Shown: positions 1-64,000 of the stretch, in pieces | Position numbering within the stretch: the first letter of the stretch is position 1 | How the letters are laid out: every line of letters begins with the position of its first letter | Source of the DNA: Veillonellales bacterium | Lineage (GTDB): Bacteria; Bacillota; Negativicutes; Veillonellales; Dialisteraceae | Assembly: GCA_944390485.1 (NCBI GenBank) | Contig: CALXPQ010000006.1 | Coordinates: 1 to 64,000 of the forward strand | Direction: 5' to 3' | Length of the DNA stretch: 64,000 nucleotides | The notes under the pieces: generated by a model | What the model was told of the DNA's origin: nothing | Databases searched by the model: none | Seen by the model: the letters and a program-made list of their open reading frames with translations, nothing else | Program-made: the position numbers and the translations under genes

Positions 1-449
1 TTCTGCATGCCGTCCATTACTTTGCCCGCTTCGATCTGCGCCTGCTGCATGCCGTCAATCACGTAGTTGCCGTTGATGGCTCCCCACTGGCGGTTATTCA
101 CCGCATCCTGCTTGTGGTCTTTGATTGCGCTCTTATCAAAAGCCTCTTCCAGATCTTCGATAGCAGAACTATTTTGTTCAATCTGTTCATCCTGCCAAGC
201 TTCATGTTCCGGATTTTCAATTGCAATTTCCGAAAGATCAAAGCTTGGGAAGCCAACCTTGGATGCCTCGGCTGTCATGCCGCCCACCGGGAGAAGCACG
301 CCTGCGATAAGTGCTGCGGTGACGAGACCTTTCAGGGATTTCCTTGCGACCTGATGGCCGCCCATCGTGTGATTGCTGTGAATGAATTCGGAGCCCACCA
401 CGTAGCAGCTGCGCGCGGCGTTCCATACGACTTTGTAGATTCTGTTCAT
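1..449 (-). CDS. Trimeric autotransporter adhesin, N-terminal part (cut by window edge)
   Basis: The frame opens at an ATG at 449 behind an AAAGGA box and runs off the left edge, so about 149 residues are visible. It begins MNRIYKVVWN, the typical start of the extended signal peptide (ESPR) of type V secreted adhesins, and a hydrophobic stretch follows at about residues 45-60 (ending GVLLPVGG). The mature part seen so far is polar and helical, rich in Q, E, D and N. Family knowledge: ESPR proteins are exported through the inner membrane and anchored in the outer membrane, which fits a diderm cell. The passenger and the YadA-type anchor lie outside the window, so the adhesin call rests on the ESPR alone. 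Confidence 0.75.
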   Translation of the reverse strand, partial: MNRIYKVVWNAARSCYVVGSEFIHSNHTMGGHQVARKSLKGLVTAALIAGVLLPVGGMTAEASKVGFPSFDLSEIAIENPEHEAWQDEQIEQNSSAIEDLEEAFDKSAIKDHKQDAVNNRQWGAINGNYVIDGMQQAQIEAGKVMDGMQ

Positions 450-726
450 CTGCGGTTTCCTTTCTCTTTGTGCTGACTGTCTCGAGCCGGCGCACTGCAC
501 CGGCGCAGGGTCTCCGCCCGGCCTCTTTCTCTCTCGCAGCGGCCCCGGGCATGGGATAAAATTATTGTAAAAATTTTCTTTTTCCCGATTTACCTCTTTA
601 TCGACAGTCTTGCCGGAAACAGCAGGCAGAATTTTTTTATTCCCCGAATCATTATTTCCCTGAAAGCCCATCCCATAAAAAAAGACCGCCCCGGCTCTGC
701 AGCCGCAGCCCGCCGGAAAACGGGCA
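450..726. other. Intergenic region upstream of the adhesin
   Basis: About 280 bases without a credible gene. The part from about 555 to 680 is AT-rich and contains a possible minus-strand -10 (TACAAT, 564-569) that could serve the adhesin, but no convincing -35 is visible. Nothing else is recognised. Confidence 0.4.
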
Positions 727-761
727 CAAAAAAAGCCGTGCTTTCGCACGGCCTTTTTTTG
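727..761 (-). terminator. Rho-independent terminator of the aminotransferase gene
   Basis: A GC stem (GCCGTGC / GCACGGC) with a TTTCG-type loop is flanked by A-runs on the left and T-runs on the right, so it can work in both directions. It lies 12 bases after the aminotransferase stop. Confidence 0.85.
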
Positions 762-772
762 TAGAGATACGA

Positions 773-2032
773 TTACTGCTTTGCGCCGGTCTCTTTGATC
801 GCTCTGGCGATCTTCGCCGCGAGGCCGGTGATTTCTTTCTTGGAGACGGAGCACACGGCGAGGCGGATGCCTTTTTTGAGCGGCACGAGGAAGACGCGCT
901 CTTCTTTTTCGAGGAGGTCGCATACGGCTTTGGCCCCTTCCATGGGGAGGGTGATGAAGAAGCCGGAGATGTAGGGGACGTATTTCAGGCCCGCTTCGTC
1001 CGCTTCTTGCATGAAGATGGCCGCGCGCTCCTGGATGAGCTTGTAGTATTTCGCCCGTTCCGCGTCGAGCGCTTTCACCGCTTCGGGGTCGGCGCAGATG
1101 TATTCCATGGCCTTCATGGCGGCGCCGTTGGAGTTGGACCAGCAGGCGCGGCTGCTATACTGGTTGATGTCCACGAATTCCTGCGCCACGTCTTCGTCGG
1201 AGGTGATGCAGATCATCGCGCCGATGCGCTGGCCGTAGAGGGTGAAGCCCTTGGAGAGGGTGTAGGCCACGATGGTGAGGACATTCTTCGGGAGGTTCTC
1301 GAATTTCTTGAAGAACGTGCGGCACGCTTCTTTTTCGCCGCTGTAGTCGAGGTAGGCCACGTCGGCCACGAGGATGATGTTCTTGTCCTTGCCTTCGACG
1401 GCTTTGGCGCAGAAGTCCGCGACGGCGCCCCATTCGTCGTCGCTCATGCAGTAGCCGGTGGGGTTGTTGGCGATGCCGTTCAGGATGATGAGGGTGTTGT
1501 ACTGTTTCGCCACGAGGTCGGTGACGTTCTCCTTGAAGCTCTCCATGTCGAAGTGGCCTTCGGGGGTGAGGAGGGAGAAGGTGCGCACTTTGCGGCCCGC
1601 GTCGAGCATGACGCTGTCGTAGGCGCCCCAGTGCCAGTCGGTGATGAGCACTTCGTCTCCGGGGGAGGAGTAGTTGTGCACGGCATGATGGAGCACGCCG
1701 GTGCCGCCGGAGGTGGAGAGGGCGCGAATGTAGCCGGCCGGACGGGACTGGCCGAAGCACTGGTCGATGCAGTCTTCGAGGAATCCCGGATAGCCCTGGA
1801 TGGGCGCATAGGCGACGATGTCGCGCGGGGTGAGGCGCTTGTAGGCTTCCTTCACCACGTCGAGCATGACGAGCTGGCCGTCTTCGTCGAGGATGGAGCC
1901 GACGGTCCCGTTGATGACTTTATCTTTGCCGATCTGGTCGGCGAGCGCGGTGGCTCTGTTGTTCGCTGCAAAAATGTTGTCTTCGGCACTCTTGCCTTTT
2001 GCCTGCATGGCGGCAACGCTGTATTTTGCCAT
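773..2032 (-). CDS. Class I/II PLP-dependent aminotransferase (aspartate/aromatic type)
   Basis: A 419-residue cytoplasmic aminotransferase of fold type I. The PLP-binding lysine is K261 in TLSKGF, with the NPTG signature at 190-193, D224 and Y227 in the cofactor pocket and WHW at 133-135. The family moves an amino group from an amino acid to a 2-oxo acid; the substrate cannot be read from sequence, though the aspartate/aromatic branch fits best. Start chosen at ATG 2032 with AAGGAGG nine bases upstream. It has its own sigma70-type promoter with a perfect 12-bp palindrome just after the -10. It follows a UroD-like gene and a gamma-glutamyltransferase on the same strand, suggesting joint amino-acid use. 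Confidence 0.85.
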   Translation of the reverse strand: MAKYSVAAMQAKGKSAEDNIFAANNRATALADQIGKDKVINGTVGSILDEDGQLVMLDVVKEAYKRLTPRDIVAYAPIQGYPGFLEDCIDQCFGQSRPAGYIRALSTSGGTGVLHHAVHNYSSPGDEVLITDWHWGAYDSVMLDAGRKVRTFSLLTPEGHFDMESFKENVTDLVAKQYNTLIILNGIANNPTGYCMSDDEWGAVADFCAKAVEGKDKNIILVADVAYLDYSGEKEACRTFFKKFENLPKNVLTIVAYTLSKGFTLYGQRIGAMICITSDEDVAQEFVDINQYSSRACWSNSNGAAMKAMEYICADPEAVKALDAERAKYYKLIQERAAIFMQEADEAGLKYVPYISGFFITLPMEGAKAVCDLLEKEERVFLVPLKKGIRLAVCSVSKKEITGLAAKIARAIKETGAKQ

Positions 2033-2092
2033 GAATGATTCCTCCTTGTGCGGGAAATGCAGGGGGAGCAGCGGGTATACGGGCTCCTTCTG

Positions 2093-2139
2093 ATGTGATC
2101 ACATAAATGTATTTTACGAAATCCTGACGGGGACTGCAA
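2093..2139 (-). promoter_or_regulatory. Promoter with palindromic operator for the aminotransferase
   Basis: On the minus strand TTGCAG (2134-2139) and TAAAAT (2111-2116) are 17 bases apart. A perfect palindrome, ATGTGATCACAT (2093-2104), covers the expected transcription start. Its position suggests a repressor site; the protein is unknown. The TGTGA/TCACA halves recall CRP-family sites, but those have a six-base spacer that is missing here. Confidence 0.65.
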
Positions 2140-2158
2140 TACGCCGGGAAAATTTCTC

Positions 2159-3118
2159 TCACCGGGCGGCGCGGTCCGCGATGTCCCGGATGGATTTCTT
2201 CACGAAGTCCGCCATGCCCGGGCCGGGCTGGACGGACGCGCCGGCGGAGAGGACGAGCCCCCGGCCGCCGGACGCGGAGACGGCCCGCCAGATGTCCTGC
2301 TCCACTTCGTTCCTGAGGCCGAATTCGAGGTGCCGCCGGGAGAGGCCGGTCATGCAGCAGACGCCCATGAGGTCCCGCGCCTCGGCGATCTCCGGCAGGG
2401 ACTGGGCGGCGTCCCACGCGAAGATCTGGACGGGGTATTTCCGCAGCACGGGAAACATGCAGTTCGTCCAGCCCGCGGCGAGGACGTTGCACCAGCCGGA
2501 GGAGGCGGAGAGGACGGCCAGATCGTAGGGCGCGCCGTACTCGCGGTAGACGGATTCGCTCAGGAGCTCGTAGTCCGCGAGCGGCGCCTCGAAGAAGATG
2601 CCGTCCGCGCCGAGCTCGATCACGCGCTGCACGAGGGCGCAGGTGGTCTCGGTGACGGTCTTGAGGGCCGCTTTCACCATGGGGCCCGCGCCGCGGCGGA
2701 TGTCTTCGGGCAGGTGGAACGCGAGCCGGAAGATGGTGGCGAGCGGACTCGTCACGCGGAAGACCACGGGGAGACCGGCGGGCTTCTCCGCGAGGATCTG
2801 CTTCAGCGCGTCCTGCTCGCGGGCGAGCGCGCCGTGATTGACGGAGCCGCCGGAGAGGCGCTCCCAGTCGGCGGGGTCGGTCACGTAGGCCACACCCCCC
2901 ACTTTCGTGAATCCCGGCGCGGTGTAGTCTTCGCCGCTGTAGCCGACGGAGGGCGCGGTGACGAGGAGGTCGCTGTCCCACTCCGCCGCGAAGTCCATCG
3001 CCGCCCGGGCGTGGTCCTCTGCGGTCCCTCCTTTTTCTCCGGGCCGCCAGAAAGCGGCGGGAAGGCGGTCGGAGCGCTCCCCTGCGACGGCCGCCTGTAT
3101 GCGTTCTCTGCTGTTCAT
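2159..3118 (-). CDS. Uroporphyrinogen decarboxylase-family (UroD-like) protein
   Basis: 319 residues, start at ATG 3118 because AGGAGGAGG lies directly upstream; a longer frame would run into the preceding gene. The N-terminus NSRERIQAAVAGE and the C-terminal run ending in a GPGM...I..A pattern are typical of the UroD/MtaA/CmuA superfamily of TIM-barrel enzymes. Members outside haem synthesis are often corrinoid-linked methyltransferases or decarboxylases. No other haem gene is nearby and the neighbours are a gamma-glutamyltransferase and an aminotransferase, so a role in haem (hemE) is unlikely. The 126-base gap to the next gene holds a separate promoter. The exact reaction is not known. Confidence 0.7.
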   Translation of the reverse strand: MNSRERIQAAVAGERSDRLPAAFWRPGEKGGTAEDHARAAMDFAAEWDSDLLVTAPSVGYSGEDYTAPGFTKVGGVAYVTDPADWERLSGGSVNHGALAREQDALKQILAEKPAGLPVVFRVTSPLATIFRLAFHLPEDIRRGAGPMVKAALKTVTETTCALVQRVIELGADGIFFEAPLADYELLSESVYREYGAPYDLAVLSASSGWCNVLAAGWTNCMFPVLRKYPVQIFAWDAAQSLPEIAEARDLMGVCCMTGLSRRHLEFGLRNEVEQDIWRAVSASGGRGLVLSAGASVQPGPGMADFVKKSIRDIADRAAR

Positions 3119-3164
3119 CTTTCCTCCTCCTGTCCACCGAAACCCCCGCCCGATGCGGGACGCC

Positions 3165-4787
3165 TCACCACGCGGCGGCGACGCCGTCCGCTCTCGGCTC
3201 AGTCGCGCCGACGAGGACGCCTTCTTCATTTCTCCAGATGATCTCCCCGCGGCCGAACTGGGACATGTCCTCGAGCACGCGGATGTCGTGACCCATGGCC
3301 TGGAGCTGCTCCACCGCCTGCAGCGGCAGACCCGGCTCTACATCGAAGTGGAGGCCGCCGGTCCACTGCCAGCGCGGCGCGTCGAGCGCTTCCTGCGGGT
3401 TCATGTGGAAATCGATGACGTTGGTGATGACCTGGAGATGACCCTGGGGCTGCATGAAGCCGCCCATGACGCCGAAGGGTCCCACCGCCCGGCCTTCTTT
3501 CGTGAGGAAGCCCGGGATGATGGTGTGATACGTGCGCTTCCGCGGCGCGAGGCAGTTCACGTGCTCTTCGTCGAGGCTGAAATTGTAGCCCCGGTTCTGG
3601 AAGGCGATGCCGTAGCCCGGCACGACCACGCCGCTGCCGAAGTGGCAATAGTTGCTCTGGATGTAGGAGACCATATTGCCTTCCCCGTCGGCGGTGCAGA
3701 GATAGACCGTGCCGCCGCACCGCGGGTCGCCGTAATGCGGCGCGAGCGCGTGGTCCGTGATCTCCGCGCGGCGGGCCGCGCCGTACCGGTCGGAGAGGAG
3801 GTCCGCCACGGAGGCCTTCATGTACTTCGGGTCGGTGACGTACCGGTCGCCGTCGGCGAAGGCCATCTTCATGGCCTCCATCTGGCGGTGGAGCGTCTCG
3901 GCGGTGTCCCGGGCTCTGAAATCGAAGCCTTTCAGGATATTGAGCGCCATGAGCGGCACGATGCCGTGGCCGTTCGGCGGGAGCTCCCACACGTCGTAGC
4001 CGCGGTAATTGACGGAGACCGGCGTCACCCACTCGGGCTGCCACTCCGCGTAGTCTTCCTTCCGCACGTAGCCGCCGGTCTCGCGGGAAAAGGCGTCGAT
4101 GGCGTCGGCGATCTCCCCGCGGTAGAAGCTCTCGCACCCGCTGTCGCGGAGCTTCTCCAGCGTGGCCGCGTGGTCGGGGAGCTTCATGAGCTCGCCCGCG
4201 CGGGGCGGACGGCCGTCTTTCAGGAAGGTGGTGAACCATCCTGCCAGGGCCGGCTCGTCTTTCATCTGGATGAGCTCTTTATATTCTTTCATCCACTCGC
4301 ACGCCACGAAGGACGACACGGGGTAGCCGTAGCGCGCGTAGTGGATGGCCGACTCGAAGAGCTCGCCGAAAGGCAGCTTCCCGAAGCGGCGGGAGAGCGA
4401 GATCCACGCAGACGGCGCGCCGGAGACGGTCACGGGGATCCAGCCCCGCTTCGGCATTTCCGTATACCCCTGCGCCCGGACGGCTTCGGCGGAGATGCCC
4501 TTCGGCGCCCAGCCGCTCGCATTGAGGCCGTACATCTTGTCTTTCATCCACACGATGGCGAAGGCGTCGCTCCCGATGCCGTTCGATACCGGCTCCACCA
4601 CGGTGAGGGTGATTGCCGTGGCGATGGCCGCGTCCACGGCGTTGCCACCCTTTTTCAGCATGTCCAGCCCGGCCTGCGCGGCGAGCTGCGACGCGGTGCA
4701 CACCATGCCCCGCTGCCCGTACACCACGCTCCGGCGGGACGGATAGCGGTAATGCTGTTCGTCTACATGAAAATTCAGTTCTCCCAT
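3165..4787 (-). CDS. Gamma-glutamyltransferase family protein
   Basis: 541 residues. The enzyme family is an N-terminal nucleophile hydrolase that cleaves itself and moves or hydrolyses the gamma-glutamyl group of glutathione and related peptides. The predicted nucleophile is T360 in CGGTVY, followed by the conserved DGEGNMVS and QSNY...GSGVV stretch; the N-terminal part has the usual GGNAVDAA (47-54). Start ATG 4787 is set by GGGGG nine bases upstream; an in-frame ATG at 4796 would have no room for one. There is no signal peptide, so unlike the periplasmic Ggt of enterobacteria this looks cytoplasmic, as in the YwrD-like branch. It leads a three-gene minus-strand cluster. Confidence 0.88.
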   Translation of the reverse strand: MGELNFHVDEQHYRYPSRRSVVYGQRGMVCTASQLAAQAGLDMLKKGGNAVDAAIATAITLTVVEPVSNGIGSDAFAIVWMKDKMYGLNASGWAPKGISAEAVRAQGYTEMPKRGWIPVTVSGAPSAWISLSRRFGKLPFGELFESAIHYARYGYPVSSFVACEWMKEYKELIQMKDEPALAGWFTTFLKDGRPPRAGELMKLPDHAATLEKLRDSGCESFYRGEIADAIDAFSRETGGYVRKEDYAEWQPEWVTPVSVNYRGYDVWELPPNGHGIVPLMALNILKGFDFRARDTAETLHRQMEAMKMAFADGDRYVTDPKYMKASVADLLSDRYGAARRAEITDHALAPHYGDPRCGGTVYLCTADGEGNMVSYIQSNYCHFGSGVVVPGYGIAFQNRGYNFSLDEEHVNCLAPRKRTYHTIIPGFLTKEGRAVGPFGVMGGFMQPQGHLQVITNVIDFHMNPQEALDAPRWQWTGGLHFDVEPGLPLQAVEQLQAMGHDIRVLEDMSQFGRGEIIWRNEEGVLVGATEPRADGVAAAW

Positions 4788-4869
4788 ACGTTTCATCCCC
4801 CTGCATGGAAATCCCGCGGCTTCGCGCCGCTCTCCGCGGGGCGCCCGTCGCCCCTGCGATTCTGCCCTT

Positions 4870-4875
4870 ATTATA
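4870..4875 (-). promoter_or_regulatory. Extended -10 promoter of the gamma-glutamyltransferase gene
   Basis: TATAAT preceded by TGT on the minus strand gives an extended -10 (TGnTATAAT) about 85 bases before the start codon. No good -35 is visible. Confidence 0.55.
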
Positions 4876-4927
4876 ACAAATTCCTGACAGAGAAATGACA
4901 GCTTCCGCAAATTTCCGCGCGAAATTG

Positions 4928-4956
4928 TTGTCATTTCAAAATCGCTGTGATACAAT
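4928..4956 (+). promoter_or_regulatory. Promoter of the leuCDB operon
   Basis: TTGTCA (4928-4933) and TACAAT (4951-4956) are separated by 17 bases, placing the start of the T-box leader near 4963. Confidence 0.8.
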
Positions 4957-4962
4957 ATGGGG

Positions 4963-5316
4963 CATCACAGAAAAATGCGCTGAAGAGAATCAGTAGCTTG
5001 CGCTGAAGGTGCAGAGAGCCGCGGGACGGTGCGACGCGGTGCGGATGCGGAAGTGAACTCGTCTCGGAGCAGCCCGTTGAACTCACAGTAGACGGCGCCG
5101 GATGCCTCCCGTTAGCAAAGGCAGGTCTATGACCGCAGAGGGCATGCTCCGGCATGAAATAGAGTGGTAACGCGAACGCTTTCGTCTCTTGGGACGAAGG
5201 CGTTTTCTGTTTTTCTCCCCTCTGCCGAGACCGGAAAGCGCCCGGTTCGTCCGGGAAGCAGAGTGGTACCGCGGGGCCCCCGTCTCTCCAGGAGAAAGGG
5301 GCCCTTTTATTTTTCC
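4963..5316 (+). promoter_or_regulatory. Leucine T-box riboswitch with two antiterminator/terminator modules
   Basis: This leader senses uncharged tRNA-Leu and lets transcription enter leuCDB when leucine is short. The GA motif (GAAGAGAATCAG) lies near 4983, the apical AGAGAGCC bulge near 5022, and the specifier triplet CUC at 5058-5060 after GTGAA. A Stem II S-turn (TGAAC/AGTA) follows near 5090. Two T-box sequences then appear: a variant AGAGTGGTAACGCG at 5161-5174 with terminator 5175-5215, and a canonical AGAGTGGTACCGCG at 5260-5273 with terminator 5274-5316. Only about 45 bases separate them, so the second module has no sensor of its own. The first has GTAAC where GTACC is usual. Confidence 0.9.
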
Positions 5317-5357
5317 CGTCCGCGCCCCGCGCGGAACGCACAAGGAGGAATCCATTC

Positions 5358-6617
5358 ATGGGAATGACAATGACGCAGAAAATCATGGCGGCCCATGCAG
5401 GGATGGACTCGGTGAAGCCGGGCGATCTCATCTACTGCAAGCTGGATCTGGTGATGGCCAACGACATCACCGCGCCGCCGTCCATCAAGGAATTCGACAA
5501 GATCGGCTGCCCGGTCTTCGACCGCACGAAGATCGCGCTCGTGCCGGACCATTTCACGCCGAATAAGGACATCAAGTCCGCAGGCCTGGCGAAGATCGTC
5601 CGCGACTTCGCGAAGAAGCACGACATCGAGCACTATTTCGAAGTGGGCCGCGCGGGCATCGAGCACGTCATCCTGCCGGAGATGGGCCTCGCCGCCCCGG
5701 GCATGATGATCATCGGCGCGGACTCCCACACCTGCACCTACGGCGCGCTCGGCGCGTTCTGCACGGGCGTGGGCTCCACCGATCTGGGCGTCGCCATGGC
5801 GACGGGCGAAGCGTGGTTCAAGGTGCCGGAAGCCATTAAAGTCGTCCTCACGGGGACGAAGCCCGAGGACGTCACCGGCAAGGACGTGGTGCTCACGCTC
5901 ATCGGCATGATCGGCGTGTCCGGCGCGCTCTACCAGTCTCTCGAATTCACCGGCCCGGGCGTGGCGTCTCTCTCCATGGCGGACCGCCTCTCCATCGCCA
6001 ATATGGCCATCGAAGCGGGCGCGAAGAACGGCATCTTCCCGGTGGACGAGCGGACCCGCGCCTACGAAGAGGGCCGCGTCTCCCATCCGTACACGGCGTA
6101 CGAGGCCGACCCCGACGCGGAGTACGCCCGGACCATCGAGATCAATCTGTCCGAGCTCTCCCCGGTGGTGGCCTTCCCGCACCTGCCGGAAAACACAAAG
6201 GTGGTGGGCACCTTCGGCGAGATCAAGATCGATCAAGTCGTGCTCGGCTCCTGCACGAACGGCCGGCTGGAAGATCTGGCCATCGCGGCGCGCATCTTCA
6301 AAGGGCACAAAGTCCACCCGGACGTGCGGTGCATCGTCATCCCCGGCAGCCGTCAGGTCTACCGCGACGCCATGAAGGCGGGCTACATCGACACCTTCAT
6401 CGAAGCGGGCTGCGCGGTCTCCACGCCCACCTGCGGGCCGTGCCTGGGCGGCTACATGGGCATCCTCACCGCCGGCGAGCGGTGCGTGTCCACCACGAAC
6501 CGCAATTTCCGCGGCCGCATGGGCCACGTGGACAGCGAAGTCTATCTCGCAGGGCCGCAGACCGCGGCGGCCAGCGCGATTCTCGGCAGGATTGCAGCAC
6601 CGAAGGAGGTCCGGTAA
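5358..6617 (+). CDS. leuC: 3-isopropylmalate dehydratase large subunit
   Basis: 419 residues. With LeuD it isomerises 2-isopropylmalate to 3-isopropylmalate in leucine synthesis. The three ligands of the [4Fe-4S] cluster are visible as C299 (GSCTNGR), C359 and C362 (CGPCLGG); the substrate-loop motif [10 protein letters not shown] is at 121-130. The length of about 420 puts it in the shorter, archaeal-type LeuC group rather than the 470-residue E. coli type, which agrees with a separate small LeuD. AGGAGG sits ten bases before ATG 5358. First gene of leuCDB, under the leucine T-box. Confidence 0.95.
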
Positions 6618-6618
6618 C

Positions 6619-7113
6619 ATGGCTATCGAAGGCAAAGTCTGGCGCTACGGGGACAACATCGACACGGACGTCATCATCCCCGCAAGATATCTCAATTCAT
6701 TCGACCCGAAGGAGCTCGCCTCCCACTGCATGGTGGACATCGACGAGAGCTTCGCGCAGAACGTCCAGCCCGGCGACATCATGGTGGGCGGCCGGAACTT
6801 CGGCTGCGGCTCTTCCCGCGAGCACGCCCCCATCGCCATCAAGGCGTCCGGCGTGCCGGTGATCGTGGCGGCGAGCTTCGCCCGCATCTTCTACCGGAAC
6901 GGCATCAACGTGGGCCTGCCGCTCCTCGAGATCGGCGACGACGTGGAGAAGATCCATGCCGGCGACCGGCTCCGCATCGACCTCTCTACCGGGAAGATCG
7001 AAGACCTCACCACGGGCGACGTCTTCCAGGCACCGCCGCTCCCCGGCTTCATCCAGGACATCGCGAAGGCGGGCGGCCTCGTCAATTACGTAAAGGAGAA
7101 AAAGCAGAAATGA
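6619..7113 (+). CDS. leuD: 3-isopropylmalate dehydratase small subunit
   Basis: 164 residues, partner of LeuC. The motif GGRNFGCGSSREHAP at about 55-69 is the swivel-domain signature of the aconitase family, and the start contains the DNIDTDVIIP segment. Start ATG 6619 was chosen because AAGGAGG lies at the end of leuC and the gap after the leuC TAA is a single base; the upstream in-frame ATG at 6592 lies inside leuC. The gene overlaps leuB by four bases (ATGA), so the three proteins are likely translated in step. Confidence 0.95.
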   Translation: MAIEGKVWRYGDNIDTDVIIPARYLNSFDPKELASHCMVDIDESFAQNVQPGDIMVGGRNFGCGSSREHAPIAIKASGVPVIVAASFARIFYRNGINVGLPLLEIGDDVEKIHAGDRLRIDLSTGKIEDLTTGDVFQAPPLPGFIQDIAKAGGLVNYVKEKKQK

Positions 7114-8183
7114 CAAAGAAAATCACCGTCATTCCCGGCGACGGCATCGGGAAAGAGATCACGGACGCGGCGGTGGCCGTGCTGAAAAAGATCGACGACG
7201 TCTATCAGATCGGCCTCGAATTCACCTGGAAGGACGCCGGCGGCACGGCGTACGACAAGTACGGCACGCCCCTGCCGGACGACACGGTCGCCTCCGCGAA
7301 GGCGGCGGACGCGGTGCTCTTCGGCTCCGTGGGCGGCGACCAGTGGGACCACCTCGCCCCCGACCTCCGCCCGGAGCGGGCCATCCTCGGCCTGCGCAAG
7401 GCCCTCGGCCTCTACGTGAACCTCCGCCCGGTGAAGGTGATGGACGTGCTGGCGGAATACTCCCCTCTGAAGGAAGAGATCGCCAAAGGCACGGACCTCC
7501 TCATCGTGCGCGAGCTCATCGGCGGCATCTACTTCGGCGACAAGTGCGAATCGGAAATGCACAACGGCGTGGAGCGCGCGTGGGATCTGGAAAACTACAG
7601 CATCCCCGAAGTGGAGCGCATCACCCGCTTCGCCATGACCGCCGCCCGGAAGCGCCGCAGCAAGGTGACCTCCGTGGACAAATCGAACGTGCTCGCCACG
7701 TCCCGCCTGTGGCGCCGCACGGTGACCCGCCTCGCCGAAGATTACCCGGACATCGCCGTAGACCATCTCTACGTGGACAACTGCGCCATGCAGCTCGCCA
7801 TCCATCCCACGCAGTTCGACGTGATCGTCACCTCGAACCTCTTCGGGGACATCCTCTCCGACGAAGCGGCGGTCCTCTCCGGCTCCATCGGCATGCTGCC
7901 CTCCGCCTCCATCGGCGAGAGCACCAGCCTCTATGAACCGATCCACGGCTCCGCGCCGGACATCGCCGGACAGGGCATCGCCAATCCCTGCGCGACCATC
8001 CTCTCCGCGGCGATGCTCCTGCGGTACTCCCTCGACGAAGACGCCGCGGCGGACGCGGTGGAGCAGGCCGTGGAAACCGCGCTCCGCGAAGGCTACCGCA
8101 CGCCGGACCTGTACCGCGAAGGCTTCACGAAAGTCGGCACGGAAGGCATGACCCAGGCCATCCTCGCCCACATCGGCGAATGA
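7110..8183 (+). CDS. leuB: 3-isopropylmalate dehydrogenase
   Basis: 357 residues, NAD-dependent oxidative decarboxylation of 3-isopropylmalate to 4-methyl-2-oxopentanoate. It shows the N-terminal IPGDGIGKEI, the substrate arginines in LRPERAILGLRK, the loop DKSNVLATSRLWR, the metal-binding DEAAVLSG, and GSAPDIAGQGIANP of the NAD site. Normal length for the family. It starts inside the leuD stop (ATGA overlap) and is followed by a strong terminator, closing the operon. leuA is not in the window. Confidence 0.96.
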   Translation: MTKKITVIPGDGIGKEITDAAVAVLKKIDDVYQIGLEFTWKDAGGTAYDKYGTPLPDDTVASAKAADAVLFGSVGGDQWDHLAPDLRPERAILGLRKALGLYVNLRPVKVMDVLAEYSPLKEEIAKGTDLLIVRELIGGIYFGDKCESEMHNGVERAWDLENYSIPEVERITRFAMTAARKRRSKVTSVDKSNVLATSRLWRRTVTRLAEDYPDIAVDHLYVDNCAMQLAIHPTQFDVIVTSNLFGDILSDEAAVLSGSIGMLPSASIGESTSLYEPIHGSAPDIAGQGIANPCATILSAAMLLRYSLDEDAAADAVEQAVETALREGYRTPDLYREGFTKVGTEGMTQAILAHIGE

Positions 8184-8195
8184 TTCTCACACAGC

Positions 8196-8232
8196 AAAAA
8201 GCGCCGCGATGCTCACGCATCCGGCGCTTTTT
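8196..8232 (+). terminator. Terminator of leuCDB
   Basis: AAAAAGCGCC and GGCGCTTTTT pair around an inner hairpin, 13 bases after the leuB stop. Confidence 0.85.
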
Positions 8233-8251
8233 CCGTGCCCGTTTCCCGCAA

Positions 8252-8296
8252 AGGAAAACCCGCTCCGGCCGGCCTGCGCCGTACCGAAGCGGGTTT
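8252..8296 (-). terminator. Terminator of the MATE gene
   Basis: Minus-strand stem AACCCGCT/AGCGGGTT with a long GC-rich loop and a short T-run (TTTTCC), just after the MATE stop. Confidence 0.6.
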
Positions 8297-8308
8297 ACTA
8301 TACAGTTT

Positions 8309-9643
8309 CTATACGCCTTCCCGGTGCCGCCGCTCGATGAAGAAGAGCCGGGCCGCCAGCGCCAGCGCCGAGCAGCCCACGCCGATGTCGAGGCCCTGCC
8401 AGTACGAGATCGCCCCGTGGCCGCAGAGATGGTCCAGCGCGAGCCCCGCGGGGAAGCACACGCCCCAGTAGGCGGCCATCATGAGCATGAACGGCACCTT
8501 CGCGTCCTTATACCCGCGGAGGATGCCCTGAATGGGCGCGGCCACCGCGTCGAAGCACTGCCAGCCCGCGCAGTACACGAGGAAGAGCCCCGCCGCCTGA
8601 GCGACGCCCGCGTCCTCCGTGTAGATGCCCGCGATGGGCCCGCGGAGCGCCACCGTCGCCGCCGCGGTGAGGCACGCGCAGAACACCGCCCAGCCGAGCC
8701 CCGCCCGGCGGAACGTACGCGCCCGATCGTACCGGCCCGCGCCGACTTCCACGCCCGTCACGATGGTGAGCGCCATGGAGCACGACAGGGGCAGCATGTA
8801 GATGACGCCGGAGAAATTCATCGCCGCCTGATGGGCCGCGAGCACCTCCGTGCCGAACCGCGCCACGAAGATGACGATGAAGCCGAAGAGGCTCGACTCC
8901 ATGAACATGCCGAGGCCGTTCGGCACGCCGATGCCGAGGAATTCCCGCCACACGGAGAGCCGCGTGCGGAAACTCCCGAAGACCGCCCGCCCGCGGAAGC
9001 GCCGGTCATGGAAGACCACCGCCAGGAAGAGCGCCAGCAGGATGACGTACGTGAGGAGCGTGGCGATGCCCGCGCCGATGCCGCCCATGCGCGGCACGCC
9101 CCAGTGCCCGAAGATGAAGAGCCAGTTCAGGGCGCCGTCGATGGGCAGGCCCAGCAGGAAAAGCCGCATGGAGATGGCCGTGCCGCCCACCGTGTCCGTG
9201 AGGCTCCGGAGCACCATCACCGGCGTCTCGAAGAAGACCGCCGCCGCCATGGCGAGGAGATAATACCGGGCGATGCGCTCCACGTCCGGCTCGAGCTGCA
9301 TCCCGCCGAGCACCGCGTCGATCCCGAGCGCATACGCCCCCGCGAAGAGGAGCGCCAGCACGAAGCCCACATAGAGCCCCGTGCGCACCACCTCGGGGAT
9401 CTCCTCCGGCTGCTTCCGGCCGAGGAGCTGGGCGATCATGGGCGTGGCCGCGGCGAGCACCCCCGTCGTCGCCACGAGGATGGGCATGAAGAGGCTCGCC
9501 CCGACGGAGACGCCCGCCAGGTCCGCCCGGCCCGCGTGGCCCGACATGGCCGTGTCGAGGAAATTCATCCCCACCGTGGAGAGCTGCGCTACGAGGATGG
9601 GCAGCATCACTGCGATGAGTTTTTTCAGCGCCGAAAAAGTCAT
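8309..9643 (-). CDS. MATE family efflux transporter (NorM-like)
   Basis: 444 residues with about twelve hydrophobic segments in two similar halves, the MATE plan. Typical pieces are the N-terminal LPILVAQL...MNFLDTAMSGHAG and, in the middle, GLPIDGALNWLFIFG. Family members export cationic drugs and dyes in exchange for Na+ or H+. Start ATG 9643 is taken because AAGGAGG lies just upstream; the frame begins nine codons earlier without such a site. It stands alone between two terminators, so it is probably not cotranscribed with the aldolase gene behind it. Confidence 0.9.
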   Translation of the reverse strand: MTFSALKKLIAVMLPILVAQLSTVGMNFLDTAMSGHAGRADLAGVSVGASLFMPILVATTGVLAAATPMIAQLLGRKQPEEIPEVVRTGLYVGFVLALLFAGAYALGIDAVLGGMQLEPDVERIARYYLLAMAAAVFFETPVMVLRSLTDTVGGTAISMRLFLLGLPIDGALNWLFIFGHWGVPRMGGIGAGIATLLTYVILLALFLAVVFHDRRFRGRAVFGSFRTRLSVWREFLGIGVPNGLGMFMESSLFGFIVIFVARFGTEVLAAHQAAMNFSGVIYMLPLSCSMALTIVTGVEVGAGRYDRARTFRRAGLGWAVFCACLTAAATVALRGPIAGIYTEDAGVAQAAGLFLVYCAGWQCFDAVAAPIQGILRGYKDAKVPFMLMMAAYWGVCFPAGLALDHLCGHGAISYWQGLDIGVGCSALALAARLFFIERRHREGV

Positions 9644-9670
9644 GGCGCCTCCTTTCCGCAAAAAAGGCAA

Positions 9671-9692
9671 AAGAAAAAGGCGTCGCCGCCTC
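9671..9692 (-). terminator. Terminator of the transaldolase-like gene
   Basis: Short minus-strand hairpin AGGCG-GCGA-CGCCT followed by TTTTTC, 16 bases after the stop. Confidence 0.7.
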
Positions 9693-9707
9693 TCTCCTTC
9701 CCGTTCC

Positions 9708-10355
9708 TTATTTCTGCTGCGCCGCCGCCCAGTCCGCTTTGAACCGCGCGATGCCGGAATCGGTGAGCGGATGCTTCATCGCGTCCATGAGCACTTGATA
9801 CGGGACCGTGGCGATATCCGCGCCGGCGAGCGCGCACTCCGTGATGTGCTGCGGCTTGCGGATGGACGCGGCGATGATCTTCGTCTCGATGCCGTGCTGG
9901 CTGAAGATGTCCGCGATCGTCTGGATGAGCTCCACGCCGTCCCAGCCGATGTCGTCGATGCGGCCCACGAAGGGACTCACGTACGTCGCGCCGGCCCGCG
10001 CCGCGAGAAGCGCCTGATTCGCGGAGAAGACGAGCGTCACGTTCGTGGGGATGCCCTGCTTCGACAGGACGGACACGGCCTTCATGCCCTCCGGCGTCAT
10101 GGGGATCTTCACCACGATGTGGCTGCCGAGCTTCACCAGCTCCTGTGCCTCGGCCACCATGCCCTCCGCGTCGTCGGAGAGGACCTCCGCGCTGACCGGA
10201 CCGTCTACGAAGGAGGAGATCTCCCGGATCACTTCGTGGAAATCGCGCCCTTCCTTCGCCACCAGAGACGGATTCGTCGTCACGCCGGCGATGAATCCCA
10301 TGTCATAGGCTTTGCGGATAGCCTCCACATCGGCGGTATCGATAAAAAATTCCAT
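9708..10355 (-). CDS. Transaldolase-like fructose-6-phosphate aldolase
   Basis: 215 residues, the size of the short transaldolase/FSA group (TalC, MipB). The Schiff-base lysine is K83 in VVKIPMT; D6 in FIDTAD, the TTNPS motif (26-30) and the SPFVGRIDD segment are all present. Enzymes of this group either move a dihydroxyacetone unit between sugar phosphates in the non-oxidative pentose phosphate pathway or cleave fructose 6-phosphate; sequence alone does not decide which. AAGGAAG precedes ATG 10355. It is divergent from a LysR regulator gene, which could control it. Confidence 0.9.
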
Positions 10356-10422
10356 GTTTCCTGCTTCCTTTCCATGGGGCAGCCGAAGGCCTCCCCTTGA
10401 TTGATAAAATATACAACACTAT

Positions 10423-10451
10423 TATTTACCATGCCGCCGAAAGATTGTCAA
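10423..10451 (-). promoter_or_regulatory. Promoter of the transaldolase-like gene
   Basis: A perfect TTGACA (10446-10451) with a weak TAAATA (10423-10428) 17 bases away, about 70 bases before the start codon. A weak -10 is what one expects of a promoter needing an activator, such as the divergent LysR protein. Confidence 0.5.
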
Positions 10452-10474
10452 ATCAGACAGCCCTCCCCATAGCG

Positions 10475-10503
10475 TTGACGGTATGGAGGCCATGTCTTAT
10501 AAT
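10475..10503 (+). promoter_or_regulatory. Promoter of the LysR regulator gene
   Basis: TTGACG (10475-10480) and TATAAT (10498-10503) with 17 bases between them. It runs back to back with the aldolase promoter; the two -35 boxes are 23 bases apart. Confidence 0.8.
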
Positions 10504-10553
10504 GTCTCCATTATAAAAGTACCGTTGGTTGCGTCAATGATAGAGAGGAACCT

Positions 10554-11456
10554 ATGAAACCCACCCTGCTCGCCCTGTCCTATTTCCAGAAGACCGCGGA
10601 GAAACAGCACCTCACCCGCGTGGCGGAAGAGCTGCACATCTCCCAGCCGTCCCTGTCCCGCACGATCAAGACGCTGGAGAACGACCTCGGCGTGCCCCTC
10701 TTCGAGCGGAGCGGCCGGAACATCGTCCTCACGCGGTACGGCGAGATCCTGCTGCGCCACACGGACCGCATCATGGACGAGCTCCGCGCCGCCGAGCGGG
10801 AGATTGAAGAAATGAAAGGCGCCCAGCAGACCACGGTGTCCTTCTCCCTCTTCGCCGCGTCGAAGCTCATCCCGGGCTTCCTCATGGGCTTCCGCCAGCT
10901 CCATCCCCACGTCCATCTGGAGATCCTCCAGCAGAAGATCGACCACACGAAGAAGCAGGGCAACGGCGTGGACCTGTCCCTCTTCTCCTCCATCAATCCC
11001 ATGGAGAACGAATACTGCACCACCCTCATGGAAGAAGAGATCCTCCTCGCCATGCCGGACACGGACCCCCACGCCCGGATGCCCTCGGTGAAGCTGAAAG
11101 ATTTCGCCGAGGCGGGCTTCATCCTCCTCCAGACGGGAAAGAGCCTCCGCGCCATCACCGACGTGTACTGCCACGCCGCGGGCTTCACGCCGCGCATCTC
11201 CCTCGAGAGCGACAGCCCGGACACGGTGCGCGAATTCATCCGCGCCGGCCTGGGCATCTCCTTCGTGCCGAAGATCACCTGGCACGGCGTCTCCAGCAGC
11301 CATGTGGCGCTCGTGCCCATCTCGACGCCCATCTGCCGGCGGAGCATCATCCTCTCCTGGCGGGCGGACATCGACGAGTCGCCGTCGGCGGTGCTCCTCC
11401 GGGACTACATGATCCAGAACTTTGCCCGCTACGCCTACGCGCAGGCCGAGGCGTGA
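10554..11456 (+). CDS. LysR-family transcriptional regulator
   Basis: 300 residues. The winged helix-turn-helix covers residues 1-60 (VAEELHISQPSLSRTIKTLE is the core) and a periplasmic-binding-protein-like ligand domain follows from about residue 90. LysR proteins usually activate a divergent gene in answer to a small metabolite, so the adjacent aldolase gene is the natural target. AGAGGAA lies before ATG 10554. The ligand is unknown. Confidence 0.92.
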   Translation: MKPTLLALSYFQKTAEKQHLTRVAEELHISQPSLSRTIKTLENDLGVPLFERSGRNIVLTRYGEILLRHTDRIMDELRAAEREIEEMKGAQQTTVSFSLFAASKLIPGFLMGFRQLHPHVHLEILQQKIDHTKKQGNGVDLSLFSSINPMENEYCTTLMEEEILLAMPDTDPHARMPSVKLKDFAEAGFILLQTGKSLRAITDVYCHAAGFTPRISLESDSPDTVREFIRAGLGISFVPKITWHGVSSSHVALVPISTPICRRSIILSWRADIDESPSAVLLRDYMIQNFARYAYAQAEA

Positions 11457-11462
11457 CCCCGT

Positions 11463-11485
11463 CCCTCCTCCCGGAGGGATTTTTT
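11463..11485 (+). terminator. Terminator of the LysR gene
   Basis: CCCTCC-TCCC-GGAGGG followed by ATTTTTT, seven bases after the stop. Confidence 0.85.
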
Positions 11486-12085
11486 CGCATCCCTGCCTTT
11501 TGTATGCCGGACTTTTGTATGGGCACCTCTGTTCACACCTATCTTCCATGCGGCTTTTCCGGACCGCTCTTCCCCGGCGGCCCGCGCCCGACCGAACCGG
11601 AAAAGCGGTCCGGAGAACGCGCCCGGTTTCCCTATGCGGTGAAAATGCGCCGTCCGAAAGAATAAATTTCCTGAGTATCACAAAATTTTATTGAAATGTT
11701 ATCTATTCTTTTTATGTATTTCTATTTTTGCCGGCAGAAAATTCCATCAGAAAACAATCTATAATTAAGTTTGCTTTTCACATATCGTGCATGCCTAAAA
11801 GTCTGTGAATCCGGGCAATTCCGCCCTTTTCCGGCCCTCTGGGATGCCCTCCGCCGGTCTCTCCCGGCCCCCTCCGCCGGACTTTCGTATGCTCATTCCA
11901 TATGACAATATCTTTTGTCTCTTGAACAGGCTTCATTACAATTTATGAGAATTTGTAATTTTCGCCATTTTCTGCTATCTTATAGCAATAAATGGTATGT
12001 TATATTGTGAAAATACCCAAGCAGGATAAACCGATAGGAGAATAAAGCTGCCGGTATTTTCCGGGTGTTAAAGAAGGAGACCCTT
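11486..12085 (+). other. Long AT-rich upstream region of the XRE regulator
   Basis: About 600 bases without a credible gene, unusually AT-rich in two blocks (about 11660-11780 and 11900-12060) within a GC-rich genome. It holds an inverted repeat ATTACAA...TTGTAAT (11935-11941 and 11953-11959, 11 bases apart) that could be a regulator site, and several loose -10-like elements near 11980-12010. I see no convincing promoter pair and no RNA motif that I recognise. Confidence 0.4.
11506..11891. repeat. Pair of 16-bp direct repeats flanking about 350 bases
   Basis: GCCGGACTTTTGTATG at 11506-11521 and GCCGGACTTTCGTATG at 11876-11891 differ in one base. An extra half copy, CTTTTGTATG, sits at 11497-11506. 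The enclosed stretch has no gene. Confidence 0.5.
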
Positions 12086-12493
12086 ATGAATTTAGGAATG
12101 AGAATTCGTCAGTTCCGCAACATGGCAGGACTCAGCCAGGAGAAACTTGCATGGAAAGCGGGCATCGCTCCGGCATTCCTCGGGCAGCTGGAACGCGGCC
12201 TGAAAAGCCCGACCGTAAAGACTCTGGAAAAGCTCACCCGCGCCCTCGGCATCCCGATGGCTGAACTTTTCTCCGGCCCGGTGGACCTGTCCGATGAAAA
12301 AGACACGGCCATCAAACAGATCGTATACCAGATCCGCGATCTGCCTGTAGAAAGCATCCAGAACCTGTCTGTCATCATCCAGCAGGTGCGCGAGATGGCA
12401 GCCCGACCGCTGCCCACGGCGTCCCCCGCAGGGGAAGAAGCCCAGCCGGAAGAAAAACCGGCCGAAGCAGCCGAACAGCCCGCGCAGCAGTAA
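12086..12493 (+). CDS. XRE-family helix-turn-helix regulator
   Basis: 135 residues. The DNA-binding domain fills residues 1-62 (IRQFRNMAGLSQEKLAWKAG, then LGQLERGLKSPT). A middle part of about 40 residues may serve dimerisation, and the last 30 residues are a P/A/E tail of low complexity. AAGGAG at 12073 sets the start at ATG 12086 rather than seven codons earlier. The gene stands alone with a long AT-rich upstream region containing an inverted repeat, which would suit self-regulation. The target is unknown. Confidence 0.85.
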   Translation: MNLGMRIRQFRNMAGLSQEKLAWKAGIAPAFLGQLERGLKSPTVKTLEKLTRALGIPMAELFSGPVDLSDEKDTAIKQIVYQIRDLPVESIQNLSVIIQQVREMAARPLPTASPAGEEAQPEEKPAEAAEQPAQQ

Positions 12494-12510
12494 TGCCCGA
12501 ACGCTCCGGC

Positions 12511-12537
12511 ATCCGTCCCTCCGGGGACGGATTTTTG
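12511..12537 (+). terminator. Terminator of the XRE gene
   Basis: ATCCGTCC/GGACGGAT stem with a six-base loop and TTTTTG, 17 bases after the stop. Confidence 0.85.
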
Positions 12538-12788
12538 CTTGTCCGGAACTGCATCCCCGTTCTGCGGCCGTGCCCCGCAGGCGGTCGCGCCGCAGGCAAA
12601 GGTGTTGACCTGCAGGCCCGTTTCAATACCGTACCATTCCCTGCCTGCCATGCGCAGGAAGGCGGCCGGCCGGCCCATGAGCGGGCCGCCGCTTTCGCTC
12701 TTCTGATCCCCTTGCTCCTGAAAAAGACAGCCTCCTTGCCGCCGAGATGTCCCGCGGCCGGGCGGCTGTCTTTTTTTGCGCACAGGAA
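12538..12788. other. Intergenic region with a spare hairpin
   Basis: No gene is seen. At 12721-12778 AAAAAGACAGCC and GGCTGTCTTTTTTT bracket a GC-rich interior and form a bidirectional terminator-like hairpin that belongs to no gene in either direction. It may be the remnant of a lost gene or of a small transcript. Confidence 0.4.
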
Positions 12789-12820
12789 AACGCCCCGCAT
12801 CTTGTATGATGCGGGGCGTT
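12789..12820 (-). terminator. Terminator of livHMGF
   Basis: Minus-strand CGCCCCGCATC/GATGCGGGGCG hairpin followed by GTTTTCC, about 30 bases after the livF stop. Confidence 0.8.
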
Positions 12821-12849
12821 TCTGTATGGGATTCAGCAGCTTGGTTGTG

Positions 12850-13562
<713 letters not shown>

Positions 13563-13563
<1 letters not shown>

Positions 13564-14327
13564 TATTCGTCCTCCTTCCCGAGATACGCTTCGATGACGG
13601 CGGGGTTGTTCTGTACGTCCGCCGGAGCCCCTTCGGCGAGCATGCGCCCGAAGTTGACCACGATGAGGCGGTTGCACAGGGTCATCACCAGATTCATGTC
13701 GTGTTCGATGAGGATGATGGTGATGCCGAACTGGTCGCGGATGCCGCGGATCAGGTCGATGAGGGCCGCAGTCTCGCTGTCGTTCATACCGGCGGCCGGT
13801 TCATCCAGCAGGATGATCTGCGGATGCGCGGCCATGGCGCGGGCGATCTCCAGCTTGCGCTGCTTGCCGTAGGGCAGCTCGGTGGCGAGATGGTCCGCCA
13901 CGTCGTCGAGCCCGACGTACTGCAGGAGCTTGTGCGCTTCCTCCACGGCTTCCGCTTCTTCCTTCTTCATGGAGGCGGTGTGGAGGAGGCTCCCGAGGAG
14001 GCCGGTCTTCATGCGGCAGTGATGCCCCACGAGGATGTGCTCCAGCACGGTCATGTTCGCGAAGAGGCGGATGTTCTGGAACGTGCGGGCGATGCCGCCG
14101 TCGATGATCTCGAAGGTCTTCTTCCCGCAGATGGACTGGCCGTTGAAGAGGACGTCCCCGGAGGTCACCGGATAGACGCCGGTGATCATGTTGAAGATGG
14201 TAGTCTTGCCGGCGCCGTTCGGCCCGATGATGCCGAAGATGTCCCCCTTCTCCACCTGGAAGGAGATGTCGGAGAGGGCGGTGATGCCGCCGAATTTTTT
14301 GACGACGTTCTTTAATTCAAGAAGCAC
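13563..14327 (-). CDS. livG: Branched-chain amino-acid ABC transporter, ATPase LivG
   Basis: 254 residues, second ATPase of the Liv system. It shows GPNGAGKTT (Walker A), the LivG-specific long insert between Walker A and the signature (ARTFQNIRLFANMTVLEHI), a divergent signature around LPYGKQRKLEIARA, and ILLDEPAAGM (Walker B). The start codon is GTG at 14327, with AGGAGG nine bases before it and only two bases after the livM stop; it overlaps livF by one base. Confidence 0.95.
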
Positions 14328-14329
14328 GG

Positions 14330-15277
14330 TCAGTTGCCTCCTTTCGGGGATTTCTTCAGACGGCGGGCGATGTACTTCACCGCGTCATAGGACAGGATGC
14401 CGTCCGGGCGGAAGCCCATGAGCGCCACCAGCATGAGGCCGTAGATGATGTCGCGGTATTCGGACATGGCGCGGAGGGATTCCGGCACGATGGTGAGGAC
14501 GGTCGCCCCGAGGAGCGGGCCCCACATGACGTTGCTGCCGCCGAATACGGTGTAGAGCAGCATGTCCACGACTTTGTGCCACGTGAAGTCGGTCGGGCTG
14601 ATGAAGTAGGTGGCGTGCGCGTAGAGCGCCCCGGCCACGCCGGCGAAGAAGGCGCTGAAGAGGAACGCCATCATTTTGTAGTACACCACGTTGATGCCGG
14701 AGAGGGACGCGGCGTATTCGTCCGCCTTGATGGCGGCGAAGGCGCGGCCCACGCGGGAGTGTTCCAGTTTGTACCAGAAGAAGAAGATCAGCACCACGAG
14801 GATGAGAAGGGCGATGCACATGAGGAGCTGCCCTGCGGTCTGGGAATCGAGGCCGAGCGCGTCGATGAGGCCCAGGTCGCTCGCGTAGTCAGAGAGCGAG
14901 CTCGCCATGGACGGGATGCCCGAGAGGCCGAGCGCGCCGTTCGTGATCTTCATATTGAGGGCGATGACGCGCACCACTTCGCCGAAGCCGAGCGTCGCGA
15001 TGGCCAGGTACAGGCCGCGGAGCCGGATGGTGGGGATGCCGATGATGAGGGCCACCGCCGCCGCGACGATGCCGCCGCAGAGGATGGAGAGGGGCATGGG
15101 CACGTCCAGCTTCATCGCGAGGATGGCCGAAGTGTACGCGCCGAAGCTCATGAAGCCCGCGTTGCCCAGAGAGACCAGCCCGGTGCACAGCGTCATGTAG
15201 ATGGTGAGCGCCAGGATGATGTTGATGCAGATGAACACAAAGACCTGCAGAAAGTAACCATTGAGCAATTCTTCCAT
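14330..15277 (-). CDS. livM: Branched-chain amino-acid ABC transporter, permease LivM
   Basis: 315 residues with about nine hydrophobic segments. Recognised by the LivM pattern LVSLGNAGFMSFGAYTSAI near residue 35, IATLGFGEVVRVI near 95, and GRAFAAIKADEYAASLSGI near 180, the cytoplasmic loop that touches the ATPases. It forms the membrane channel with LivH. Its ATG overlaps the livH stop by one base (TAATG). Confidence 0.95.
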   Translation of the reverse strand: MEELLNGYFLQVFVFICINIILALTIYMTLCTGLVSLGNAGFMSFGAYTSAILAMKLDVPMPLSILCGGIVAAAVALIIGIPTIRLRGLYLAIATLGFGEVVRVIALNMKITNGALGLSGIPSMASSLSDYASDLGLIDALGLDSQTAGQLLMCIALLILVVLIFFFWYKLEHSRVGRAFAAIKADEYAASLSGINVVYYKMMAFLFSAFFAGVAGALYAHATYFISPTDFTWHKVVDMLLYTVFGGSNVMWGPLLGATVLTIVPESLRAMSEYRDIIYGLMLVALMGFRPDGILSYDAVKYIARRLKKSPKGGN

Positions 15278-16164
15278 TACGGTCTTCCTCCTTTCCCAGC
15301 CTTAGAGAACAATCCTTCCGGCCGGAGGAAAAGGATCAGGATGATGAGGCCGAAGGCGACGGCGTCGCGGTAGGTGGACGCCCCGTAGGCGACGCTGAAG
15401 ACTTCCGCGATGCCCAGGATGAATCCGCCCGCCATGGCGCCTTCCACATTGCCCAGGCCCCCCATGATGAGGACGGCCAGGCCCTTGAAGCCCATCGCCG
15501 TGCCCATGGTCGGCTCGATCGCGTTGAAGGAGAGGCCGATGAGGACGCCCGCCGCCGCGCCGAGGGCCGACGCGAGCATGACGGTGAAGGTGATGATGAG
15601 GCCCGTATTGATGCCGAGGAGACCGGCGGTCTCGATATTTTCCGAAGTGGCGCGCACCGCCTTGCCGATCTTCGTCTTATTCAGCATGAGCGCGAGGAGC
15701 ACCATGAGGACGACCGCCGTGCCGAGGCTGACGATCTGGATGCCGGAGATCTTGAAGGCGCCCATGTCCATGAGCTCGCTGCTGATGGTGGACGGGAAGG
15801 ATCTCGTCTGCGGGCCCCACACGAGGAGCGCCACGCTCTCGAGGAAGATCGACACGCCGATGGTGCTGATGAGCGGAGCCAGATGGGTGACTTTGCGGCG
15901 GCGCAGCGGACGCAGCGCAAAGAGCTCCAGTAAATACCCGAGGACCGCCCCGCCGATCATCGCGCCGATGAGCGCCGGGAAGATCCCCATGCCAGCCTCT
16001 GTGACGAGCAGGAGCCCGATGTACGCGCCCACCATGAAGATGCCGCCGTGCGCCATGTTGACGATGTTCAGCACGCCGAAGACCAGCGTGTAGCCGATGG
16101 CGATGACCGCGTAGGCGCTGCCCAGAGTCAAACCGTTGATAAGCTGCTGAGAAAACACGTTCAT
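15277..16164 (-). CDS. livH: Branched-chain amino-acid ABC transporter, permease LivH
   Basis: 295 residues with about eight hydrophobic segments; the N-terminus QQLINGLTLGSAYAVIAIGYTL... and NMAHGGIFMVGAY are the LivH signature, and AVRATSENIETAGLLGI is the ATPase-coupling loop. It is the first gene of livHMGF and is preceded by a 500-base leader holding two T-box sensors. The gene for the binding protein (livJ) lies just upstream on the same strand but has its own promoter and T-box. Confidence 0.95.
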   Translation of the reverse strand: MNVFSQQLINGLTLGSAYAVIAIGYTLVFGVLNIVNMAHGGIFMVGAYIGLLLVTEAGMGIFPALIGAMIGGAVLGYLLELFALRPLRRRKVTHLAPLISTIGVSIFLESVALLVWGPQTRSFPSTISSELMDMGAFKISGIQIVSLGTAVVLMVLLALMLNKTKIGKAVRATSENIETAGLLGINTGLIITFTVMLASALGAAAGVLIGLSFNAIEPTMGTAMGFKGLAVLIMGGLGNVEGAMAGGFILGIAEVFSVAYGASTYRDAVAFGLIILILFLRPEGLFSKAGKGGRP

Positions 16165-16260
16165 TTCCCTTTCTTTGAATCACCGGCACTTCTTCTGCGC
16201 TGCGCACCTCCCGTGCCGCTGGGATGTGCGCCCGGCCCCTGCCGGAACGGATACCGATGA

Positions 16261-16756
16261 AAAAGCCCCTGCCGCAGTCTCCGCCGATGACTGTGACAGG
16301 GGCGCTTCCGCGCGGTACCACCCTATTTTTTGCTCTCGGGAAACGCGTACCGGGGCGGTCTCCTTCCATAAAAAATCCCCTACCTGCATGCGCAGATAGG
16401 GGCGTTTGACGCGGTACCACCCTACATTATACTTTGTTTCCGATCCGTAACGAGGATTCACGCCTTTCCTTACTCCATTCAGGAAAGGAGCTCCCGAGTG
16501 ATATATTGGGAATACGGAATGCGCCGTCTTGCACCGCCCGCCGGCTCTCTGCAGTCATGGACCGTCTTCCTTTTTGCTCTCGATCATAGCCTGTGCGCCT
16601 GATAACGGAGGCAGCGCCGGCAGATACTCGATTTCCCCGCCGGGACTCCCAGGTGAGCTTGCGTCCCGCTGCCCGCCGGCTTCCACCAGCCGCCGGCTCT
16701 CTGTGCCGCGTGACAGGGCGCTTTTCCCTGATCTTCGTCTTTCTGATTCGGTTATA
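16261..16756 (-). promoter_or_regulatory. Double-sensor (Leu + Ile) T-box leader of livHMGF with two terminator modules
   Basis: On the minus strand two complete sensor parts stand in a row. Sensor 1 has a GAAGATCAG GA-motif near 16735, the apical AGAGAGCC, specifier CUC (16655-16657, Leu) and a Stem II S-turn (GGAA/AGTA) near 16625. Sensor 2 has ATGATCGAGAG near 16585, AGAGAGCC again, specifier AUC (16500-16502, Ile) and an S-turn (TGAA/AGTA) near 16475. No T-box motif lies between them. Then follow AGGGTGGTACCGCG at 16410-16423 with terminator 16370-16403, and a second copy at 16311-16324 with terminator 16261-16303. Specifiers were placed by aligning the closing GGGAGC segment with the leucine leader. 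Confidence 0.85.
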
Positions 16757-16762
16757 TCGTAT

Positions 16763-16790
16763 ATTATACAAATTTTGCAGGGCCTGTCAA
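16763..16790 (-). promoter_or_regulatory. Promoter of livHMGF
   Basis: TTGACA (16785-16790) and TATAAT (16763-16768) on the minus strand, 16 bases apart, immediately before the double T-box leader. Confidence 0.85.
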
Positions 16791-16944
16791 TATACATCTG
16801 CGCTTTGCCGCGGGAAACCGCCCGCCGCACCGGTCTTTTTCCTGCGCCGCCCGGCCGCCTCCCGTCCGCACGATCAGCGGAAGTCGGGAGACACATTCCG
16901 GGGCGCGCCCCGCTCCGGGGACGCTTATCGGCGAAAAGGCTGCC
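16791..16944. other. Spacer between livJ and the livH promoter
   Basis: GC-rich spacer of about 150 bases. No clear T-tailed terminator is visible after livJ, so some livJ transcripts could run on into the livH leader. Confidence 0.4.
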
Positions 16945-18111
16945 TTATTCCAGCGGCACCCACTGCCCGTTCTTGACCTGGAGGATGTCCAGCTCCATCT
17001 TCGGATCGCGGTTCTCATCGAATTCGAACTGGCCGGTCGCCCCTTCGAAGCCTTTGATCTTGGCGAGGGTATCGCGGAACTTCTTGCGGTCCGTCGTGGT
17101 GCCGGACTGTTCCACCGCCTGATGGAGCGTGTACATTGCGTCGTAAGCCTGTGCGGAGAACTGGTCCGGTTCATGGCCGTACTTCTCCTTGAAGGCCTTG
17201 CGGAAAGCCTGGGCCTTTTCGGTCTGGCGCTCCGGATTCCACGGGGTCGCGACCAGCGTGCCGTCCGCCGCGGCGCCCGCCTGCTTGATGTATTCCGGGC
17301 TGTTGAAGCCGTTGTTGCCGATGATCATCTGGTTCATGCCCATGTCGCGGGCTTTCTTGGCGATGAGCGCGCCTTCCTGGTAGAGGCTGGCCACGCAGAT
17401 GATGTCCGGATTCGCCGCCTGGATCTTCGTGAGCTGCGCGGAGAAATCCGTATCCTTTTCCGCGAAGGTCTCGGTGGCCACTACGTCGATGCCCATTTCC
17501 TTGAACAGCTCCTGATAGATGCCGTTCTCGCCCACCATCTGGTCATTGTTGTTGCAGTAGAGGATGGCCGCCGTCTTGAATCCCAGCTTGTCGTGGGCCT
17601 TCTTCACGGTCTGCGGGATGGCCATCTTGCCGGGGATGGCGTTGCGGAAGATGTAGTCGCCGATGTCGGTGATGCCCGGCGCGGTGGTGCCCGTGCCGAA
17701 GGCTACGACTTTCGACTGCTGGGCGATCGGGCCGGCGGCGAACATCTCGCCGGAGAAGGTCGGGCCCTCGATGGCCAGCACCTTGTCCTGCTCGATGAGC
17801 TTCTTCATGGCGTTGATGGCTTCGGTCTTGTTGCCCTTCGTGTCATAGAACGCGATCTCCAGCTTCACCTTCGTATTCGGGTTCGCGTTGATCTCCTCCA
17901 CGGCGAGGTCCACGCCTTCCTTCATGGCGATGCCGTACGCCGCCCCGGGGCCGCTCGTCGCTTCGAGGACGCCGATCTTCGCCGTCTTGCCCGCCGCGCC
18001 GGACGCGCCGCCTTCCGACTTCTCTCCGCCGCCGCAGCCTGCGAACGCTCCTGCGAGCATCAGAGCGGCCCCTGCCGCTGCCAGACGTTTCATCCATTTC
18101 TTTTCCATCAT
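16945..18111 (-). CDS. livJ: Branched-chain amino-acid ABC transporter, substrate-binding lipoprotein
   Basis: 388 residues. A lipoprotein signal peptide ends in LAGAFAGC (lipobox cysteine near residue 26), so the mature protein is anchored in the envelope. The rest is a type I periplasmic-binding fold of the Leu/Ile/Val group (IGVLEATSGPGAAYG, then EGPTFSGEM and PQTVKKAHDKLG). It captures the amino acid and hands it to LivHM. Start ATG 18111 is preferred because AAAGGGG lies seven bases upstream; an ATG eight codons earlier lacks a site. It has a valine T-box of its own, so binding protein and permease are controlled separately. Confidence 0.93.
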   Translation of the reverse strand: MMEKKWMKRLAAAGAALMLAGAFAGCGGGEKSEGGASGAAGKTAKIGVLEATSGPGAAYGIAMKEGVDLAVEEINANPNTKVKLEIAFYDTKGNKTEAINAMKKLIEQDKVLAIEGPTFSGEMFAAGPIAQQSKVVAFGTGTTAPGITDIGDYIFRNAIPGKMAIPQTVKKAHDKLGFKTAAILYCNNNDQMVGENGIYQELFKEMGIDVVATETFAEKDTDFSAQLTKIQAANPDIICVASLYQEGALIAKKARDMGMNQMIIGNNGFNSPEYIKQAGAAADGTLVATPWNPERQTEKAQAFRKAFKEKYGHEPDQFSAQAYDAMYTLHQAVEQSGTTTDRKKFRDTLAKIKGFEGATGQFEFDENRDPKMELDILQVKNGQWVPLE

Positions 18112-18168
18112 TGTTGTGCCCCTTTCTTTGTCCATTCCGTAAACTCTGCCTTCAGTACAGCCTCGCCA

Positions 18169-18518
18169 TGAAAAAAAGCCCCCGCCTCCGGATGCATGCT
18201 TTCCGGAGACAGGGGCGCTTCTCGCGCGGTACCACCCTTTGTTTCACTCGCCTACGGTACGCCGCAGGGCCCGCCGTATACAAAAAGCCCCCATCTCATC
18301 TCGAGATAGGGGCGATGTTCCGCGGTACCACCCTACATTGTACTTATAGGAGTGTCCGTAACGGGGACCGGCCGTTCCTTCTTACTGGATTCAGAAGAAA
18401 TACTCACGAGGGACATATCGCACTCCAGTATGCATCAGCTTGCACCATCCGCTGACTCTCTGCAGTCATCTCTGAAACGCTCTTTCAAATCTCGTTCATC
18501 GTATCTGCTGTATTGAAT
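18169..18518 (-). promoter_or_regulatory. Valine T-box leader of livJ with two antiterminator/terminator modules
   Basis: On the minus strand Stem I starts with ATGAACGAGA near 18500, carries the apical AGAGAGTC near 18455 and the specifier GUC (Val) at 18412-18414 followed by CCTCG. The Stem II S-turn (TGAA/AGTA) lies near 18385. Two T-box motifs follow: AGGGTGGTACCGCG at 18321-18334 with terminator 18282-18313, and a second at about 18224-18237 with terminator 18171-18216. The second module has no Stem I of its own. Both terminator stems are close relatives of the corresponding livH stems, so the two leaders probably arose by duplication and differ in the specifier by G versus A at its first base. 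Confidence 0.88.
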
Positions 18519-18524
18519 GATTGA

Positions 18525-18553
18525 ATTATACACGCCTCCCGCGGAAAAGTCAA
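18525..18553 (-). promoter_or_regulatory. Promoter of livJ
   Basis: TTGACT (18548-18553) and TATAAT (18525-18530), 17 bases apart on the minus strand. Confidence 0.85.
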
Positions 18554-18664
18554 ATCATTTTGTGCGGCGCGCATCTTTCCATGCGCCCGGCGCATATCAT
18601 GTAAAGATTTGGTAAAATAAAAAGAGAAAGAGCTTTTCTGTTTTCCGGAAAGGGGGCGGTCTCC

Positions 18665-19354
18665 ATGTCGGTCTCCGATATCTTCCTCCGTCTCATGGCC
18701 GCGCTCGTGCTGGGCGGCCTCGTGGGCTACGAGCGGCAGGCGCGCAGCAAGGCCGCGGGGCTGCGCACGCACATCCTCGTCTCCATGGGCGCGTGCCTCT
18801 ACATGATGGTGTCCCTCGCCATCCCCCGGGAGATGCAGGCCTCGCTCGGCCTCCCCGCCGACGGCGGGCGCGTCGCCGCGCAGGTGGTGAGCGGCATCGG
18901 CTTCCTCGGCGCTGGCACCATCCTCGCCGCGCAGGGCAGCCGCAAGATCCTGGGCCTCACCACGGCGGCGAGCATCTGGGCCGTGGCGGCCGTGGGGCTC
19001 GCCGCCGGCGCGGGGCTCTACTTCATGGCGGCGCTGACGGCGTTCTTCATCCTCGTGACGCTCACCGTGCTCCGCCGCATCGACCTGTCCCTCTCCGCCC
19101 GGACCCGGCCGCCGCTGGCGGAGCTCCGGCTCACGGTGCACGCAGCGCAGTTCTCCGCGGACCATCTCCGGGCCTTCCTCCGGGGCCGGGGCGTGCGGGT
19201 CCGCGCCTTCTCCACGGAGCCGCTCTCCGGCGGACGGAGCTGCCTCTCCCTTCTCATCGAGGAAGACGGCGAAGACGAAGGCGAGCCCCTCGCCATGGAC
19301 CTGATGGGCCTGCCCGGCGTGGAGCAGGCGTCCGTCGGGCCCGGACAGGAATGA
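18665..19354 (+). CDS. MgtC/SapB-family membrane protein
   Basis: 229 residues. Residues 1-140 hold four or five membrane segments with the MgtC hallmarks GGLVGYERQ (17-25), GLRTHILVSMGA and VVSGIGFLGAG; the last 80 residues form a soluble ACT-like domain. MgtC proteins are linked to Mg2+ limitation and acid or phosphate stress, in some bacteria by regulating the F-ATPase; the exact task is species-dependent. GAAAGGGGG precedes ATG 18665. The gene is alone, divergent from livJ and convergent with the M20 peptidase gene. Confidence 0.88.
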   Translation: MSVSDIFLRLMAALVLGGLVGYERQARSKAAGLRTHILVSMGACLYMMVSLAIPREMQASLGLPADGGRVAAQVVSGIGFLGAGTILAAQGSRKILGLTTAASIWAVAAVGLAAGAGLYFMAALTAFFILVTLTVLRRIDLSLSARTRPPLAELRLTVHAAQFSADHLRAFLRGRGVRVRAFSTEPLSGGRSCLSLLIEEDGEDEGEPLAMDLMGLPGVEQASVGPGQE

Positions 19355-19361
19355 GCGCGCG

Positions 19362-19392
19362 AAAAGCCGGCGGTCTGTGCCGCCGGCTTTTT
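19362..19392. terminator. Bidirectional terminator between the MgtC-like and M20 genes
   Basis: AAAAGCCGGCGG and CCGCCGGCTTTTT form a stem that can end both converging genes. Confidence 0.85.
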
Positions 19393-19404
19393 GCATGCCC
19401 GGAT

Positions 19405-20508
19405 TCAGCCGAGCACCTTCTTCACGATGTCCACGAAGACGTTCTTCCCGTCTTCCAGATATTCCGTCTTGAAATGCATGTCCGGATGGTGGAGCCCCGG
19501 ATAGGTGTCGCAGCCGAGGCCGAAGTACCCCGCCTTGAGCGACGGCTTATGCCGGATGTAGTAGTGGAAATCCTCGCCGCCGGTGAGACGGATCGGATGG
19601 TACAGCCGGTCTTTGCCGAGCACGTCCGTCACGGCGTCGCTGATGAGCCGGATGGCGTCCTCGCTGTATTCCGCCGCGGGCACCGCGCCGTCGCAGGAGA
19701 AATCCACCGACGCGCCCACGGAGTCCGCCGCCGCGCGGATGGCCCGCGTGGTCTTTTCCTTCATTTCCTCCATGGCGGGATTCTCCTCGCAGCGCATGTC
19801 CCAGGACACCACCGCTTCCGGCGGGATGGCGTTCAGCGCGCCGTTGTCGCACACGAAGCGCGTGGGCTTCACGCTGAACGAGAGATTCGGGTCGATGTGC
19901 ACCATGGCCACCGCCTGCACCGTGAGCGACCCCGCCTCGATGGCGTTCACGCCCAGATGCGGCCGGGAGCCGTGGGCCTGCGTGCCGTGGAAATGAGCGG
20001 TCATCATGTACTGCGCGGCGTGGTACATGGCGGGCGTGATGCATCCCGTGGGGACGTTCGCCGCCGGCTGGATGTGCGCCCCGATGAGGATGTCCACGTC
20101 GTCGATGGCCCCGCCCTCGATCATGGACGGCGCGCCCGTGGAGAGCTCCTCCGCCGGCTGGAAGAGGATCTTCAGCTTCCCTTTCTTCACGAGGCCCTGC
20201 GCCTTCGCTTCCTCCGCCGCGGTGAGCACCATGGACGAATGCCCGTCATGGCCGCAGGTGTGGCGGGCGCAGCGCACGCCGTCGATGATGTGGGTGAGCG
20301 CGTCCATATCCGCCCGGAGCCCCAGCACCGGCCCGGGGACGCCGCTGTCCCACACGCCCACCACGCCGGTCTTCCCGCCCACATGGCGGGTCACCTCGTA
20401 GCCCGCCTGCTCGAGGCAGTCCGCGAGATACTCCGACGTCTTGAATTCCTCCATGCCCCGCTCGGGGATGGTGTGGAGATAGTTGAAATGTTCCATGAGA
20501 CGGCTCAT
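19405..20508 (-). CDS. M20-family amidohydrolase (HipO/N-acyl-amino-acid amidohydrolase type)
   Basis: 367 residues, cytoplasmic metallopeptidase. Metal-site motifs are LRADMDAL (64-71), HTCGHDGHSSM (83-93, with C85 and H87 the usual pair of this subfamily), PAEE (118-121) and GGEDFHYY near 323, with HH near 343. Such enzymes remove acyl or aminoacyl groups from amino acids or dipeptides. It lies 38 bases after the yjiG-like gene, on the same strand as the YjiH/YjiG pair. E. coli keeps the isoaspartyl dipeptidase gene iadA next to yjiG-yjiH, so a dipeptidase role together with the membrane pair is a fair inference. Confidence 0.87.
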   Translation of the reverse strand: MSRLMEHFNYLHTIPERGMEEFKTSEYLADCLEQAGYEVTRHVGGKTGVVGVWDSGVPGPVLGLRADMDALTHIIDGVRCARHTCGHDGHSSMVLTAAEEAKAQGLVKKGKLKILFQPAEELSTGAPSMIEGGAIDDVDILIGAHIQPAANVPTGCITPAMYHAAQYMMTAHFHGTQAHGSRPHLGVNAIEAGSLTVQAVAMVHIDPNLSFSVKPTRFVCDNGALNAIPPEAVVSWDMRCEENPAMEEMKEKTTRAIRAAADSVGASVDFSCDGAVPAAEYSEDAIRLISDAVTDVLGKDRLYHPIRLTGGEDFHYYIRHKPSLKAGYFGLGCDTYPGLHHPDMHFKTEYLEDGKNVFVDIVKKVLG

Positions 20509-20546
20509 TGTCAGATTCCTTCTTTCTTTTTTCTACAGCCCCTGTC

Positions 20547-21017
20547 TCAGAGGACGATCCAGTTCATGATGAGCATGGCGCAGCTCGCGTTGATGGCGCT
20601 GGCCAGCATGAGGAGCGGCCAGTACCGCGCGGGCACGCCCGCCACGCCGAGGAGGCGGCCCATGTACTGGATCTGCGCGTTCAGCAGGAAATACGCGGGC
20701 ATCATGACCGTCACGTCATGGGGCGAGATGGTGCCCGCCGCCACCATGCCCGCGGTGATGCCGATCGCCGAGGACGAAGACAGCCACGTGGTGAGCAGGA
20801 TGATGATCGCCGGGCCGGGCAGGCCGAAGATGGCCATCACCGGGCCGCACACCTCGCTCAGGAACTGCATCACGCCGAGGCGCGTGAGGATATCCGTCAG
20901 GACGTAGGCCATGACGATATTCGGCATGAGGTTCCCCACCGCCAGATTGAAGCCCTTCTTCGCGCCGCGCACGAAGATATCGCAGGGGTTGCTGCTCGTC
21001 TGCGTCATGTCACTCAT
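20547..21017 (-). CDS. yjiG: YjiG-like membrane protein (nucleoside-recognition/SpmB type)
   Basis: 156 residues with four or five hydrophobic segments. The half-channel GLPGPAIIILLTTWLSSSSAIG and the early NLAVGNLMPNIVMAYVLTDIL are typical of the Gate/SpmB-like domain seen in YjiG. It overlaps the yjiH-like gene by eight bases, and the two halves probably form one transporter-like unit. The substrate is not known; the neighbouring M20 peptidase suggests a peptide or amino-acid derivative. Confidence 0.82.
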   Translation of the reverse strand: MSDMTQTSSNPCDIFVRGAKKGFNLAVGNLMPNIVMAYVLTDILTRLGVMQFLSEVCGPVMAIFGLPGPAIIILLTTWLSSSSAIGITAGMVAAGTISPHDVTVMMPAYFLLNAQIQYMGRLLGVAGVPARYWPLLMLASAINASCAMLIMNWIVL

Positions 21018-21690
21018 CTTTGAAATCCCCCTTGTACACCGTATTCAGCATGACGCGCACAAAGATCGCGCCCACGAATTTGAAAATGAAAATCAGGATG
21101 AACGGGATGAAGAGCGGCGCGATGAGGAAGGAGAAGGCCCCCGCCCCGATGGTGAAATAGTTGTTCACCATGCCCGCGCCGGAGTACTGCCACGCGCTCA
21201 TGATGATGAGCTCTTTCTTCGTGACGATCTTGTCCTCGTAGAGCTCGCGGGTGAGCGCCGCCCCCGCGTCCGTGCTCTGCAGGTCCGTGATGAGCGCCAG
21301 CCCCGTCGCCCCGGGGATGCCCAGGAGCGGCCGGAGGAGCGGCGTCAGGAGCTTCTGCGCCGCCTTCAGCGCGCCGTAGTGGGCGAGGATCTCCAGGCAC
21401 CCCAGCGCCAGCATGACCGCCGGCGTGAGAGACAGGGCGAAAAGGAAGCCCTGCCGCGCGCCCACGCCCGCGGTGCCGAGGAAATTCCCGCCCTCCTTGA
21501 TCTTGCCGAACGCGCCGGACAGCGTCGTGAAGTCGAAGGCCGCCAGCCACTTCATGCCCTCCACGTCGGACAGCGCCCCGGAGAAATACGCCACCGCCAC
21601 GGCGAGCGCGATATACGCCTTCACGCCGATGCGTTCTTCCTTCTCCTGCGCCGGCTCCGCCGGCGGCGTTTTCTTTGTTTCTTCTGCCAT
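21010..21690 (-). CDS. yjiH: YjiH-like membrane protein
   Basis: 226 residues. A polar, charged N-terminus of about 22 residues is followed by several membrane segments; LITDLQSTDAGAALTRELYEDKIVTKKELIIMSAWQYS is cut here to its key part TDLQSTDAGA, the YjiH hallmark. The start at ATG 21690 is fixed by GGGGGGGAT; a longer frame upstream has no site. First gene of the yjiH-yjiG-M20 group. Confidence 0.82.
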   Translation of the reverse strand: MAEETKKTPPAEPAQEKEERIGVKAYIALAVAVAYFSGALSDVEGMKWLAAFDFTTLSGAFGKIKEGGNFLGTAGVGARQGFLFALSLTPAVMLALGCLEILAHYGALKAAQKLLTPLLRPLLGIPGATGLALITDLQSTDAGAALTRELYEDKIVTKKELIIMSAWQYSGAGMVNNYFTIGAGAFSFLIAPLFIPFILIFIFKFVGAIFVRVMLNTVYKGDFKDE

Positions 21691-21826
21691 ACAGATCCCC
21701 CCCTTATGGAACAGAAAAGGCAGGGCGGCCGGGGACCCCTCTCTCTGAAGCGTCCCGCCGGCGACCCTGCCGCATGAAAAGCTCTGCTTTTCTCTGAACT
21801 TATGAATCCTTCGATTCTTGTTATGA

Positions 21827-21855
21827 ATCATACAGGAAACCGCATATTCTATCAA
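21827..21855 (-). promoter_or_regulatory. Promoter of the yjiH-yjiG-M20 operon
   Basis: TTGATA (21850-21855) and TATGAT (21827-21832) 17 bases apart on the minus strand. Just downstream are two copies of TATGAATC (21801-21808 and 21823-21829 in part) and a GAATC/GATTC hairpin at 21804-21817, possibly a regulator site. Confidence 0.65.
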
Positions 21856-21904
21856 GAATTGAAAGGCATGCGTAATAAAATTTTCAGCGTTTTTTAGAAA
21901 GGAT

Positions 21905-22846
21905 TCACCGATCCCGCACGAAGGCCTGCACCGCCTGCCGATACGCCTCCGGATTCCGGGCGAACTCCTGCGCGTGGCCCGCGCCCTCGAAGAGGAGCAC
22001 CCGCTTCTCCGCGCTCGTACAGGCCCCGCCGAGCGCCTCCGCCGCCGACGGCGGCACCAGCCGGTCCTCCGCGCCGTGCAGGAAGAGCGCCGGCGCGCGC
22101 ATCCGCCCCGCCGCATCGAGGGGCGTGATGTCCCGGAGGAGCTTCCCCGTGTGGACGAACATCGCCGCCTGGAAGAACGGGTCCACGAGGTCCATGCCGA
22201 GGAGGAGGTCCGGATCGCCCGTCCAGGCGTAGAGCTTCTGCCGTCCGAGCGTCATGAGGTCCGCATAGGAACTGTCCGCGATGCAGAAAAGCAGGTCCTG
22301 CCCGTCCTCCGTGCCGCACTCGAGGATCGACATGGCCGCGCCGAGGGAGATGCCGTGGAGGCCCACCGCCATGGCCGGATCCTTCTCATGGAGGAAATCG
22401 AGCCACGCCCGGAAGTCCTCCGTCTCCTTCATCCCCCACATGGTATGGCGGCTGCCGCTCTCCCCGTGGCCCCGGAGATCGATGAGCAGCACATTGTAAT
22501 CCATCTGCTGGTACATCTCCACCAGAGGCAGGCACATGGACCGGTTCGAATACAGCCCGTGCACGAGGATGACCGTGCGGTGCGACGCGTCCGCCCGGGG
22601 CACGTACGTCCCGGCGAGCACCGTGCCGTCGGCGCTCCGCACCTCCACCGGCTCCCAGCCCCACTCCTGCTCGCGCCGGTGCACCCGCACGAGATCCGCC
22701 GTCTGGTTCCGGATGCCGAGGATCTGGTCCCACGGCGAAGCGAGCAGCCCCTCGTACATCCGGTTCCCCACATAGCACCCCGCGCCGAGCGCGAGGACGA
22801 GCGCTGTGAGGACGAGCGCCCGCACACATTTCCACAGAAAGCGCAC
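21905..22846 (-). CDS. Membrane-anchored alpha/beta hydrolase
   Basis: 313 residues. One hydrophobic segment at about residues 8-24 anchors the N-terminus; the rest is an alpha/beta hydrolase with the oxyanion segment VHGLYSNR, nucleophile serine in GISLG, acid in HGAEDRLVP and histidine in GAGHAQE. Such proteins hydrolyse esters or peptides at the envelope; the substrate is unknown. The start is GTG 22846, chosen because AAAGGAG lies seven bases upstream; the open frame reaches further but without a site. A GAGC before the mature part is not a proper lipobox. It stands alone between the YjiH promoter and the porin terminator. Confidence 0.82.
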   Translation of the reverse strand: MRFLWKCVRALVLTALVLALGAGCYVGNRMYEGLLASPWDQILGIRNQTADLVRVHRREQEWGWEPVEVRSADGTVLAGTYVPRADASHRTVILVHGLYSNRSMCLPLVEMYQQMDYNVLLIDLRGHGESGSRHTMWGMKETEDFRAWLDFLHEKDPAMAVGLHGISLGAAMSILECGTEDGQDLLFCIADSSYADLMTLGRQKLYAWTGDPDLLLGMDLVDPFFQAAMFVHTGKLLRDITPLDAAGRMRAPALFLHGAEDRLVPPSAAEALGGACTSAEKRVLLFEGAGHAQEFARNPEAYRQAVQAFVRDR

Positions 22847-22934
22847 CGCCGATCTCCTTTCCGGGCGGGCCGCTCCCGCCCCTGTTCCTACGATGGTATA
22901 CGCCGCGGGCCCCGCCGTCAAGGCGCGCGCCCAT

Positions 22935-22965
22935 GAAAAAAGCTCCCCGGAGGGAGCTCTTTCTT
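22935..22965 (-). terminator. Terminator of the porin gene
   Basis: AGCTCCC-TCCG-GGGAGCT followed by a T-run on the minus strand, 20 bases after the stop; A- and T-runs on both sides make it bidirectional. Confidence 0.85.
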
Positions 22966-22978
22966 TTTGCGGAAGGGA

Positions 22979-24274
22979 TCAGAAGAAATAATTCAGCTCG
23001 ATGCCGAAGGTGTCGTCCGGGTCTTCCGCGCCGGAGGCCTTCGCGTCGCCGCCGAAGTAGTAGTACGCGTCCAGCTCTACATTTTCCATCACGGCCACGC
23101 CGGCTTTCGCCATCCAGAACTTCGCGCCCGAGAGGATGGACGCCTCCAGCTGGTCCGTCATGTCCCATGCGGAGTTGCCGCCGAGGTACGCGCGCTCGTC
23201 CGCGTCCGCATAGTGCACGCCGATGGAGAAGGTGCCCGGCTCTGCCGTGTCCACTTCGCCGTAGGTCACGCCCGCGGTCCACATGGCCGCGTCGTCCGTG
23301 AAGTCGTCCGCGTGCTTGATGTAATCGCCGTCGATGACGAAATCGCCCACGGGGATGGCCGCGCCCACGCCCCAGACCTTCACGTCGTCCGCGTGGAGAG
23401 TGGTGCTATCATACGTGAAGTCGCCGCTCGAAGCGTATTTCAGGTAGAACGCGGAGAGGTCCACCGCATCGGCGATGCTGCCGCCGGCCTTCACGAACCA
23501 CGCGTCGTAGTCGTGCAGGTTGTACGTAAGACCCGTGCCGTCCAGATCCTCCACGCCGCCGTCGAACCGGCCGTAGCCCGCGCCGATGTAGAAGGTGTCC
23601 GTGCCGTAGGTGGCCGCCACGCCGTCGAAGTAGCCGTCTTCATCCATGAAAATGCCCGTCTGGGAGAGGCCCACGCCCATGCGGCCCAGGTCGAACGTGA
23701 AATTGTCCGTGGGCGCGTAGATGGCGTGGATGCGGTCCATCGTCGTCGATTCATCGTCCGTGTAGGCGTCGTTGCCCTTCAAGTCCGCTTCCGTCACGAG
23801 GCGGCCTTCCACCGTGACCTTGTCATTCACCTGCGCCATCAGGTTCAGGCGGAGACGGGCGCCGTAGGAATCCTCCCCAAAGTCGCCGTGATCCTGGTAC
23901 TGCATACGGGCGTCGCCGCTCCAGGAAATATTGCCCACTTTTTTCTCGAGGTTCGTCACGCGCACGCCGAGGCTGTCCAGCTCGTCCGCGTACTCTGCGG
24001 CCAGCTTGTCGATGGCGGCGCGCTGCTCCGCGTTGTACTGGTCCTCCTTCGCCATGAGGCGCGCCGTGATCTGCGCCATCTCATAGCGGGTGATCGCCGT
24101 CTGGCCCCGGAACGTGCCGTCCGGGTAGCCCTCTACGATGCCCTCATCGGACAGATCGGCCACCGCCTGATACGCCCAGTCGGACGAGGACACATCGGCA
24201 AACGGATTCGCCGCATAAGCGGACGCGCCGGACAAAAGGGCAGCCGCCGCTGCCGCTGCAAGGATTTTCTTCAT
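22979..24274 (-). CDS. OmpM-type outer-membrane porin with SLH domain
   Basis: 431 residues. A Sec signal peptide ends at ASAYA (about residue 21), followed by one SLH domain (NPFADVSSSDWAYQAV to ITRYEMAQI, about 22-75), a coiled coil (about 75-110) and a beta-barrel rich in alternating aromatic and acidic residues that ends in ELNYFF. In Negativicutes the SLH part binds the polyamine-bearing peptidoglycan and tethers the outer membrane. AAAGGAG precedes ATG 24274. It has a strong promoter and its own terminator, as expected for an abundant protein. This gene is the best single clue to the organism. Confidence 0.93.
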   Translation of the reverse strand: MKKILAAAAAAALLSGASAYAANPFADVSSSDWAYQAVADLSDEGIVEGYPDGTFRGQTAITRYEMAQITARLMAKEDQYNAEQRAAIDKLAAEYADELDSLGVRVTNLEKKVGNISWSGDARMQYQDHGDFGEDSYGARLRLNLMAQVNDKVTVEGRLVTEADLKGNDAYTDDESTTMDRIHAIYAPTDNFTFDLGRMGVGLSQTGIFMDEDGYFDGVAATYGTDTFYIGAGYGRFDGGVEDLDGTGLTYNLHDYDAWFVKAGGSIADAVDLSAFYLKYASSGDFTYDSTTLHADDVKVWGVGAAIPVGDFVIDGDYIKHADDFTDDAAMWTAGVTYGEVDTAEPGTFSIGVHYADADERAYLGGNSAWDMTDQLEASILSGAKFWMAKAGVAVMENVELDAYYYFGGDAKASGAEDPDDTFGIELNYFF

Positions 24275-24386
24275 GGTTCATCGCTCCTTTGCGAGAAATA
24301 CTGAAACTCCTGCCTCCATCGAACGCCGGGCGCCATTCCCATTTTCTATTCCCTTATATTCAAGTTTAGGCAGACTTAACATGCAT

Positions 24387-24415
24387 ACTATACCAGATTT
24401 TTCCCGGCGTGTCTA
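24387..24415 (-). promoter_or_regulatory. Promoter of the porin gene
   Basis: TAGACA (24410-24415) and TATAGT (24387-24392) with 17 bases between, leaving an untranslated leader of about 105 bases. Confidence 0.75.
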
Positions 24416-24493
24416 CCGTTTCCGCCGATTCTGCGACTGAGACTCATTTCTGTTTCCTGTCCCGCCGGCCATCCGCACCCGAAAGCGCGCAGC

Positions 24494-24517
24494 AAAAAAG
24501 ACCGCGCCCGGCGGTCT
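24494..24517 (-). terminator. Terminator of the 24.5-27.0 kb operon
   Basis: GACCGCC...GCGGTC hairpin followed by TTTTTT on the minus strand, right after the last gene of the group. Confidence 0.85.
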
Positions 24518-24524
24518 TCCTTTT

Positions 24525-24935
24525 TCAGTCCTTCACCACGAGCCCGGCCTTCTGGAGCTCGCCGAAGAGATATTTCAGCACCTCGTAGAGCCGCTCCCCG
24601 TCCTCCTTCTCGAGGCGCTTCGGGTCCACGGTGAGGAAATCGCGATAATAATACTGGAGGCGCACGGCCAGCTCGTCCTCCGAGAGAGGCGCCTTTTCCG
24701 CGGCGCGCCGCCGCTCCTCGATGCGGTGCAGCTCCGTCCGCAGGGCGGCGATATGCGCGTCCCGCTCCGCCAGCGAGGCCCGCATCTGGCCGATCTCGTG
24801 ATGGAGCGCTTCCATGGCGAGCGCCTCCCCCGCGCTGTGGGTGCGCGTCTCCTCCAGTTCGCGCGACAGGACCGTCGCCGCTTCGCGGAGCAGGCTGATC
24901 GTGCGCCGCGCTTCTTCCAGAATCTCTCTATCCAT
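24525..24935 (-). CDS. Coiled-coil protein of unknown function
   Basis: 136 residues. Residues 1-80 are almost all helix-forming with heptad-like leucines (LLREAATVLSRELEE onward), then a short globular end, LYEVLKYLFGELQKAGLVV. No signal peptide or membrane segment is seen. I do not recognise a family. It is last in a tight group after the GNAT gene (12-base gap), so it is probably expressed with it. It is likely a real gene because its third codon positions are GC-rich and the gap is small. Confidence 0.6.
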   Translation of the reverse strand: MDREILEEARRTISLLREAATVLSRELEETRTHSAGEALAMEALHHEIGQMRASLAERDAHIAALRTELHRIEERRRAAEKAPLSEDELAVRLQYYYRDFLTVDPKRLEKEDGERLYEVLKYLFGELQKAGLVVKD

Positions 24936-24947
24936 GCTGTCCTCCTG

Positions 24948-25430
24948 TCAAAATGTGAGCCGCATCTGGTGCCAGACCACGCCGCCGTGCGTCGAGCCGG
25001 AGACGCCCTCGTCGACGAAGCCGAATTTCGCATAATACGGGACGAGCCGCGCCTTGCACGTGAGCACCGCGCCGAGGCGGCCCTCCTGCCGGGCTTCCGC
25101 CAGGAACGCCTCCATGAGCCGCGCCGCCAGCCCCTCGCGCCGCCGCGCGGGAATCGTATTCAGTCCGAAGATCATCTGCCACGGGCCGTCCTCCCTGTGG
25201 AGCGACGCGTCGCCGTACATCTCGTCCGAGAGGTCCCGCGCCTCCGTCACCATGCCGTCGATGAAGCCCACCAGCGCGTCCCCGTCGAAGAGGAGCAGGA
25301 AATGGTTCCCGTACGCCCGGAGCCGCTCCCGGAACTGCGCCTTCGTCGCCGCTTCCGCTGCGGGGAAGCACTCCGCCTCCACCGCCGCCACCGCGTCGAG
25401 GTCGCTCATCGCCGCTTTTCTGATTTCCAC
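24948..25430 (-). CDS. GNAT-family N-acetyltransferase
   Basis: 160 residues with the GNAT fold: IRKAAMSDLDAVAAVEAECF at the start, the acetyl-CoA loop IPARRREGLAARLMEAFL (about 99-116) and YYAKFGFV in the C-terminal half. The start is GTG 25430, four bases after the stop of the preceding gene; the open frame itself reaches into that gene. The substrate cannot be told. Confidence 0.85.
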   Translation of the reverse strand: MEIRKAAMSDLDAVAAVEAECFPAAEAATKAQFRERLRAYGNHFLLLFDGDALVGFIDGMVTEARDLSDEMYGDASLHREDGPWQMIFGLNTIPARRREGLAARLMEAFLAEARQEGRLGAVLTCKARLVPYYAKFGFVDEGVSGSTHGGVVWHQMRLTF

Positions 25431-25434
25431 CGTC

Positions 25435-27018
25435 TCACCCGTCCCTTTCCAGTACAAAACCTGTCGCCGTATCCGACGGCCCTTCCCCGCTGTCCGCGCG
25501 CACGCACCGGCGGAAATACAGGAGATGACGCGCATCCGCCTGCCACACCATGGGCTCGGCCTGCGCGCCCTCCGGCCGTGCCGCGAAGAACGCCGCCACC
25601 GCCTCCGACGCGTCGAACGTCAGGCCGCCCGCGGGAATGGCCCCGGCCGACGCCATCGTGAACTCATACATCCGGTCATAGCCCGCCACCGGCACGGGCT
25701 GGTCGTCCGGCGCATAGAGGCTCTTCCACATCGGCGCCGCGCGCAGGCGCGCCTCCTCCTCCGCGAGCCGGGCCAGCGCCTCCGACCGGGCGATCTGATC
25801 CGTGAATGTATATATTTCCCGCCCCCGCCGGACGCTCTCGCCCTGCAGATACCGGTACGCCGAGACCAGCCGCGCCCGGTCCTCCGGGGAAAGCGGCCCC
25901 GCCGCCGCGGCGATGATCCCGTCCCGTATCATGCCGGCGCGCTCCATCACCGTCTGCGCGCGCCACTGCTGATCCCGCTCCGCCGTCCGGTACAACTGCC
26001 CCGGCCCCATGGCCGCGAAAAGGCACAGCGCCGCCATGAGCCCGTACAGCAGGCCCCGCCGGCCGCCCAGCGCGGCCCGGCCCATCACCGCGAGGCCGTA
26101 TGCCGTGCACAGGAGCCCCGCGTACCGCGACGCCGTGAGGCCGTACGCCGAGACGCGGATCTCCACGCACAGGAGCTGCACCGCCACCACCGGCACGAGC
26201 AGCACGCTGCCCCACCGGAGGAATCCCCGGAAGAACCGCCCCTCCGCCTCCGGGAAGAGGAACCACGCCAGCGCCCAGCCGAAGACGGCGAGAGAAGCGA
26301 ACCAGTTCATCTGCCCCTCCGGCATGACCCCCGTCACGAAAATCTTCCCGATATAGCCGTACAGGATGGCCAGCAGCACCAGGTACACCGGAAACAGCAG
26401 CCGCCGGAAGAGCGCGGTCAGCATGCGCGGTGCCTCCGCCCGCCCCTCCGGGAGCCACGACAGGAAGAGAGGCCCGCCCGCGGCGAAGACCGCTCCCTCC
26501 CACGCGATGGTATACCACCGCCAGTCCAGGTCGAAAAGGAGCGTGTCCGCCGCCCACACGCACACCGAGAGCGACGCCGTGAGCAGCACCGCCGCGCCCG
26601 CCGCCTTCCACAGCGCCGCGAACACCGCGGCAAACGCCGCCTCCCCGGCGCGCTTCGTCAGGAAATACAGCCCCGCCGCCAGGCACGCCCCGCAGAATCC
26701 GCACGCCGCCAGCGTCCCGTCCGACGCCTCCGCGCCCCACCGGAGCCAGATGAACCACGCCGCCGCTGCAGGGCACGACAGGAGCTGCCATCGGTCGAAC
26801 ACCCCCGCGCCCCGCGTCTCCGCAGCGCACTCGACGGCCGCCGCGGCGAACGCCCCGCACAGAGACGCCAGCGCCGCCGACGTTACCGCCCGGGACGGCT
26901 CCTGCCACGTGTCCCACGCCAGCAGGAAAAAGAGCAGCCAGCACCAGAAAAACGCCGCATAAAACCGCCGGAGCCCCGCCTCCGCCCGAAGTCTCCACCG
27001 CATCAGCCGCGCCGCCAT
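25435..27018 (-). CDS. DUF4153-family membrane protein
   Basis: 527 residues. Roughly ten to twelve membrane segments fill residues 20-345, rich in A, L, W and F; the stretch LAILYGYIGKI and MPEGQMNWFASLAVFGWALAWFL is characteristic of DUF4153 proteins. The last 180 residues are soluble and helical and probably lie outside the membrane. AAAGGAGG precedes ATG 27018. The function of the family is unknown. First gene of a three-gene group with GNAT and the coiled-coil protein. Confidence 0.8.
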   Translation of the reverse strand: MAARLMRWRLRAEAGLRRFYAAFFWCWLLFFLLAWDTWQEPSRAVTSAALASLCGAFAAAAVECAAETRGAGVFDRWQLLSCPAAAAWFIWLRWGAEASDGTLAACGFCGACLAAGLYFLTKRAGEAAFAAVFAALWKAAGAAVLLTASLSVCVWAADTLLFDLDWRWYTIAWEGAVFAAGGPLFLSWLPEGRAEAPRMLTALFRRLLFPVYLVLLAILYGYIGKIFVTGVMPEGQMNWFASLAVFGWALAWFLFPEAEGRFFRGFLRWGSVLLVPVVAVQLLCVEIRVSAYGLTASRYAGLLCTAYGLAVMGRAALGGRRGLLYGLMAALCLFAAMGPGQLYRTAERDQQWRAQTVMERAGMIRDGIIAAAAGPLSPEDRARLVSAYRYLQGESVRRGREIYTFTDQIARSEALARLAEEEARLRAAPMWKSLYAPDDQPVPVAGYDRMYEFTMASAGAIPAGGLTFDASEAVAAFFAARPEGAQAEPMVWQADARHLLYFRRCVRADSGEGPSDTATGFVLERDG

Positions 27019-27231
27019 GCCGCCGCCTCCTTTCCCGCCGGACCGCCTTTTCTTCTATCATAACAGGAAACCGGAAAATTTGCGCGCCTGCGGCCACCGA
27101 TGCAGACGCAGCGCGCCATGTAAAATTCCGGCGCAGACGGACAATGTCCTGCGCAGACGGGGCAAAGACAGACGGACAGTTTGCCGCTCCGAAGCTGTCG
27201 GGGCGGGGCTCCATGGGAGAGGCCGTACGTT

Positions 27232-27620
27232 TTCGACCACGTTTGTGCGGGGCCACATAGAGCGACCGTACGTGCCTCTCATCTACGACCGTTTCCATTT
27301 CTGGAATGGGATTCCATGGTCCCTTACTTTCCCCCTTGTCCCGACAAGGCGGAAAGTAAGCAAAGGGCCAAACGGCCGCCCCGTCACTCCGGCCTAAGAT
27401 TTGATGGCCCTCCGCTGACGGAATGAAACTCGCTCGCTGCGCTCGCTCAGACAGTCATTCCGTCCGGGCGCTCCGGGCCGTCAAATCTTGCCCCTGCGGG
27501 GCCGGCCTCCGTTCCAACGGGCGGGGTGCTGGACCAATGCTGGACTTGTATCGCACACGAGGTGCGGGATTCTTGTACGACGCGAATGTTTCGCAGACAT
27601 CGGGGCAGCCCCACATCACA
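27232..27620 (+). repeat. Dispersed repeat, unit 1
   Basis: Core begins at 27263 with CCGTACGTG..CTCTCAT.TACGAC and the shared block GGAATGGGATTCCATGGTC (27304-27322), then a hairpin ACTTTCC...GGAAAGT (27327-27358), a palindromic run around CTCGCTGCGCTCGCTCAGACA (about 27431-27455) and CGGCCTCC...GCTGGACTTGTATCG (27504-27553). It ends in CGACGCGAATGTTTCGC...CCCCACATCAC. Confidence 0.7.
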
Positions 27621-27654
27621 ATATAATTTTTCCTTCGCAGGCGATGCAGATCCA

Positions 27655-28017
27655 CATGGAGATGCCGTATGTATCTCTCATATACGACTGCTTCCATTTT
27701 TGGAATGGGATTCCATGGTCTCCGCCATTCTTTCCCGCCGCCGGGAAAGAGTGTCGGCCAAGAAAGGGGGCGCCGCCGCGCGTTTCCGGCCTAAGCTGAT
27801 CACCGTCTCAGCTAACGGGCCGCAACTCGCTCCCTTCGGTCGCTCAGACACGGCGTCCCGTCTTCACGCTGAGACGGTGCCCAGCTTCCCCCTGCGGGGT
27901 CGGCCTCCAACGGAACGGGCGGGGAAGCTGCACCAGTGCTGGACTTGTATCGTGCATGAGGTGCGGACTTCATTTTCGACGCGAACGTTTCTCATACACC
28001 GATGCGGGTCCACATAA
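27655..28017 (+). repeat. Dispersed repeat, unit 2
   Basis: Same order of blocks as unit 1: CCGTATGTATCTCTCAT, GGAATGGGATTCCATGGTC (27702-27720), a decayed hairpin, CTCGCTCCCTTCGGTCGCTCAGACA, CGGCCTCCAACGG...GCTGGACTTGTATCG and CGACGCGAACGTTTC...GGTCCACATAACG. A frame of 45 codons starting MPYVSLIYDC (27662-27799) runs through the core; between the two units most differences in this frame fall on third positions. Confidence 0.7.
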
Positions 28018-28339
28018 CGATGCCCGCCATTCTTTTCATGCCCGGGGAAGTTTTGTGTCGCGTGCAAGCACGCTCCCTTGTGCCCCTGTAATTTCTCATG
28101 CAGGAGCGGACCCACATACGATAAAAAACTTTCCAAATCATATGCAAAAGTTAATCCCGCGAATGTTGTTCCTCATACGCACGCGCGAAGCGCGGCGGAT
28201 AGGGCCCGGCTCTGCCGGGCTTTCTTTTTTCCTCCACATACGCAGGCGCTTGCGCGGCGTAAAATTCCGGCGCAGCCGGACTCCTCTTTCCCTTACGCCC
28301 GTGCGCAGCACGGCGGAACAGTCCGCTTGCGGACACTTC

Positions 28340-28625
28340 TTTCCCGCGGACGGGAATGCAACCGCTCCCCTCGCCTGAGCCCGGCCCCGAAGCCGGGCAG
28401 TTCCAGCGGGGCGGCTTTCTTTATTTGTGCCGCCCTTCTTCTCAGGCGCTCCCCACCAGAGCGCCGTGTTTGCGCCCGCCCTTTTTCGCCTGGCCGGCCG
28501 CTTCTTCCTTTGGTTACTTTCCATTCTTCCCGGGGGAAGAAGGAAAGTGACACGACCATGGAGCTCGTGCTCCAAAAAAGGATGCATCCGTAAATTTCGG
28601 ACACGTACGGCATCGCAAATGAGTC
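28340..28625 (-). repeat. Left arm of a large inverted repeat around birA-hslUV
   Basis: Read on the minus strand from 28620 this begins GCGATGCCGTACGTG, passes through GGATGCATCC, CGAGCTCCATGGTCGTG, a hairpin ACTTTCC...GGAAAGT and CGGCCGGCCAGGCG, then GGCGCTCTGG...GGGAGCGCCTGA, GCCGCCCC.CTGGAACTGCC and GGCCGGGCTCAG. The same order is found on the plus strand at 31983-32400. It is related to units 1 and 2 in its first 130 bases. Confidence 0.8.
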
Positions 28626-28692
28626 TACCCATACGCCCCGCTTTGACAGGGCCGGGAATGAAAACCTCTGCCGTTTCCTGAAAAACGGCAAT

Positions 28693-28724
28693 GAAAAAAG
28701 CCCTGCTTTGTGCAGAGCTTTTTT
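28693..28724 (-). terminator. Terminator of birA
   Basis: AGCTCTGC-ACAAA-GCAGGGCT followed by TTTTTTC on the minus strand, directly after the birA stop. Confidence 0.85.
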
Positions 28725-28725
28725 G

Positions 28726-29718
28726 TTACCGTCCGAGGTTCACGGGCTGGCCTGCCGGGCGGATAGAGACGTCGCCGGCGATGACGCGTTCGATTTTGTC
28801 GCCGGTATCGACGAGGAGACAGCCGTCTTTGTCGATGTCCACGGCGCGGCCGTTGAAGCTGTCTTCGTTGAAGATGACCCGCACGTCCTGCCCGATGGTG
28901 ACGGAGAGGGCTTTCCAGTCTTCGAGGACTTTGTCGAAGCCTTCGGTCTGGGCGATGCGGTATTCTTTTTCGAGTTCGGACAGGACGGCCGCGAGGAGTT
29001 CTTTCCGGGAGACTTCCACGCCTTCATTGGCGAAGGAAGTAGCGCTCTCGCGGAAGGCTTCGGGGAATTCTTCTTTCTTCGCGCCCGTATTGATGCCGAT
29101 GCCGATGATGATGTAGTCGATCTTTTCCATGGAGGCGGACATCTCGGTGATCATGCCCACCATTTTCTTCCCATGGCAGAGGATATCGTTCGGCCATTTG
29201 ATACCGCACTCGGGCAGGCCCATGCGGCGGATGGCCCGGCACACGCCGACGCCGGCGAGAAGGGTGCATTTCGCCGCTTCCATGGGGAGGAAGCGCGGGC
29301 GCAGGATGAGAGAGAACCAGATGCCTTTCGCGAAGGGCGAGTAGAAGTTCCGCGTGAGGCGGCCGTGGCCGGAGGTCTGCTCTTCGGCGACGACGATGGT
29401 CCCTTCTTCCGCACCTTCGCGGGCGATGCGCTTCGCCTCTTCGTTCGTGGAGGCGGTGGTCTCGAGGTAGACCACGCGGCGGCCGAAGGTGTCGGTGCGG
29501 AGGACGCTCTCGATCTCGAGGGGCGTGAGGAGGTTCGGTGCGTAGATCAGGCGGTAGCCCTTGCGGGTGCTCGATTCGAAGATGTAGCCTCTCGATTTCA
29601 GCACGTTGATCTGTTTCCAGATGGCCGTGCGGGACACGCCGAGGTCCTGAGAAATCTGCTCGCCGGAGACGAATTTCCCATCGGCTTTGCGGAAATATTC
29701 CAGAATTTCGTTTCTCAT
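28726..29718 (-). CDS. birA: Biotin ligase and biotin-operon repressor
   Basis: 330 residues. An N-terminal winged HTH (residues 1-60, ISQDLGVSRTAIWKQINVLKSRG) is followed by the biotin-ligase domain (TTASTNEEAK, the ATP/biotin loop SGHGRLTRNF, IKWPNDI and GIGIN) and a C-terminal SH3-like part. It loads biotin on carboxylases and probably represses biotin genes. In the usual GRGRxGR loop the second residue R is replaced by H. Its promoter has the sequence AGGTTGACT twice around the -35/-10 spacer, a possible self-regulation site. ATG 29718 is the start. Confidence 0.93.
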   Translation of the reverse strand: MRNEILEYFRKADGKFVSGEQISQDLGVSRTAIWKQINVLKSRGYIFESSTRKGYRLIYAPNLLTPLEIESVLRTDTFGRRVVYLETTASTNEEAKRIAREGAEEGTIVVAEEQTSGHGRLTRNFYSPFAKGIWFSLILRPRFLPMEAAKCTLLAGVGVCRAIRRMGLPECGIKWPNDILCHGKKMVGMITEMSASMEKIDYIIIGIGINTGAKKEEFPEAFRESATSFANEGVEVSRKELLAAVLSELEKEYRIAQTEGFDKVLEDWKALSVTIGQDVRVIFNEDSFNGRAVDIDKDGCLLVDTGDKIERVIAGDVSIRPAGQPVNLGR

Positions 29719-29780
29719 ATGCTGCTCCCCTTCCTGTATGTACTCATCGGGATTGTCTTTTTGCCGTTCAAATTTCCTTT

Positions 29781-29809
29781 ATTATAGTCAACCTGCCAGA
29801 GGCAGTCAA
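29781..29809 (-). promoter_or_regulatory. Promoter of birA with repeated AGGTTGACT
   Basis: TTGACT (29804-29809) and TATAAT (29781-29786), 17 bases apart. The spacer contains CTGCC-TCT-GGCAG, a small palindrome, and a second AGGTTGACT that runs into the -10, so a bound regulator would block the polymerase. Confidence 0.8.
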
Positions 29810-29836
29810 CCTGAGGGGGACCAGTGGCGCGACAAA

Positions 29837-29867
29837 GGAAAACGCCGCCCTTCGCGCGGGGCGGCGC
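29837..29867 (-). terminator. Terminator of hslVU
   Basis: CGCCGCCC/GGGGCGGCG hairpin followed by GTTTTCC on the minus strand, six bases after the hslU stop. Confidence 0.7.
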
Positions 29868-29872
29868 TGTGG

Positions 29873-31240
29873 TCAGAGGATGTAGTGGGACACGTCCATA
29901 TTGTCGGTGATGGTGCCAAGCTTCTCCCGCACGTAATCCGCGGTGACGACCACGTCTTTGTCTTCCCGGTCGGAAGCGTCGAAGGAGATGTCTTCGAGGA
30001 CGCGCTCGAGGATGGTGTAGAGCCGGCGCGCGCCGATGTCTTCGGTCTCGCGGTTCACCCGGGCGGCGATGTCGGCCACGGCGTCCAGGGCATCTTCGGT
30101 GAAGCGGAGGGAAATGCCTTCCGCGGAGAGGAGCGCCGTGTACTGACGGATGAGAGCCTGCCGGGGCTCGGTGAGGATGCGGCGGAATTCTTCCCGGCCG
30201 AGGCTCTGGAGCTCCACCCGGATGGGGAAGCGCCCCTGCAGCTCGGGGATGAGGTCGCTGGGCTTCGACACATGGAAGGCCCCGGCGGCGATGAAAAGGA
30301 TATGGTCGGTCTTCACCATGCCGTACTTGGTCTTCACGGTGGCCCCTTCCACGATGGGCAGGATGTCCCGCTGCACGCCTTCGCGGGAGACGTCGGGCCC
30401 GCCGGAAGCGCCGCGGCGGCCGGCCACCTTGTCGATCTCGTCGATGAAGATGATGCCGTGCTCTTCCGCGTTCTTCACCGCGCGGTCGGCGGCGAGGTCC
30501 ATGTCCACCATGTCGTCCGCCGCTTCTTCCGTGAGGATCTGCTTCGCCATGCGGACGGTGACTTTCTTTTTCTTCGTCTGCTTCGGCATCATGGAGGAAA
30601 GCATCTGGGAGATCTGGTTCACGTTTTCATTGTCCCCCATGCCGGACAGGCGGCCTTTGTCGCGCACTTCGATCTCGACGGTGCGGTCGTCCAGCTCGCC
30701 GTTTCTGAGGCGCTGGAGGAACCACGCCCGGCGCTCGGCTTTCTCCGGGTCTTCGGCGGGCTGCTCGTCCCGCTTCCGCTCGCCGAAGATGATCTCCATG
30801 GGGTTGCGGGTCTCCGTCTTCTTCGTGGGCCACATGATCTCGCCGAGCTTCTGGATGGCCGCATCTTCCGCGTCTTTCCCGTGGGCGGCGGCGTCTTTCT
30901 TTTTCTCAAGGCGCACCGCTTCTTCCACGAGGTCGCGCACCATGGACTCCACGTCCCGCCCCACGTAGCCCACTTCGGTGTACTTCGTGGCTTCCACTTT
31001 CACGAAGGGCGCGTCGGTGAGCGAGGCGATGCGGCGGGCGATCTCAGTCTTGCCCACGCCGGTGGGGCCGATGAGCAGGATGTTCTTCGGGATGATTTCC
31101 CGGGCGATGTCCTGCGGGAGCTGGGCCGCGCGCCACCGGTTCCGCAGGGCGACGGCCACGGATTTCTTCGCCGCCTGCTGGCCGACGATGTATTCATCGA
31201 GGTATGCCACGATCTTCCGCGGCGTGAGTGTGCTGTCCAT
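29873..31240 (-). CDS. hslU: ATPase subunit of the HslVU protease
   Basis: 455 residues, AAA+ unfoldase. Walker A is GPTGVGKTE near residue 57, the pore loop region YVGRDVESMVRDL near 90, an intermediate domain of about 130 residues rich in charged residues, Walker B IIFIDEIDK near 255, and a sensor-2 arginine in IGARRLYTI near 395. The last residues SHYIL form the tail that inserts into HslV. The ATG overlaps the hslV stop by one base (TGATG). Confidence 0.96.
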   Translation of the reverse strand: MDSTLTPRKIVAYLDEYIVGQQAAKKSVAVALRNRWRAAQLPQDIAREIIPKNILLIGPTGVGKTEIARRIASLTDAPFVKVEATKYTEVGYVGRDVESMVRDLVEEAVRLEKKKDAAAHGKDAEDAAIQKLGEIMWPTKKTETRNPMEIIFGERKRDEQPAEDPEKAERRAWFLQRLRNGELDDRTVEIEVRDKGRLSGMGDNENVNQISQMLSSMMPKQTKKKKVTVRMAKQILTEEAADDMVDMDLAADRAVKNAEEHGIIFIDEIDKVAGRRGASGGPDVSREGVQRDILPIVEGATVKTKYGMVKTDHILFIAAGAFHVSKPSDLIPELQGRFPIRVELQSLGREEFRRILTEPRQALIRQYTALLSAEGISLRFTEDALDAVADIAARVNRETEDIGARRLYTILERVLEDISFDASDREDKDVVVTADYVREKLGTITDNMDVSHYIL

Positions 31241-31770
31241 CAGATTTCCTCCACGATAACATTGTGATTCGTATACACGCAGATATCCGCCGCGATGTGG
31301 AGCGACTTCTCCGCGATCTCCCGGGCGGAAAGGTCCGTATTCGCCGTGAGGGCCCGCGCCGCGGCAAGAGCGTAGTTGCCGCCGCTCCCGATGGCGAGGA
31401 TGCCGTCGTCCGGCTCGATCACTTCGCCGCTCCCGGAGACGAGGTAAAGGTGCTCCCCGTCGGTCATGATGAGGAGCGCCTCGAGTTTCTGCAGGACCCG
31501 GTCGCGCCGCCAGTCCTTGGCGAATTCCACGGCGGCGCGGAGCAGATTGCCGTTGCAGTCCGTGAGGCGCGCTTCAAATTTGTCGAAAAGAGCAAAGGCG
31601 TCCGCCACGGAGCCGGCGAATCCGGCGATGATCTTTCCGTGATAGAGGCGGCGCACTTTCCGCGCGGTGTTTTTCATGATGACCGCATTGCCCATGGTGA
31701 CCTGACCGTCGCCGGCGACGGCGGTATGCCCGTCTTTGCGGACGGCCAGGATGGTAGTCGCTGTAAACAT
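31240..31770 (-). CDS. hslV: Peptidase subunit of the HslVU protease
   Basis: 176 residues. The catalytic threonine is T5 in [10 protein letters not shown] and becomes N-terminal after loss of the short propeptide; [12 protein letters not shown] and [14 protein letters not shown] are family signatures. HslV forms a double hexamer capped by HslU and degrades misfolded and regulatory proteins. Start ATG 31770 with GGGAGG upstream. In many Firmicutes the order is topA-trmFO-xerC-hslV-hslU-codY; here xerC and codY are missing and repeat-rich DNA takes the place of xerC. Confidence 0.95.
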
Positions 31771-31849
31771 GGATGATAGTCCTCCCTGCGGGGTGAAACG
31801 AAGGCCGGGCAGGAGTGCCGTCCGGCCGGGATTGACTTTGTCTTGTTTC

Positions 31850-31855
31850 ATTATA
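31850..31855 (-). promoter_or_regulatory. Extended -10 promoter of hslVU
   Basis: TGATATAAT on the minus strand forms an extended -10, about 80 bases before the hslV start; no good -35 is seen. Confidence 0.5.
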
Positions 31856-32576
31856 TCATGACGGGGCGCAGGGCCGGGGAGCCCATGCAGGAGCGGGTGC
31901 CTCAACCATGGCATGACTTTTGACACAGGCGGTGCGAATGCAGGCGGATGCTTGATCCTTTCAAAACTGTCGAAGCAGAGCTTATTTGCGATGCCGTACG
32001 TGCTCATTCATTTACGGATGCATCCGTTATAGGAGCGCGAGCTCCATGGTCGTGTCACTTTCCTTCTTCCTCCGGGAAGAATGGAAAGTAACCAAAGGAA
32101 GAAGCGGCCGGCCAGGCGAAAAAGGACCTGTCGGCGGGGCGTCCTGCCGCTCAGTTTGTAATTCCCTTTCAGCACAAATGCGGCTTGAACGGTAGGGAGA
32201 TAAGCATGCCGGGACAGTACAAACTGCAAGACGCGGCACGCCGCCCCGCCTGCTGCGGCTCTGAGGAGCCGCACCGGCCCTTTTTCTTAATGGCCGGGTG
32301 CAAATTCGGCGCTCTGGTAGGGAGCGCCTGAACGGAAGGGCGGCACAGATTAGAAAGCCGCCCCACTGGAACTGCCCGGCTTAGAGGCCGGGCTCAGATG
32401 GAGGATACGGCTGCGTTCCCGCCCGCAACAGAAGGACCCGTATGGAGCGCGGTTAAGGACGTCTCGAAGAAAGCCCCCTTCTGAAAAATCGATGTGCCGC
32501 CCCCTCACTTCCACATGAGACCAGCGCTTCTGCAAACATTCTCGTTCCTCACCTATGGGACGCACCTGACCCACGC
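31856..32576. other. Intergenic zone between hslV and trmFO
   Basis: About 700 bases without a convincing gene, mostly made of the right arm of the inverted repeat. The stretch 32129-32285 is an extra block not present in the left arm. The plus-strand frame in the arm that matches the left copy is broken by a one-base shift. Nothing recognisable lies in 32401-32576. Confidence 0.5.
31983..32400 (+). repeat. Right arm of the large inverted repeat around birA-hslUV
   Basis: Plus-strand counterpart of the left arm. The first block, 31983-32128, matches about 140 bases (GCGATGCCGTACGTG to CAGGCGAAAAAGG). After an extra block of about 160 bases the match resumes at 32307-32398 (GGCGCTCTGG to GGGCTCAGA). 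The hairpin ACTTTCC...GGAAAGT is intact here at 32056-32089. Confidence 0.8.
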
Positions 32577-32602
32577 AAAAAAGACAGGCGCGGCACCTGT
32601 CT
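32577..32602 (-). terminator. Terminator of dprA-topA-trmFO
   Basis: AAAAGACAGG and CCTGTCTTTTTT flank a GCGCGGCA-type loop; bidirectional, eight bases after the trmFO stop. Confidence 0.85.
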
Positions 32603-32610
32603 TTTTTCTT

Positions 32611-33915
32611 TTATTTCTGTTCCGCAAGGAAGGCGTCCAGCGCGGCGAGGGCGCGTTCGGCGATTTTTGCGTTCTTTTCTTTCTTCGGCACGCGCGTTTC
32701 GAGCGGCGGCATGAGACCGAAGTTGACGTTCATGGGCTGGAAGTTTTTCCCTTCGTAATGGGAGATGTAATGCGTGAGGGAGCCGAGGGCGGTCTCCCTT
32801 GGGAAGGGCACGGGCTCTTCCCCGCGCACGCGGGCGGCCGCGCCCCAGGCGGCGGCGATGCCCGAGGCGGCGGACTCGACGTACCCCTCCACACCGGTCA
32901 TCTGCCCGGCGAAGAATAGGCCGGGCCGGGTGCGCGACTCCATAGCCGCAGTGAGAAGGTCCGGCGAATCGATGTAGGTGTTCCGGTGCATCACGCCGTA
33001 GCGGATGAATTCCGCATGGGCGAGGCCGGGGATCATGCCGAAGACGCGGCGCTGCTCGCCCCATTTGAGGTGGGTCTGGAAGCCCACGATGTTGTACATC
33101 GTGCCGTCTTCGTTGTCCTGGCGGAGCTGCACCACCGCGTAGGGGTCTTTCCCCGTGCGCGGGTCGGGCAGGCCCACGGGCTTCATGGGGCCGAAGCGCA
33201 TGGTGTCTTCCCCGCGCTGGGCCATCACTTCGATGGGCATGCATCCCTCGAAGACTTTTTTATTTTCAAAGCCGTGCACTTCCGCGGTCTCCGCCGAGGC
33301 GAGGGCCTGCTGGAAGGCTTTATACTCCGCTTCGTCCATGGGGCAGTTCAGGTACGCCGCTTCCCCTTTGCCGTAGCGGGAGGCGCGGTACACCACGGAC
33401 ATGTCGAGAGAATCTTTCGTCACGATGGGCGCGGCGGCATCGTAGAAATGGAAGCCTTCCCCGCCGCAGAAGCGCTCGATGTCCGCGGCGATCGCCCCGT
33501 CGGTGAGGGGGCCCGTGGCGATGATGACGATGCCTTCTTCAGGGATGGCGTCCACACGCTCTTCCGCGACTTCGATGAGGGGATGGCTCCGCACCGCTTC
33601 GGTCACGGCGGCGGCGTAGCCCATGCGGTCCACGGCGAGCGCCCCTCCGGCGGGGACGCTGTGCGCATCGGCCGCGGCCATGATGACGGAGCCGAGGCGG
33701 CGCATCTCCTCTTTCAGAAGGCCCACCGCGTTCGTGAGGGCCGCTGCCCGGAGGGAGTTGCTGCACACGAGCTCGGCGAAGTACGCCGTGTGGTGCGCGG
33801 GGGTGGTGTCCGCCGGGCGCATCTCGATGAGGCGCACGGGGATCCCCTGCCGGGCGAGCTGCCAGGCCGCTTCGCTCCCCGCGAGGCCTGCGCCGACGAT
33901 GGTCACTGGCTTCAT
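32611..33915 (-). CDS. trmFO: tRNA U54 methyltransferase, folate/FAD-dependent
   Basis: 434 residues. It methylates U54 of tRNA to ribothymidine using methylene-tetrahydrofolate and FAD. The FAD-binding Rossmann motif [11 protein letters not shown] is at 8-18, CSNSLR near 52, [17 protein letters not shown] near 235 and [16 protein letters not shown] near 340 are TrmFO signatures. ATG 33915 has AGGAGG upstream and overlaps the topA stop by four bases (ATGA). Third gene of dprA-topA-trmFO. Confidence 0.95.
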
Positions 33916-36278
33916 GCTTCCTCCTGTCCTTCCGGCTTCTCCGCCGGGGCGTCCGCCTTCTTCGCGCGGGTGCGCCGCTTCGGCTGGGTGGGGCATTCCG
34001 GATTGGAGCAGACGATGTGCTCCGTCTTGTCCCGCCCGATTTTCTTCACCATGATATGGCCGCAGGTCGGGCAGAACTGGTCCACCGGCTCATTCCAGAG
34101 CGCCATGTCGCACTTCGGGTACTCGCTGCACCCGTAGAAATAGCGGCCCCGGCGGGAACGGCGGCGGATGAGGTGCCCTTTATGGCACTTCGGACACTCG
34201 ATGCCCGTGTCCACCACGATGGACTTCGTGGCCTTGCACGCGGGACACGCGAGGTACCGGCCGAACGGCCCCGTGCGGTACACCATCTTCGCGCCGCACT
34301 TATCGCACACCACGTCCGATTCCTCGTCAGGCTCGCGGTCCTGGCGGTAGGGCTTGATGTTGCTGCACTTCGGGTAGTTCGGGCAGGCCAGGTATTTTCC
34401 GTAGCGCCCCATCTTCACGATCATGTGCGCGCCGCACTTCTCGCAGACGACGTCGGATACTTCCTGATTCTTCTCCCGGTCTTCCGCAGCCTGGATGTCC
34501 GCGTCTTTCAGCTCCTCACTGAAGACTTTGTAGAAATCCTTCATGACCTTCCCGTAGGAGGTCTTCCCGGCGGCGACCTTGTCCAGCTCGTTTTCCATGT
34601 CGGCGGTGAAGTCCACGTTGATGATGCCGCCGAAATATTTTTTCAGCAGGTCCACGATGCGGAAGCCCAGCTCGGTGGGCACGAACTGCTTGTTTTCCTT
34701 CTCCACGTATTTCCGGCGCTGGATGGTGTCCAGGATCGGCGCGTAGGTGGACGGGCGGCCGATGCCCTTTTCTTCGAGGGTCTTGATGAGGCTCGCCTCG
34801 GTGTAGCGCGGCGGCGGCGCGGTGAAATGCTGCTCGCCGTCCACGGAGACGTTCTTCACGGTGTCGCCCTTATGAAGCGCCGGGAGGGTGTTTTCCTTCT
34901 CGCTGTCCTTCGCTTTTTCCTTCGCGGTCTGAAGCACGGTGAAGCCGTCGAAGAGGACGTGCATGCCCGTGGCGCGGAGGGTATAGTCGCCGCACTGGAG
35001 CACGGCCGCGGTATTTTCCGTCACCTGCGGCGCCATCTGGCTGGCGAGGAACCGGTTCCAGATGAGGGTGTAGAGTTTCATCTGGTCCCGCGAGAGGGAG
35101 CCTTCCAGCGCTTCCGGTGGGAATTTCAGCGACGTGGGGCGGATGGCTTCGTGCGCGTCCTGCGCTTCTTTCGACTTGGCGTAGACGTTCGGCTTCGCCG
35201 GGACGTAGTCCGCGCCGTAGCGCTCGGCGATGTACGCCAGCGCGGGCTTCACCATCTCGTCGGAGATGCGCACCGAGTCGGTACGCATGTAGGTGATGAG
35301 CCCCACGTGGCCGTGGCCGGCGATCTCCACGCCTTCGTAGAGGGTCTGGGCCACCATCATGGTCTTCTTCGAGCCGAAGGAGAGCCGGTTCACCGCTTCC
35401 TGCTGCATGGTGGACGTGGTGAAGGGCGGCTTCGGCCGTCTCTGCTTCTTCTGCTTCGTCACGGAGGAAATGACCGCTTCCTGCTTCCCGAGCGCCGCGA
35501 GGACCGCGTCGGTCTCTTCTTTATTGTGAAGCTTCGCCTCTTCGCCCCGGATGTGGGTGAGGCGCGCGCGGAAGGTCTCTTTCCCGTCCGTCCTGTACTT
35601 GCCTTCTACGGTCCAGTATTCTTCGGGATGGAAGGCTTTGATCTCTTCTTCGCGCTCGCAGATGAGGCGCACCGCCACGGACTGCACGCGTCCGGCGGAG
35701 AGACCGCGGTAGACCTGCTTCCACAGCCACGGGGAGAGCTTGTACCCCACGAGGCGGTCCAGCACGCGCCGCGCCTGCTGGGCGTCCACGCGGTTCTCGT
35801 CGATGGGCCCGGGATGCTGCACCGCGTCGCGGATGGCGGGCGGCGTGATCTCGTGGAAAGCGATGCGCACATTGTCTTCCGGATTCACGTCGAGGAGCTT
35901 CGAGAGGTGCCACGAGATGGCTTCCCCTTCGCGGTCGGGGTCCGTCGCGAGGAGCACGTCCCGGCACTGGTTCGCTTCTTTCTGGAGGTCCCGGATAACG
36001 GCTTCGCGTCCTTCCGCATTGACGTACTGCGGGGTGAAGCCGTGGTCGATGTCCACGCCGAGGGTGCGCTTCGGCAGGTCGCGCAGGTGCCCCATGGAGG
36101 CCATGACCCGGTAGTCCGGCCCGAGGATGCGCTCGATGGTGCGCGCTTTCGCCGGGGATTCCACCACGACGAGCCGCTTGCCCTTCGGATTCGGTTTCCG
36201 ATGGAATGCCGGTTCGGCGGACGGCAGGGACGTTTTCTTTTTCCTGTCGCCGATGGTGATCGTTCTCTTGATCGACAT
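33912..36278 (-). CDS. topA: DNA topoisomerase I
   Basis: 788 residues. A TOPRIM domain ([26 protein letters not shown]) covers about 45-190; the active tyrosine lies in [12 protein letters not shown] near residue 328. The C-terminal 200 residues hold four C4 zinc ribbons of the types [40 protein letters not shown] and CPTCGHI..CSNPEC. The start at ATG 36278 follows GGGAGG; a longer frame upstream lies in dprA. An N-terminal extension of about 40 basic residues precedes the TOPRIM domain. It relaxes negative supercoils. Confidence 0.95.
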
Positions 36279-36295
36279 AGTTCCTCCCATCTCTG

Positions 36296-37396
36296 TCAGA
36301 CGGTCGCTCCCGCGTCCCGCGCGGCGTACAGCCCGGGCCCCGCCTCGGAGAGGCAGCCCTTCACGGAGAGCGAGAGCAGTATCATGGTCAGTTTCTTCAG
36401 GGGAAGGCCGGTCTCGGCGAGGAGGGTCTCGGCGGACACGGTCTCTCCCATACAGCAGAAACGATACACCATTTCTTCTTCCAGTGTCAACTGCCGGGGC
36501 GGGCTTTTCTCCGCCGGAGCGTCTTTTTCCGCGCCCCAGCCATACTCGGAGAGGACGTCCTCCGCGCCGGTGCAGCACACCGCGCCCAGCCGGATGAGAT
36601 GGTTCGTGCCGCGGCTCATGGAGGACCAGATGCTCCCCGGCACGGCGAAGACATCCCGCCCCTCCTCGAGGGCGAAGTCCGCCGTGATGAGGGAGCCGCT
36701 CCGCTCGGCCGCCTCGGTCACCACGACGGCGCGGCACATGCCGGCGATGATGCGGTTCCGCGCGGGAAACTGCCGACCGAGCGGCCTCGTGCCGAGGGGA
36801 TATTCCGAGAGGAGCGTCCCGCCCTGCTCACAGATCTTCCGGAAGAGGTTCCGGTTCTCCGGCGGGTAGGTCACGTCGAGGCCGCAGGCGAGCACCGCCG
36901 CGGTGGGCGCCCCGCCGGCGAGGCAGCCTTCGTGGGAGACGGTGTCGATGCCCCGCGCGCCGCCGGAGACGACCGTGACGCCGGCCCGCGCGAGGCCTTC
37001 GGCGATGCTCTTCGCGGCGTTCACGCCGTACGCCGTGGCTTTCCGCGCGCCCACGACGGCCACGGTCCGCGTCCATACGGGCGCGCTCCCCAGGTAGAAG
37101 AGCACCGCCGGCGGATTGGCCGTCTCTTTCAGGAGGGGCGGATAGTCGTCGTCCCGCCATGTGCTCACATGGATGTCCCGCGCCCGGAGGGCACGCTCGA
37201 CGGCCTCCGGGTCTTCTTTCGCCCGCCAGGCGAGAAATTCCGAAGCGAGCGCCCCGGAAAGGACCCCCGAAGCGCGCAGCTCATCCGGTGAAGCCTTCCA
37301 CACCGCTTCCGCCGTGCCGAAATACTCCATGAGCGCCCGGATCCGCTTCGCCCCGAGCCGGGGCATGCCCGGGAGCGCCGCCGCATATCGGTCCAT
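36296..37396 (-). CDS. dprA: DNA-processing protein DprA
   Basis: 366 residues. DprA loads RecA on incoming single strands during natural transformation. The Rossmann-like core shows VAVVGARKATAYG, VSGGARGIDT, GCGLDVTYPPENR in part (ACGLDVTYPPENR), SEYPLG and FPARNRIIAGM; the last 70 residues form a winged-helix domain of the DML1 type. AGAAGGAGGG precedes ATG 37396, 17 bases separate it from topA. Together with comM at 41070 it suggests that the cell may take up DNA. Confidence 0.94.
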   Translation of the reverse strand: MDRYAAALPGMPRLGAKRIRALMEYFGTAEAVWKASPDELRASGVLSGALASEFLAWRAKEDPEAVERALRARDIHVSTWRDDDYPPLLKETANPPAVLFYLGSAPVWTRTVAVVGARKATAYGVNAAKSIAEGLARAGVTVVSGGARGIDTVSHEGCLAGGAPTAAVLACGLDVTYPPENRNLFRKICEQGGTLLSEYPLGTRPLGRQFPARNRIIAGMCRAVVVTEAAERSGSLITADFALEEGRDVFAVPGSIWSSMSRGTNHLIRLGAVCCTGAEDVLSEYGWGAEKDAPAEKSPPRQLTLEEEMVYRFCCMGETVSAETLLAETGLPLKKLTMILLSLSVKGCLSEAGPGLYAARDAGATV

Positions 37397-37428
37397 GCCG
37401 CATCCCTCCTTCTATTTTTCTTTTTCTT

Positions 37429-37434
37429 ATTATA
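37429..37434 (-). promoter_or_regulatory. Probable -10 of the dprA-topA-trmFO operon
   Basis: TATAAT on the minus strand about 33 bases before the dprA start; no clear -35. Confidence 0.45.
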
Positions 37435-37463
37435 ACGCACGGGCCGCCGGACTCCGGGCACGC

Positions 37464-37487
37464 AAAAAACGCCGCGCAGGGCGGCGT
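37464..37487 (-). terminator. Terminator of the secreted esterase gene
   Basis: ACGCCGC-CCTGC-GCGGCGT followed by TTTTTTG on the minus strand. Confidence 0.85.
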
Positions 37488-37501
37488 CTTTCGTCAGACA
37501 T

Positions 37502-38536
37502 TCATTCTCCGTGCAGGGCTTTCTTCAGGACGCGCACGTATTCGTCCTCCACGAGCCGGCTGTACGCCGTGCCGCGGGCCACGGCCTCGAAGGCGTGGAA
37601 CGTCCGCGGGTAGATGTGGAGTTCCACGGGCACCCCGGCCTGGGCGAGGCGCTGCATGTAGTCGATGACTTCATCGCGGAAGGGCTCCAGCGTGCCGATC
37701 ATGGAGTACGCCGGCGGCAGGCCGGACAGGTCCTCCGCGCGGGCGGGCGCCATGTACTCGGTCACCGCGTCGGTCCCGGCGATATCACCGATATACGCAT
37801 GCCAGCCGTAGCGGTTCGCGTCGGGATTCCACACGCGGGGATCGGTGGGTTCCGTGCTGGACGGCGTCTCCATGCGGTCGTCGAGCATGGGATAGAGCGG
37901 CATCTGGAAGGCCGGCGTGAATTCGCCCCGGTCCCGTGCGAGGAGCGTCACCGCCGCGCAGAGATTGCCCCCGGCGGACGCCCCGGCCACGGCGATGCGG
38001 TCTGCATCCACGCCGAGCTCCTCCGCATGAGTAAAGAACCACTTGAGGCCGGCGTAGCAGTCTTCCAGCGGCGCCGGGTAGGGATGCTCCGGTGCGAGGC
38101 GGTAGTCCACGGCGACCACCACGGCCCCCACGTCCTTCACGAAGCGGATGCTCTGCGCTTCATTCTGCTCCGGCACGCCGAAGAGGAATCCGCCCCCGTG
38201 GATCCAGTAGATGCCGGGGAGCGTCCCCTCCGCATGAGCCGGCTCGTAGATGCGGAGCCGCAGCTGGCCCGTGCCGTCTCCGTTCGGCACGTACACGTCA
38301 TTCACGGAAACCGCCGCGTCCTTCGGCAGGTTCGGCGAGCCTACGAGCGACGCCGAGCGCTGCTTCAGGAAATCCGGCCCCGTCCGGTCGAGGTCCATGG
38401 CGTAGCTCGCCTCGAAGGCGGGCACCAGCTCCGGATCGAGCTTCGACGCGTAGTCGTCCGCCGCCCATCCCGCGAGCGGCGCGCTGAGCAGCACCCCGGC
38501 GAGCAGGGCGCAAATGGATCGTTTCAGTCGTTTCAT
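37502..38536 (-). CDS. Secreted alpha/beta-hydrolase esterase (HSL family)
   Basis: 344 residues. A Sec signal peptide ends near residue 25 (APLAGWAAD). The hydrolase has the oxyanion motif HGGGFLFG, nucleophile serine in GASAGGN, acid in the IGTLEPFRDE region and histidine in TFHAFE, the pattern of the hormone-sensitive-lipase/acetyl-esterase family. It probably cleaves small esters outside the inner membrane. GGAGGAAC precedes ATG 38536. It has a promoter resembling that of the neighbouring MFS gene. Confidence 0.88.
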   Translation of the reverse strand: MKRLKRSICALLAGVLLSAPLAGWAADDYASKLDPELVPAFEASYAMDLDRTGPDFLKQRSASLVGSPNLPKDAAVSVNDVYVPNGDGTGQLRLRIYEPAHAEGTLPGIYWIHGGGFLFGVPEQNEAQSIRFVKDVGAVVVAVDYRLAPEHPYPAPLEDCYAGLKWFFTHAEELGVDADRIAVAGASAGGNLCAAVTLLARDRGEFTPAFQMPLYPMLDDRMETPSSTEPTDPRVWNPDANRYGWHAYIGDIAGTDAVTEYMAPARAEDLSGLPPAYSMIGTLEPFRDEVIDYMQRLAQAGVPVELHIYPRTFHAFEAVARGTAYSRLVEDEYVRVLKKALHGE

Positions 38537-38599
38537 GTGAGTTCCTCCTTCCGCCCCGCAGGGCGTCTTCACGGGCGATTGTCCGTCTCTGTTGTTTCC

Positions 38600-38630
38600 A
38601 TTATACGGAACATGCCCGCCGCGCTTCCAA
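38600..38630 (-). promoter_or_regulatory. Promoter of the esterase gene
   Basis: TTGGAA (38625-38630) and TATAAT (38600-38605) 19 bases apart. The segment TTCCGTATAAT recurs in the MFS promoter at 39943, again with TTGGA 20 bases earlier. Confidence 0.5.
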
Positions 38631-38698
38631 TGCTCTCTTTTCATCTCGATCCATGCAGCCGGGGCATATGCCCGCCGGCCCTCCCACAGAAAACGCAC

Positions 38699-38722
38699 AA
38701 AAAAACGCAGCCGCCGCTGCGT
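38699..38722 (-). terminator. Terminator of the MFS gene
   Basis: ACGCAGC-GGCG-GCTGCGT followed by TTTTTTT on the minus strand. Confidence 0.85.
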
Positions 38723-38739
38723 CTCTCTGTTTCCTTTCT

Positions 38740-39897
38740 TCAGGCCGTCTCCGCCGCGGCCCGGAGCGTACGCCGCTTCCGGAGCCCCAGCGCGATGAGG
38801 ACGAAGCTCCCCGCGAGGAAGGCCAGCCCGCCGGCCACCACCGACGCGATGCCCATGTCGTCGATGATGCGGCCGCACACCGCCGCCGCGATGCACGTGC
38901 CCAGATTCGTCGCCACGAGGAAGAGCGCGTTCGCAAAGTCCGGCACATGGGGCGCGGCCGAGGTGATCCAGTACTGGTGGATGTTCGCGCCGATGCCCGC
39001 GAGGATTCCCCAGACTACGAGAAGGACCGCTGTGGGGATCGCTGCGCCTTCCGCGAGTCCCAGCCCGACGTAGACGAGGCCGAGCGCCGCCGGGAAGAAG
39101 AAGACCGTCTGCGCCGCCCGCACGGAAAGGAGCCGCCCCGCGATGAGATTGCCCGCGATATTCATGAGCCCGTACACGAGAAGCGCCGCGCTCACCCACG
39201 CCGCCGGCCACCGGGCCGCGCGCTCCAGATAGTCCGCGAGGTAGCTGAATACGCCGAAGATGCTCCCGTTAAGGCAGACCACCGCGAGGAAGGCCAGCCA
39301 GAGATTGGCCTCCTTCAGCACGCGGAGCTGCGAGCCGTAGGACAGGACCCGGTCCGCCGGCATGGGCCGCACGAAGAGGATCGTCGCCAGGAGCGCCGCG
39401 CCGCTCGCCGCCGCGAAGACGAGCATGGCCGCCGTGAGGGAGACCGCCCCGGCGACGGCGCTCACCACGGGCACGCCGAGCACCATCCCCGCGGAGACGC
39501 CCACCATGACTTTCGCCGCCGCTTTCGGCGCTTCCTCCGGCCCGGCCGCCGCCGACGCCGCCGCGAAGGCGAGCGAGATGTACACCGGATGGAGGAAAGC
39601 CGGCACGGTGCGCGCGAGGAGGAGCACCGTGAAATCCTCCGCGAAGGCGGAGACGAGGCTGCACGCGGTGAACGCCGCCAGCACGGCGATCATGACCGCG
39701 CGGCGGTCGAAGCGCGACAGGAGGAGCGGCAGCACCGGCCCCGACACCGCCACGGCGAGCGCGAAGAGACTCACCAGCAGCCCCGCCGCGGAGATGTCCA
39801 CGCCGTATCGCGCCGCGATGAGCGGCAGGATGCCGATGACCCCCATCTCCGTATTGATGATGCTGAACACGCCGAACGTAAGGATGAAAATAAGCAT
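38740..39897 (-). CDS. MFS transporter of the sugar/drug efflux (AraJ-like) type
   Basis: 385 residues with twelve hydrophobic segments. The first loop has TEMGVIGILPLIAARYGV, typical of the DHA1 sugar-efflux group, and LLSRFDRRAVM matches motif A between segments 2 and 3. Members expel arabinose-like sugars or drugs. Start ATG 39897 is set by AAAGGAAAGGG upstream; the longer open frame starts within the promoter of the next gene. Substrate unknown. Confidence 0.87.
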   Translation of the reverse strand: MLIFILTFGVFSIINTEMGVIGILPLIAARYGVDISAAGLLVSLFALAVAVSGPVLPLLLSRFDRRAVMIAVLAAFTACSLVSAFAEDFTVLLLARTVPAFLHPVYISLAFAAASAAAGPEEAPKAAAKVMVGVSAGMVLGVPVVSAVAGAVSLTAAMLVFAAASGAALLATILFVRPMPADRVLSYGSQLRVLKEANLWLAFLAVVCLNGSIFGVFSYLADYLERAARWPAAWVSAALLVYGLMNIAGNLIAGRLLSVRAAQTVFFFPAALGLVYVGLGLAEGAAIPTAVLLVVWGILAGIGANIHQYWITSAAPHVPDFANALFLVATNLGTCIAAAVCGRIIDDMGIASVVAGGLAFLAGSFVLIALGLRKRRTLRAAAETA

Positions 39898-39942
39898 AGG
39901 TCCCTTTCCTTTCTCTCTGCACCGCAGAACTTCTTTGCCCGT

Positions 39943-39973
39943 ATTATACGGAAGGGCCCTGCCCATAATCCAA
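39943..39973 (-). promoter_or_regulatory. Promoter of the MFS gene
   Basis: TTGGAT (39968-39973) and TATAAT (39943-39948), 19 bases apart, sharing TTCCGTATAAT with the esterase promoter. Confidence 0.5.
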
Positions 39974-40032
39974 TACTTTTGCCGGCGGCTGCCGATGCTC
40001 CGCAGGCATGTGCCGCCCGCGCGGCGCGCGTC

Positions 40033-40061
40033 TTGATAAATGGCCCGCATGGGACTATGAT
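40033..40061 (+). promoter_or_regulatory. Promoter of yraN-tag-comM
   Basis: TTGATA (40033-40038) and TATGAT (40056-40061) with 17 bases between. Confidence 0.75.
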
Positions 40062-40102
40062 GAAAACAGATATGTATTGACAGTCTGACGGAAGGAGGAG
40101 CC

Positions 40103-40456
40103 ATGGGACACACGGAGCTGGGCCGGGCGGGAGAGACTCTCGCCCTTGCCTATCTGGAGCGGAAGGGCATGCGCTGCGCCGCCCGGAATTTCCGCCGCCT
40201 CCACGGAGAGCTGGACCTCGTCATGGAGGACGGGCGGACGCTCGTCTTCGTGGAAGTGAAGACCCGGCGCAGCCTCCGGCGGGGCACGCCGGCCGAAGCG
40301 GTCACGCCGGCGAAGCAGCGCCATCTCCGCTGGTGCGCCGAAGCGTACTGCGCGGAGCACCGCATCGAAGGCCGCCCGATCCGCTTCGACGTGGTGGAAG
40401 TCCTTGCGCTCCCCGGCGCCGCGCCCCGCCTCCGCCATATCCCGGACGCGTTCTGA
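40103..40456 (+). CDS. yraN: YraN/UPF0102 family nuclease-like protein
   Basis: 117 residues. Members share a PD-(D/E)xK-like core; here GELDLVMEDG and VFVEVKTRR give the D and ExK residues. The N-terminus LGRAGETLALAYLERKG is typical. The role is not settled, but the gene often sits beside comM and dprA, as here, hinting at DNA repair or uptake. AAGGAGG precedes ATG 40103. First gene of a three-gene plus-strand group. Confidence 0.9.
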   Translation: MGHTELGRAGETLALAYLERKGMRCAARNFRRLHGELDLVMEDGRTLVFVEVKTRRSLRRGTPAEAVTPAKQRHLRWCAEAYCAEHRIEGRPIRFDVVEVLALPGAAPRLRHIPDAF

Positions 40457-40478
40457 CCTCAAGAAAGGAGGCCTGCCT

Positions 40479-41039
40479 GTGATTTCTGATGCCCTCCGCT
40501 GCCCCTGGCCGCATTACGATCCCCTGCTGCGGGACTACCACGACCGCCGCTGGTGCCGCCCCGTCCATGATGAGGACGAGCTCTTCGCCCTGCTCGTGCT
40601 GGAGAGCTTCTCCGTAGGCCTCTCGTGGCGTCTCGTCCTGCATAAAGAAGCGCTCTTCCGCGCGCACTGCGAAGGGCTCCGGCCTGCCGCCTGCGCCGCT
40701 TTCGGCCCGGACAGGGAAGAAGAGCTCATGGCGCTCCCCGGGATGATCCATCACCGCGGCAAGATCCGAAGCATCGGAGAGAATGCCCGTGCTTTCCTCC
40801 GCATCGAGGCGGAGCACGGCAGCTTCGACCGCTTCCTCTGGGATCACGTGGGCGGCGTCCCCGTCGACCACCGGCCGGAGACCGTGGCGGACGTGCCCGC
40901 CCGGAGCCCCCTCTCGGAGCAGCTCAGCCACGAGCTCAGGCGGTACGGCTTCCGCTACATGGGGCCGGTCATCACCTACTCCTACCTGCAGGCGGCCGGC
41001 CTCGTGAACGACCATCTCCTCTCCTGTCCCTTCCGCTGA
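40479..41039 (+). CDS. tag: DNA-3-methyladenine glycosylase I
   Basis: 186 residues. It removes 3-methyladenine from DNA in base-excision repair. The start matches the family pattern (RCPWPHYDPLLRDYHDRRW) with C and H zinc ligands, and the end VNDHLLSCPF supplies the other pair. The catalytic glutamate is kept in VLESFSVGLSW, though the usual QAG before LSW reads SVG. GTG 40479 is the start, with AGGAGG seven bases upstream and 22 bases after yraN. Confidence 0.9.
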   Translation: MISDALRCPWPHYDPLLRDYHDRRWCRPVHDEDELFALLVLESFSVGLSWRLVLHKEALFRAHCEGLRPAACAAFGPDREEELMALPGMIHHRGKIRSIGENARAFLRIEAEHGSFDRFLWDHVGGVPVDHRPETVADVPARSPLSEQLSHELRRYGFRYMGPVITYSYLQAAGLVNDHLLSCPFR

Positions 41040-41069
41040 CAGGCTGTCGCGATTGCAAGGGAGGTATCC

Positions 41070-42584
41070 ATGTTTGCTCAGTCATACGGCGCTGTCACCT
41101 TTGGCCTCAGCGGCCACATCATCACCGTCGAAGTGGACATCAGCGCGCACGTGCCCAGCTTCGACATCGTCGGCCTCCCCGCCGCGGCGGTGAAGGAATC
41201 GAAAGAGCGGGTGCGCTCGGCCATCCGGAACTCCGGCTACCGCTTCCCCGTGTACAAGATCACCGTGAACCTCGCGCCGGCGGACCTGAAGAAAGAAGGC
41301 TCCGGCCTCGACCTGCCCATCGCGGTGGGCATCCTCGCCGCGAGCGGCCAGCTCCCGGAAGAAGCCCTCGCGGGCTGCCTTTTCCTCGGCGAGCTGTCCC
41401 TCCGGGGCGAGCTGCGCCCTGTGCCGGGCATCCTCTCCATGGTCCTCGCGGGCAAAGAGGCGGGCTTCACGAAATATTTCATGGCCCCGGACGCCGCGCA
41501 GGAAGCGCTCCTCGCGGACGGGATCGAAGCGTACGGCCCGGCCACGCTCGCCGACCTCGCCGAAGGCCTCCTGGGCCGCGCGCCTCTCGCGCCCGCCGAG
41601 CGCCGCGACCCGCTGCCCGCGCCGGAGGAAACGGACGATCTGGCGGACGTGCAGGGCCAGCTCGTGGCCAAGCGCGCTCTCGAGATCGCCGCGGCGGGCG
41701 CGCACAATCTCCTCATGACCGGCCCGCCCGGCGCGGGCAAGACCATGCTCGCCCGACGCATCACCACCATCCTCCCGCCCATGACCGACGAGGAAGCCCT
41801 CGAAGTGACGAAGATCTACAGCGTGGCCGGCCTCTTCAAGGCGGAGCGCATCCTCCGGGCCCGGCCTTTCCGCAGCCCGCACCACACCATCTCCACGGCG
41901 GGCCTCATCGGCGGCGGCTCCATCCCCCGTCCCGGCGAAGTGACCCTCGCCCACCGGGGCGTGCTCTTCCTGGACGAGCTGCCGGAATTTCCCCGTTCCG
42001 CGCTGGAAGTGCTGCGCCAGCCCCTCGAAGACCGGGTGGTGCACATCGCCCGGGCGAGCGCGTCCTTCACCTACCCGGCGGATTTCATCCTCATCGCCGC
42101 CATGAATCCCTGCCCCTGCGGCTACCTGGGCGACCCCGACCGGGAATGCACCTGCACCGACGGCGAAATCCAGCGATACCGGCGGAAAATCTCCGGCCCG
42201 CTCCTCGACCGCATCGACCTCCACGTGTCCGTGGCGCGCCCGAAATACAGCGAGCTCACCGCGTCCGTGCGGGTCGAATCGTCCGCTGCCGTCGCCGCCC
42301 GCGTGGCCGAAGCGCGCCGCCTCCAGCGGGAGCGCCTCGCCCCGTGGCGCCTCCATACGAACAGCGAGATGAGCCGCCGGCAGATGCAGGAGACCTGCCC
42401 GCTCGACCGGGAAGGAAGCGCGCTCCTCCGGCAGGTCTTCGAATCCCTCCGCCTCTCCGCCCGGAGCTACGACCGCATCATCAAGGTGGCCCGCACCATC
42501 GCCGACCTCGCGGGCCGCGCCTCCATCGCGGCCGAGGACGTCGCCGAAGCGGTGAGCTTCCGCAACAGGATCTCCGTAAAATGA
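41070..42584 (+). CDS. comM: ComM/YifB-family Mg-chelatase-like AAA ATPase
   Basis: 504 residues. An N-terminal Lon-like domain (FDIVGLPAAAVKESKERVRSAI) is followed by an AAA+ core with Walker A GPPGAGKT near residue 218, Walker B LFLDELPEF near 300, and the zinc-like CPCGYLGDPDRECTC near 350. ComM is a hexameric helicase that extends heteroduplex DNA during natural transformation. GGGAGG precedes ATG 41070. It shares an operon with yraN and tag and lies some 4 kb from divergent dprA. Confidence 0.94.
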   Translation: MFAQSYGAVTFGLSGHIITVEVDISAHVPSFDIVGLPAAAVKESKERVRSAIRNSGYRFPVYKITVNLAPADLKKEGSGLDLPIAVGILAASGQLPEEALAGCLFLGELSLRGELRPVPGILSMVLAGKEAGFTKYFMAPDAAQEALLADGIEAYGPATLADLAEGLLGRAPLAPAERRDPLPAPEETDDLADVQGQLVAKRALEIAAAGAHNLLMTGPPGAGKTMLARRITTILPPMTDEEALEVTKIYSVAGLFKAERILRARPFRSPHHTISTAGLIGGGSIPRPGEVTLAHRGVLFLDELPEFPRSALEVLRQPLEDRVVHIARASASFTYPADFILIAAMNPCPCGYLGDPDRECTCTDGEIQRYRRKISGPLLDRIDLHVSVARPKYSELTASVRVESSAAVAARVAEARRLQRERLAPWRLHTNSEMSRRQMQETCPLDREGSALLRQVFESLRLSARSYDRIIKVARTIADLAGRASIAAEDVAEAVSFRNRISVK

Positions 42585-42589
42585 ACGGT

Positions 42590-42619
42590 CCCTGCCGCTC
42601 TCCCGCGGCGGGGCTTTTT
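42590..42619 (+). terminator. Terminator of yraN-tag-comM
   Basis: CCTGCCGC pairs with GCGGCGGG (one G-U pair) and is followed by CTTTTTC, seven bases after the stop. Confidence 0.75.
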
Positions 42620-42684
42620 CATGGCCGGACATGCGGCGGCCTTTTTCATGCCCCTGCCGTATGGGATTCGATTCTGGATAAGTA

Positions 42685-42714
42685 TTCGACCCCGCCCGCG
42701 GCGCTGTCTATAAT
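42685..42714 (+). promoter_or_regulatory. Promoter of the secreted ABM-domain gene
   Basis: TTCGAC (42685-42690) and TATAAT (42709-42714) with 18 bases between. Confidence 0.65.
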
Positions 42715-42759
42715 ACAGACAGTAAGGAAACCGGAGATTCTGAAAAGGAGGAAATCTGC

Positions 42760-43479
42760 ATGAAACTGAAATCCATCGCTCTCGCGGCCGCTGCCGCACT
42801 CTGCCTCTTCGCCGCGCCCGCCGACGCGAAGACCATCGTCAATCCCGACGGCTCCCAGCCCCTCGTCCACTGGGCCATCCTGCAGTCGTCCGACGGCCAG
42901 ATGCCGGCCATGCAGCGCATGGCGGCGGAAAACGTCGCGCCTTACGCCGCGAAAGAAGACGGCACGTACATCCTCTACGGCGGCGTAGACAAGGCCAATC
43001 CGAACATCCAGCGGCTGCTCGAGATCTACCGCGATGAAGCCGCCTACCAGGTCCACCGCGGCAGCGAAGGCTTCCGCAACTACCAGATCGCCCGGGCGAC
43101 CATCCTCGAACAGCTCATCATCATGGAAGCGGACCCCTTCATGCTGGAGAGCAAGGATGCCGGCACGGGCACCACCGTGCGCATGCACTACACCGTCGTC
43201 CGTCCGGAAGCGCTGGACGCCTACAAAGCGGCGCTCCGCACGATGATCGAGACCTCCATGGATACCGAGGACGGCACGCTCGCCCTTATGGCCACCACGG
43301 AAAAGAAACACAGCAATATCTTCCACACCCTCGAGATCTACACCGATGACGCGGCGTACGACGCACACGTCCGCTCCGACGCGTACCGCACCTTCGTGGA
43401 GACCACCGCTCCGATGATCGAAGAAGAAAACTTCATCGAGAATCTGCCCACGAAGATCACCCTCAGCGACAAACCCTGA
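42760..43479 (+). CDS. Exported protein with two ABM-like (quinol monooxygenase) domains
   Basis: 239 residues. A clear Sec signal peptide ends at APADA (about residue 22). The mature part contains two repeats of about 100 residues that resemble antibiotic-biosynthesis-monooxygenase dimers: each has a first strand (VHWAILQ, VRMHYTVV), a helix and an LEIY-type core (LLEIYRDEAAY at about 87, TLEIYTDDAAYDAH at about 188). Most ABM proteins are single-domain and cytoplasmic, so the export signal and internal duplication are unusual. AAGGAGG precedes ATG 42760; the gene is alone between promoter and terminator. The reaction, if any, is unknown. Confidence 0.75.
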   Translation: MKLKSIALAAAAALCLFAAPADAKTIVNPDGSQPLVHWAILQSSDGQMPAMQRMAAENVAPYAAKEDGTYILYGGVDKANPNIQRLLEIYRDEAAYQVHRGSEGFRNYQIARATILEQLIIMEADPFMLESKDAGTGTTVRMHYTVVRPEALDAYKAALRTMIETSMDTEDGTLALMATTEKKHSNIFHTLEIYTDDAAYDAHVRSDAYRTFVETTAPMIEEENFIENLPTKITLSDKP

Positions 43480-43500
43480 GCCTTCTCTCTGTAACCACAC

Positions 43501-43532
43501 AAAAAAACGCAGGACCCTGTCCTGCGTTTTTT
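43501..43532. terminator. Bidirectional terminator
   Basis: AAAACGCAGGA and TCCTGCGTTTTTT form a hairpin between the converging ABM and flavoprotein genes. Confidence 0.88.
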
Positions 43533-43545
43533 GCTGCGCCGCGGC

Positions 43546-44166
43546 TCAGCGGATGAAATTCGTCATGCGGAACGGCTCCCGCTCCGGCTTTTCGATGCCG
43601 GCCTGCCGCCCCGCCTCGATGCACTTCAGGAGCCACGCCATGTTGTTTCCCAGCGTGCGCATCGTCTGGAGCCCCTCTTCGTCCTTCCGCACGTCGTCCG
43701 GCGTGAAGCCGTGCACCTGATTCCAGTACTGCGACGTGACGATGGGCATATTGTTCATGGAGAAAAATTTATTGATCTGCCCGAACGCCGCGCTCGCGCC
43801 GCCCCGGCGGCAGCTCACCACCGCCGCGGCCGGCTTGCCGTCGAACCGGCCGCCCGCCGCGTAGAACAGGCGGTCCAGGAACGCGAGGAGCTGGCCTGCC
43901 GCGCAGGCGTAGTACACCGGCGAACCCACGATGAATCCGTCGATGCCGTCGAGCGCGTCCAGCACTTCATTCACCTTGTCTTCCACGAAGCACCGCCCCG
44001 TCGTCCGGCACCGGTTGCACGCGATGCACCCCGCCACGGGCGCGCCGCCCACGTGCAGGAACTCCGTCTCGATGCCGTTCCGTTCCAGCGCGTCCGCCGC
44101 CTCGCGGAGCGCCGTGTACGTGCAGCCCCGCGCGTGGGGACTGCCGTTGATGAGCATGACTTTCAT
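43546..44166 (-). CDS. Iron-sulfur flavoprotein / NADPH-dependent FMN reductase family
   Basis: 206 residues. A flavodoxin-like fold with the FMN loop NGSPHARGCTYTA (7-19) and GSPVYYACAAGQL near 80. A compact cysteine cluster CIACNRCRTTGRC (about 47-59) matches the CX2CX2CX5C pattern that binds a [4Fe-4S] centre in Isf proteins of anaerobes. It probably passes electrons between a donor and small acceptors. GGAGGG precedes ATG 44166. Confidence 0.87.
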   Translation of the reverse strand: MKVMLINGSPHARGCTYTALREAADALERNGIETEFLHVGGAPVAGCIACNRCRTTGRCFVEDKVNEVLDALDGIDGFIVGSPVYYACAAGQLLAFLDRLFYAAGGRFDGKPAAAVVSCRRGGASAAFGQINKFFSMNNMPIVTSQYWNQVHGFTPDDVRKDEEGLQTMRTLGNNMAWLLKCIEAGRQAGIEKPEREPFRMTNFIR

Positions 44167-44220
44167 TGCCGATCCCTCCTCCGCCCCGCACCGCGCGGGG
44201 CTTTTTCTTTCATTATACGG

Positions 44221-44250
44221 CAAAAGCGCAGAGGCCGCCCCTGCGCTTTT
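44221..44250 (-). terminator. Terminator of the Mrr gene
   Basis: GCGCAG...CTGCGC hairpin followed by TTTTG on the minus strand. The -10-like TATAAT of the flavoprotein gene (44213-44218) lies right behind it. Confidence 0.65.
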
Positions 44251-44254
44251 CTAT

Positions 44255-45205
44255 TCATTCTTCATATTCGTTGAATACGTCCGTGTCCACCGCCTTGATC
44301 TCGAAGACCTTGCGCGTGCGCACGCCGAAATTGTACTCGATCATGTAATTGGTGAGCTTCTCCCCGTCCATGAGGATGATGTGCTGCTTCTCCGCATATT
44401 CCTTCGCCTGCCGGCTGAAGCTGGACGTGGTCACGAAGAGCCCCTGTCCGCCTTTCCCGGCGATGGCGCCTACGAACGCCTGCACCTCCGGCCGCCCCAC
44501 CACGTGGTCCTTGCCCCATTTTTTCGCCTGAATGTAAATGAGATCAAAGCCGAGCTTGTCCTCCATGATGATGCCGTCGATACCTTCGTCGCCCGCATAG
44601 GAGGTGGTGCGCCCCGCGTTTTCAAAGGTGCCGTAGCCCATCTTCGCCATAAGGTCGAGCACCATCTGTTCGAACGCCTTCGGAGAAATGCGCATGACTT
44701 CTTCCATCAGCGCATCCTGCAATTCTCTGTGAATTTTCTGGAACGCGTTTTCAAAAGCATCGTCCGGCGTTTCCGTACTGTCGTCTATTTTTTCTACAGG
44801 CTGAGACACCCCGGTCTCCTCTTCTGCAGCGGTTTTTCCCGCTGTATTTTGCTCCGTCTCATCCTCTCCGACAAATTCACGGAAGGAAGAATACCGGCTC
44901 AGCCATTGACTATCTACGACTTCCGGCAAATTTTCCAGCGCTTTCTTCCCTTCTTCGGTAATGACCACTTCGCCGCGCCGCGGTTTATCAATGAGTCCCG
45001 CTTTGCTCAAATAGGTGCTCGCCCATCCCACGCGATTGGCAAAATACGTCTGCTGCTTGCTGGGAAGGAGTTCCGCCACATCGTCATCACTTAGATTAAA
45101 ATAGGCTTTCATTGCCTCCCGCACTTCTTTGATTTTCCTCGACTGACCGTCACTCAAAAACCGTAACATGGGCGCCTGAAACTCGTAATATTTCGGTACC
45201 GGCAT
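44255..45205 (-). CDS. mrr: Mrr-family restriction endonuclease
   Basis: 316 residues. An N-terminal winged-helix part (YYEFQAPMLRFLSDG to ITEEGKKAL, about 5-95) recognises DNA, an acidic linker follows (about 100-150), and the C-terminal nuclease has D in GDEGIDGII and QAK in LIYIQAKKW, the PD-(D/E)xK variant of Mrr. Such enzymes cut methylated foreign DNA and no partner methylase is needed. ATG 45205 is preferred: an upstream ATG at 45235 would lie at the transcription start. The 5' half of the gene is visibly richer in A+T than the 3' half, a sign of transfer or mosaic origin. Confidence 0.88.
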   Translation of the reverse strand: MPVPKYYEFQAPMLRFLSDGQSRKIKEVREAMKAYFNLSDDDVAELLPSKQQTYFANRVGWASTYLSKAGLIDKPRRGEVVITEEGKKALENLPEVVDSQWLSRYSSFREFVGEDETEQNTAGKTAAEEETGVSQPVEKIDDSTETPDDAFENAFQKIHRELQDALMEEVMRISPKAFEQMVLDLMAKMGYGTFENAGRTTSYAGDEGIDGIIMEDKLGFDLIYIQAKKWGKDHVVGRPEVQAFVGAIAGKGGQGLFVTTSSFSRQAKEYAEKQHIILMDGEKLTNYMIEYNFGVRTRKVFEIKAVDTDVFNEYEE

Positions 45206-45243
45206 ATCCTCATATCCCTTCTGTTTCATTTCCATTGCTTTGT

Positions 45244-45249
45244 ATTATA
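45244..45249 (-). promoter_or_regulatory. -10 element of the mrr promoter
   Basis: TATAAT on the minus strand 38 bases before the chosen start; no strong -35. Confidence 0.5.
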
Positions 45250-45272
45250 TCAAAATTTTCACAGTGACACAG

Positions 45273-45310
45273 AAAAACACGCGGAGAAAATGTCTCTGCG
45301 TGTTTTATTT
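45273..45310 (-). terminator. Terminator of the ACT-domain gene
   Basis: AAAACACGC.GAGA and TCTC.GCGTGTTTT form a long stem with T-runs in both directions, between mrr and the ACT gene. Confidence 0.75.
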
Positions 45311-45366
45311 CTGCGGGGATTCACAAAGGCACCGCTCGAAAAGGCGGGCGATGTGTCCCGCGATTC

Positions 45367-45732
45367 TTACTGCCGCACGACGGCGTACCCTGCCCGGGCG
45401 AGGGCGGCGAGTGCCGCTTCATACTGGTCCGCCTTCGTCAGGATGTAGTCCGTATTGTAAGTGGACACGGCGAAGAGGCCGATGCCAGCCTCCGCCAGGA
45501 CCGCCGAGAGGCGCGCGAGGATGCCGATGAGGGAAAAGTCGAGCACCCCCTCCGCGCGGAAAGCCCGCCAGCCGTCGTCCCTCCGCACGGCGTCCGCCGG
45601 CGCGTCGGCTGTGCGGCACACGAGAGAGAGCTCCCCGTCGGTGGCGGCGGCGAAGCTCCACCGCGGCAGCGGCGACGGGAGTTCCCGCACCTGGCAGACG
45701 GAAAAAGTCCCCGGGATTTCCTGTAGTATCAT
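45367..45732 (-). CDS. ACT-domain protein (CASTOR/ACT_7 type)
   Basis: 121 residues. The second half, DFSLIGILARLSAVLAEAGIGLFAVSTYNTDYILTK in shortened form LAEAGIGLFAVST, is a classic ACT ligand-binding stretch; the first half forms a second, weaker ACT-like unit. Such small proteins bind amino acids, but their partner is unknown. GAGG lies eight bases before ATG 45732. It follows the hfq terminator. Confidence 0.82.
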   Translation of the reverse strand: MILQEIPGTFSVCQVRELPSPLPRWSFAAATDGELSLVCRTADAPADAVRRDDGWRAFRAEGVLDFSLIGILARLSAVLAEAGIGLFAVSTYNTDYILTKADQYEAALAALARAGYAVVRQ

Positions 45733-45743
45733 ACACTGTACCT

Positions 45744-45769
45744 CACAAAAAAGAAGCCCCTCGCGGGGC
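45744..45769 (-). terminator. Terminator of the mutSL-miaA-hfq operon
   Basis: GCCCCGCGAGGGGC hairpin followed by TTCTTTTTT on the minus strand, seven bases after the hfq stop. Confidence 0.8.
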
Positions 45770-45775
45770 CCCGCA

Positions 45776-45976
45776 TCAGATCCGCTGGATGGTGGAAATG
45801 GCGTGCTTGTAGATGAGCTGTGAGCCGTTCTCGCTCACGAGGAGCACGGTGAAGCTGTCGAACGATTTCACGCGGCCCTTGAGCTGGACGCCGCTCATGA
45901 GATAGATGCTGACCTGCGCGTTTTCTTTCCGCGCGTCATTCAGAAATGCGTCCTGTAAATTCATTTTTCCTTCCAT
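45776..45976 (-). CDS. hfq: RNA chaperone Hfq
   Basis: 66 residues (62 if the ATG at 45964 is used). It shows the Sm1 part [29 protein letters not shown] and the Sm2 motif YKHAIST. The hexamer pairs small RNAs with messages. GGGGG six bases before ATG 45976 favours the longer start. The gene overlaps the 3' end of miaA by 41 bases in another frame, an unusually long overlap for this pair. There is almost no C-terminal tail, as in most Firmicutes. Confidence 0.94.
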
Positions 45977-46895
45977 TTGAATCCCCCTTCAGCTGTGACA
46001 GGATAAACTGCTCTATCGTATGATACCACAGGTCTTCGCTTTCGCCGCGCTTTCTTTCGAACCAGCGGATGTACGGCATCCGGCGGTACCAGGTAAGCTG
46101 GCGCTTTGCGAAATGCCGCGTGTGGAGGCGGATGGCGTCTGCCGCTTCGTCCGCGGAGATTTCGCCCCGCACGGCGGGGATCATCTCCCGGTAGCCGATG
46201 CCGCTCATGGACTGCGCGTCGGCCGGCACGCCCGCCTTGAGGAGCCGCCGCACTTCGTCCTCGAGCCCCGCGGCGATCATCTGGTCCACCCGCTGATTGA
46301 TCCGCTCGTAGAGCCAGGCCCGGTCCATGGTGAGGCCCACCACCGGCCCGTCATAGACGAGGGTGCTGCTCTTCCCCGCCCGGGCGTCCGGCGCGAGGTC
46401 CAGCACTTCGAGGAGGCGGATGCGCCGCTGCGGGTCCGCGGGGATCTCGTCCGCCGCCCGGCCCCGCTTCTCCAGTTCTTCCCGGAGCGCGTCCGCGCCG
46501 TGTGCCGCGTAGAACGCATGCCACCGGCCGCGCCGCCCTTCGCCCTTCGGCAGAAAGGTATAGCCTTCGAGCAGCCCCTGGATGTAGAGGCCGGTCCCGC
46601 CGGCGATGATGGGCACGCGCCCCGCCGCATTTTCTTTCCGGATCAGGGCCCCGGCCAGCTCGGAAAACCGCGCCGCCGAGTACGGCTCCCGCGGGTCGAG
46701 GCAGTCCACGAGGTAATGAGGCACGCCCGCCGCTTCTTCTTTCGTCACTTTCGCCGTGCCGATGTCCATGCCGCGGTATACCTGAAAAGCGTCGCCGGAG
46801 ATGACACAGCTCCCGAGGCGCTTCGCGAGGCGCACGGAGAGCGCCGTCTTGCCCGAGGCGGTCGGTCCGAGGATGGTGATGACAGTTCCTTTCAT
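45936..46895 (-). CDS. miaA: tRNA dimethylallyltransferase
   Basis: 319 residues. It adds dimethylallyl to A37 of tRNAs reading UNN codons, the substrate later methylthiolated by MiaB from the same operon. The P-loop is [11 protein letters not shown] (about 9-19), with [17 protein letters not shown] and [13 protein letters not shown] following. In the motif usually written GDSMQVY the residues SM are replaced by AF. ATG 46895 follows AAAGGAG and overlaps the methyltransferase stop by four bases. Confidence 0.94.
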
Positions 46896-47677
46896 GCGCG
46901 CTCCTTTCCCGCATCCATCACGCCGTAGGCCACGGTCTGCCCGCGGCGGCGGTGCACCTCCTGAAACAGGCCGCTCCGGAAAATCTCCGCAAAAGGCCGC
47001 TCCTTCACGATGACCCGGAGCCTCGCCGCGCGGGCCGCTTCCCGCAGGACCTCCGCGTCGAGCCGGTCGTAGCACGCGCCGCTCCGGAAGGCTTCCCGGT
47101 TGTTTTCCTCCCGCTTCACCGGCCGGCGGAACATGGTGTCGAAATAGACCACGTCCCACGCGCCGTCCGGAGCCTGCCACAGCACATCCCGGAAATCCGC
47201 CCGGCGGAGCGCGATGCGCCGGAGCGCCGCCGTGACGGACGGGTCTTCATCGAGGAAATGAGACAGGCCGTACTGCCCCACTTCCCAGAGGGCGGGGCTC
47301 TTCTCGAGCGCGGTCACCCGGCCTTCTTCGCCCAGATGCCACGACAGCACGAGGGAGTCTTTCCCCTCGCCGAAGGTGCAGTCCAGCACAGTCTTCGTCC
47401 CCGGAGGCAAGAGGGCGCACAGCCGGTCGCCCCCGCCGCTCTTCATCTGGAGGAAGCGGAGCTTCGCCGTCCCTGTATGGAAAATATGCTCGTGGCCGTC
47501 CGCCCACAGCGCAGGTCCCCGTTTCCCGTAAACGAGGAATCCCGTGATGTCTCCCGTCTCCATCGCCTCGAAGGTGTTCTGCCGCGCAAGGTACGGGAGC
47601 CCGAGGAACGCCGCGCGGGCTTTCGCCGTCTCCACTACGTCCGCCGGCGCTTTGTGCACGGTGGTGACCGCGATCAT
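46892..47677 (-). CDS. Class I SAM-dependent methyltransferase (RsmJ-like)
   Basis: 261 residues. The SAM motif is VLDCTFGEGKDSLVL near residue 95, with an acidic VTALEKSPALWEVGQYGL next; YFDTMFRRPVK near 185 stands at the catalytic loop position. The order of motifs resembles RsmJ/YhiQ-type 16S rRNA methyltransferases, but the target is not proven. The start overlaps the mutL stop by four bases (ATGA), and the end overlaps miaA, so it is built into the operon. Confidence 0.78.
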   Translation of the reverse strand: MIAVTTVHKAPADVVETAKARAAFLGLPYLARQNTFEAMETGDITGFLVYGKRGPALWADGHEHIFHTGTAKLRFLQMKSGGGDRLCALLPPGTKTVLDCTFGEGKDSLVLSWHLGEEGRVTALEKSPALWEVGQYGLSHFLDEDPSVTAALRRIALRRADFRDVLWQAPDGAWDVVYFDTMFRRPVKREENNREAFRSGACYDRLDAEVLREAARAARLRVIVKERPFAEIFRSGLFQEVHRRRGQTVAYGVMDAGKERA

Positions 47678-49593
47678 GTGCGGTGGAAGAGCCGGCCCAG
47701 CTCTTCCGGCGTGAAGCGCACAATCGTAGGCCGCCCGTGGGGGCACACGAAGGGCCGCGCCGTCTGGAAGAGATCGCGGATGAGCTCGCGCATCTGGCGG
47801 ATATTGAGCGGATCTCCCGCCTTGATGGCGCCGCGGCACGCCGCGTAGGCCATCATGCGGTGGCGCATCGTCTCCGGCGAAGGCACATCCTTCTCGTGAA
47901 ACGCGATGAGCGTATCGCGGATGACCCGCTCCATGTCGCTCTCGGACAGGTCTTCCGGCGCGCCGGTGATGCGGATGACGTCCGGTCCGGCCTGTTCGTA
48001 CGTGATGCCCAGCCGGCGCATGTCGTCCTGCCGCTCCATGAGGAGATCCACGTCCGCCGGCTCCGCGTGGATGAGACAGGGGATCAGCATCTCCTGCACG
48101 GGGATGCCCTCCGCCCGCTCCGCCAGCCGGTCGTAGCGCACGCGCTCATGGGCGGCGTGCTGGTCGATGAGGAAGAGATCCTTCCCGTGCTGGCAGACGA
48201 TGAAGCAGTCGGCGATCTGCCCGAGCGGGATGACCGGCTCCTCCGTTTTCTCCGGCACATCTTCGAAAAGCGGCTGCGGCGCCGCTTCTTTCCGCGCGGA
48301 GGCAAAGACGGACTGATCCGAGAGGAGCGCCTCCCGCCCCACCGGAGGCCGGTATTCTTCGGCTGCCGTCTCCTTCTTCGGCCCGTACGGCGCAGACGGG
48401 ACCCGACCGGACGCGCTGAAGTCTCCGCCGGCTGCCCCGTAGGGGACCGGCGGCTCGCCCCAGCGGCGGACCGGATCCGCGGCCGGCGCTTCCGACGGTG
48501 CGGACGGCTCCGGCCGGTCGTTCTGCACGGTGCGGCGCATGTCGTCGGGCAGCGCGTCCTTTCCCGACGCATGGATCATGGACGCGGCCACATGCTCCGG
48601 CGCATGCTGCGAAGTGAGCGTCGCCAGCACCGCATGGTACACGAGGCGGAAAATTTTCTGCTCGTCGGCGAATTTGATTTCCCGCTTCTGCGGATGGACA
48701 TTCACGTCCACCGATTCCGGCGGCACGCGGAGGTGCAGCACGAAGACGGGATAGCCGTTTTTCGGCAGGAGGGAATGGTAGGCGTTGTCCACCGCCTTGG
48801 AAATGGTGCTGTTCTCCACCACGCGCTGATTCACGATGATGGTCTGCTGCTGGCGGCTGCTCTTCAGGAGGGACGGCTTCGAGATCATCCCCTCGAGCAG
48901 CGCCTCGTCCTCGTCGGCCTCCACGGGCAGCATCTCCCCCGCCGTCTCGAGGCCGTACAGCGCCGAGAGGGTGTCCACCAGCCGGCCGTTCCCCGGCGTC
49001 TCGAGCACGGCGCGGCCGTTATTGATGAGACGGAAGGCAATGCCCGGATTCGCCATGGCAAGCTTCCCCAGCATCTGGCTGATGCGGCCCGCCTCGGTGC
49101 GCTCCGATTTCAGGAACTTCTTCCGCGCAGGCACATTATAAAAGAGGTCCGCCGCTTCCACGGTCGTCCCTTCCGGCGCGCCTGCCGGCTCGACGGACTG
49201 CACCTCGCCGCCCTCCACGCGGACCGCCGTCCCTTCGTCCGTGTCCTTCGCACGGGTGGTGATGGTCATGCGCGAGACGGAGGCGATGCTCGCCAGCGCT
49301 TCCCCGCGGAAGCCCAGCGACGCGATGTGGTAGATATTGTCCGCCGTGCGGATCTTGCTCGTGGCGTGGCGCACGATGGACAGCTCCGCGTCCTCCGGCG
49401 ACATGCCACAGCCGTCGTCGGTCACGCGCAGGTAGGACACGCCCCCGTCGGCGATCTCCACTTCGATGTCCCGCGCGCCGGCGTCGATGGAATTCTCCAC
49501 CAGCTCCTTCACGGCGTTCACGGGGCGCTCCACCACCTCGCCCGCAGCAATCTGGCTCGCGGTGACTTCATCCAGGATATGAATGACTGCCAT
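47674..49593 (-). CDS. mutL: DNA mismatch repair protein MutL
   Basis: 639 residues. The GHKL ATPase is N-terminal (IAAGEVVERPVNAVKELVENSIDAG is the core, here AAGEVVERP and DDGCGM), with GFRGEALASIASV and the transducer domain to about 330. A poorly conserved linker of about 100 residues follows. The C-terminal endonuclease has DQHAAHERVRYD near residue 478, where the last E of the DQHAX2EX4E motif is D, and CPHGRPT near the end. It nicks DNA for MutS-directed repair. The start is directly after the mutS stop. Confidence 0.95.
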   Translation of the reverse strand: MAVIHILDEVTASQIAAGEVVERPVNAVKELVENSIDAGARDIEVEIADGGVSYLRVTDDGCGMSPEDAELSIVRHATSKIRTADNIYHIASLGFRGEALASIASVSRMTITTRAKDTDEGTAVRVEGGEVQSVEPAGAPEGTTVEAADLFYNVPARKKFLKSERTEAGRISQMLGKLAMANPGIAFRLINNGRAVLETPGNGRLVDTLSALYGLETAGEMLPVEADEDEALLEGMISKPSLLKSSRQQQTIIVNQRVVENSTISKAVDNAYHSLLPKNGYPVFVLHLRVPPESVDVNVHPQKREIKFADEQKIFRLVYHAVLATLTSQHAPEHVAASMIHASGKDALPDDMRRTVQNDRPEPSAPSEAPAADPVRRWGEPPVPYGAAGGDFSASGRVPSAPYGPKKETAAEEYRPPVGREALLSDQSVFASARKEAAPQPLFEDVPEKTEEPVIPLGQIADCFIVCQHGKDLFLIDQHAAHERVRYDRLAERAEGIPVQEMLIPCLIHAEPADVDLLMERQDDMRRLGITYEQAGPDVIRITGAPEDLSESDMERVIRDTLIAFHEKDVPSPETMRHRMMAYAACRGAIKAGDPLNIRQMRELIRDLFQTARPFVCPHGRPTIVRFTPEELGRLFHRT

Positions 49594-52152
<2,559 letters not shown>

Positions 52153-52197
52153 CCCTGTCTTCTGTCCTTTCCGCCGCGCGTCTCCGCGGCGTCCTAT

Positions 52198-53520
52198 TTA
52201 TACGAGCTTTCCCTTCAGCACCCAGGTCTGCGCCTGCTCGACGAGCGCCTCCCGCATATCGCCGATGGCGAGCCCGTCCGTCTTCGGGAAAATGATCATC
52301 TTATTCGTGGACGTGCGGCCGTACCAGTGCCCCGCGTCCTGCTTCGTCGGGCCCTCTACCAGAATGGAAAAGACCCGGCCTTCCATGGCCTGATTCTTCG
52401 CGAGGCTGATTTCGTTCTCCACGTCCATCAGCTCCTGCAGGCGGCGCTTCTTCACATCGTCCGGGATCTGGTCCTCCATGCGCGCCGCCGGTGTGCCCTG
52501 ACGCGGCGAATAGATGAAGGTATAGGCCGAGTCGAACTGCGCTTCCCGGAGAAGCCGCAGCGTCGCCTGATGCATTTCCTCCGTCTCGCCGGGGAATCCC
52601 GTGATGAGGTCCGTCGTGACCGCGATATCCGGCATACGCTTCCTCACATAGGCGAGGAGCTCCATGAAATGCTCGATGGTGTAGCCCCGGTTCATGCGGC
52701 GGAGCATCTCGTTGTCCCCGTGCTGCACGGGGAGGTGCATATGGCGCGCCACCTTCGGCGAATCCGCCATAGCGTCCACCATGTCGAACGTCATGTCCCT
52801 CGGATGAGACGTCATGTAGCGGATGCGCTCGATGCCGTCCACCCGGTCCAGCGCGCGGATGAGATCCGCAAAATCCGTGCCGTCCCGGAAATCGAGACCG
52901 TACGAATTGACGTTCTGTCCGAGAAGCGTGATTTCTTTATACCCTTCTTCTGCAAGGCCCTCCGCCTCCCGCACGATGTCCTCCACCGTGCGGCTCGTCT
53001 GCCGGCCCCGCACATAGGGAACGATGCAGTACGTACAGAACTTGTTGCACCCCTGCATGATCGGCACCCAGGCGAACGTCCGGCTCTTCCGCTCCGCGCG
53101 GAGCTCGCTGTAGTCCTTCACGCGCTCCGGATTCATCTGCGTGCGCACCACGTGCTGCCGTGCGGCGAGTTCCTCCTCCACGACCTCTTTCAGGTCATGG
53201 ATGTGGTACGGACCGAGCACGAAATCGATGATGGGCATGCGGGAAATGAGCTTTCCCTTGTTCTCCTGCGCCATGCAGCCCATGATCCCCACGAGAAGAT
53301 CCGGATTCTTTTCCTTCACCCGCTTGATCTCGCCGATCTTGCCGTACACCTTCTCCTCCGCGTTCTGGCGGATGCTGCACGTATTCAGGATAATGATGTC
53401 CGCGTCCTCCATGGCCGGCGCTTCCGTATATCCCAGCTCCGCGAGCTGCCCGTTGATGCGCTCCGTGTCGGACTCATTCATCTGGCAGCCGTAAGTGATG
53501 GTGAAATATTGTTTTCCCAT
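52198..53520 (-). CDS. miaB: tRNA-2-methylthio-N6-dimethylallyladenosine synthase
   Basis: 440 residues, radical-SAM enzyme acting after MiaA on A37. The N-terminal UPF0004 domain has TYGCQMNESD, NTCSIR and GCMAQ with its three cluster cysteines; the radical-SAM motif is CNKFCTYCIVPYVRG near residue 157; a TRAM domain forms the C-terminus. It heads the operon miaB-mutS-mutL-methyltransferase-miaA-hfq, which brings both steps of the modification together. Start at ATG 53520; the ribosome-binding site is AGGGGA. Confidence 0.95.
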   Translation of the reverse strand: MGKQYFTITYGCQMNESDTERINGQLAELGYTEAPAMEDADIIILNTCSIRQNAEEKVYGKIGEIKRVKEKNPDLLVGIMGCMAQENKGKLISRMPIIDFVLGPYHIHDLKEVVEEELAARQHVVRTQMNPERVKDYSELRAERKSRTFAWVPIMQGCNKFCTYCIVPYVRGRQTSRTVEDIVREAEGLAEEGYKEITLLGQNVNSYGLDFRDGTDFADLIRALDRVDGIERIRYMTSHPRDMTFDMVDAMADSPKVARHMHLPVQHGDNEMLRRMNRGYTIEHFMELLAYVRKRMPDIAVTTDLITGFPGETEEMHQATLRLLREAQFDSAYTFIYSPRQGTPAARMEDQIPDDVKKRRLQELMDVENEISLAKNQAMEGRVFSILVEGPTKQDAGHWYGRTSTNKMIIFPKTDGLAIGDMREALVEQAQTWVLKGKLV

Positions 53521-53558
53521 GCGTATTCCCCTGATTTCTGTGAAATTCGTATCGTTTA

Positions 53559-53564
53559 ATTATA
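53559..53564 (-). promoter_or_regulatory. Extended -10 promoter of the miaB-hfq operon
   Basis: TGCTATAAT on the minus strand, an extended -10, 39 bases before miaB. No -35 of quality is seen. Confidence 0.6.
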
Positions 53565-53633
53565 GCATATCGCCCCTCTTCCGTCCCGCCTCCCTCCCGC
53601 TCCGCACGCAAAAACACCCTGTCCCTGTCAAAA

Positions 53634-53671
53634 GAAAAAAGCCCCGGAGAGCGGTGTGCTCCCGGAGCTTT
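53634..53671 (-). terminator. Terminator of guaA
   Basis: AGCTCCGGGAG...CTCTCCGGGGCT followed by TTTTTTC on the minus strand. Confidence 0.85.
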
Positions 53672-53685
53672 GAAAAGAGGCTGTA

Positions 53686-55224
53686 TCATTCCCACTCGAT
53701 GGTGCTCGGCGGCTTGGAGGTGATGTCGTAGACTACACGGTTCACTCCTTCTACTTCGTTCACGATGCGGCGGCTCATTTCGTCGAGGACGTCCCACGGG
53801 AAGCGGACGTAGTCGGCGGTCATGCCATCGGAGCTCGTCACGGCGCGGATGCCCACGGTGTAGTCGTAGGTGCGTTCGTCGCCCATGACGCCCACGCTGC
53901 GGATGGCGGCGGGGAGGATGGCGAAGGACTGCCAGATGCTGTTGTAGAGGCCGCGCTTCTCGATGACGTCGCGCACGATGAAGTCGGCCCGGCGGAGGAT
54001 ATCCAGCCGTTCTTTCGTGATGTCGCCGATGATGCGGATGGCGAGGCCCGGGCCCGGGAAGGGCTGGCGGTTCACCACTTCTTCCGGCATGTGGAGCTGG
54101 CGGCCCAGCTCGCGCACTTCATCCTTGAAGAGTTCGCGCAGCGGTTCGATGAGCTGGAATTTCATGTCTTTCGGCAGACCGCCCACGTTGTGATGGCTCT
54201 TGATGGTCGCCGCGGTGGCGGTGCCGCTCTCCACCACGTCGGGATAGAGGGTGCCCTGCACGAGGAATTTCACGTCGTCGAGCTTGTCCGCTTCCTGCTG
54301 GAAGGTATGAATGAATTCCGCGCCGATGATCTTGCGCTTCTTTTCCGGTTCGGTCACGCCCTGGAGGAGGGACATGAAGTGCTCGGACGCGTCCACATGG
54401 ATGAGGTTCATGTGGAATTTATTGCGGAAGGTCTCCACGACCTGTTCCGCTTCGCCCAGACGGAGGAAGCCGTGATCGACGAAGACGCAGGTGAGCTGAT
54501 CGCCGATGGCTTTATGGACGAGGACGGCCGCCACGGAGGAGTCCACGCCGCCGGAGAGGGCGCAGATGACCTTGTGCAGTCCCACCTGCTCACGGATCTG
54601 CTCGACGGCGATGTCGATGTAGCTGCCCATGGACCAGCCGCCTTCGCAGCGGCAGATGGAGAAGAGGAAGTTCTTCAGCATCTGCGTGCCTTCTTCGGTG
54701 TGGACCACTTCGGGATGGAACTGGACGCCGTAAAGGCGGCGCGCTTCGTCAGCGACCGCCGCGGTAGGCGTGAGGTCCGTATGGCCGGCGAGGCCGAAGC
54801 CCGCGGGCATTTCCGCGACCGCGTCGCCGTGGCTCATCCACACGGCGGTCTTTTCGGAGACGCCGTCGAAGAGCGGGGAGCTGCCGTCGCGGTAGAAAAT
54901 GGTGTGGCCGTATTCATGCTTGTCCGGACGGGCCACCCGGCCGCCGAGCTCGCTGCACATGAGCTGCATGCCGTAGCAGATGCCCAGCACGGGCACGCCC
55001 GCATTAAAGACGGCTTTGTCCATCTTCGGCGCGCCTTCCGCATTGACGCTGGACGGGCCGCCGGACAGGATGATGCCTCTGGGGTCGTGAGACAAGATTT
55101 CGTCCGCCGACTTCGTGTACGGCAGAATCTCACAGTACACGCCGCATTCGCGGACGCGGCGCGCGATGAGCTGCGCGTACTGCCCGCCGAAATCGACGAT
55201 GATCACTGTTTCCTGATGTTTCAT
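53686..55224 (-). CDS. guaA: GMP synthase (glutamine-hydrolysing)
   Basis: 512 residues. It turns XMP into GMP. The N-terminal glutamine amidotransferase has the nucleophile in GICYGMQL (about residue 80) and the H/E pair in GVQFHPEV; the ATP pyrophosphatase P-loop is [12 protein letters not shown] near 225; the C-terminal dimerisation domain ends [18 protein letters not shown] (shortened: PPSTIEWE). Start ATG 55224. A phosphoribosyltransferase gene precedes it on the same strand, which suggests a purine-salvage pair. Confidence 0.96.
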
Positions 55225-55289
55225 GGATTCCCTCCCTCATGAACTGAATCGGAACATGCACTTGTCCTGCTTTACCTACATTAACTTAG

Positions 55290-55295
55290 ATTATA
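55290..55295 (-). promoter_or_regulatory. -10 element of the guaA promoter
   Basis: TATAAT on the minus strand 65 bases before guaA; weak -35. The leader is too short to hold a purine riboswitch. Confidence 0.5.
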
Positions 55296-55332
55296 CCATA
55301 GAAATCCCGTATCACAGAAAAAAGTTTTCCCC

Positions 55333-55884
55333 TCACTCCGCCGGGAAAAGGGGCAGCTTCTCCAGATAGAGGATGTCCGTGCGGGCGGCGGCATCCCCTT
55401 CGGCGAGGATGGCCGCGCGGCCGCATACGGACGCCCCGGCCCGCGCGGCGAGCGTCTCCATGGCGTGCATGGACCCGCCGGTGCTGATGACGTCGTCCAC
55501 GAGGAGCACGCGCTTCCCGCGAAGGTACGCCGCGTCTTCCTCCGACAGAATGAGCACCTGCTCGCCCGCCGTGGTGATGGACCGGTCTTTCACGATGAGC
55601 GGATCCTTCATATAGGCCTTGACGGATTTCCTCGCCGTGATGAACCGCCCCATCCCGAGACGCCGCGCCATGGCGTGCGCCAAGGGGATGCCCTTCGTCT
55701 CCGCCGTGAGGATGACCTCCGTATCGCGGGGCACTTTCTCCACCAGCGCCGCCGCAGCCCGCTCCGTGAGCTCCACGTCGCCCAGGATGACGAAAGACGC
55801 GATGGCCGTCGTGGCGGAAATATTGAGGATGGGCAGCTCCCGCGTGCAGCCCGCCACATGAAGCGTATAGGTCCGTGTTCCCAT
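55333..55884 (-). CDS. Type I phosphoribosyltransferase (purine-type)
   Basis: 183 residues. The PRPP-binding loop is VLLVDDVISTGGSM near residue 125, and TAETKGIPLAH near 62 recalls adenine and xanthine phosphoribosyltransferases. Such enzymes join a free base with PRPP. The base is not certain; the position just upstream of guaA fits a xanthine or guanine salvage role. AAGGAGGG precedes ATG 55884. Its promoter overlaps the end of the helicase gene. Confidence 0.83.
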   Translation of the reverse strand: MGTRTYTLHVAGCTRELPILNISATTAIASFVILGDVELTERAAAALVEKVPRDTEVILTAETKGIPLAHAMARRLGMGRFITARKSVKAYMKDPLIVKDRSITTAGEQVLILSEEDAAYLRGKRVLLVDDVISTGGSMHAMETLAARAGASVCGRAAILAEGDAAARTDILYLEKLPLFPAE

Positions 55885-55905
55885 AAGCCCTCCTTTTTCG
55901 CACAT

Positions 55906-55934
55906 CATATAATTTTATACATCCCCAATTACAA
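55906..55934 (-). promoter_or_regulatory. Promoter of the phosphoribosyltransferase gene
   Basis: TTGTAA (55929-55934) and TATATG (55906-55911), 17 bases apart on the minus strand; the -35 covers the helicase stop codon. Confidence 0.5.
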
Positions 55935-58900
55935 AGCAGACTTTTTCTGTAATACATCCCGTCCAAGGAAATAATCTTCGATAAAATCCCAACGTTCTTT
56001 ATCTGTAACAAGGTCATTCAAAAAATGAGATAAAACACTTACATCTCTTTCGTGTTTCTTAGCGCTTCTCATCACATAAGAATTAGAATATTTAACCCTT
56101 CCAAGCGCAATATTTCTGATCTTACTCGGATCATTTAATCGGACAAATATTTCCGGTTCTGATCCTCCCAATATTTCATATGTAATATAATCAAAGATTG
56201 ATAATAATTTCAATGCAATCATTGAAGTTTCATCTGTAGCCAGACTAAGATAACCAGAATAATTTGCCTTATTTACGAGAGAAATATTATTAACAATCTG
56301 TGATTTGAGGATAGCCTTTCGCATATATTCCTTAAAATCTCCTCGGGACAAAGAAAAAGACATTTTCCCCTTTATATCACTTCTCCATTTCACACATCGA
56401 CGCTGGGGATCAACCAGATCAAATAACGAGTTGGCAATAATTCTTGCTTTCGTCACTCCGTAGTGCTCTTTCAATATTTTAATAAAATCTTCCGTTGTAA
56501 AATATTGCTTACCATATGTGGAATACAGTCTATCAGCAATATATTCAAAATCTCCCAAAATCTGTTCACGCAAATTACTGAGTCTTTCTCCATTTCTTGC
56601 TGTAATATTAACTTTCTGCCTCGGCATAATATAAGCACGTATTGTTGGCATGATTTCTTTTTCATGTTGTGGATGCCTATTAAAATAAAAATATTTAAAC
56701 TGTGGGAAAGATATATTTGGATAATAAATTTCCCATATTCGTTTTAAGTCAATGATATAAATATCCCCCATATCACTTATATAACTGCCATCTGCCTGTT
56801 TTTCATGATTACGTCCTTTTTCCACAAACCGAAAACAAGAAGCATATTTAGACTGAAGAACTAAATCTTCATACTCACGTTGGATGCAAACAAACGCTTT
56901 GGTAAAAACACTTTGTGGCCGAGAAATAAGTACTTTAAAATTGTATTTATCATAAAAATCTTTTTCCAACATAAGCAAACAGGTTTTCAATTTATTAATG
57001 CATTGTCCTTCATCCTGAACTCCTTTTCCATTAAAAATATAGGTAAATGACTCCGGGGAAATAAGGAAATTCTGCCTTTCTCCTTTACTTTTATAAGTAT
57101 TATAAATCCCTTCTATCACTTTTGTGATTTGATACTGACGAATTTGTGACATGCCGAACAAACTATTCATAAATTTCCGATCGCCATTATATATATCCAT
57201 AATTGCATGGCCATGAATATAGGCCTTACGTGCGGCACGACCAATTTCCTGTACATAATCACAAAGATTTCCAGTTACTGCATAATGATAAACATTCTGA
57301 ATATCATCCACATCAACTCCCATTCCAAATGCTTTTGTTGCAAACATAACAAATTTTTTCCCGCTTCGAAAATCCTCGAAGTTTTTATTTTTCATCATAT
57401 TAAATGCTTCAGTACCCCAATTATCAATATTTCTCCCTATATAAACGCCAATACGGTCATCTGCATTTAAATCCCCGAAGCTGCGAACTCCCTTGGCTGC
57501 ATCACCAGCAAGCGTCGCATATGGAAAATAAACAATCGTTTTTTCTTTTTTTGTCAACCAATGATCAATATGAGTTTTCAGACAATTCGCTTTAGCCTCC
57601 TCATATTCACTTTTCGATAATCTCTTATTTTCTGATTGATGAATAATCTGAAACTGAATATTATCACGACGAGCATATCCAATATATTTTATAGGATTTT
57701 CCATATACAAACTAATAATTGTTTCACTTACAGAATCATCCGGGCCACCATTAATTGCGGTTGCGGTAAAAGCACAAACCGGGAAATGATAAACTTTCCT
57801 TTTTTTACCTCTTACTGTTTGCACTTGATTTCTCAGTCTATTAATATACCCGCCCAGATACCAATAATCCGGTCGAAAACCAATCCCCCATGTGGTAACA
57901 ATATGCGCCTCATCCACAATAACCAACCCAATTTCTCTGTCCCCAATAATCGTTTCAATAGAATATGAAAGCAGTGTTTCCGGGCTTAGGTACAGCAAAT
58001 CTACTTCTCCCTCTTTTATCCGTTTCAGAACTGCTTCCTTTTCTACCTGTGTAATCAAATCAGAATTAAATGCCTCTACCCGCGTAAATCCTGCCTGATT
58101 TAATTTTTCTTTCTGATCCTGCATGAGTGCTTTTACAGGCTCAATAATAATGGTCAGTTTATGATATTTCTTTGCCAAATATACTGCGGGGATTTGAAAC
58201 ATTACTGATTTTCCCGCACCGGTTGGTGCAGTAATAAAAATATCCCGGAATGTCCTTCCTTTATCGGTATTATAAGAATTTTCTGCCTGCTGAATAATTT
58301 CTTGAATAATATTCACCTGAGATAATTCTATGATATCTTTATTAATATCAGGGTTTTCATAAAACTTCAGCATTCGAAATTTTTGAAAATTTGCAATTTT
58401 CATATCCTGTTTTGCAATCGCTATCAGTTCATTTTCCCGTTCACTCTCTTCCGGTAGTTTTTCGGTAAATTTGACAAGTCTAATTCCCTGCATCCTGCAG
58501 TATGCCCGAAGTGATTTTTCTACCCGTTCCGCTATATGATTTTTAGTTGCTTGAATTCCTATTACTTTTGGCTTTACAAGACGAATTTTTTCTAAATCCC
58601 TGAGATATGTTTCAATATCTCCATTCAAAAAAATATCATAATCAGTCTCATGAATTGTGTCAGAAATATCTTCAAGTTTTGTATAATAATTTTTCAGTAA
58701 AATTTTATCTCCATATTCATATTCATAATTATAAAAACTCCCATAATATGCTCCATTGACTTCAATGAGTGTATTGTAAACACTCAAAAAACGTTTACAC
58801 AAAAGACTGATATTTCTGTCTTCTTCATCATGAACCACACGCTTTATCTCATGAATCAACTCTTCCGACATAGAAAATGGAATAGGATAATATTCTGGAT

Positions 58901-59168
58901 ATATATTATTTAAATAAAAGACAACCTGGAGTCCATCATTAATGATTTCTGTCTCAACTTCTCCTTTAATCAAAGTATATTCTTCATAGGTTACCCATAC
59001 GCAATCTTCATCCTCAAGATTCAACAAGGCAATATTTAGCTGTTTCCGTACTTTTTTATCAAATAATAATATATTTAATTTTTGAGAAATGATCGTATCA
59101 ACCAATGGCCGCATTTTCAAATTTTGCAAAAATTTTTCATCAAAGCCTTTATACACAGATAATTGCAT
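55929..59168 (-). CDS. AT-rich SF2 helicase (RecQ-like core) with unknown flanking domains
   Basis: 1079 residues. The helicase core has Walker A TAPTGAGKS near residue 316, DEAH near 418, FTATA near 464 and, in the second RecA lobe, QEIGRAAR near 644, a RecQ-like motif VI. Residues 1-300 and the last 380 residues match nothing I recognise; no RQC zinc motif or HRDC domain is seen. The start is ATG 59168, behind AAGGAG, rather than the ATG eight codons earlier. The whole gene and its flanks are strikingly AT-rich in a GC-rich window, and AAA, ATT and TAT codons dominate: a sign of horizontal transfer. A defence role is inferred, not shown. Confidence 0.8.
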   Translation of the reverse strand: MQLSVYKGFDEKFLQNLKMRPLVDTIISQKLNILLFDKKVRKQLNIALLNLEDEDCVWVTYEEYTLIKGEVETEIINDGLQVVFYLNNIYPEYYPIPFSMSEELIHEIKRVVHDEEDRNISLLCKRFLSVYNTLIEVNGAYYGSFYNYEYEYGDKILLKNYYTKLEDISDTIHETDYDIFLNGDIETYLRDLEKIRLVKPKVIGIQATKNHIAERVEKSLRAYCRMQGIRLVKFTEKLPEESERENELIAIAKQDMKIANFQKFRMLKFYENPDINKDIIELSQVNIIQEIIQQAENSYNTDKGRTFRDIFITAPTGAGKSVMFQIPAVYLAKKYHKLTIIIEPVKALMQDQKEKLNQAGFTRVEAFNSDLITQVEKEAVLKRIKEGEVDLLYLSPETLLSYSIETIIGDREIGLVIVDEAHIVTTWGIGFRPDYWYLGGYINRLRNQVQTVRGKKRKVYHFPVCAFTATAINGGPDDSVSETIISLYMENPIKYIGYARRDNIQFQIIHQSENKRLSKSEYEEAKANCLKTHIDHWLTKKEKTIVYFPYATLAGDAAKGVRSFGDLNADDRIGVYIGRNIDNWGTEAFNMMKNKNFEDFRSGKKFVMFATKAFGMGVDVDDIQNVYHYAVTGNLCDYVQEIGRAARKAYIHGHAIMDIYNGDRKFMNSLFGMSQIRQYQITKVIEGIYNTYKSKGERQNFLISPESFTYIFNGKGVQDEGQCINKLKTCLLMLEKDFYDKYNFKVLISRPQSVFTKAFVCIQREYEDLVLQSKYASCFRFVEKGRNHEKQADGSYISDMGDIYIIDLKRIWEIYYPNISFPQFKYFYFNRHPQHEKEIMPTIRAYIMPRQKVNITARNGERLSNLREQILGDFEYIADRLYSTYGKQYFTTEDFIKILKEHYGVTKARIIANSLFDLVDPQRRCVKWRSDIKGKMSFSLSRGDFKEYMRKAILKSQIVNNISLVNKANYSGYLSLATDETSMIALKLLSIFDYITYEILGGSEPEIFVRLNDPSKIRNIALGRVKYSNSYVMRSAKKHERDVSVLSHFLNDLVTDKERWDFIEDYFLGRDVLQKKSAL

Positions 59169-59200
59169 TGGTAGTTCACTCCTTATTTTCATCGTAACGT

Positions 59201-59206
59201 ATTATA
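59201..59206 (-). promoter_or_regulatory. -10 element of the helicase gene
   Basis: TATAAT on the minus strand in a very AT-rich stretch, 33 bases before the start; no clear -35. Confidence 0.45.
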
Positions 59207-59284
59207 TATGTCTTTATTTTATTTTAAGATAAGGATCTTTCTCATGCAATCCCTAAAAATATTTTCACTCCATAGTTTTGCAAA

Positions 59285-59313
59285 CAAAAAAGACAGGCTT
59301 TAGCCTGCCTTTT
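59285..59313 (-). terminator. Terminator of the 59.3-kb gene
   Basis: AGGCAGGC-TAAA-GCCTGTCT followed by TTTTTTG on the minus strand, ten bases after the stop. Confidence 0.85.
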
Positions 59314-59322
59314 ACAGAAATT

Positions 59323-60150
59323 TTATGCGCCGAGCTGGTGGATGACTTCGCGGGCGTGCTTCGTGGCCCGCACGAGGGATTCTTTCACCATGGCGTCTTC
59401 CGTAAGGACATGGAAATCGGCCATGTCCTGCATGAGTTCGGCGATCTGCACGCCGCGGGCGACGGCGAGCTTTTCGTTCAGGGTATATTCCGTCCAATCC
59501 GCCCGGCGGGTCTTGCGCAGATGGCGGATGTCCTCCGTGCAGTCTTCGAGGAAGTCGCTCAGGTCGTAAAGCACGTCGGCCGCTTTCTCCGCGGCGTGGC
59601 GGATGGACTGGAGGCGGGAGCAGATCTCGGTCACTTTATCCCCGAAGCTCTGGAGGTCCTGCGCGGCCGCTTTCAGCTGGTCCATGGTGCCGGCGCGCAG
59701 CACGTCTTCTCCGAAGTGGAAATCGGGCGTGCGGGCGTACCACGTGAGGAGCCCGGGGCCGAAGAGCATGGTGGATTCGGAGCGGGCGGAGTAGCCCACC
59801 GTGCCGGCGTCGCGGATGCGGTCGTACATGTCCACCAGCGTGTGGAGGCGCTTCAGGTCGAGCGGTTCCGGCCGGAGGGCGATATAGTCGCGGCAGTCGT
59901 CCAGATTCACATGTTTCAGCGCTTCGTATTCCTGCAGGAATTCATCCATCTGCACGGCCAGCGCGTTGATGCGCACTTTTTCCAGCACGCCCATGGCGGC
60001 CTGCGCGCCGAGGCGCGACCGTTCGATACGGCGGTCGGCGCGGCGCCACGCCTTGTCCGCTTCTTTCATCAGGCCGGGCAGAGACTCCCGCTGGTCGCGG
60101 TCCCCTTCCAGCGCTTCCGTCAAGATTCTGATCAGATTGGCTATCGTCAT
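59323..60150 (-). CDS. All-helical protein of unknown function
   Basis: 275 residues without signal peptide or membrane segment. Nearly the whole chain is predicted helix, with charged heptads at 30-60 (DKAWRRADRRIERSRL) and at about 160-220. There is no catalytic motif that I recognise. AAGGAGG ahead of ATG 60150 and a normal terminator support a real gene. An inverted repeat AGATGA...TCATCT about 110 bases upstream, ending at a TACAAT, may be a control site. Confidence 0.6.
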   Translation of the reverse strand: MTIANLIRILTEALEGDRDQRESLPGLMKEADKAWRRADRRIERSRLGAQAAMGVLEKVRINALAVQMDEFLQEYEALKHVNLDDCRDYIALRPEPLDLKRLHTLVDMYDRIRDAGTVGYSARSESTMLFGPGLLTWYARTPDFHFGEDVLRAGTMDQLKAAAQDLQSFGDKVTEICSRLQSIRHAAEKAADVLYDLSDFLEDCTEDIRHLRKTRRADWTEYTLNEKLAVARGVQIAELMQDMADFHVLTEDAMVKESLVRATKHAREVIHQLGA

Positions 60151-60296
60151 AGTATGTCCTCCTTATCCGTACCGGAAGCTTTTCTTCCGTGCCGCGGCTC
60201 CGCCCGCGGGGGCAGCGCGTCTTTTTGTTTCCTTCTTATTGTAGATGAAATCTTCTCATCTGCGCTATTGAATTTACCTATAGCCCTCTGCCGGCT

Positions 60297-61136
60297 TCAC
60301 CGGCGAACTGCTTCGCCGGGCTCCGGGCGGATCTCCGCCGACGGCATGGGCTCGATGGTCACCTGCGGCTCGTGGCTGGTGATCTCCACCACCACGGCAG
60401 GTTCCTCCGGAGCGGCGGGCTTTTTCTGTTCCGGAGCCCGGTCATCTCCTCGTCCTTTTTCCGCCAGTTCGTTCCGGTCCTCCGGCTTCCCGGCCGGGCT
60501 GGCTTTCTTTCCGTCCGACGGCGCCGTCTCCTTTGTCCGGTCCGGCGGGGTCACGGCCCCGCTGCCCGGCGCTCCGGCTCCGCTGCGGCTTTTGACAGTG
60601 TCCGTCTTCGCGTCAGGCTCCGCCTCGCCGCGGGTATTCTCCGCCGCGGGCTGTCCGGCCGGCTCGATGGTGACCACCACGACCGATGCCTGCTCCCGGG
60701 CTTTTTCTCTGGCCGTCCACTGCTTCATGAGCACCTGTTGGAGCTCCGCCACGAACTGCGCGCGCCGCGCCGGGTCGTTCAGGAGTTCCCGGATGCGGGC
60801 AGCGCACGCCGCGTCCGGACTGTCCTTCTTCACGGGCCGCCATTCTCCCTGACTGTCCATGACGAAATCCTTCTGATCTCCGGTGAGCTTATACGCCGCC
60901 CGCCGGATGGAGGGCCGGCCTTTCCCGTCCGCCTCCATAACGATGGCTTCCGCCATGATGTCGTCTCCGTCGGCGTCTGTCACATGGACGGACGACTCGT
61001 CCAGCCGCCAGCCTGCATCTTCTCCGGCAGCCGCCTCCGGCTCTGCCGGCGCGCGCGCCTCCTTTGCTTCCGCGGTCAGGCCGGACAGGAGAAGCGCTCC
61101 CGCCAGCAGGCCCGCCAGCCATTTCCACTGTTTCAT
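60297..61136 (-). CDS. Exported protein with Pro/Ala/Glu-rich linker, unknown function
   Basis: 279 residues. A signal peptide ends near residue 24 (LLSGLTAEAK). Residues 45-145 form a small globular part (WRLDESSVHVTDADGDDIMAEAIVM at its start), and residues 160-250 are a low-complexity run of P, A, K, E and D. Two similar short phrases, VVVVTIEP and VVVEITS..VTIEP, frame the linker. GAGGTGA precedes ATG 61136. It may reach through the periplasm, but no family is recognised. Confidence 0.6.
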   Translation of the reverse strand: MKQWKWLAGLLAGALLLSGLTAEAKEARAPAEPEAAAGEDAGWRLDESSVHVTDADGDDIMAEAIVMEADGKGRPSIRRAAYKLTGDQKDFVMDSQGEWRPVKKDSPDAACAARIRELLNDPARRAQFVAELQQVLMKQWTAREKAREQASVVVVTIEPAGQPAAENTRGEAEPDAKTDTVKSRSGAGAPGSGAVTPPDRTKETAPSDGKKASPAGKPEDRNELAEKGRGDDRAPEQKKPAAPEEPAVVVEITSHEPQVTIEPMPSAEIRPEPGEAVRR

Positions 61137-61264
61137 AGGTCACCTCACTGCGGCCTGGAAGCCGCCTTTCTCTGTATCTGACGATTCTCTGTATCTTTAT
61201 ATTCCTTTTTATTATAGCACAGCGCCCTGCGCCGGCACGGCCCGCCTGTCCGACCACACGCATG

Positions 61265-61292
61265 AAAAAAGCTCCCGGAAATCCGGAAGCCT
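61265..61292 (-). terminator. Terminator of the tRNA-Ser gene
   Basis: GCTTCCGG-ATTT-CCGGGAGC followed by TTTTTTC on the minus strand, directly after the tRNA. Confidence 0.85.
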
Positions 61293-61300
61293 TTTCTGTC

Positions 61301-61391
61301 TGGCGGAGTGGGGGGGATTCGAACCCCCGCACCGGTTGCCCGGTCTAACGATTTAGCAAACCGTCCTCTTCAGCCGCTTGAGTACCACTCC
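61301..61391 (-). tRNA. tRNA-Ser (anticodon GCT)
   Basis: 91 bases on the minus strand. The acceptor stem GGAGTGG pairs with CCACTCC, the anticodon loop is TTTGCTAAA, giving GCU for AGC/AGU serine codons, a long variable arm follows (TAGACCGGGCAACCGGT), and the T arm is GGGGGTTCGAATCCCCC. The 3' CCA is encoded in the gene. Confidence 0.97.
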
Positions 61392-61408
61392 ATATCGGTG
61401 ACTTATTT

Positions 61409-61437
61409 AAGATACTATATTTTTCAGCCCCTGTCAA
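61409..61437 (-). promoter_or_regulatory. Promoter of the tRNA-Ser gene
   Basis: TTGACA (61432-61437) and TATCTT (61409-61414), 17 bases apart on the minus strand. Confidence 0.8.
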
Positions 61438-61503
61438 GCGCCGGCCTGTCCTGTCTCCGGACTGCGCTCCGGCCCGGCAGAGCTCGCCGCGCCGCCGCCC
61501 CTC

Positions 61504-61532
61504 TTGCCAATCGGTACGGGACTTTCTATAAT
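61504..61532 (+). promoter_or_regulatory. Promoter of the C26 peptidase-APC permease operon
   Basis: TTGCCA (61504-61509) and TATAAT (61527-61532) with 17 bases between. Confidence 0.8.
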
Positions 61533-61610
61533 GGGCAGAGTGCTCTGGCGCGTTTTCCCATGACGGGAAGACGCGTTAAAGCAGAACAGTTTTTACAGGG
61601 GGGAATTTGT

Positions 61611-62348
61611 ATGACAAAACTTCGTATCGCCATCACGGCGGACACGTATCCGTATGCATCCGACGTGACGAATCTCGTCCGCGCGCCGTTCACGGCCCGC
61701 GGTCTGGTGGATGTGATCCACGAACTGGGGGCGCTCCCCATCGTGCTGCCCGACGTGCCCGGCGCACGGGGCGAAGACTACGTGGACCTCTTCGACGCGC
61801 TCATCCTGCCCGGCGGCCCGGACATGGACCCGACCTTCTTCGGCGAGGAGCCCATCTGGAAGATCGGCACCACGAACTACCTGCGCGACGTCTTCGAGAC
61901 GGAACTCTTCCACGCGTTCCACGCATCCGGCAAGCCCATCTTCGGCATCTGCCGGGGCTGCCAGCTCATCAATACGGTGATGGGCGGCACCATCTATCAG
62001 GATCTCCCGTCCCAGAATCCGAACGCGTACATCCGCCATTCTCAGGCGGCGCCAGGGAGCTACCCGACCCACCACATCGCCGTCGAGCCGGGCAGCGTCA
62101 TCGCCCATGCCCTCGGTGAGCGAGCGTACATCAACTCCCGCCACCATCAGGCCGTCAAGGACGTGGCGCCCGGCCTCTACGCCGCGGCGAAAGCGCTGGA
62201 CGGCGTCATCGAGTGCGTGGAGTCCCGCGGCAGCGACCAGATCGTGGCCGTGCAGTGGCATCCGGAAAACATGTGGCAGGAGCACCCGGAAATGAAGGCG
62301 CTCTTCGCCGATTTCATCGCCCGCGCGGACGCATTCCGCAGGAAATAA
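61611..62348 (+). CDS. Class I glutamine amidotransferase-like gamma-glutamyl hydrolase (peptidase C26, PuuD-like)
   Basis: 245 residues. The catalytic cysteine lies in GICRGCQLIN near residue 117 and the histidine/glutamate pair in VQWHPENM near 220; LPGGPDMDP near 67 is the oxyanion part. PuuD enzymes split gamma-glutamyl-GABA in putrescine breakdown; relatives act on other gamma-glutamyl compounds. GGGGGGAA precedes ATG 61611. An amino-acid permease gene follows 67 bases later, so uptake and cleavage of one compound is a fair guess. Confidence 0.88.
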   Translation: MTKLRIAITADTYPYASDVTNLVRAPFTARGLVDVIHELGALPIVLPDVPGARGEDYVDLFDALILPGGPDMDPTFFGEEPIWKIGTTNYLRDVFETELFHAFHASGKPIFGICRGCQLINTVMGGTIYQDLPSQNPNAYIRHSQAAPGSYPTHHIAVEPGSVIAHALGERAYINSRHHQAVKDVAPGLYAAAKALDGVIECVESRGSDQIVAVQWHPENMWQEHPEMKALFADFIARADAFRRK

Positions 62349-62415
62349 ACCATCCCGACGGCCCGGCGCGCCTTCCCTGTTCCCTCGGAAGCGCCGGACA
62401 GAAAGGAGGATACGC

Positions 62416-63705
62416 ATGGGAACAAACAAACTCGGTTTCTGGAGCATCGTGCTCCTCGGCATCAACGGCATCATCGGGTCGGGCATCTTCCTGCTGCCGA
62501 ACAAGGCGGTGGCCCTCATCGGCCCGGCGAGCCTTCTCGTCATGCTCTTCGACATGTGCCTCGTACTGGCCATCACCTTCTGCTTCGCCGAAGCGAGCGG
62601 CCTTTTCAAAGCGAACGGCGGCGCGTACATCTACGCGAAGGAGGCCTTCGGCGATTTCATCGGCTATGAAGTGGGCTTCCTCACCTGGATGACGCGCATC
62701 ATCGCCTTCTCCACCATGGGCGTGGGCTTTGCCACGGCGCTGGCGGGCATCCTGCCGGATCTCTCCAGCGATTTCATGAAGAACGTGATCGTCACGGTCA
62801 TCTTCTGCCTCCTCGCGGGGGTGAATCTCTTCGGCGTGCCGCTGTACAAGATCGTGCAGAACGTGGCCACCATCGCGAAGATCGTGCCGTTCATCCTCTT
62901 CATCGGCATGGGTATCTTCTTCATCGAGCCGTCGAACTTCACGCCGCTCTTCCCGAACGGCGTCTACACGCCGGGCAGCTTCGGCGCGGCGGCAGTCATG
63001 CTCTTCTTCGCCTTCACGGGCTTCGAGAGCCTCGCGGTGGCGGCGGCGGAAATGGAAAATCCGCAGAAGAACCTGCCGAAGGCGACGCTCATCACCATCT
63101 TCGCCGTCTCCGCCATCTACGTGCTGCTCCTGGCCTGCGCCATCGGCATCATGGGCATGGAGCTGGCGGACACCACCGCGCCCGTGCAGGAAGCGTTCAG
63201 CCGCATCGCCGGCCCCTTCGGCACGGCGGTGGTCGCCGCGGGCACGCTCATTTCCATCGGCAGCCTCTGCATCGGCTCGTCCTTCGTGACGCCCCACAGC
63301 TGCCTCGCCCTGGCGGAGCAGCACATGCTTCCCGCCTTCATGGCGAAACGCAACCGCTACGGCGCGCCGTACTGGTCGATCATCGTCTCCACGGTCATCG
63401 CCATGCTCATCGCCTACACGGGGAGCTTCACTTTCCTCGCGTCCATCAGCGTGGTGTCCCGCTTCTCGCAGTACATCCCCACGTGCCTGTCCATCCCGGT
63501 CTTCCGGAAGAAGATGCCCGACGCGCCCCGCGCGTTCCGCATCCCCTTCGGGCCGGTGATCCCGCTCATCGCGACGGGCGTCAGTGTGTGGCTCCTCGCG
63601 CAGGCCACGGCGCAGCAGCTCGTCATGGGCCTCGGCGCGGCGGTCATCGCGGTGCCTTTCTACTACTTCGTCCACAGGAAGAAAGTGCAGGACGCCGCGC
63701 GCTGA
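62416..63705 (+). CDS. APC-family amino-acid/polyamine permease
   Basis: 429 residues with twelve hydrophobic segments. The first helix pattern GINGIIGSGIFLLP (15-28) is the substrate-binding break typical of the APC fold, followed by FANGGAYIYA-like KANGGAYIYAKEAFG (65-79); FAFTGFESLAVAAAEMENP lies in helix 6. The exact substrate is unknown; a partner hydrolase upstream suggests a gamma-glutamyl compound, GABA or glutamate. AAAGGAGG precedes ATG 62416. Confidence 0.9.
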   Translation: MGTNKLGFWSIVLLGINGIIGSGIFLLPNKAVALIGPASLLVMLFDMCLVLAITFCFAEASGLFKANGGAYIYAKEAFGDFIGYEVGFLTWMTRIIAFSTMGVGFATALAGILPDLSSDFMKNVIVTVIFCLLAGVNLFGVPLYKIVQNVATIAKIVPFILFIGMGIFFIEPSNFTPLFPNGVYTPGSFGAAAVMLFFAFTGFESLAVAAAEMENPQKNLPKATLITIFAVSAIYVLLLACAIGIMGMELADTTAPVQEAFSRIAGPFGTAVVAAGTLISIGSLCIGSSFVTPHSCLALAEQHMLPAFMAKRNRYGAPYWSIIVSTVIAMLIAYTGSFTFLASISVVSRFSQYIPTCLSIPVFRKKMPDAPRAFRIPFGPVIPLIATGVSVWLLAQATAQQLVMGLGAAVIAVPFYYFVHRKKVQDAAR

Positions 63706-63727
63706 GCCGCGCTCCTTCATGCATACA

Positions 63728-63763
63728 GAAAAGAGCCGTCTCCCTTCCGGAGCGGCTCTTTTT
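63728..63763. terminator. Bidirectional terminator
   Basis: AAAAGAGCCG and CGGCTCTTTTT pair around an inner CTCC/GGAG helix, between the converging permease and ABC-F genes. Confidence 0.88.
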
Positions 63764-63769
63764 GCGTGC

Positions 63770-64000
63770 CTATTCGAAGCGGCGGGGCTTCCAGTCCGCC
63801 CATTTCCGCTTCCATTCTTCGGGCGTATTCTTTTCGTAATAATAATGGAGCAGGGCTGCGGAGTACGGCTCGATGCGCCCCTCGGGCAGGATGAGCATGC
63901 GGCTGATGCCGATCTGCTCCGCAAAGGCCGGATTGTGGCTCACCACAAGGATGGTCCCGTCGAAGGTCCGGAAATTCTGTCCGATGACCGCCTGCGTGTC
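63770..64000 (-). CDS. ABC-F family ATPase, C-terminal part (cut by window edge)
   Basis: The last 76 residues of a minus-strand gene. TILVVSHNPAFAEQIG contains the H-loop histidine of an ABC ATPase after the usual FDG turn, then RMLILPEGRIEPYS, the pattern at the end of ABC-F proteins, which act on ribosomes and lack membrane domains. The residue after the H-loop is N instead of the common D. The N-terminal domains lie outside the window, so the subfamily cannot be named. Confidence 0.7.
   Translation of the reverse strand, partial: DTQAVIGQNFRTFDGTILVVSHNPAFAEQIGISRMLILPEGRIEPYSAALLHYYYEKNTPEEWKRKWADWKPRRFE

Follow-up and report, generated by a model that had tools for sequence, protein, structure and literature searches.

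A livHMGF leader with two T-box sensors of different specificity ahead of two gates in the Dialister family

A leader on the minus strand (16757-16260) precedes the livHMGF operon in a 64,000-nucleotide stretch of DNA, hereafter called the window, from a gut bacterium of the Veillonellales. It lies between livJ (16945-18135) and livH (15277-16164), and in it two T-box sensors are followed by two antiterminator/terminator gates. How might a sensor for leucine and a sensor for isoleucine together control one operon? The original prediction had described the order sensor-sensor-gate-gate (S-S-G-G) and had left the choice between AND and OR logic open; the comparative evidence presented here leans towards OR. 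The following features were assigned to the locus.

16763-16790, minus strand: promoter, TTGACA-16-TATAAT, sigma-70 type, 12 of 12 positions matching the consensus
16600-16744, minus strand: sensor 1, with Stem I (K-turn, specifier loop, AGAGA/GGTG apex), Stem II with S-turn, and F-box IIA/B element
16655-16657, minus strand: sensor 1 specifier CUC (Leu), register from CM alignment
16597-16643, minus strand: sensor 1 Stem II and IIA/B, with F-box CCGTTA at 16608-16603 and a GCCT/AGGC pseudoknot whose pairing was assigned by eye from the sequence
16448-16596, minus strand: sensor 2 (Stem I, Stem II, F-box), inside the RF00230 match 16596-16395
16500-16502, minus strand: sensor 2 specifier AUC (Ile), from CM alignment
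16396-16427, minus strand: gate 1 antiterminator, T-box sequence AGGGTGGTACCGCG, RF00230 match
16370-16402, minus strand: gate 1 intrinsic terminator, from the terminator scan, overlapping the 3' half of the gate 1 antiterminator
16296-16327, minus strand: gate 2 antiterminator, T-box sequence AGGGTGGTACCGCG, RF00230 match of 23.9 bits
16260-16303, minus strand: gate 2 intrinsic terminator, a hairpin followed by TTTTT
15277-16164, minus strand: livH (NCBIfam LivH, 3.3e-55, below the curated cut-off), first gene of the regulated livHMGF operon, which extends to about 12850

The leader was searched with the Rfam T-box model RF00230, and three matches were obtained. The strongest (16596-16395, 82.6 bits) comprises the full sensor 2 together with gate 1, the second (16738-16645, 33 bits) is Stem I of sensor 1, and the third (16328-16298, 23.9 bits) covers the antiterminator of gate 2 only; Stem I of both sensors and the antiterminators of both gates were thus matched, as had been anticipated. 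The livHMGF leader was absent from an Rfam scan of the whole window at the gathering threshold. A default scan overlooks it because no match attains the gathering score of 93. Matches to miRNA and NsiR1 models in the leader lay far below cut-off and were dismissed.

Sensor 1 proved to be a credible sensor in its own right. When searched alone against RF00230 it scored 50.3 bits (E 1.3e-10), with a match that ran from Stem I through Stem II to the F-box, ended there and included no antiterminator. The two sensors have no T-box sequence between them, in agreement with the original prediction, whose letters and coordinates for the CUC and AUC specifiers were also right. The two specifier loops are separate and lie 155 nt apart. 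Stem I with a specifier loop and an AGAGA/UGGUGNAA apex is present in both sensors, as are the Stem II S-turn and the F-box; the specifier loop of sensor 1 in the window genome has a 5' side without a full AGUA. Both specifiers carry an A directly 3', as is usual in T-boxes.

At both gates an antiterminator with a UGGN bulge competes with a terminator; the T-box sequence of gate 1 is GGTGGTACCGCG. RF00230 matches, terminator scan and folding energies agree on two such modules behind the sensors, and hence the predicted S-S-G-G order stands. The terminator is the stronger structure in each case, with -21.0 versus -8.6 kcal/mol for the antiterminator at gate 1 and -29.6 versus -12.2 kcal/mol at gate 2. 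The window genome contains a tRNA-Leu(GAG) with A73-CCA, which complements the UGGU of the gates. tRNA-Ile(GAU) was missing from the set of tRNA genes that were read, which is probably due to a gap in the draft genome. The gates cannot discriminate leucine from isoleucine tRNAs by sequence, because UGGU would fit any A73 isoleucine tRNA as well.

The full 500-nt leader was found at 87-90% identity in two other genomes of the same genus, and a second genus of the family has the same layout before livH in three genomes, Dialister succinatiphilus and Dialister sp. UBA1703 among them. In total, six genomes from two genera of the Dialister family have S-S-G-G ahead of livH, always with CUC in sensor 1 and AUC in sensor 2; across the Dialister-type leaders each of the two specifiers is the same in all seven. 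The TTGACA and TATAAT elements of the promoter are retained in most relatives. The livH orthologues are 90-98% identical, so that the leader is one and the same by descent. A further livH copy, the ninth, is located at a contig edge, with its leader falling outside the sequence.

Sensor 1 has no antiterminator of its own and scores below sensor 2 in the window genome; it could be the decaying remnant of a once complete upstream T-box. We turn to the covariation in the seven leaders. Among 33 proposed pairs of sensor 1, 92.5% of the cells were paired, and the Stem I apical helix and the whole of Stem II were paired in all seven sequences; Stem II alone contributes 7 pairs, 100% paired, with two-sided changes in 5. 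Two-sided changes occurred at 15 pairs as compared to a shuffled mean of 7.9, a number reached in 0 of 500 shuffles, a comparison in which kinship among the sequences can beat the shuffles without any structure. Such a structure-free excess is unlikely here because of the counts per pair and because a slid control, in which the partner was shifted by one to three columns, gave just 1-3 two-sided pairs. Folding energy was less informative. Single Stem I folds had the right shape with z-scores close to those of shuffled sequences, for which reason covariation and not folding energy was taken as evidence; the thermodynamic fold of the whole leader came out as a mixed structure, its z-score was weak (-1.76), and it was set aside.

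Selection acts on the structure of sensor 1, which is maintained by compensatory change. Searched alone, it reached 67.2 bits (E 6.4e-15) in Dialister succinatiphilus and 60 bits in genome G009, a member of the second genus. Decay of a former T-box is highly improbable in view of the two-sided compensatory changes across two genera at 0 of 500 shuffles, the invariant CUC, the 60-67 bits in Dialister genomes and a sensor 1 clade that predates the split of the genera. Conservation in six genomes and covariation in sensor 1 show that the two-sensor layout is not due to chance; both lines of evidence support the two complete Stem I/Stem II sensors that had been predicted.

The distribution of the layout was surveyed with a pattern that requires two Stem I apexes at a distance of 131-161 nt in 84,980 species genomes, and with a looser two-apex pattern in 380 class-level and 398 phylum-level genomes. 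Among the matches of these patterns, which cover the stated spacings and let one of eight true cases escape (genome G011, with a longer apical loop), real cases were confined to livH leaders of the Dialister family. Matches outside the family were inspected and found to be chance, complete tandems, or cases in which the second 'apex' was the AGAGAG...GGGTGG of a gate. A sensor tree, the resolution of which is limited by the short sequences, places the sensor 1s in a clade of their own (support 0.975) near Leu-type T-boxes and the sensor 2s elsewhere; the sensor 1 clade is older than the split of the two genera. An origin of sensor 1 as a recent local copy of sensor 2 was rejected on these grounds. 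From its separate position in the tree, sensor 1 looks like an older leucine T-box sensor that was set ahead of an isoleucine T-box.

Furthermore, the number of gates was compared between leaders of the family. Two leaders have two sensors and one gate. In genome G009 (L066, 710-1191; Dialister-like) a Leu and an Ile sensor precede a single hybrid gate, which corresponds to gate 1 of the relatives in its 5' part and to gate 2 in its 3' part; it looks like the product of recombination between the two T-box repeats, possibly in a recent deletion. In Allisonella histaminiformans (L160, 987-1435) the order is reversed, Ile then Leu, again ahead of one gate; the Stem II of the second sensor is reduced and its S-turn and F-box are weak. 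A 'reciprocal specifier swap' was entertained for Allisonella but abandoned, since the tree leaves its sensors without a firm place. The converse arrangement was found in the related genome G004 (L059, 547-760), where one sensor is followed by three successive T-box/terminator gates. One-sensor leaders with two gates occur at several loci of the window genome, including the following two in the window.

18208-18508, minus strand: livJ leader, one-sensor T-box with two gates (RF00230 90.6 bits plus a partial match at gate 2; alignment; motif scan)
4971-5270, plus strand: leuC leader, Leu (CUC) T-box with one sensor and two gates, 5' of leuC (3-isopropylmalate dehydratase large subunit, 5358-6617)

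The specifier of the livJ leader is probably GUC (Val); the base after this putative GUC is C and not the usual purine. Given GUC at livJ, the livJ and livHMGF leaders would between them account for Val, Leu and Ile. Two further livJ-like genes of the window genome (L052, contig C7 of G000) have leaders at 4593-4887 (AUC) and 6417-6707 (CUC), both of the one-sensor, two-gate type; these specifiers were read in the CM register. T-boxes with duplicated terminator-antiterminator elements were reportedly described by Vitreschak and colleagues in 2008; they resemble the livHMGF leader in having two gates in a row, an arrangement common in the window genome, and differ from it by having one sensor instead of two. 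Gate doubling is thus habitual in this family. It was observed here chiefly at branched-chain amino-acid genes and is independent of sensor doubling. One bacterial family thus holds S-S-G-G, S-S-G, S-G-G and S-G-G-G leaders. Since two-sensor leaders with one gate and one-sensor leaders with two or three gates exist, sensors and gates are not matched one to one. The two sensors and two gates of the original prediction are real; the pairing of particular sensors with particular gates that it implied is not supported, in view of the gates doubled or (once) tripled behind single sensors and of the two relatives with one gate.

The same comparison bears on AND logic. The S-S-G-G order nests like brackets: sensor 2 with tRNA-Ile would open gate 1, and the folded complex would bring sensor 1 to gate 2, to be opened by tRNA-Leu, so that the operon would be read when both amino acids are short. 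Such nesting is physically attractive, the two different sensors equal the two gates in number, and the spacing from the F-box of sensor 2 to the T-box of gate 1 is 31-33 nt, as in a normal T-box. However, single sensors also have double gates, two relatives retain both sensors with one gate, and joint control is ill suited to a shared permease that serves separately regulated Leu and Ile binding proteins. We consider nested AND control unlikely.

Control by either tRNA fits these observations better. In the one-gate relatives a single gate binds one tRNA 3' end and both specificities are kept nevertheless, which points to either-tRNA control. Three livJ-like binding proteins each have their own leader (AUC, CUC and probably GUC), and the livHMGF permease and ATPases are shared; these common components would be needed whenever any livJ-like protein is made. 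OR logic suits this physiology, because the binding proteins have leaders of their own and the permease and ATPases are common to all. On this comparative basis, a transcriptional T-box whose two complete sensors feed shared gates that either tRNA opens has, in our estimation, about an even chance of being the correct description. In such a switch, sensor 1 would bind tRNA-Leu(GAG) and sensor 2 tRNA-Ile(GAU), and the uncharged 3' end of either tRNA would base-pair with UGGU in a gate and stabilise that gate as antiterminator. A shortage of leucine or of isoleucine would then allow RNA polymerase to enter livHMGF. Gate 2 would repeat the test and lower leakage, as it may do in the one-sensor double-gate leaders of the same genome.

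Several points count against OR logic. The specifier loop of sensor 1 has an incomplete AGUA in the window genome, tRNA-Ile(GAU) was not among the genes read, and there are just two one-gate leaders, one of them possibly a recent deletion. Distance is a further point: some 180 nt, sensor 2 included, separate the end of sensor 1 from gate 1, and we know of no T-box shown to act across such a folded insert. Sensor 1 might consequently only modulate, by holding tRNA-Leu and altering folding or pausing, or by slightly regulating gate 2 alone. Besides its distance from the gates, this is suggested by the adjoining sensor 2, which alone completes a standard T-box (82.6 bits). But sensor 1 has kept its specifier, apex, S-turn, F-box and helices, the full set for tRNA decoding and for a Stem II-type sensor, and a purely modulating role appears improbable.

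The leader was compared with known systems. It resembles the transcriptional T-box riboswitch with Stem II (RF00230) in its Stem I with specifier and apex, its Stem II S-turn and F-box and its UGGN antiterminator/terminator, and differs from the ordinary form by two complete sensors of different specificity ahead of doubled gates. More than one sensor per leader is also found in tandem T-boxes such as the Bacillus subtilis thrZ, trp and ilv leaders (PMC12452182). In those, each unit consists of a sensor and a platform, and contiguous T-boxes are mostly complete units (PMC12452182), whereas sensor 1 of the livHMGF leader has no antiterminator/terminator of its own. A single leader that binds two tRNAs, tRNA-Asn and tRNA-Glu, was described by Saad et al. 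(2013), as summarised in PMC4052509; according to that summary two overlapping codons lie in one specifier loop, in contrast to the two separate full sensors found here. The glycine riboswitch likewise places several sensors before a shared platform, but its tandem aptamers bind the same ligand cooperatively, and the livHMGF sensors read two different tRNAs. 'Partially tandem' T-boxes are named in a 2020 review (PMC7583486) among features with mode of action unknown, with anatomy not given; the livHMGF leader possibly belongs to the same broad category. Double gates, full tandems and two-codon Stem I elements are known. Two whole sensors of different specificity with common gates are apparently new, as no description was found in the open-access literature searched, outside which some key papers lie.

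Taken across species, the leaders suggest two-input tRNA logic, in which two sensors for different amino acids share gates opened by either tRNA (or only by both) and in which sensor number, sensor order and gate number vary independently; we regard this broader proposal as rather probable. If it is true, a T-box sensor can reach a gate with another folded sensor in between, sensing can be separated from gating in modular fashion, and one leader can compute on two tRNAs. The natural set of S-S-G-G, S-S-G, S-G-G and S-G-G-G leaders makes the question of which sensor serves which gate directly testable.

Follow-up and report, generated by a model that had tools for sequence, protein, structure and literature searches.

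The predicted branched-chain amino acid transport locus

The window, the whole 64,000-nucleotide stretch of DNA that was analysed, belongs to the genome of a Dialister-family gut bacterium, assembled in 10 contigs (94% complete). Its minus strand carries a gene for a branched-chain amino acid binding protein (livJ) and, downstream, the permease and ATPase genes livHMGF, each with its own promoter:

18525..18553, minus strand: livJ promoter (TTGACT, 17 nt, TATAAT; 11 of 12 consensus positions)
16945..18111, minus strand: livJ, branched-chain amino acid binding protein (PF13458, 219 bits)
16763..16790, minus strand: livH promoter (TTGACA, 16 nt, TATAAT; 12 of 12 consensus positions)
12850..16164, minus strand: livHMGF, encoding the permeases LivH (16164-15277) and LivM (15277-14330) and the ATPases LivG (14327-13563) and LivF (ending at 12850)

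The start of livJ is probably at 18111, as judged from the ribosome binding site and the sister proteins; the mechanical open reading frame begins at 18135. A scan of the region for sigma-70-type promoters returned 5 promoter-like sites against 1.0 expected. The NCBIfam models for LivH, LivM, LivG, and LivF are the top matches of the livHMGF products, yet the matches score below the curated cut-offs. The nearest named records for LivH are from uncultured Veillonellaceae (98% identity), followed by Dialister (90% to 91%). A Peripla_BP_6 binding protein adjoins the LivHMGF-type genes, as expected of such an importer, and LivJ and LivHMGF are predicted to form a branched-chain amino acid (HAAT) ABC importer for leucine, isoleucine, and valine.

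Two T-box leaders of unequal build

Both transcription units begin with leaders that share stem I with its specifier, stem II, the IIA/B element, the UGGN bulge, and the terminator/antiterminator pair with the T-box family (RF00230). The livJ leader consists of one stem I, or decoder, and two T-box gates, and it scores 90.6 bits against RF00230 (E 8e-20), just below the Rfam gathering score of 93 bits:

18305..18508, minus strand: T-box leader core of livJ, with stem I, stem II, IIA/B (CCGUUA), and the first antiterminator (RF00230 full model 1-219)
18412..18414, minus strand: livJ specifier GUC (valine), with one spacer base between it and the helix CUCGU
18321..18334, minus strand: livJ gate 1, first T-box sequence, exact AGGGTGGTACCGCG
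18287..18313, minus strand: livJ terminator 1, with GCCCCT common to terminator 1 and antiterminator 1
18225..18238, minus strand: livJ gate 2, second T-box sequence, exact AGGGTGGTACCGCG
18178..18216, minus strand: livJ terminator 2 (terminator fold -31.8 kcal/mol)

The livH leader (approximately 16790-16250, minus strand) lies outside the interval to which the original prediction was assigned. It places two decoders, with the specifiers CUC (Leu) and AUC (Ile), ahead of two gates:

16645..16738, minus strand: first decoder of livH (stem I, then stem II and IIA/B), without a gate of its own (RF00230 partial match, 33 bits, E 5e-5)
16655..16657, minus strand: first livH specifier CUC (leucine), read from stem I
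16395..16596, minus strand: second decoder and first antiterminator of livH (RF00230, 82.6 bits, E 9e-18, just below the 93-bit gathering score)
16500..16502, minus strand: second livH specifier AUC (isoleucine), retained in relatives
16410..16423, minus strand: livH gate 1, first T-box sequence, exact AGGGTGGTACCGCG
16377..16402, minus strand: livH terminator 1, its arm carrying the CCCCT common to the antiterminator
16311..16324, minus strand: livH gate 2, second T-box sequence, exact AGGGTGGTACCGCG
16265..16303, minus strand: livH terminator 2 (terminator fold -29.4 kcal/mol)

The weakly scoring first decoder has a counterpart in the Dialister genome G003 that reaches 60 bits against RF00230, and two orthologous Dialister livH leaders score 116.5 and 99.8 bits. 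The exact 14-mer AGGGTGGTACCGCG is expected about 0.0005 times per 64 kb on both strands together, and each leader contains it twice. A scan allowing up to 3 mismatches was dropped since shuffled sequence is expected to yield 6.9 sites, as many as were found. At all four livJ and livH gates, the CCCCT is common to the antiterminator and a strong terminator, so that the two folds are mutually exclusive; folding energy by itself favours the terminators.

Specifier frames and matching tRNAs

The specifiers originally proposed, GUC for livJ and CUC plus AUC for livHMGF, were borne out by comparison with related genomes. The GUC of livJ is retained in the sister species G009 and G010, and the CUC and AUC of livH, with CUC at the equivalent place, are retained in both sister species and in four Dialister genomes (G003, G006, G007, and G008). 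Covariation was assessed on 24 stem I/stem II segments, taken from the family's livJ-type and livH leaders. Helices drawn for stems I and II pair in 84% of cells, compared with 40% to 46% when they are slid along the alignment, and 24 of the 28 pairs show double changes. Within this set, the helix that begins one base past the specifier pairs in 91.7% of cells, with double changes at three of its five pairs. A further helix in upper stem I, based on the livJ sequence only, was rejected: it pairs in just 55% of cells, and the alignment is unreliable there. Since an automatic parser produced many false frames, it was discarded, and the specifiers were assigned manually using the alignment and the helix. 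In the leader alignment, specifier bases 2 and 3 are invariant (U and C), and base 1 alone varies between G, A, and C.

The specifier loop of livJ is short, and in principle three frames are possible, in which case livJ might be read one base off (UGU or UCC) and not have a valine leader at all. We regard this as very improbable. According to the TBDB rule, the specifier sits one base ahead of the helix (PMC7778990), and because the helix next to it covaries, the frame is fixed as GUC. The shifted readings would also call for tRNA-Ser (G73) in the case of UCC or tRNA-Cys (U73) in the case of UGU, neither of which matches the UGGU present in all four livJ and livH gates. Elsewhere in the genome, glycine and threonine leaders carry UGGA (U73) and serine leaders UGGC (G73). 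The assembly contains tRNA-Val(GAC) and tRNA-Leu(GAG), both with A73, matching UGGU; tRNA-Ile(GAU) was not recovered among the tRNAs collected via Rfam matches in this 10-contig, 94% complete assembly.

Predicted response of the two leaders

The anatomy of both leaders is consistent with transcription-attenuating T-box riboswitches. The nascent leader would bind the tRNA whose anticodon fits the specifier, and the CCA end of an uncharged tRNA would stabilise the antiterminator, allowing RNA polymerase to read on. For livJ, a response to tRNA-Val is predicted, in which one decoder would have to open two gates in series, an arrangement that should tighten repression. For livHMGF, tRNA-Leu and tRNA-Ile decoders would act ahead of two gates. 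The second gates could also be relics.

How two decoders might act together is suggested by relatives. The three window-genus species, like G006, G007, and G008, have two decoders and two gates ahead of livH. Two decoders with one gate are found in G003 (one contig, 99% complete; CUC then AUC) and in Allisonella G001 (AUC then CUC). Because a single T-box bulge holds one CCA end, either tRNA should be enough to open these leaders. Judged from these relatives, the livH leader in the window more likely acts as an OR than as an AND switch, and its second gate would add stringency. If valine alone were scarce, the livH leader would not induce the permease, a prediction that fits the model poorly unless the basal level of permease suffices. 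No transcription terminator was found in the interval from livJ to the livH promoter; therefore, some livJ transcripts may enter the livH gates, which such read-through transcripts would still need to pass.

Three binding proteins with a probable shared permease

A whole-genome search with LivJ identified two further paralogues (77% and 73% identity) that adjoin each other on contig 7, where they occupy positions 4969-6132 and 6757-7914. Each has its own T-box with two gates, one with an AUC (Ile) and the other with a CUC (Leu) specifier. The flanking genes encode an HD-domain protein and glycine cleavage components, with no permease genes alongside. Only one close livH was found in the genome; the next nearest, at 45% identity, lies beside its own, more distant binding proteins. 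Given the single close livH and the orphan Ile and Leu paralogues, LivHMGF is probably common to three binding proteins, which are under Val, Ile, and Leu T-boxes. A split of the three amino acids between two transcripts of a single transporter is not supported, given these two additional paralogues. The same arrangement of one permease and three binding proteins occurs in G009 and G010, the two sister species. The genome also encodes a fourth binding protein, more distant (50%), whose leader likewise has an AUC specifier. Gate 2 of the Ile-type paralogue on contig 7 (L056 1767-1780) reads UGGC rather than UGGU and is not expected to pair with A73; in both sister species it is UGGU.

In the LIV-I/LS system of E. 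coli, binding proteins of differing specificity (LivJ and LivK) share one LivHMGF. The set described here similarly joins several binding proteins to one LivHMGF, but it has three in place of two, and each part is under a T-box for its own tRNA.

Origin of the leaders

The original prediction held that the livJ and livH leaders are duplicates that drifted from valine to isoleucine by a G to A change. If this duplication were recent, it would fit the single base that separates GUC from AUC and the terminator starts GCCCCTATCT and GCCCCTGTC, which are indeed present in both leaders. These starts are not special to the pair, as the Ile leader on contig 7 has the same two, and they are partly forced because CCCCT must pair with the AGGG of the T-box. 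The livJ leader is 58% identical to the second stem I/stem II module of livH, the same as to many other leaders; the Ile-type livJ leader of Veillonellaceae Marseille-P2974 shares 61% identity with it, and several others share 58% to 60%. In a tree of leaders, livJ joins the Marseille-P2974 Ile-type livJ leader (95/75 support), and the livH second modules fall elsewhere; the tree is mostly unresolved with long branches, and trees of whole T-boxes have been described as unreliable (Wels et al., PMC2494555). A recent duplication with a Val to Ile change is thus improbable. With livJ placed beside an Ile-type leader in the tree, a change from AUC to GUC ahead of livJ appears likelier than the reverse. 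T-box duplication with specifier change has itself been described before (Wels et al., PMC2494555).

Residues that track the specifier in the ligand pocket

To compare the binding proteins with their specifiers, we counted alignment columns in which a specifier class has one residue in both genera (the window genus and Dialister, whose set is described below) that is absent from the other classes there. Matching Val with Val, Ile with Ile, and Leu with Leu between the genera gives 8 class-specific columns, compared with 2 to 6 for the five other matchings. The Val class is marked by 57 L, 101 G, 126 T, and 327 S and the Leu class by 141 A, 149 S, 155 V, and 251 F. The Ile class has no such columns and looks like the default state. 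Columns 126, 149, and 251 correspond to L77, A100, and Y202 of E. coli LivJ, placing three of the eight columns among the ten ligand contacts listed for the LIV-binding protein (PMC13103812), though the sequences are few (only 5 GUC leaders, in two genera) and the alignment to E. coli is of low identity. The hypergeometric p value of this overlap (0.00097) treats columns as independent and was calculated after the alignment had been inspected. At column 126 the Val class has T and all others M, and at the adjacent column 127 (C78 in E. coli) it has F or L, whereas T occupies this column in the Ile and Leu paralogues of both genera. The pocket contacts are identical to those of E. coli only in part (Y18, S79, T102, and F276). 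These residues provide a link between specifier and binding site that does not depend on the RNA, and the LivJ of the window is probably a valine-preferring binding protein whose pocket diverged along with its specifier.

A competing explanation is that all of these proteins bind leucine, isoleucine, and valine broadly and that the specifiers merely place one multi-specific system under three starvation signals. The LivJ of E. coli is a broad binder, and the single-LivJ operons of Veillonella have a Leu specifier without the Leu-class pocket residues. The same has been expected of LIVCS symporters under amino acid-specific T-boxes (Wels et al., PMC2494555). However, residues whose distribution follows the specifier class in both genera include ligand-pocket positions, and three paralogues would be redundant were all of them broad; we therefore consider uniformly broad binding unlikely. 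Taken as a whole, the best explanation is a T-box-controlled livJ (Val) and livHMGF (Leu and Ile), with one permease serving three binding proteins and a LivJ that prefers valine, and we regard this combination as probable.

A second set in Dialister

Dialister G008 also has three binding proteins, under GUC, AUC, and CUC leaders, and the fragmented Dialister genome G006 contains one GUC and one CUC binding-protein leader. In other families of the order we found single close LivJ copies only. In the protein tree the Dialister proteins group together, apart from those of the window genus, and the specifier classes do not form clades. Since the sets are grouped by genus, either specialisation took place twice or one old set has been obscured by gene conversion inside each genus.

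Under the latter history, a single ancestral triplication produced the Val/Ile/Leu set, and gene conversion mimics parallel duplicates. This would account for the identical residues at pocket positions in both genera and for the G at position 101 of the Val class, which matches the outgroups. The sorting of the sets by genus speaks against it, with modest rejection only: forcing the Val proteins into one clade costs 21 log units (AU p 0.04), and forcing the Leu proteins into one clade is rejected at AU p 0.025. One old set is a serious possibility, if a slightly doubtful one; it concerns history only and is compatible with a valine-preferring LivJ and a shared permease. We propose just as tentatively, at somewhat less than even confidence, that sensors have become uncoupled from gates, giving a two-tRNA OR switch in G003 and Allisonella, and that the pockets and specifiers of three binding proteins serving one ABC permease changed together, apparently in parallel in two genera.

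Comparison with known T-box systems

Partially and fully tandem T-boxes are known, and their mode of action was described as unexplained in a 2020 review (PMC7583486). The leaders here differ from the partially tandem forms of RF00230 in having one decoder with two gates (livJ) or two decoders for different amino acids with two gates (livH), reduced to one gate in G003 and Allisonella. In the tandem T-boxes of branched-chain amino acid biosynthesis, complete sensor-plus-gate units stand in series (PMC12452182). Those leaders likewise have more than one T-box unit before branched-chain amino acid genes, and read-through must pass each gate, whereas sensors and gates here do not correspond one to one. 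In Lactobacilli, LIVCS symporters of the Ile and Val types have been listed, and in such paralogous transporters the specifier predicts the substrate and duplication is followed by specifier change, as it appears to be here (Wels et al. 2008, PMC2494555). Whole one-protein symporters were multiplied in those cases; here, in contrast, duplication has affected the capture protein of an ABC importer alone, giving one for each amino acid, with one permease. We found no account of Dialister liv T-boxes in the literature searched.

If the proposed explanation is true, a single leader base (NUC, where N is G, A, or C) identifies the branched-chain amino acid that is captured by each binding protein. 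The pairing of switch and pocket in two genera would then allow close paralogues to be used to test how well the specifier predicts transporter specificity. The natural leader variants, with 1 or 2 decoders and 1, 2, or 3 gates, provide material to test partially tandem T-boxes.

Additional T-box leaders

The three-gate form was found in genome G011 (L081 1094-1416), where a liv-type binding-protein leader has one stem I and then three T-box gates. Within the window, the leader of leuC (3-isopropylmalate dehydratase; 4971-5310, plus strand) has one decoder and two gates like that of livJ, with CUC at 5058-5060 and gates at 5161-5174 and 5260-5273. The livJ leader of Anaerospora hongkongensis (L024 4380-4800) has UUC (Phe), one base away from the CUC (Leu) of its relatives, and the liv operon of this species is perhaps phenylalanine-responsive. 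On contig 2 of the genome containing the window, a two-gate T-box with a probable UUC (Phe) specifier (L046 1501-1830) precedes a gene for a periplasmic protein resembling cyclohexadienyl dehydratase or an amino acid binding protein, and on contig 4 a Leu-type CUC T-box with one gate (L062 1501-1714) precedes a gene resembling the isocitrate lyase/PEP mutase family. Among the approximately 20 T-box leaders of this genome (L046-L066), double gates are found mainly ahead of transport and biosynthesis genes, and single gates ahead of genes resembling aminoacyl-tRNA synthetases (thrS-, serS-, glyQ-, and ileS-like).
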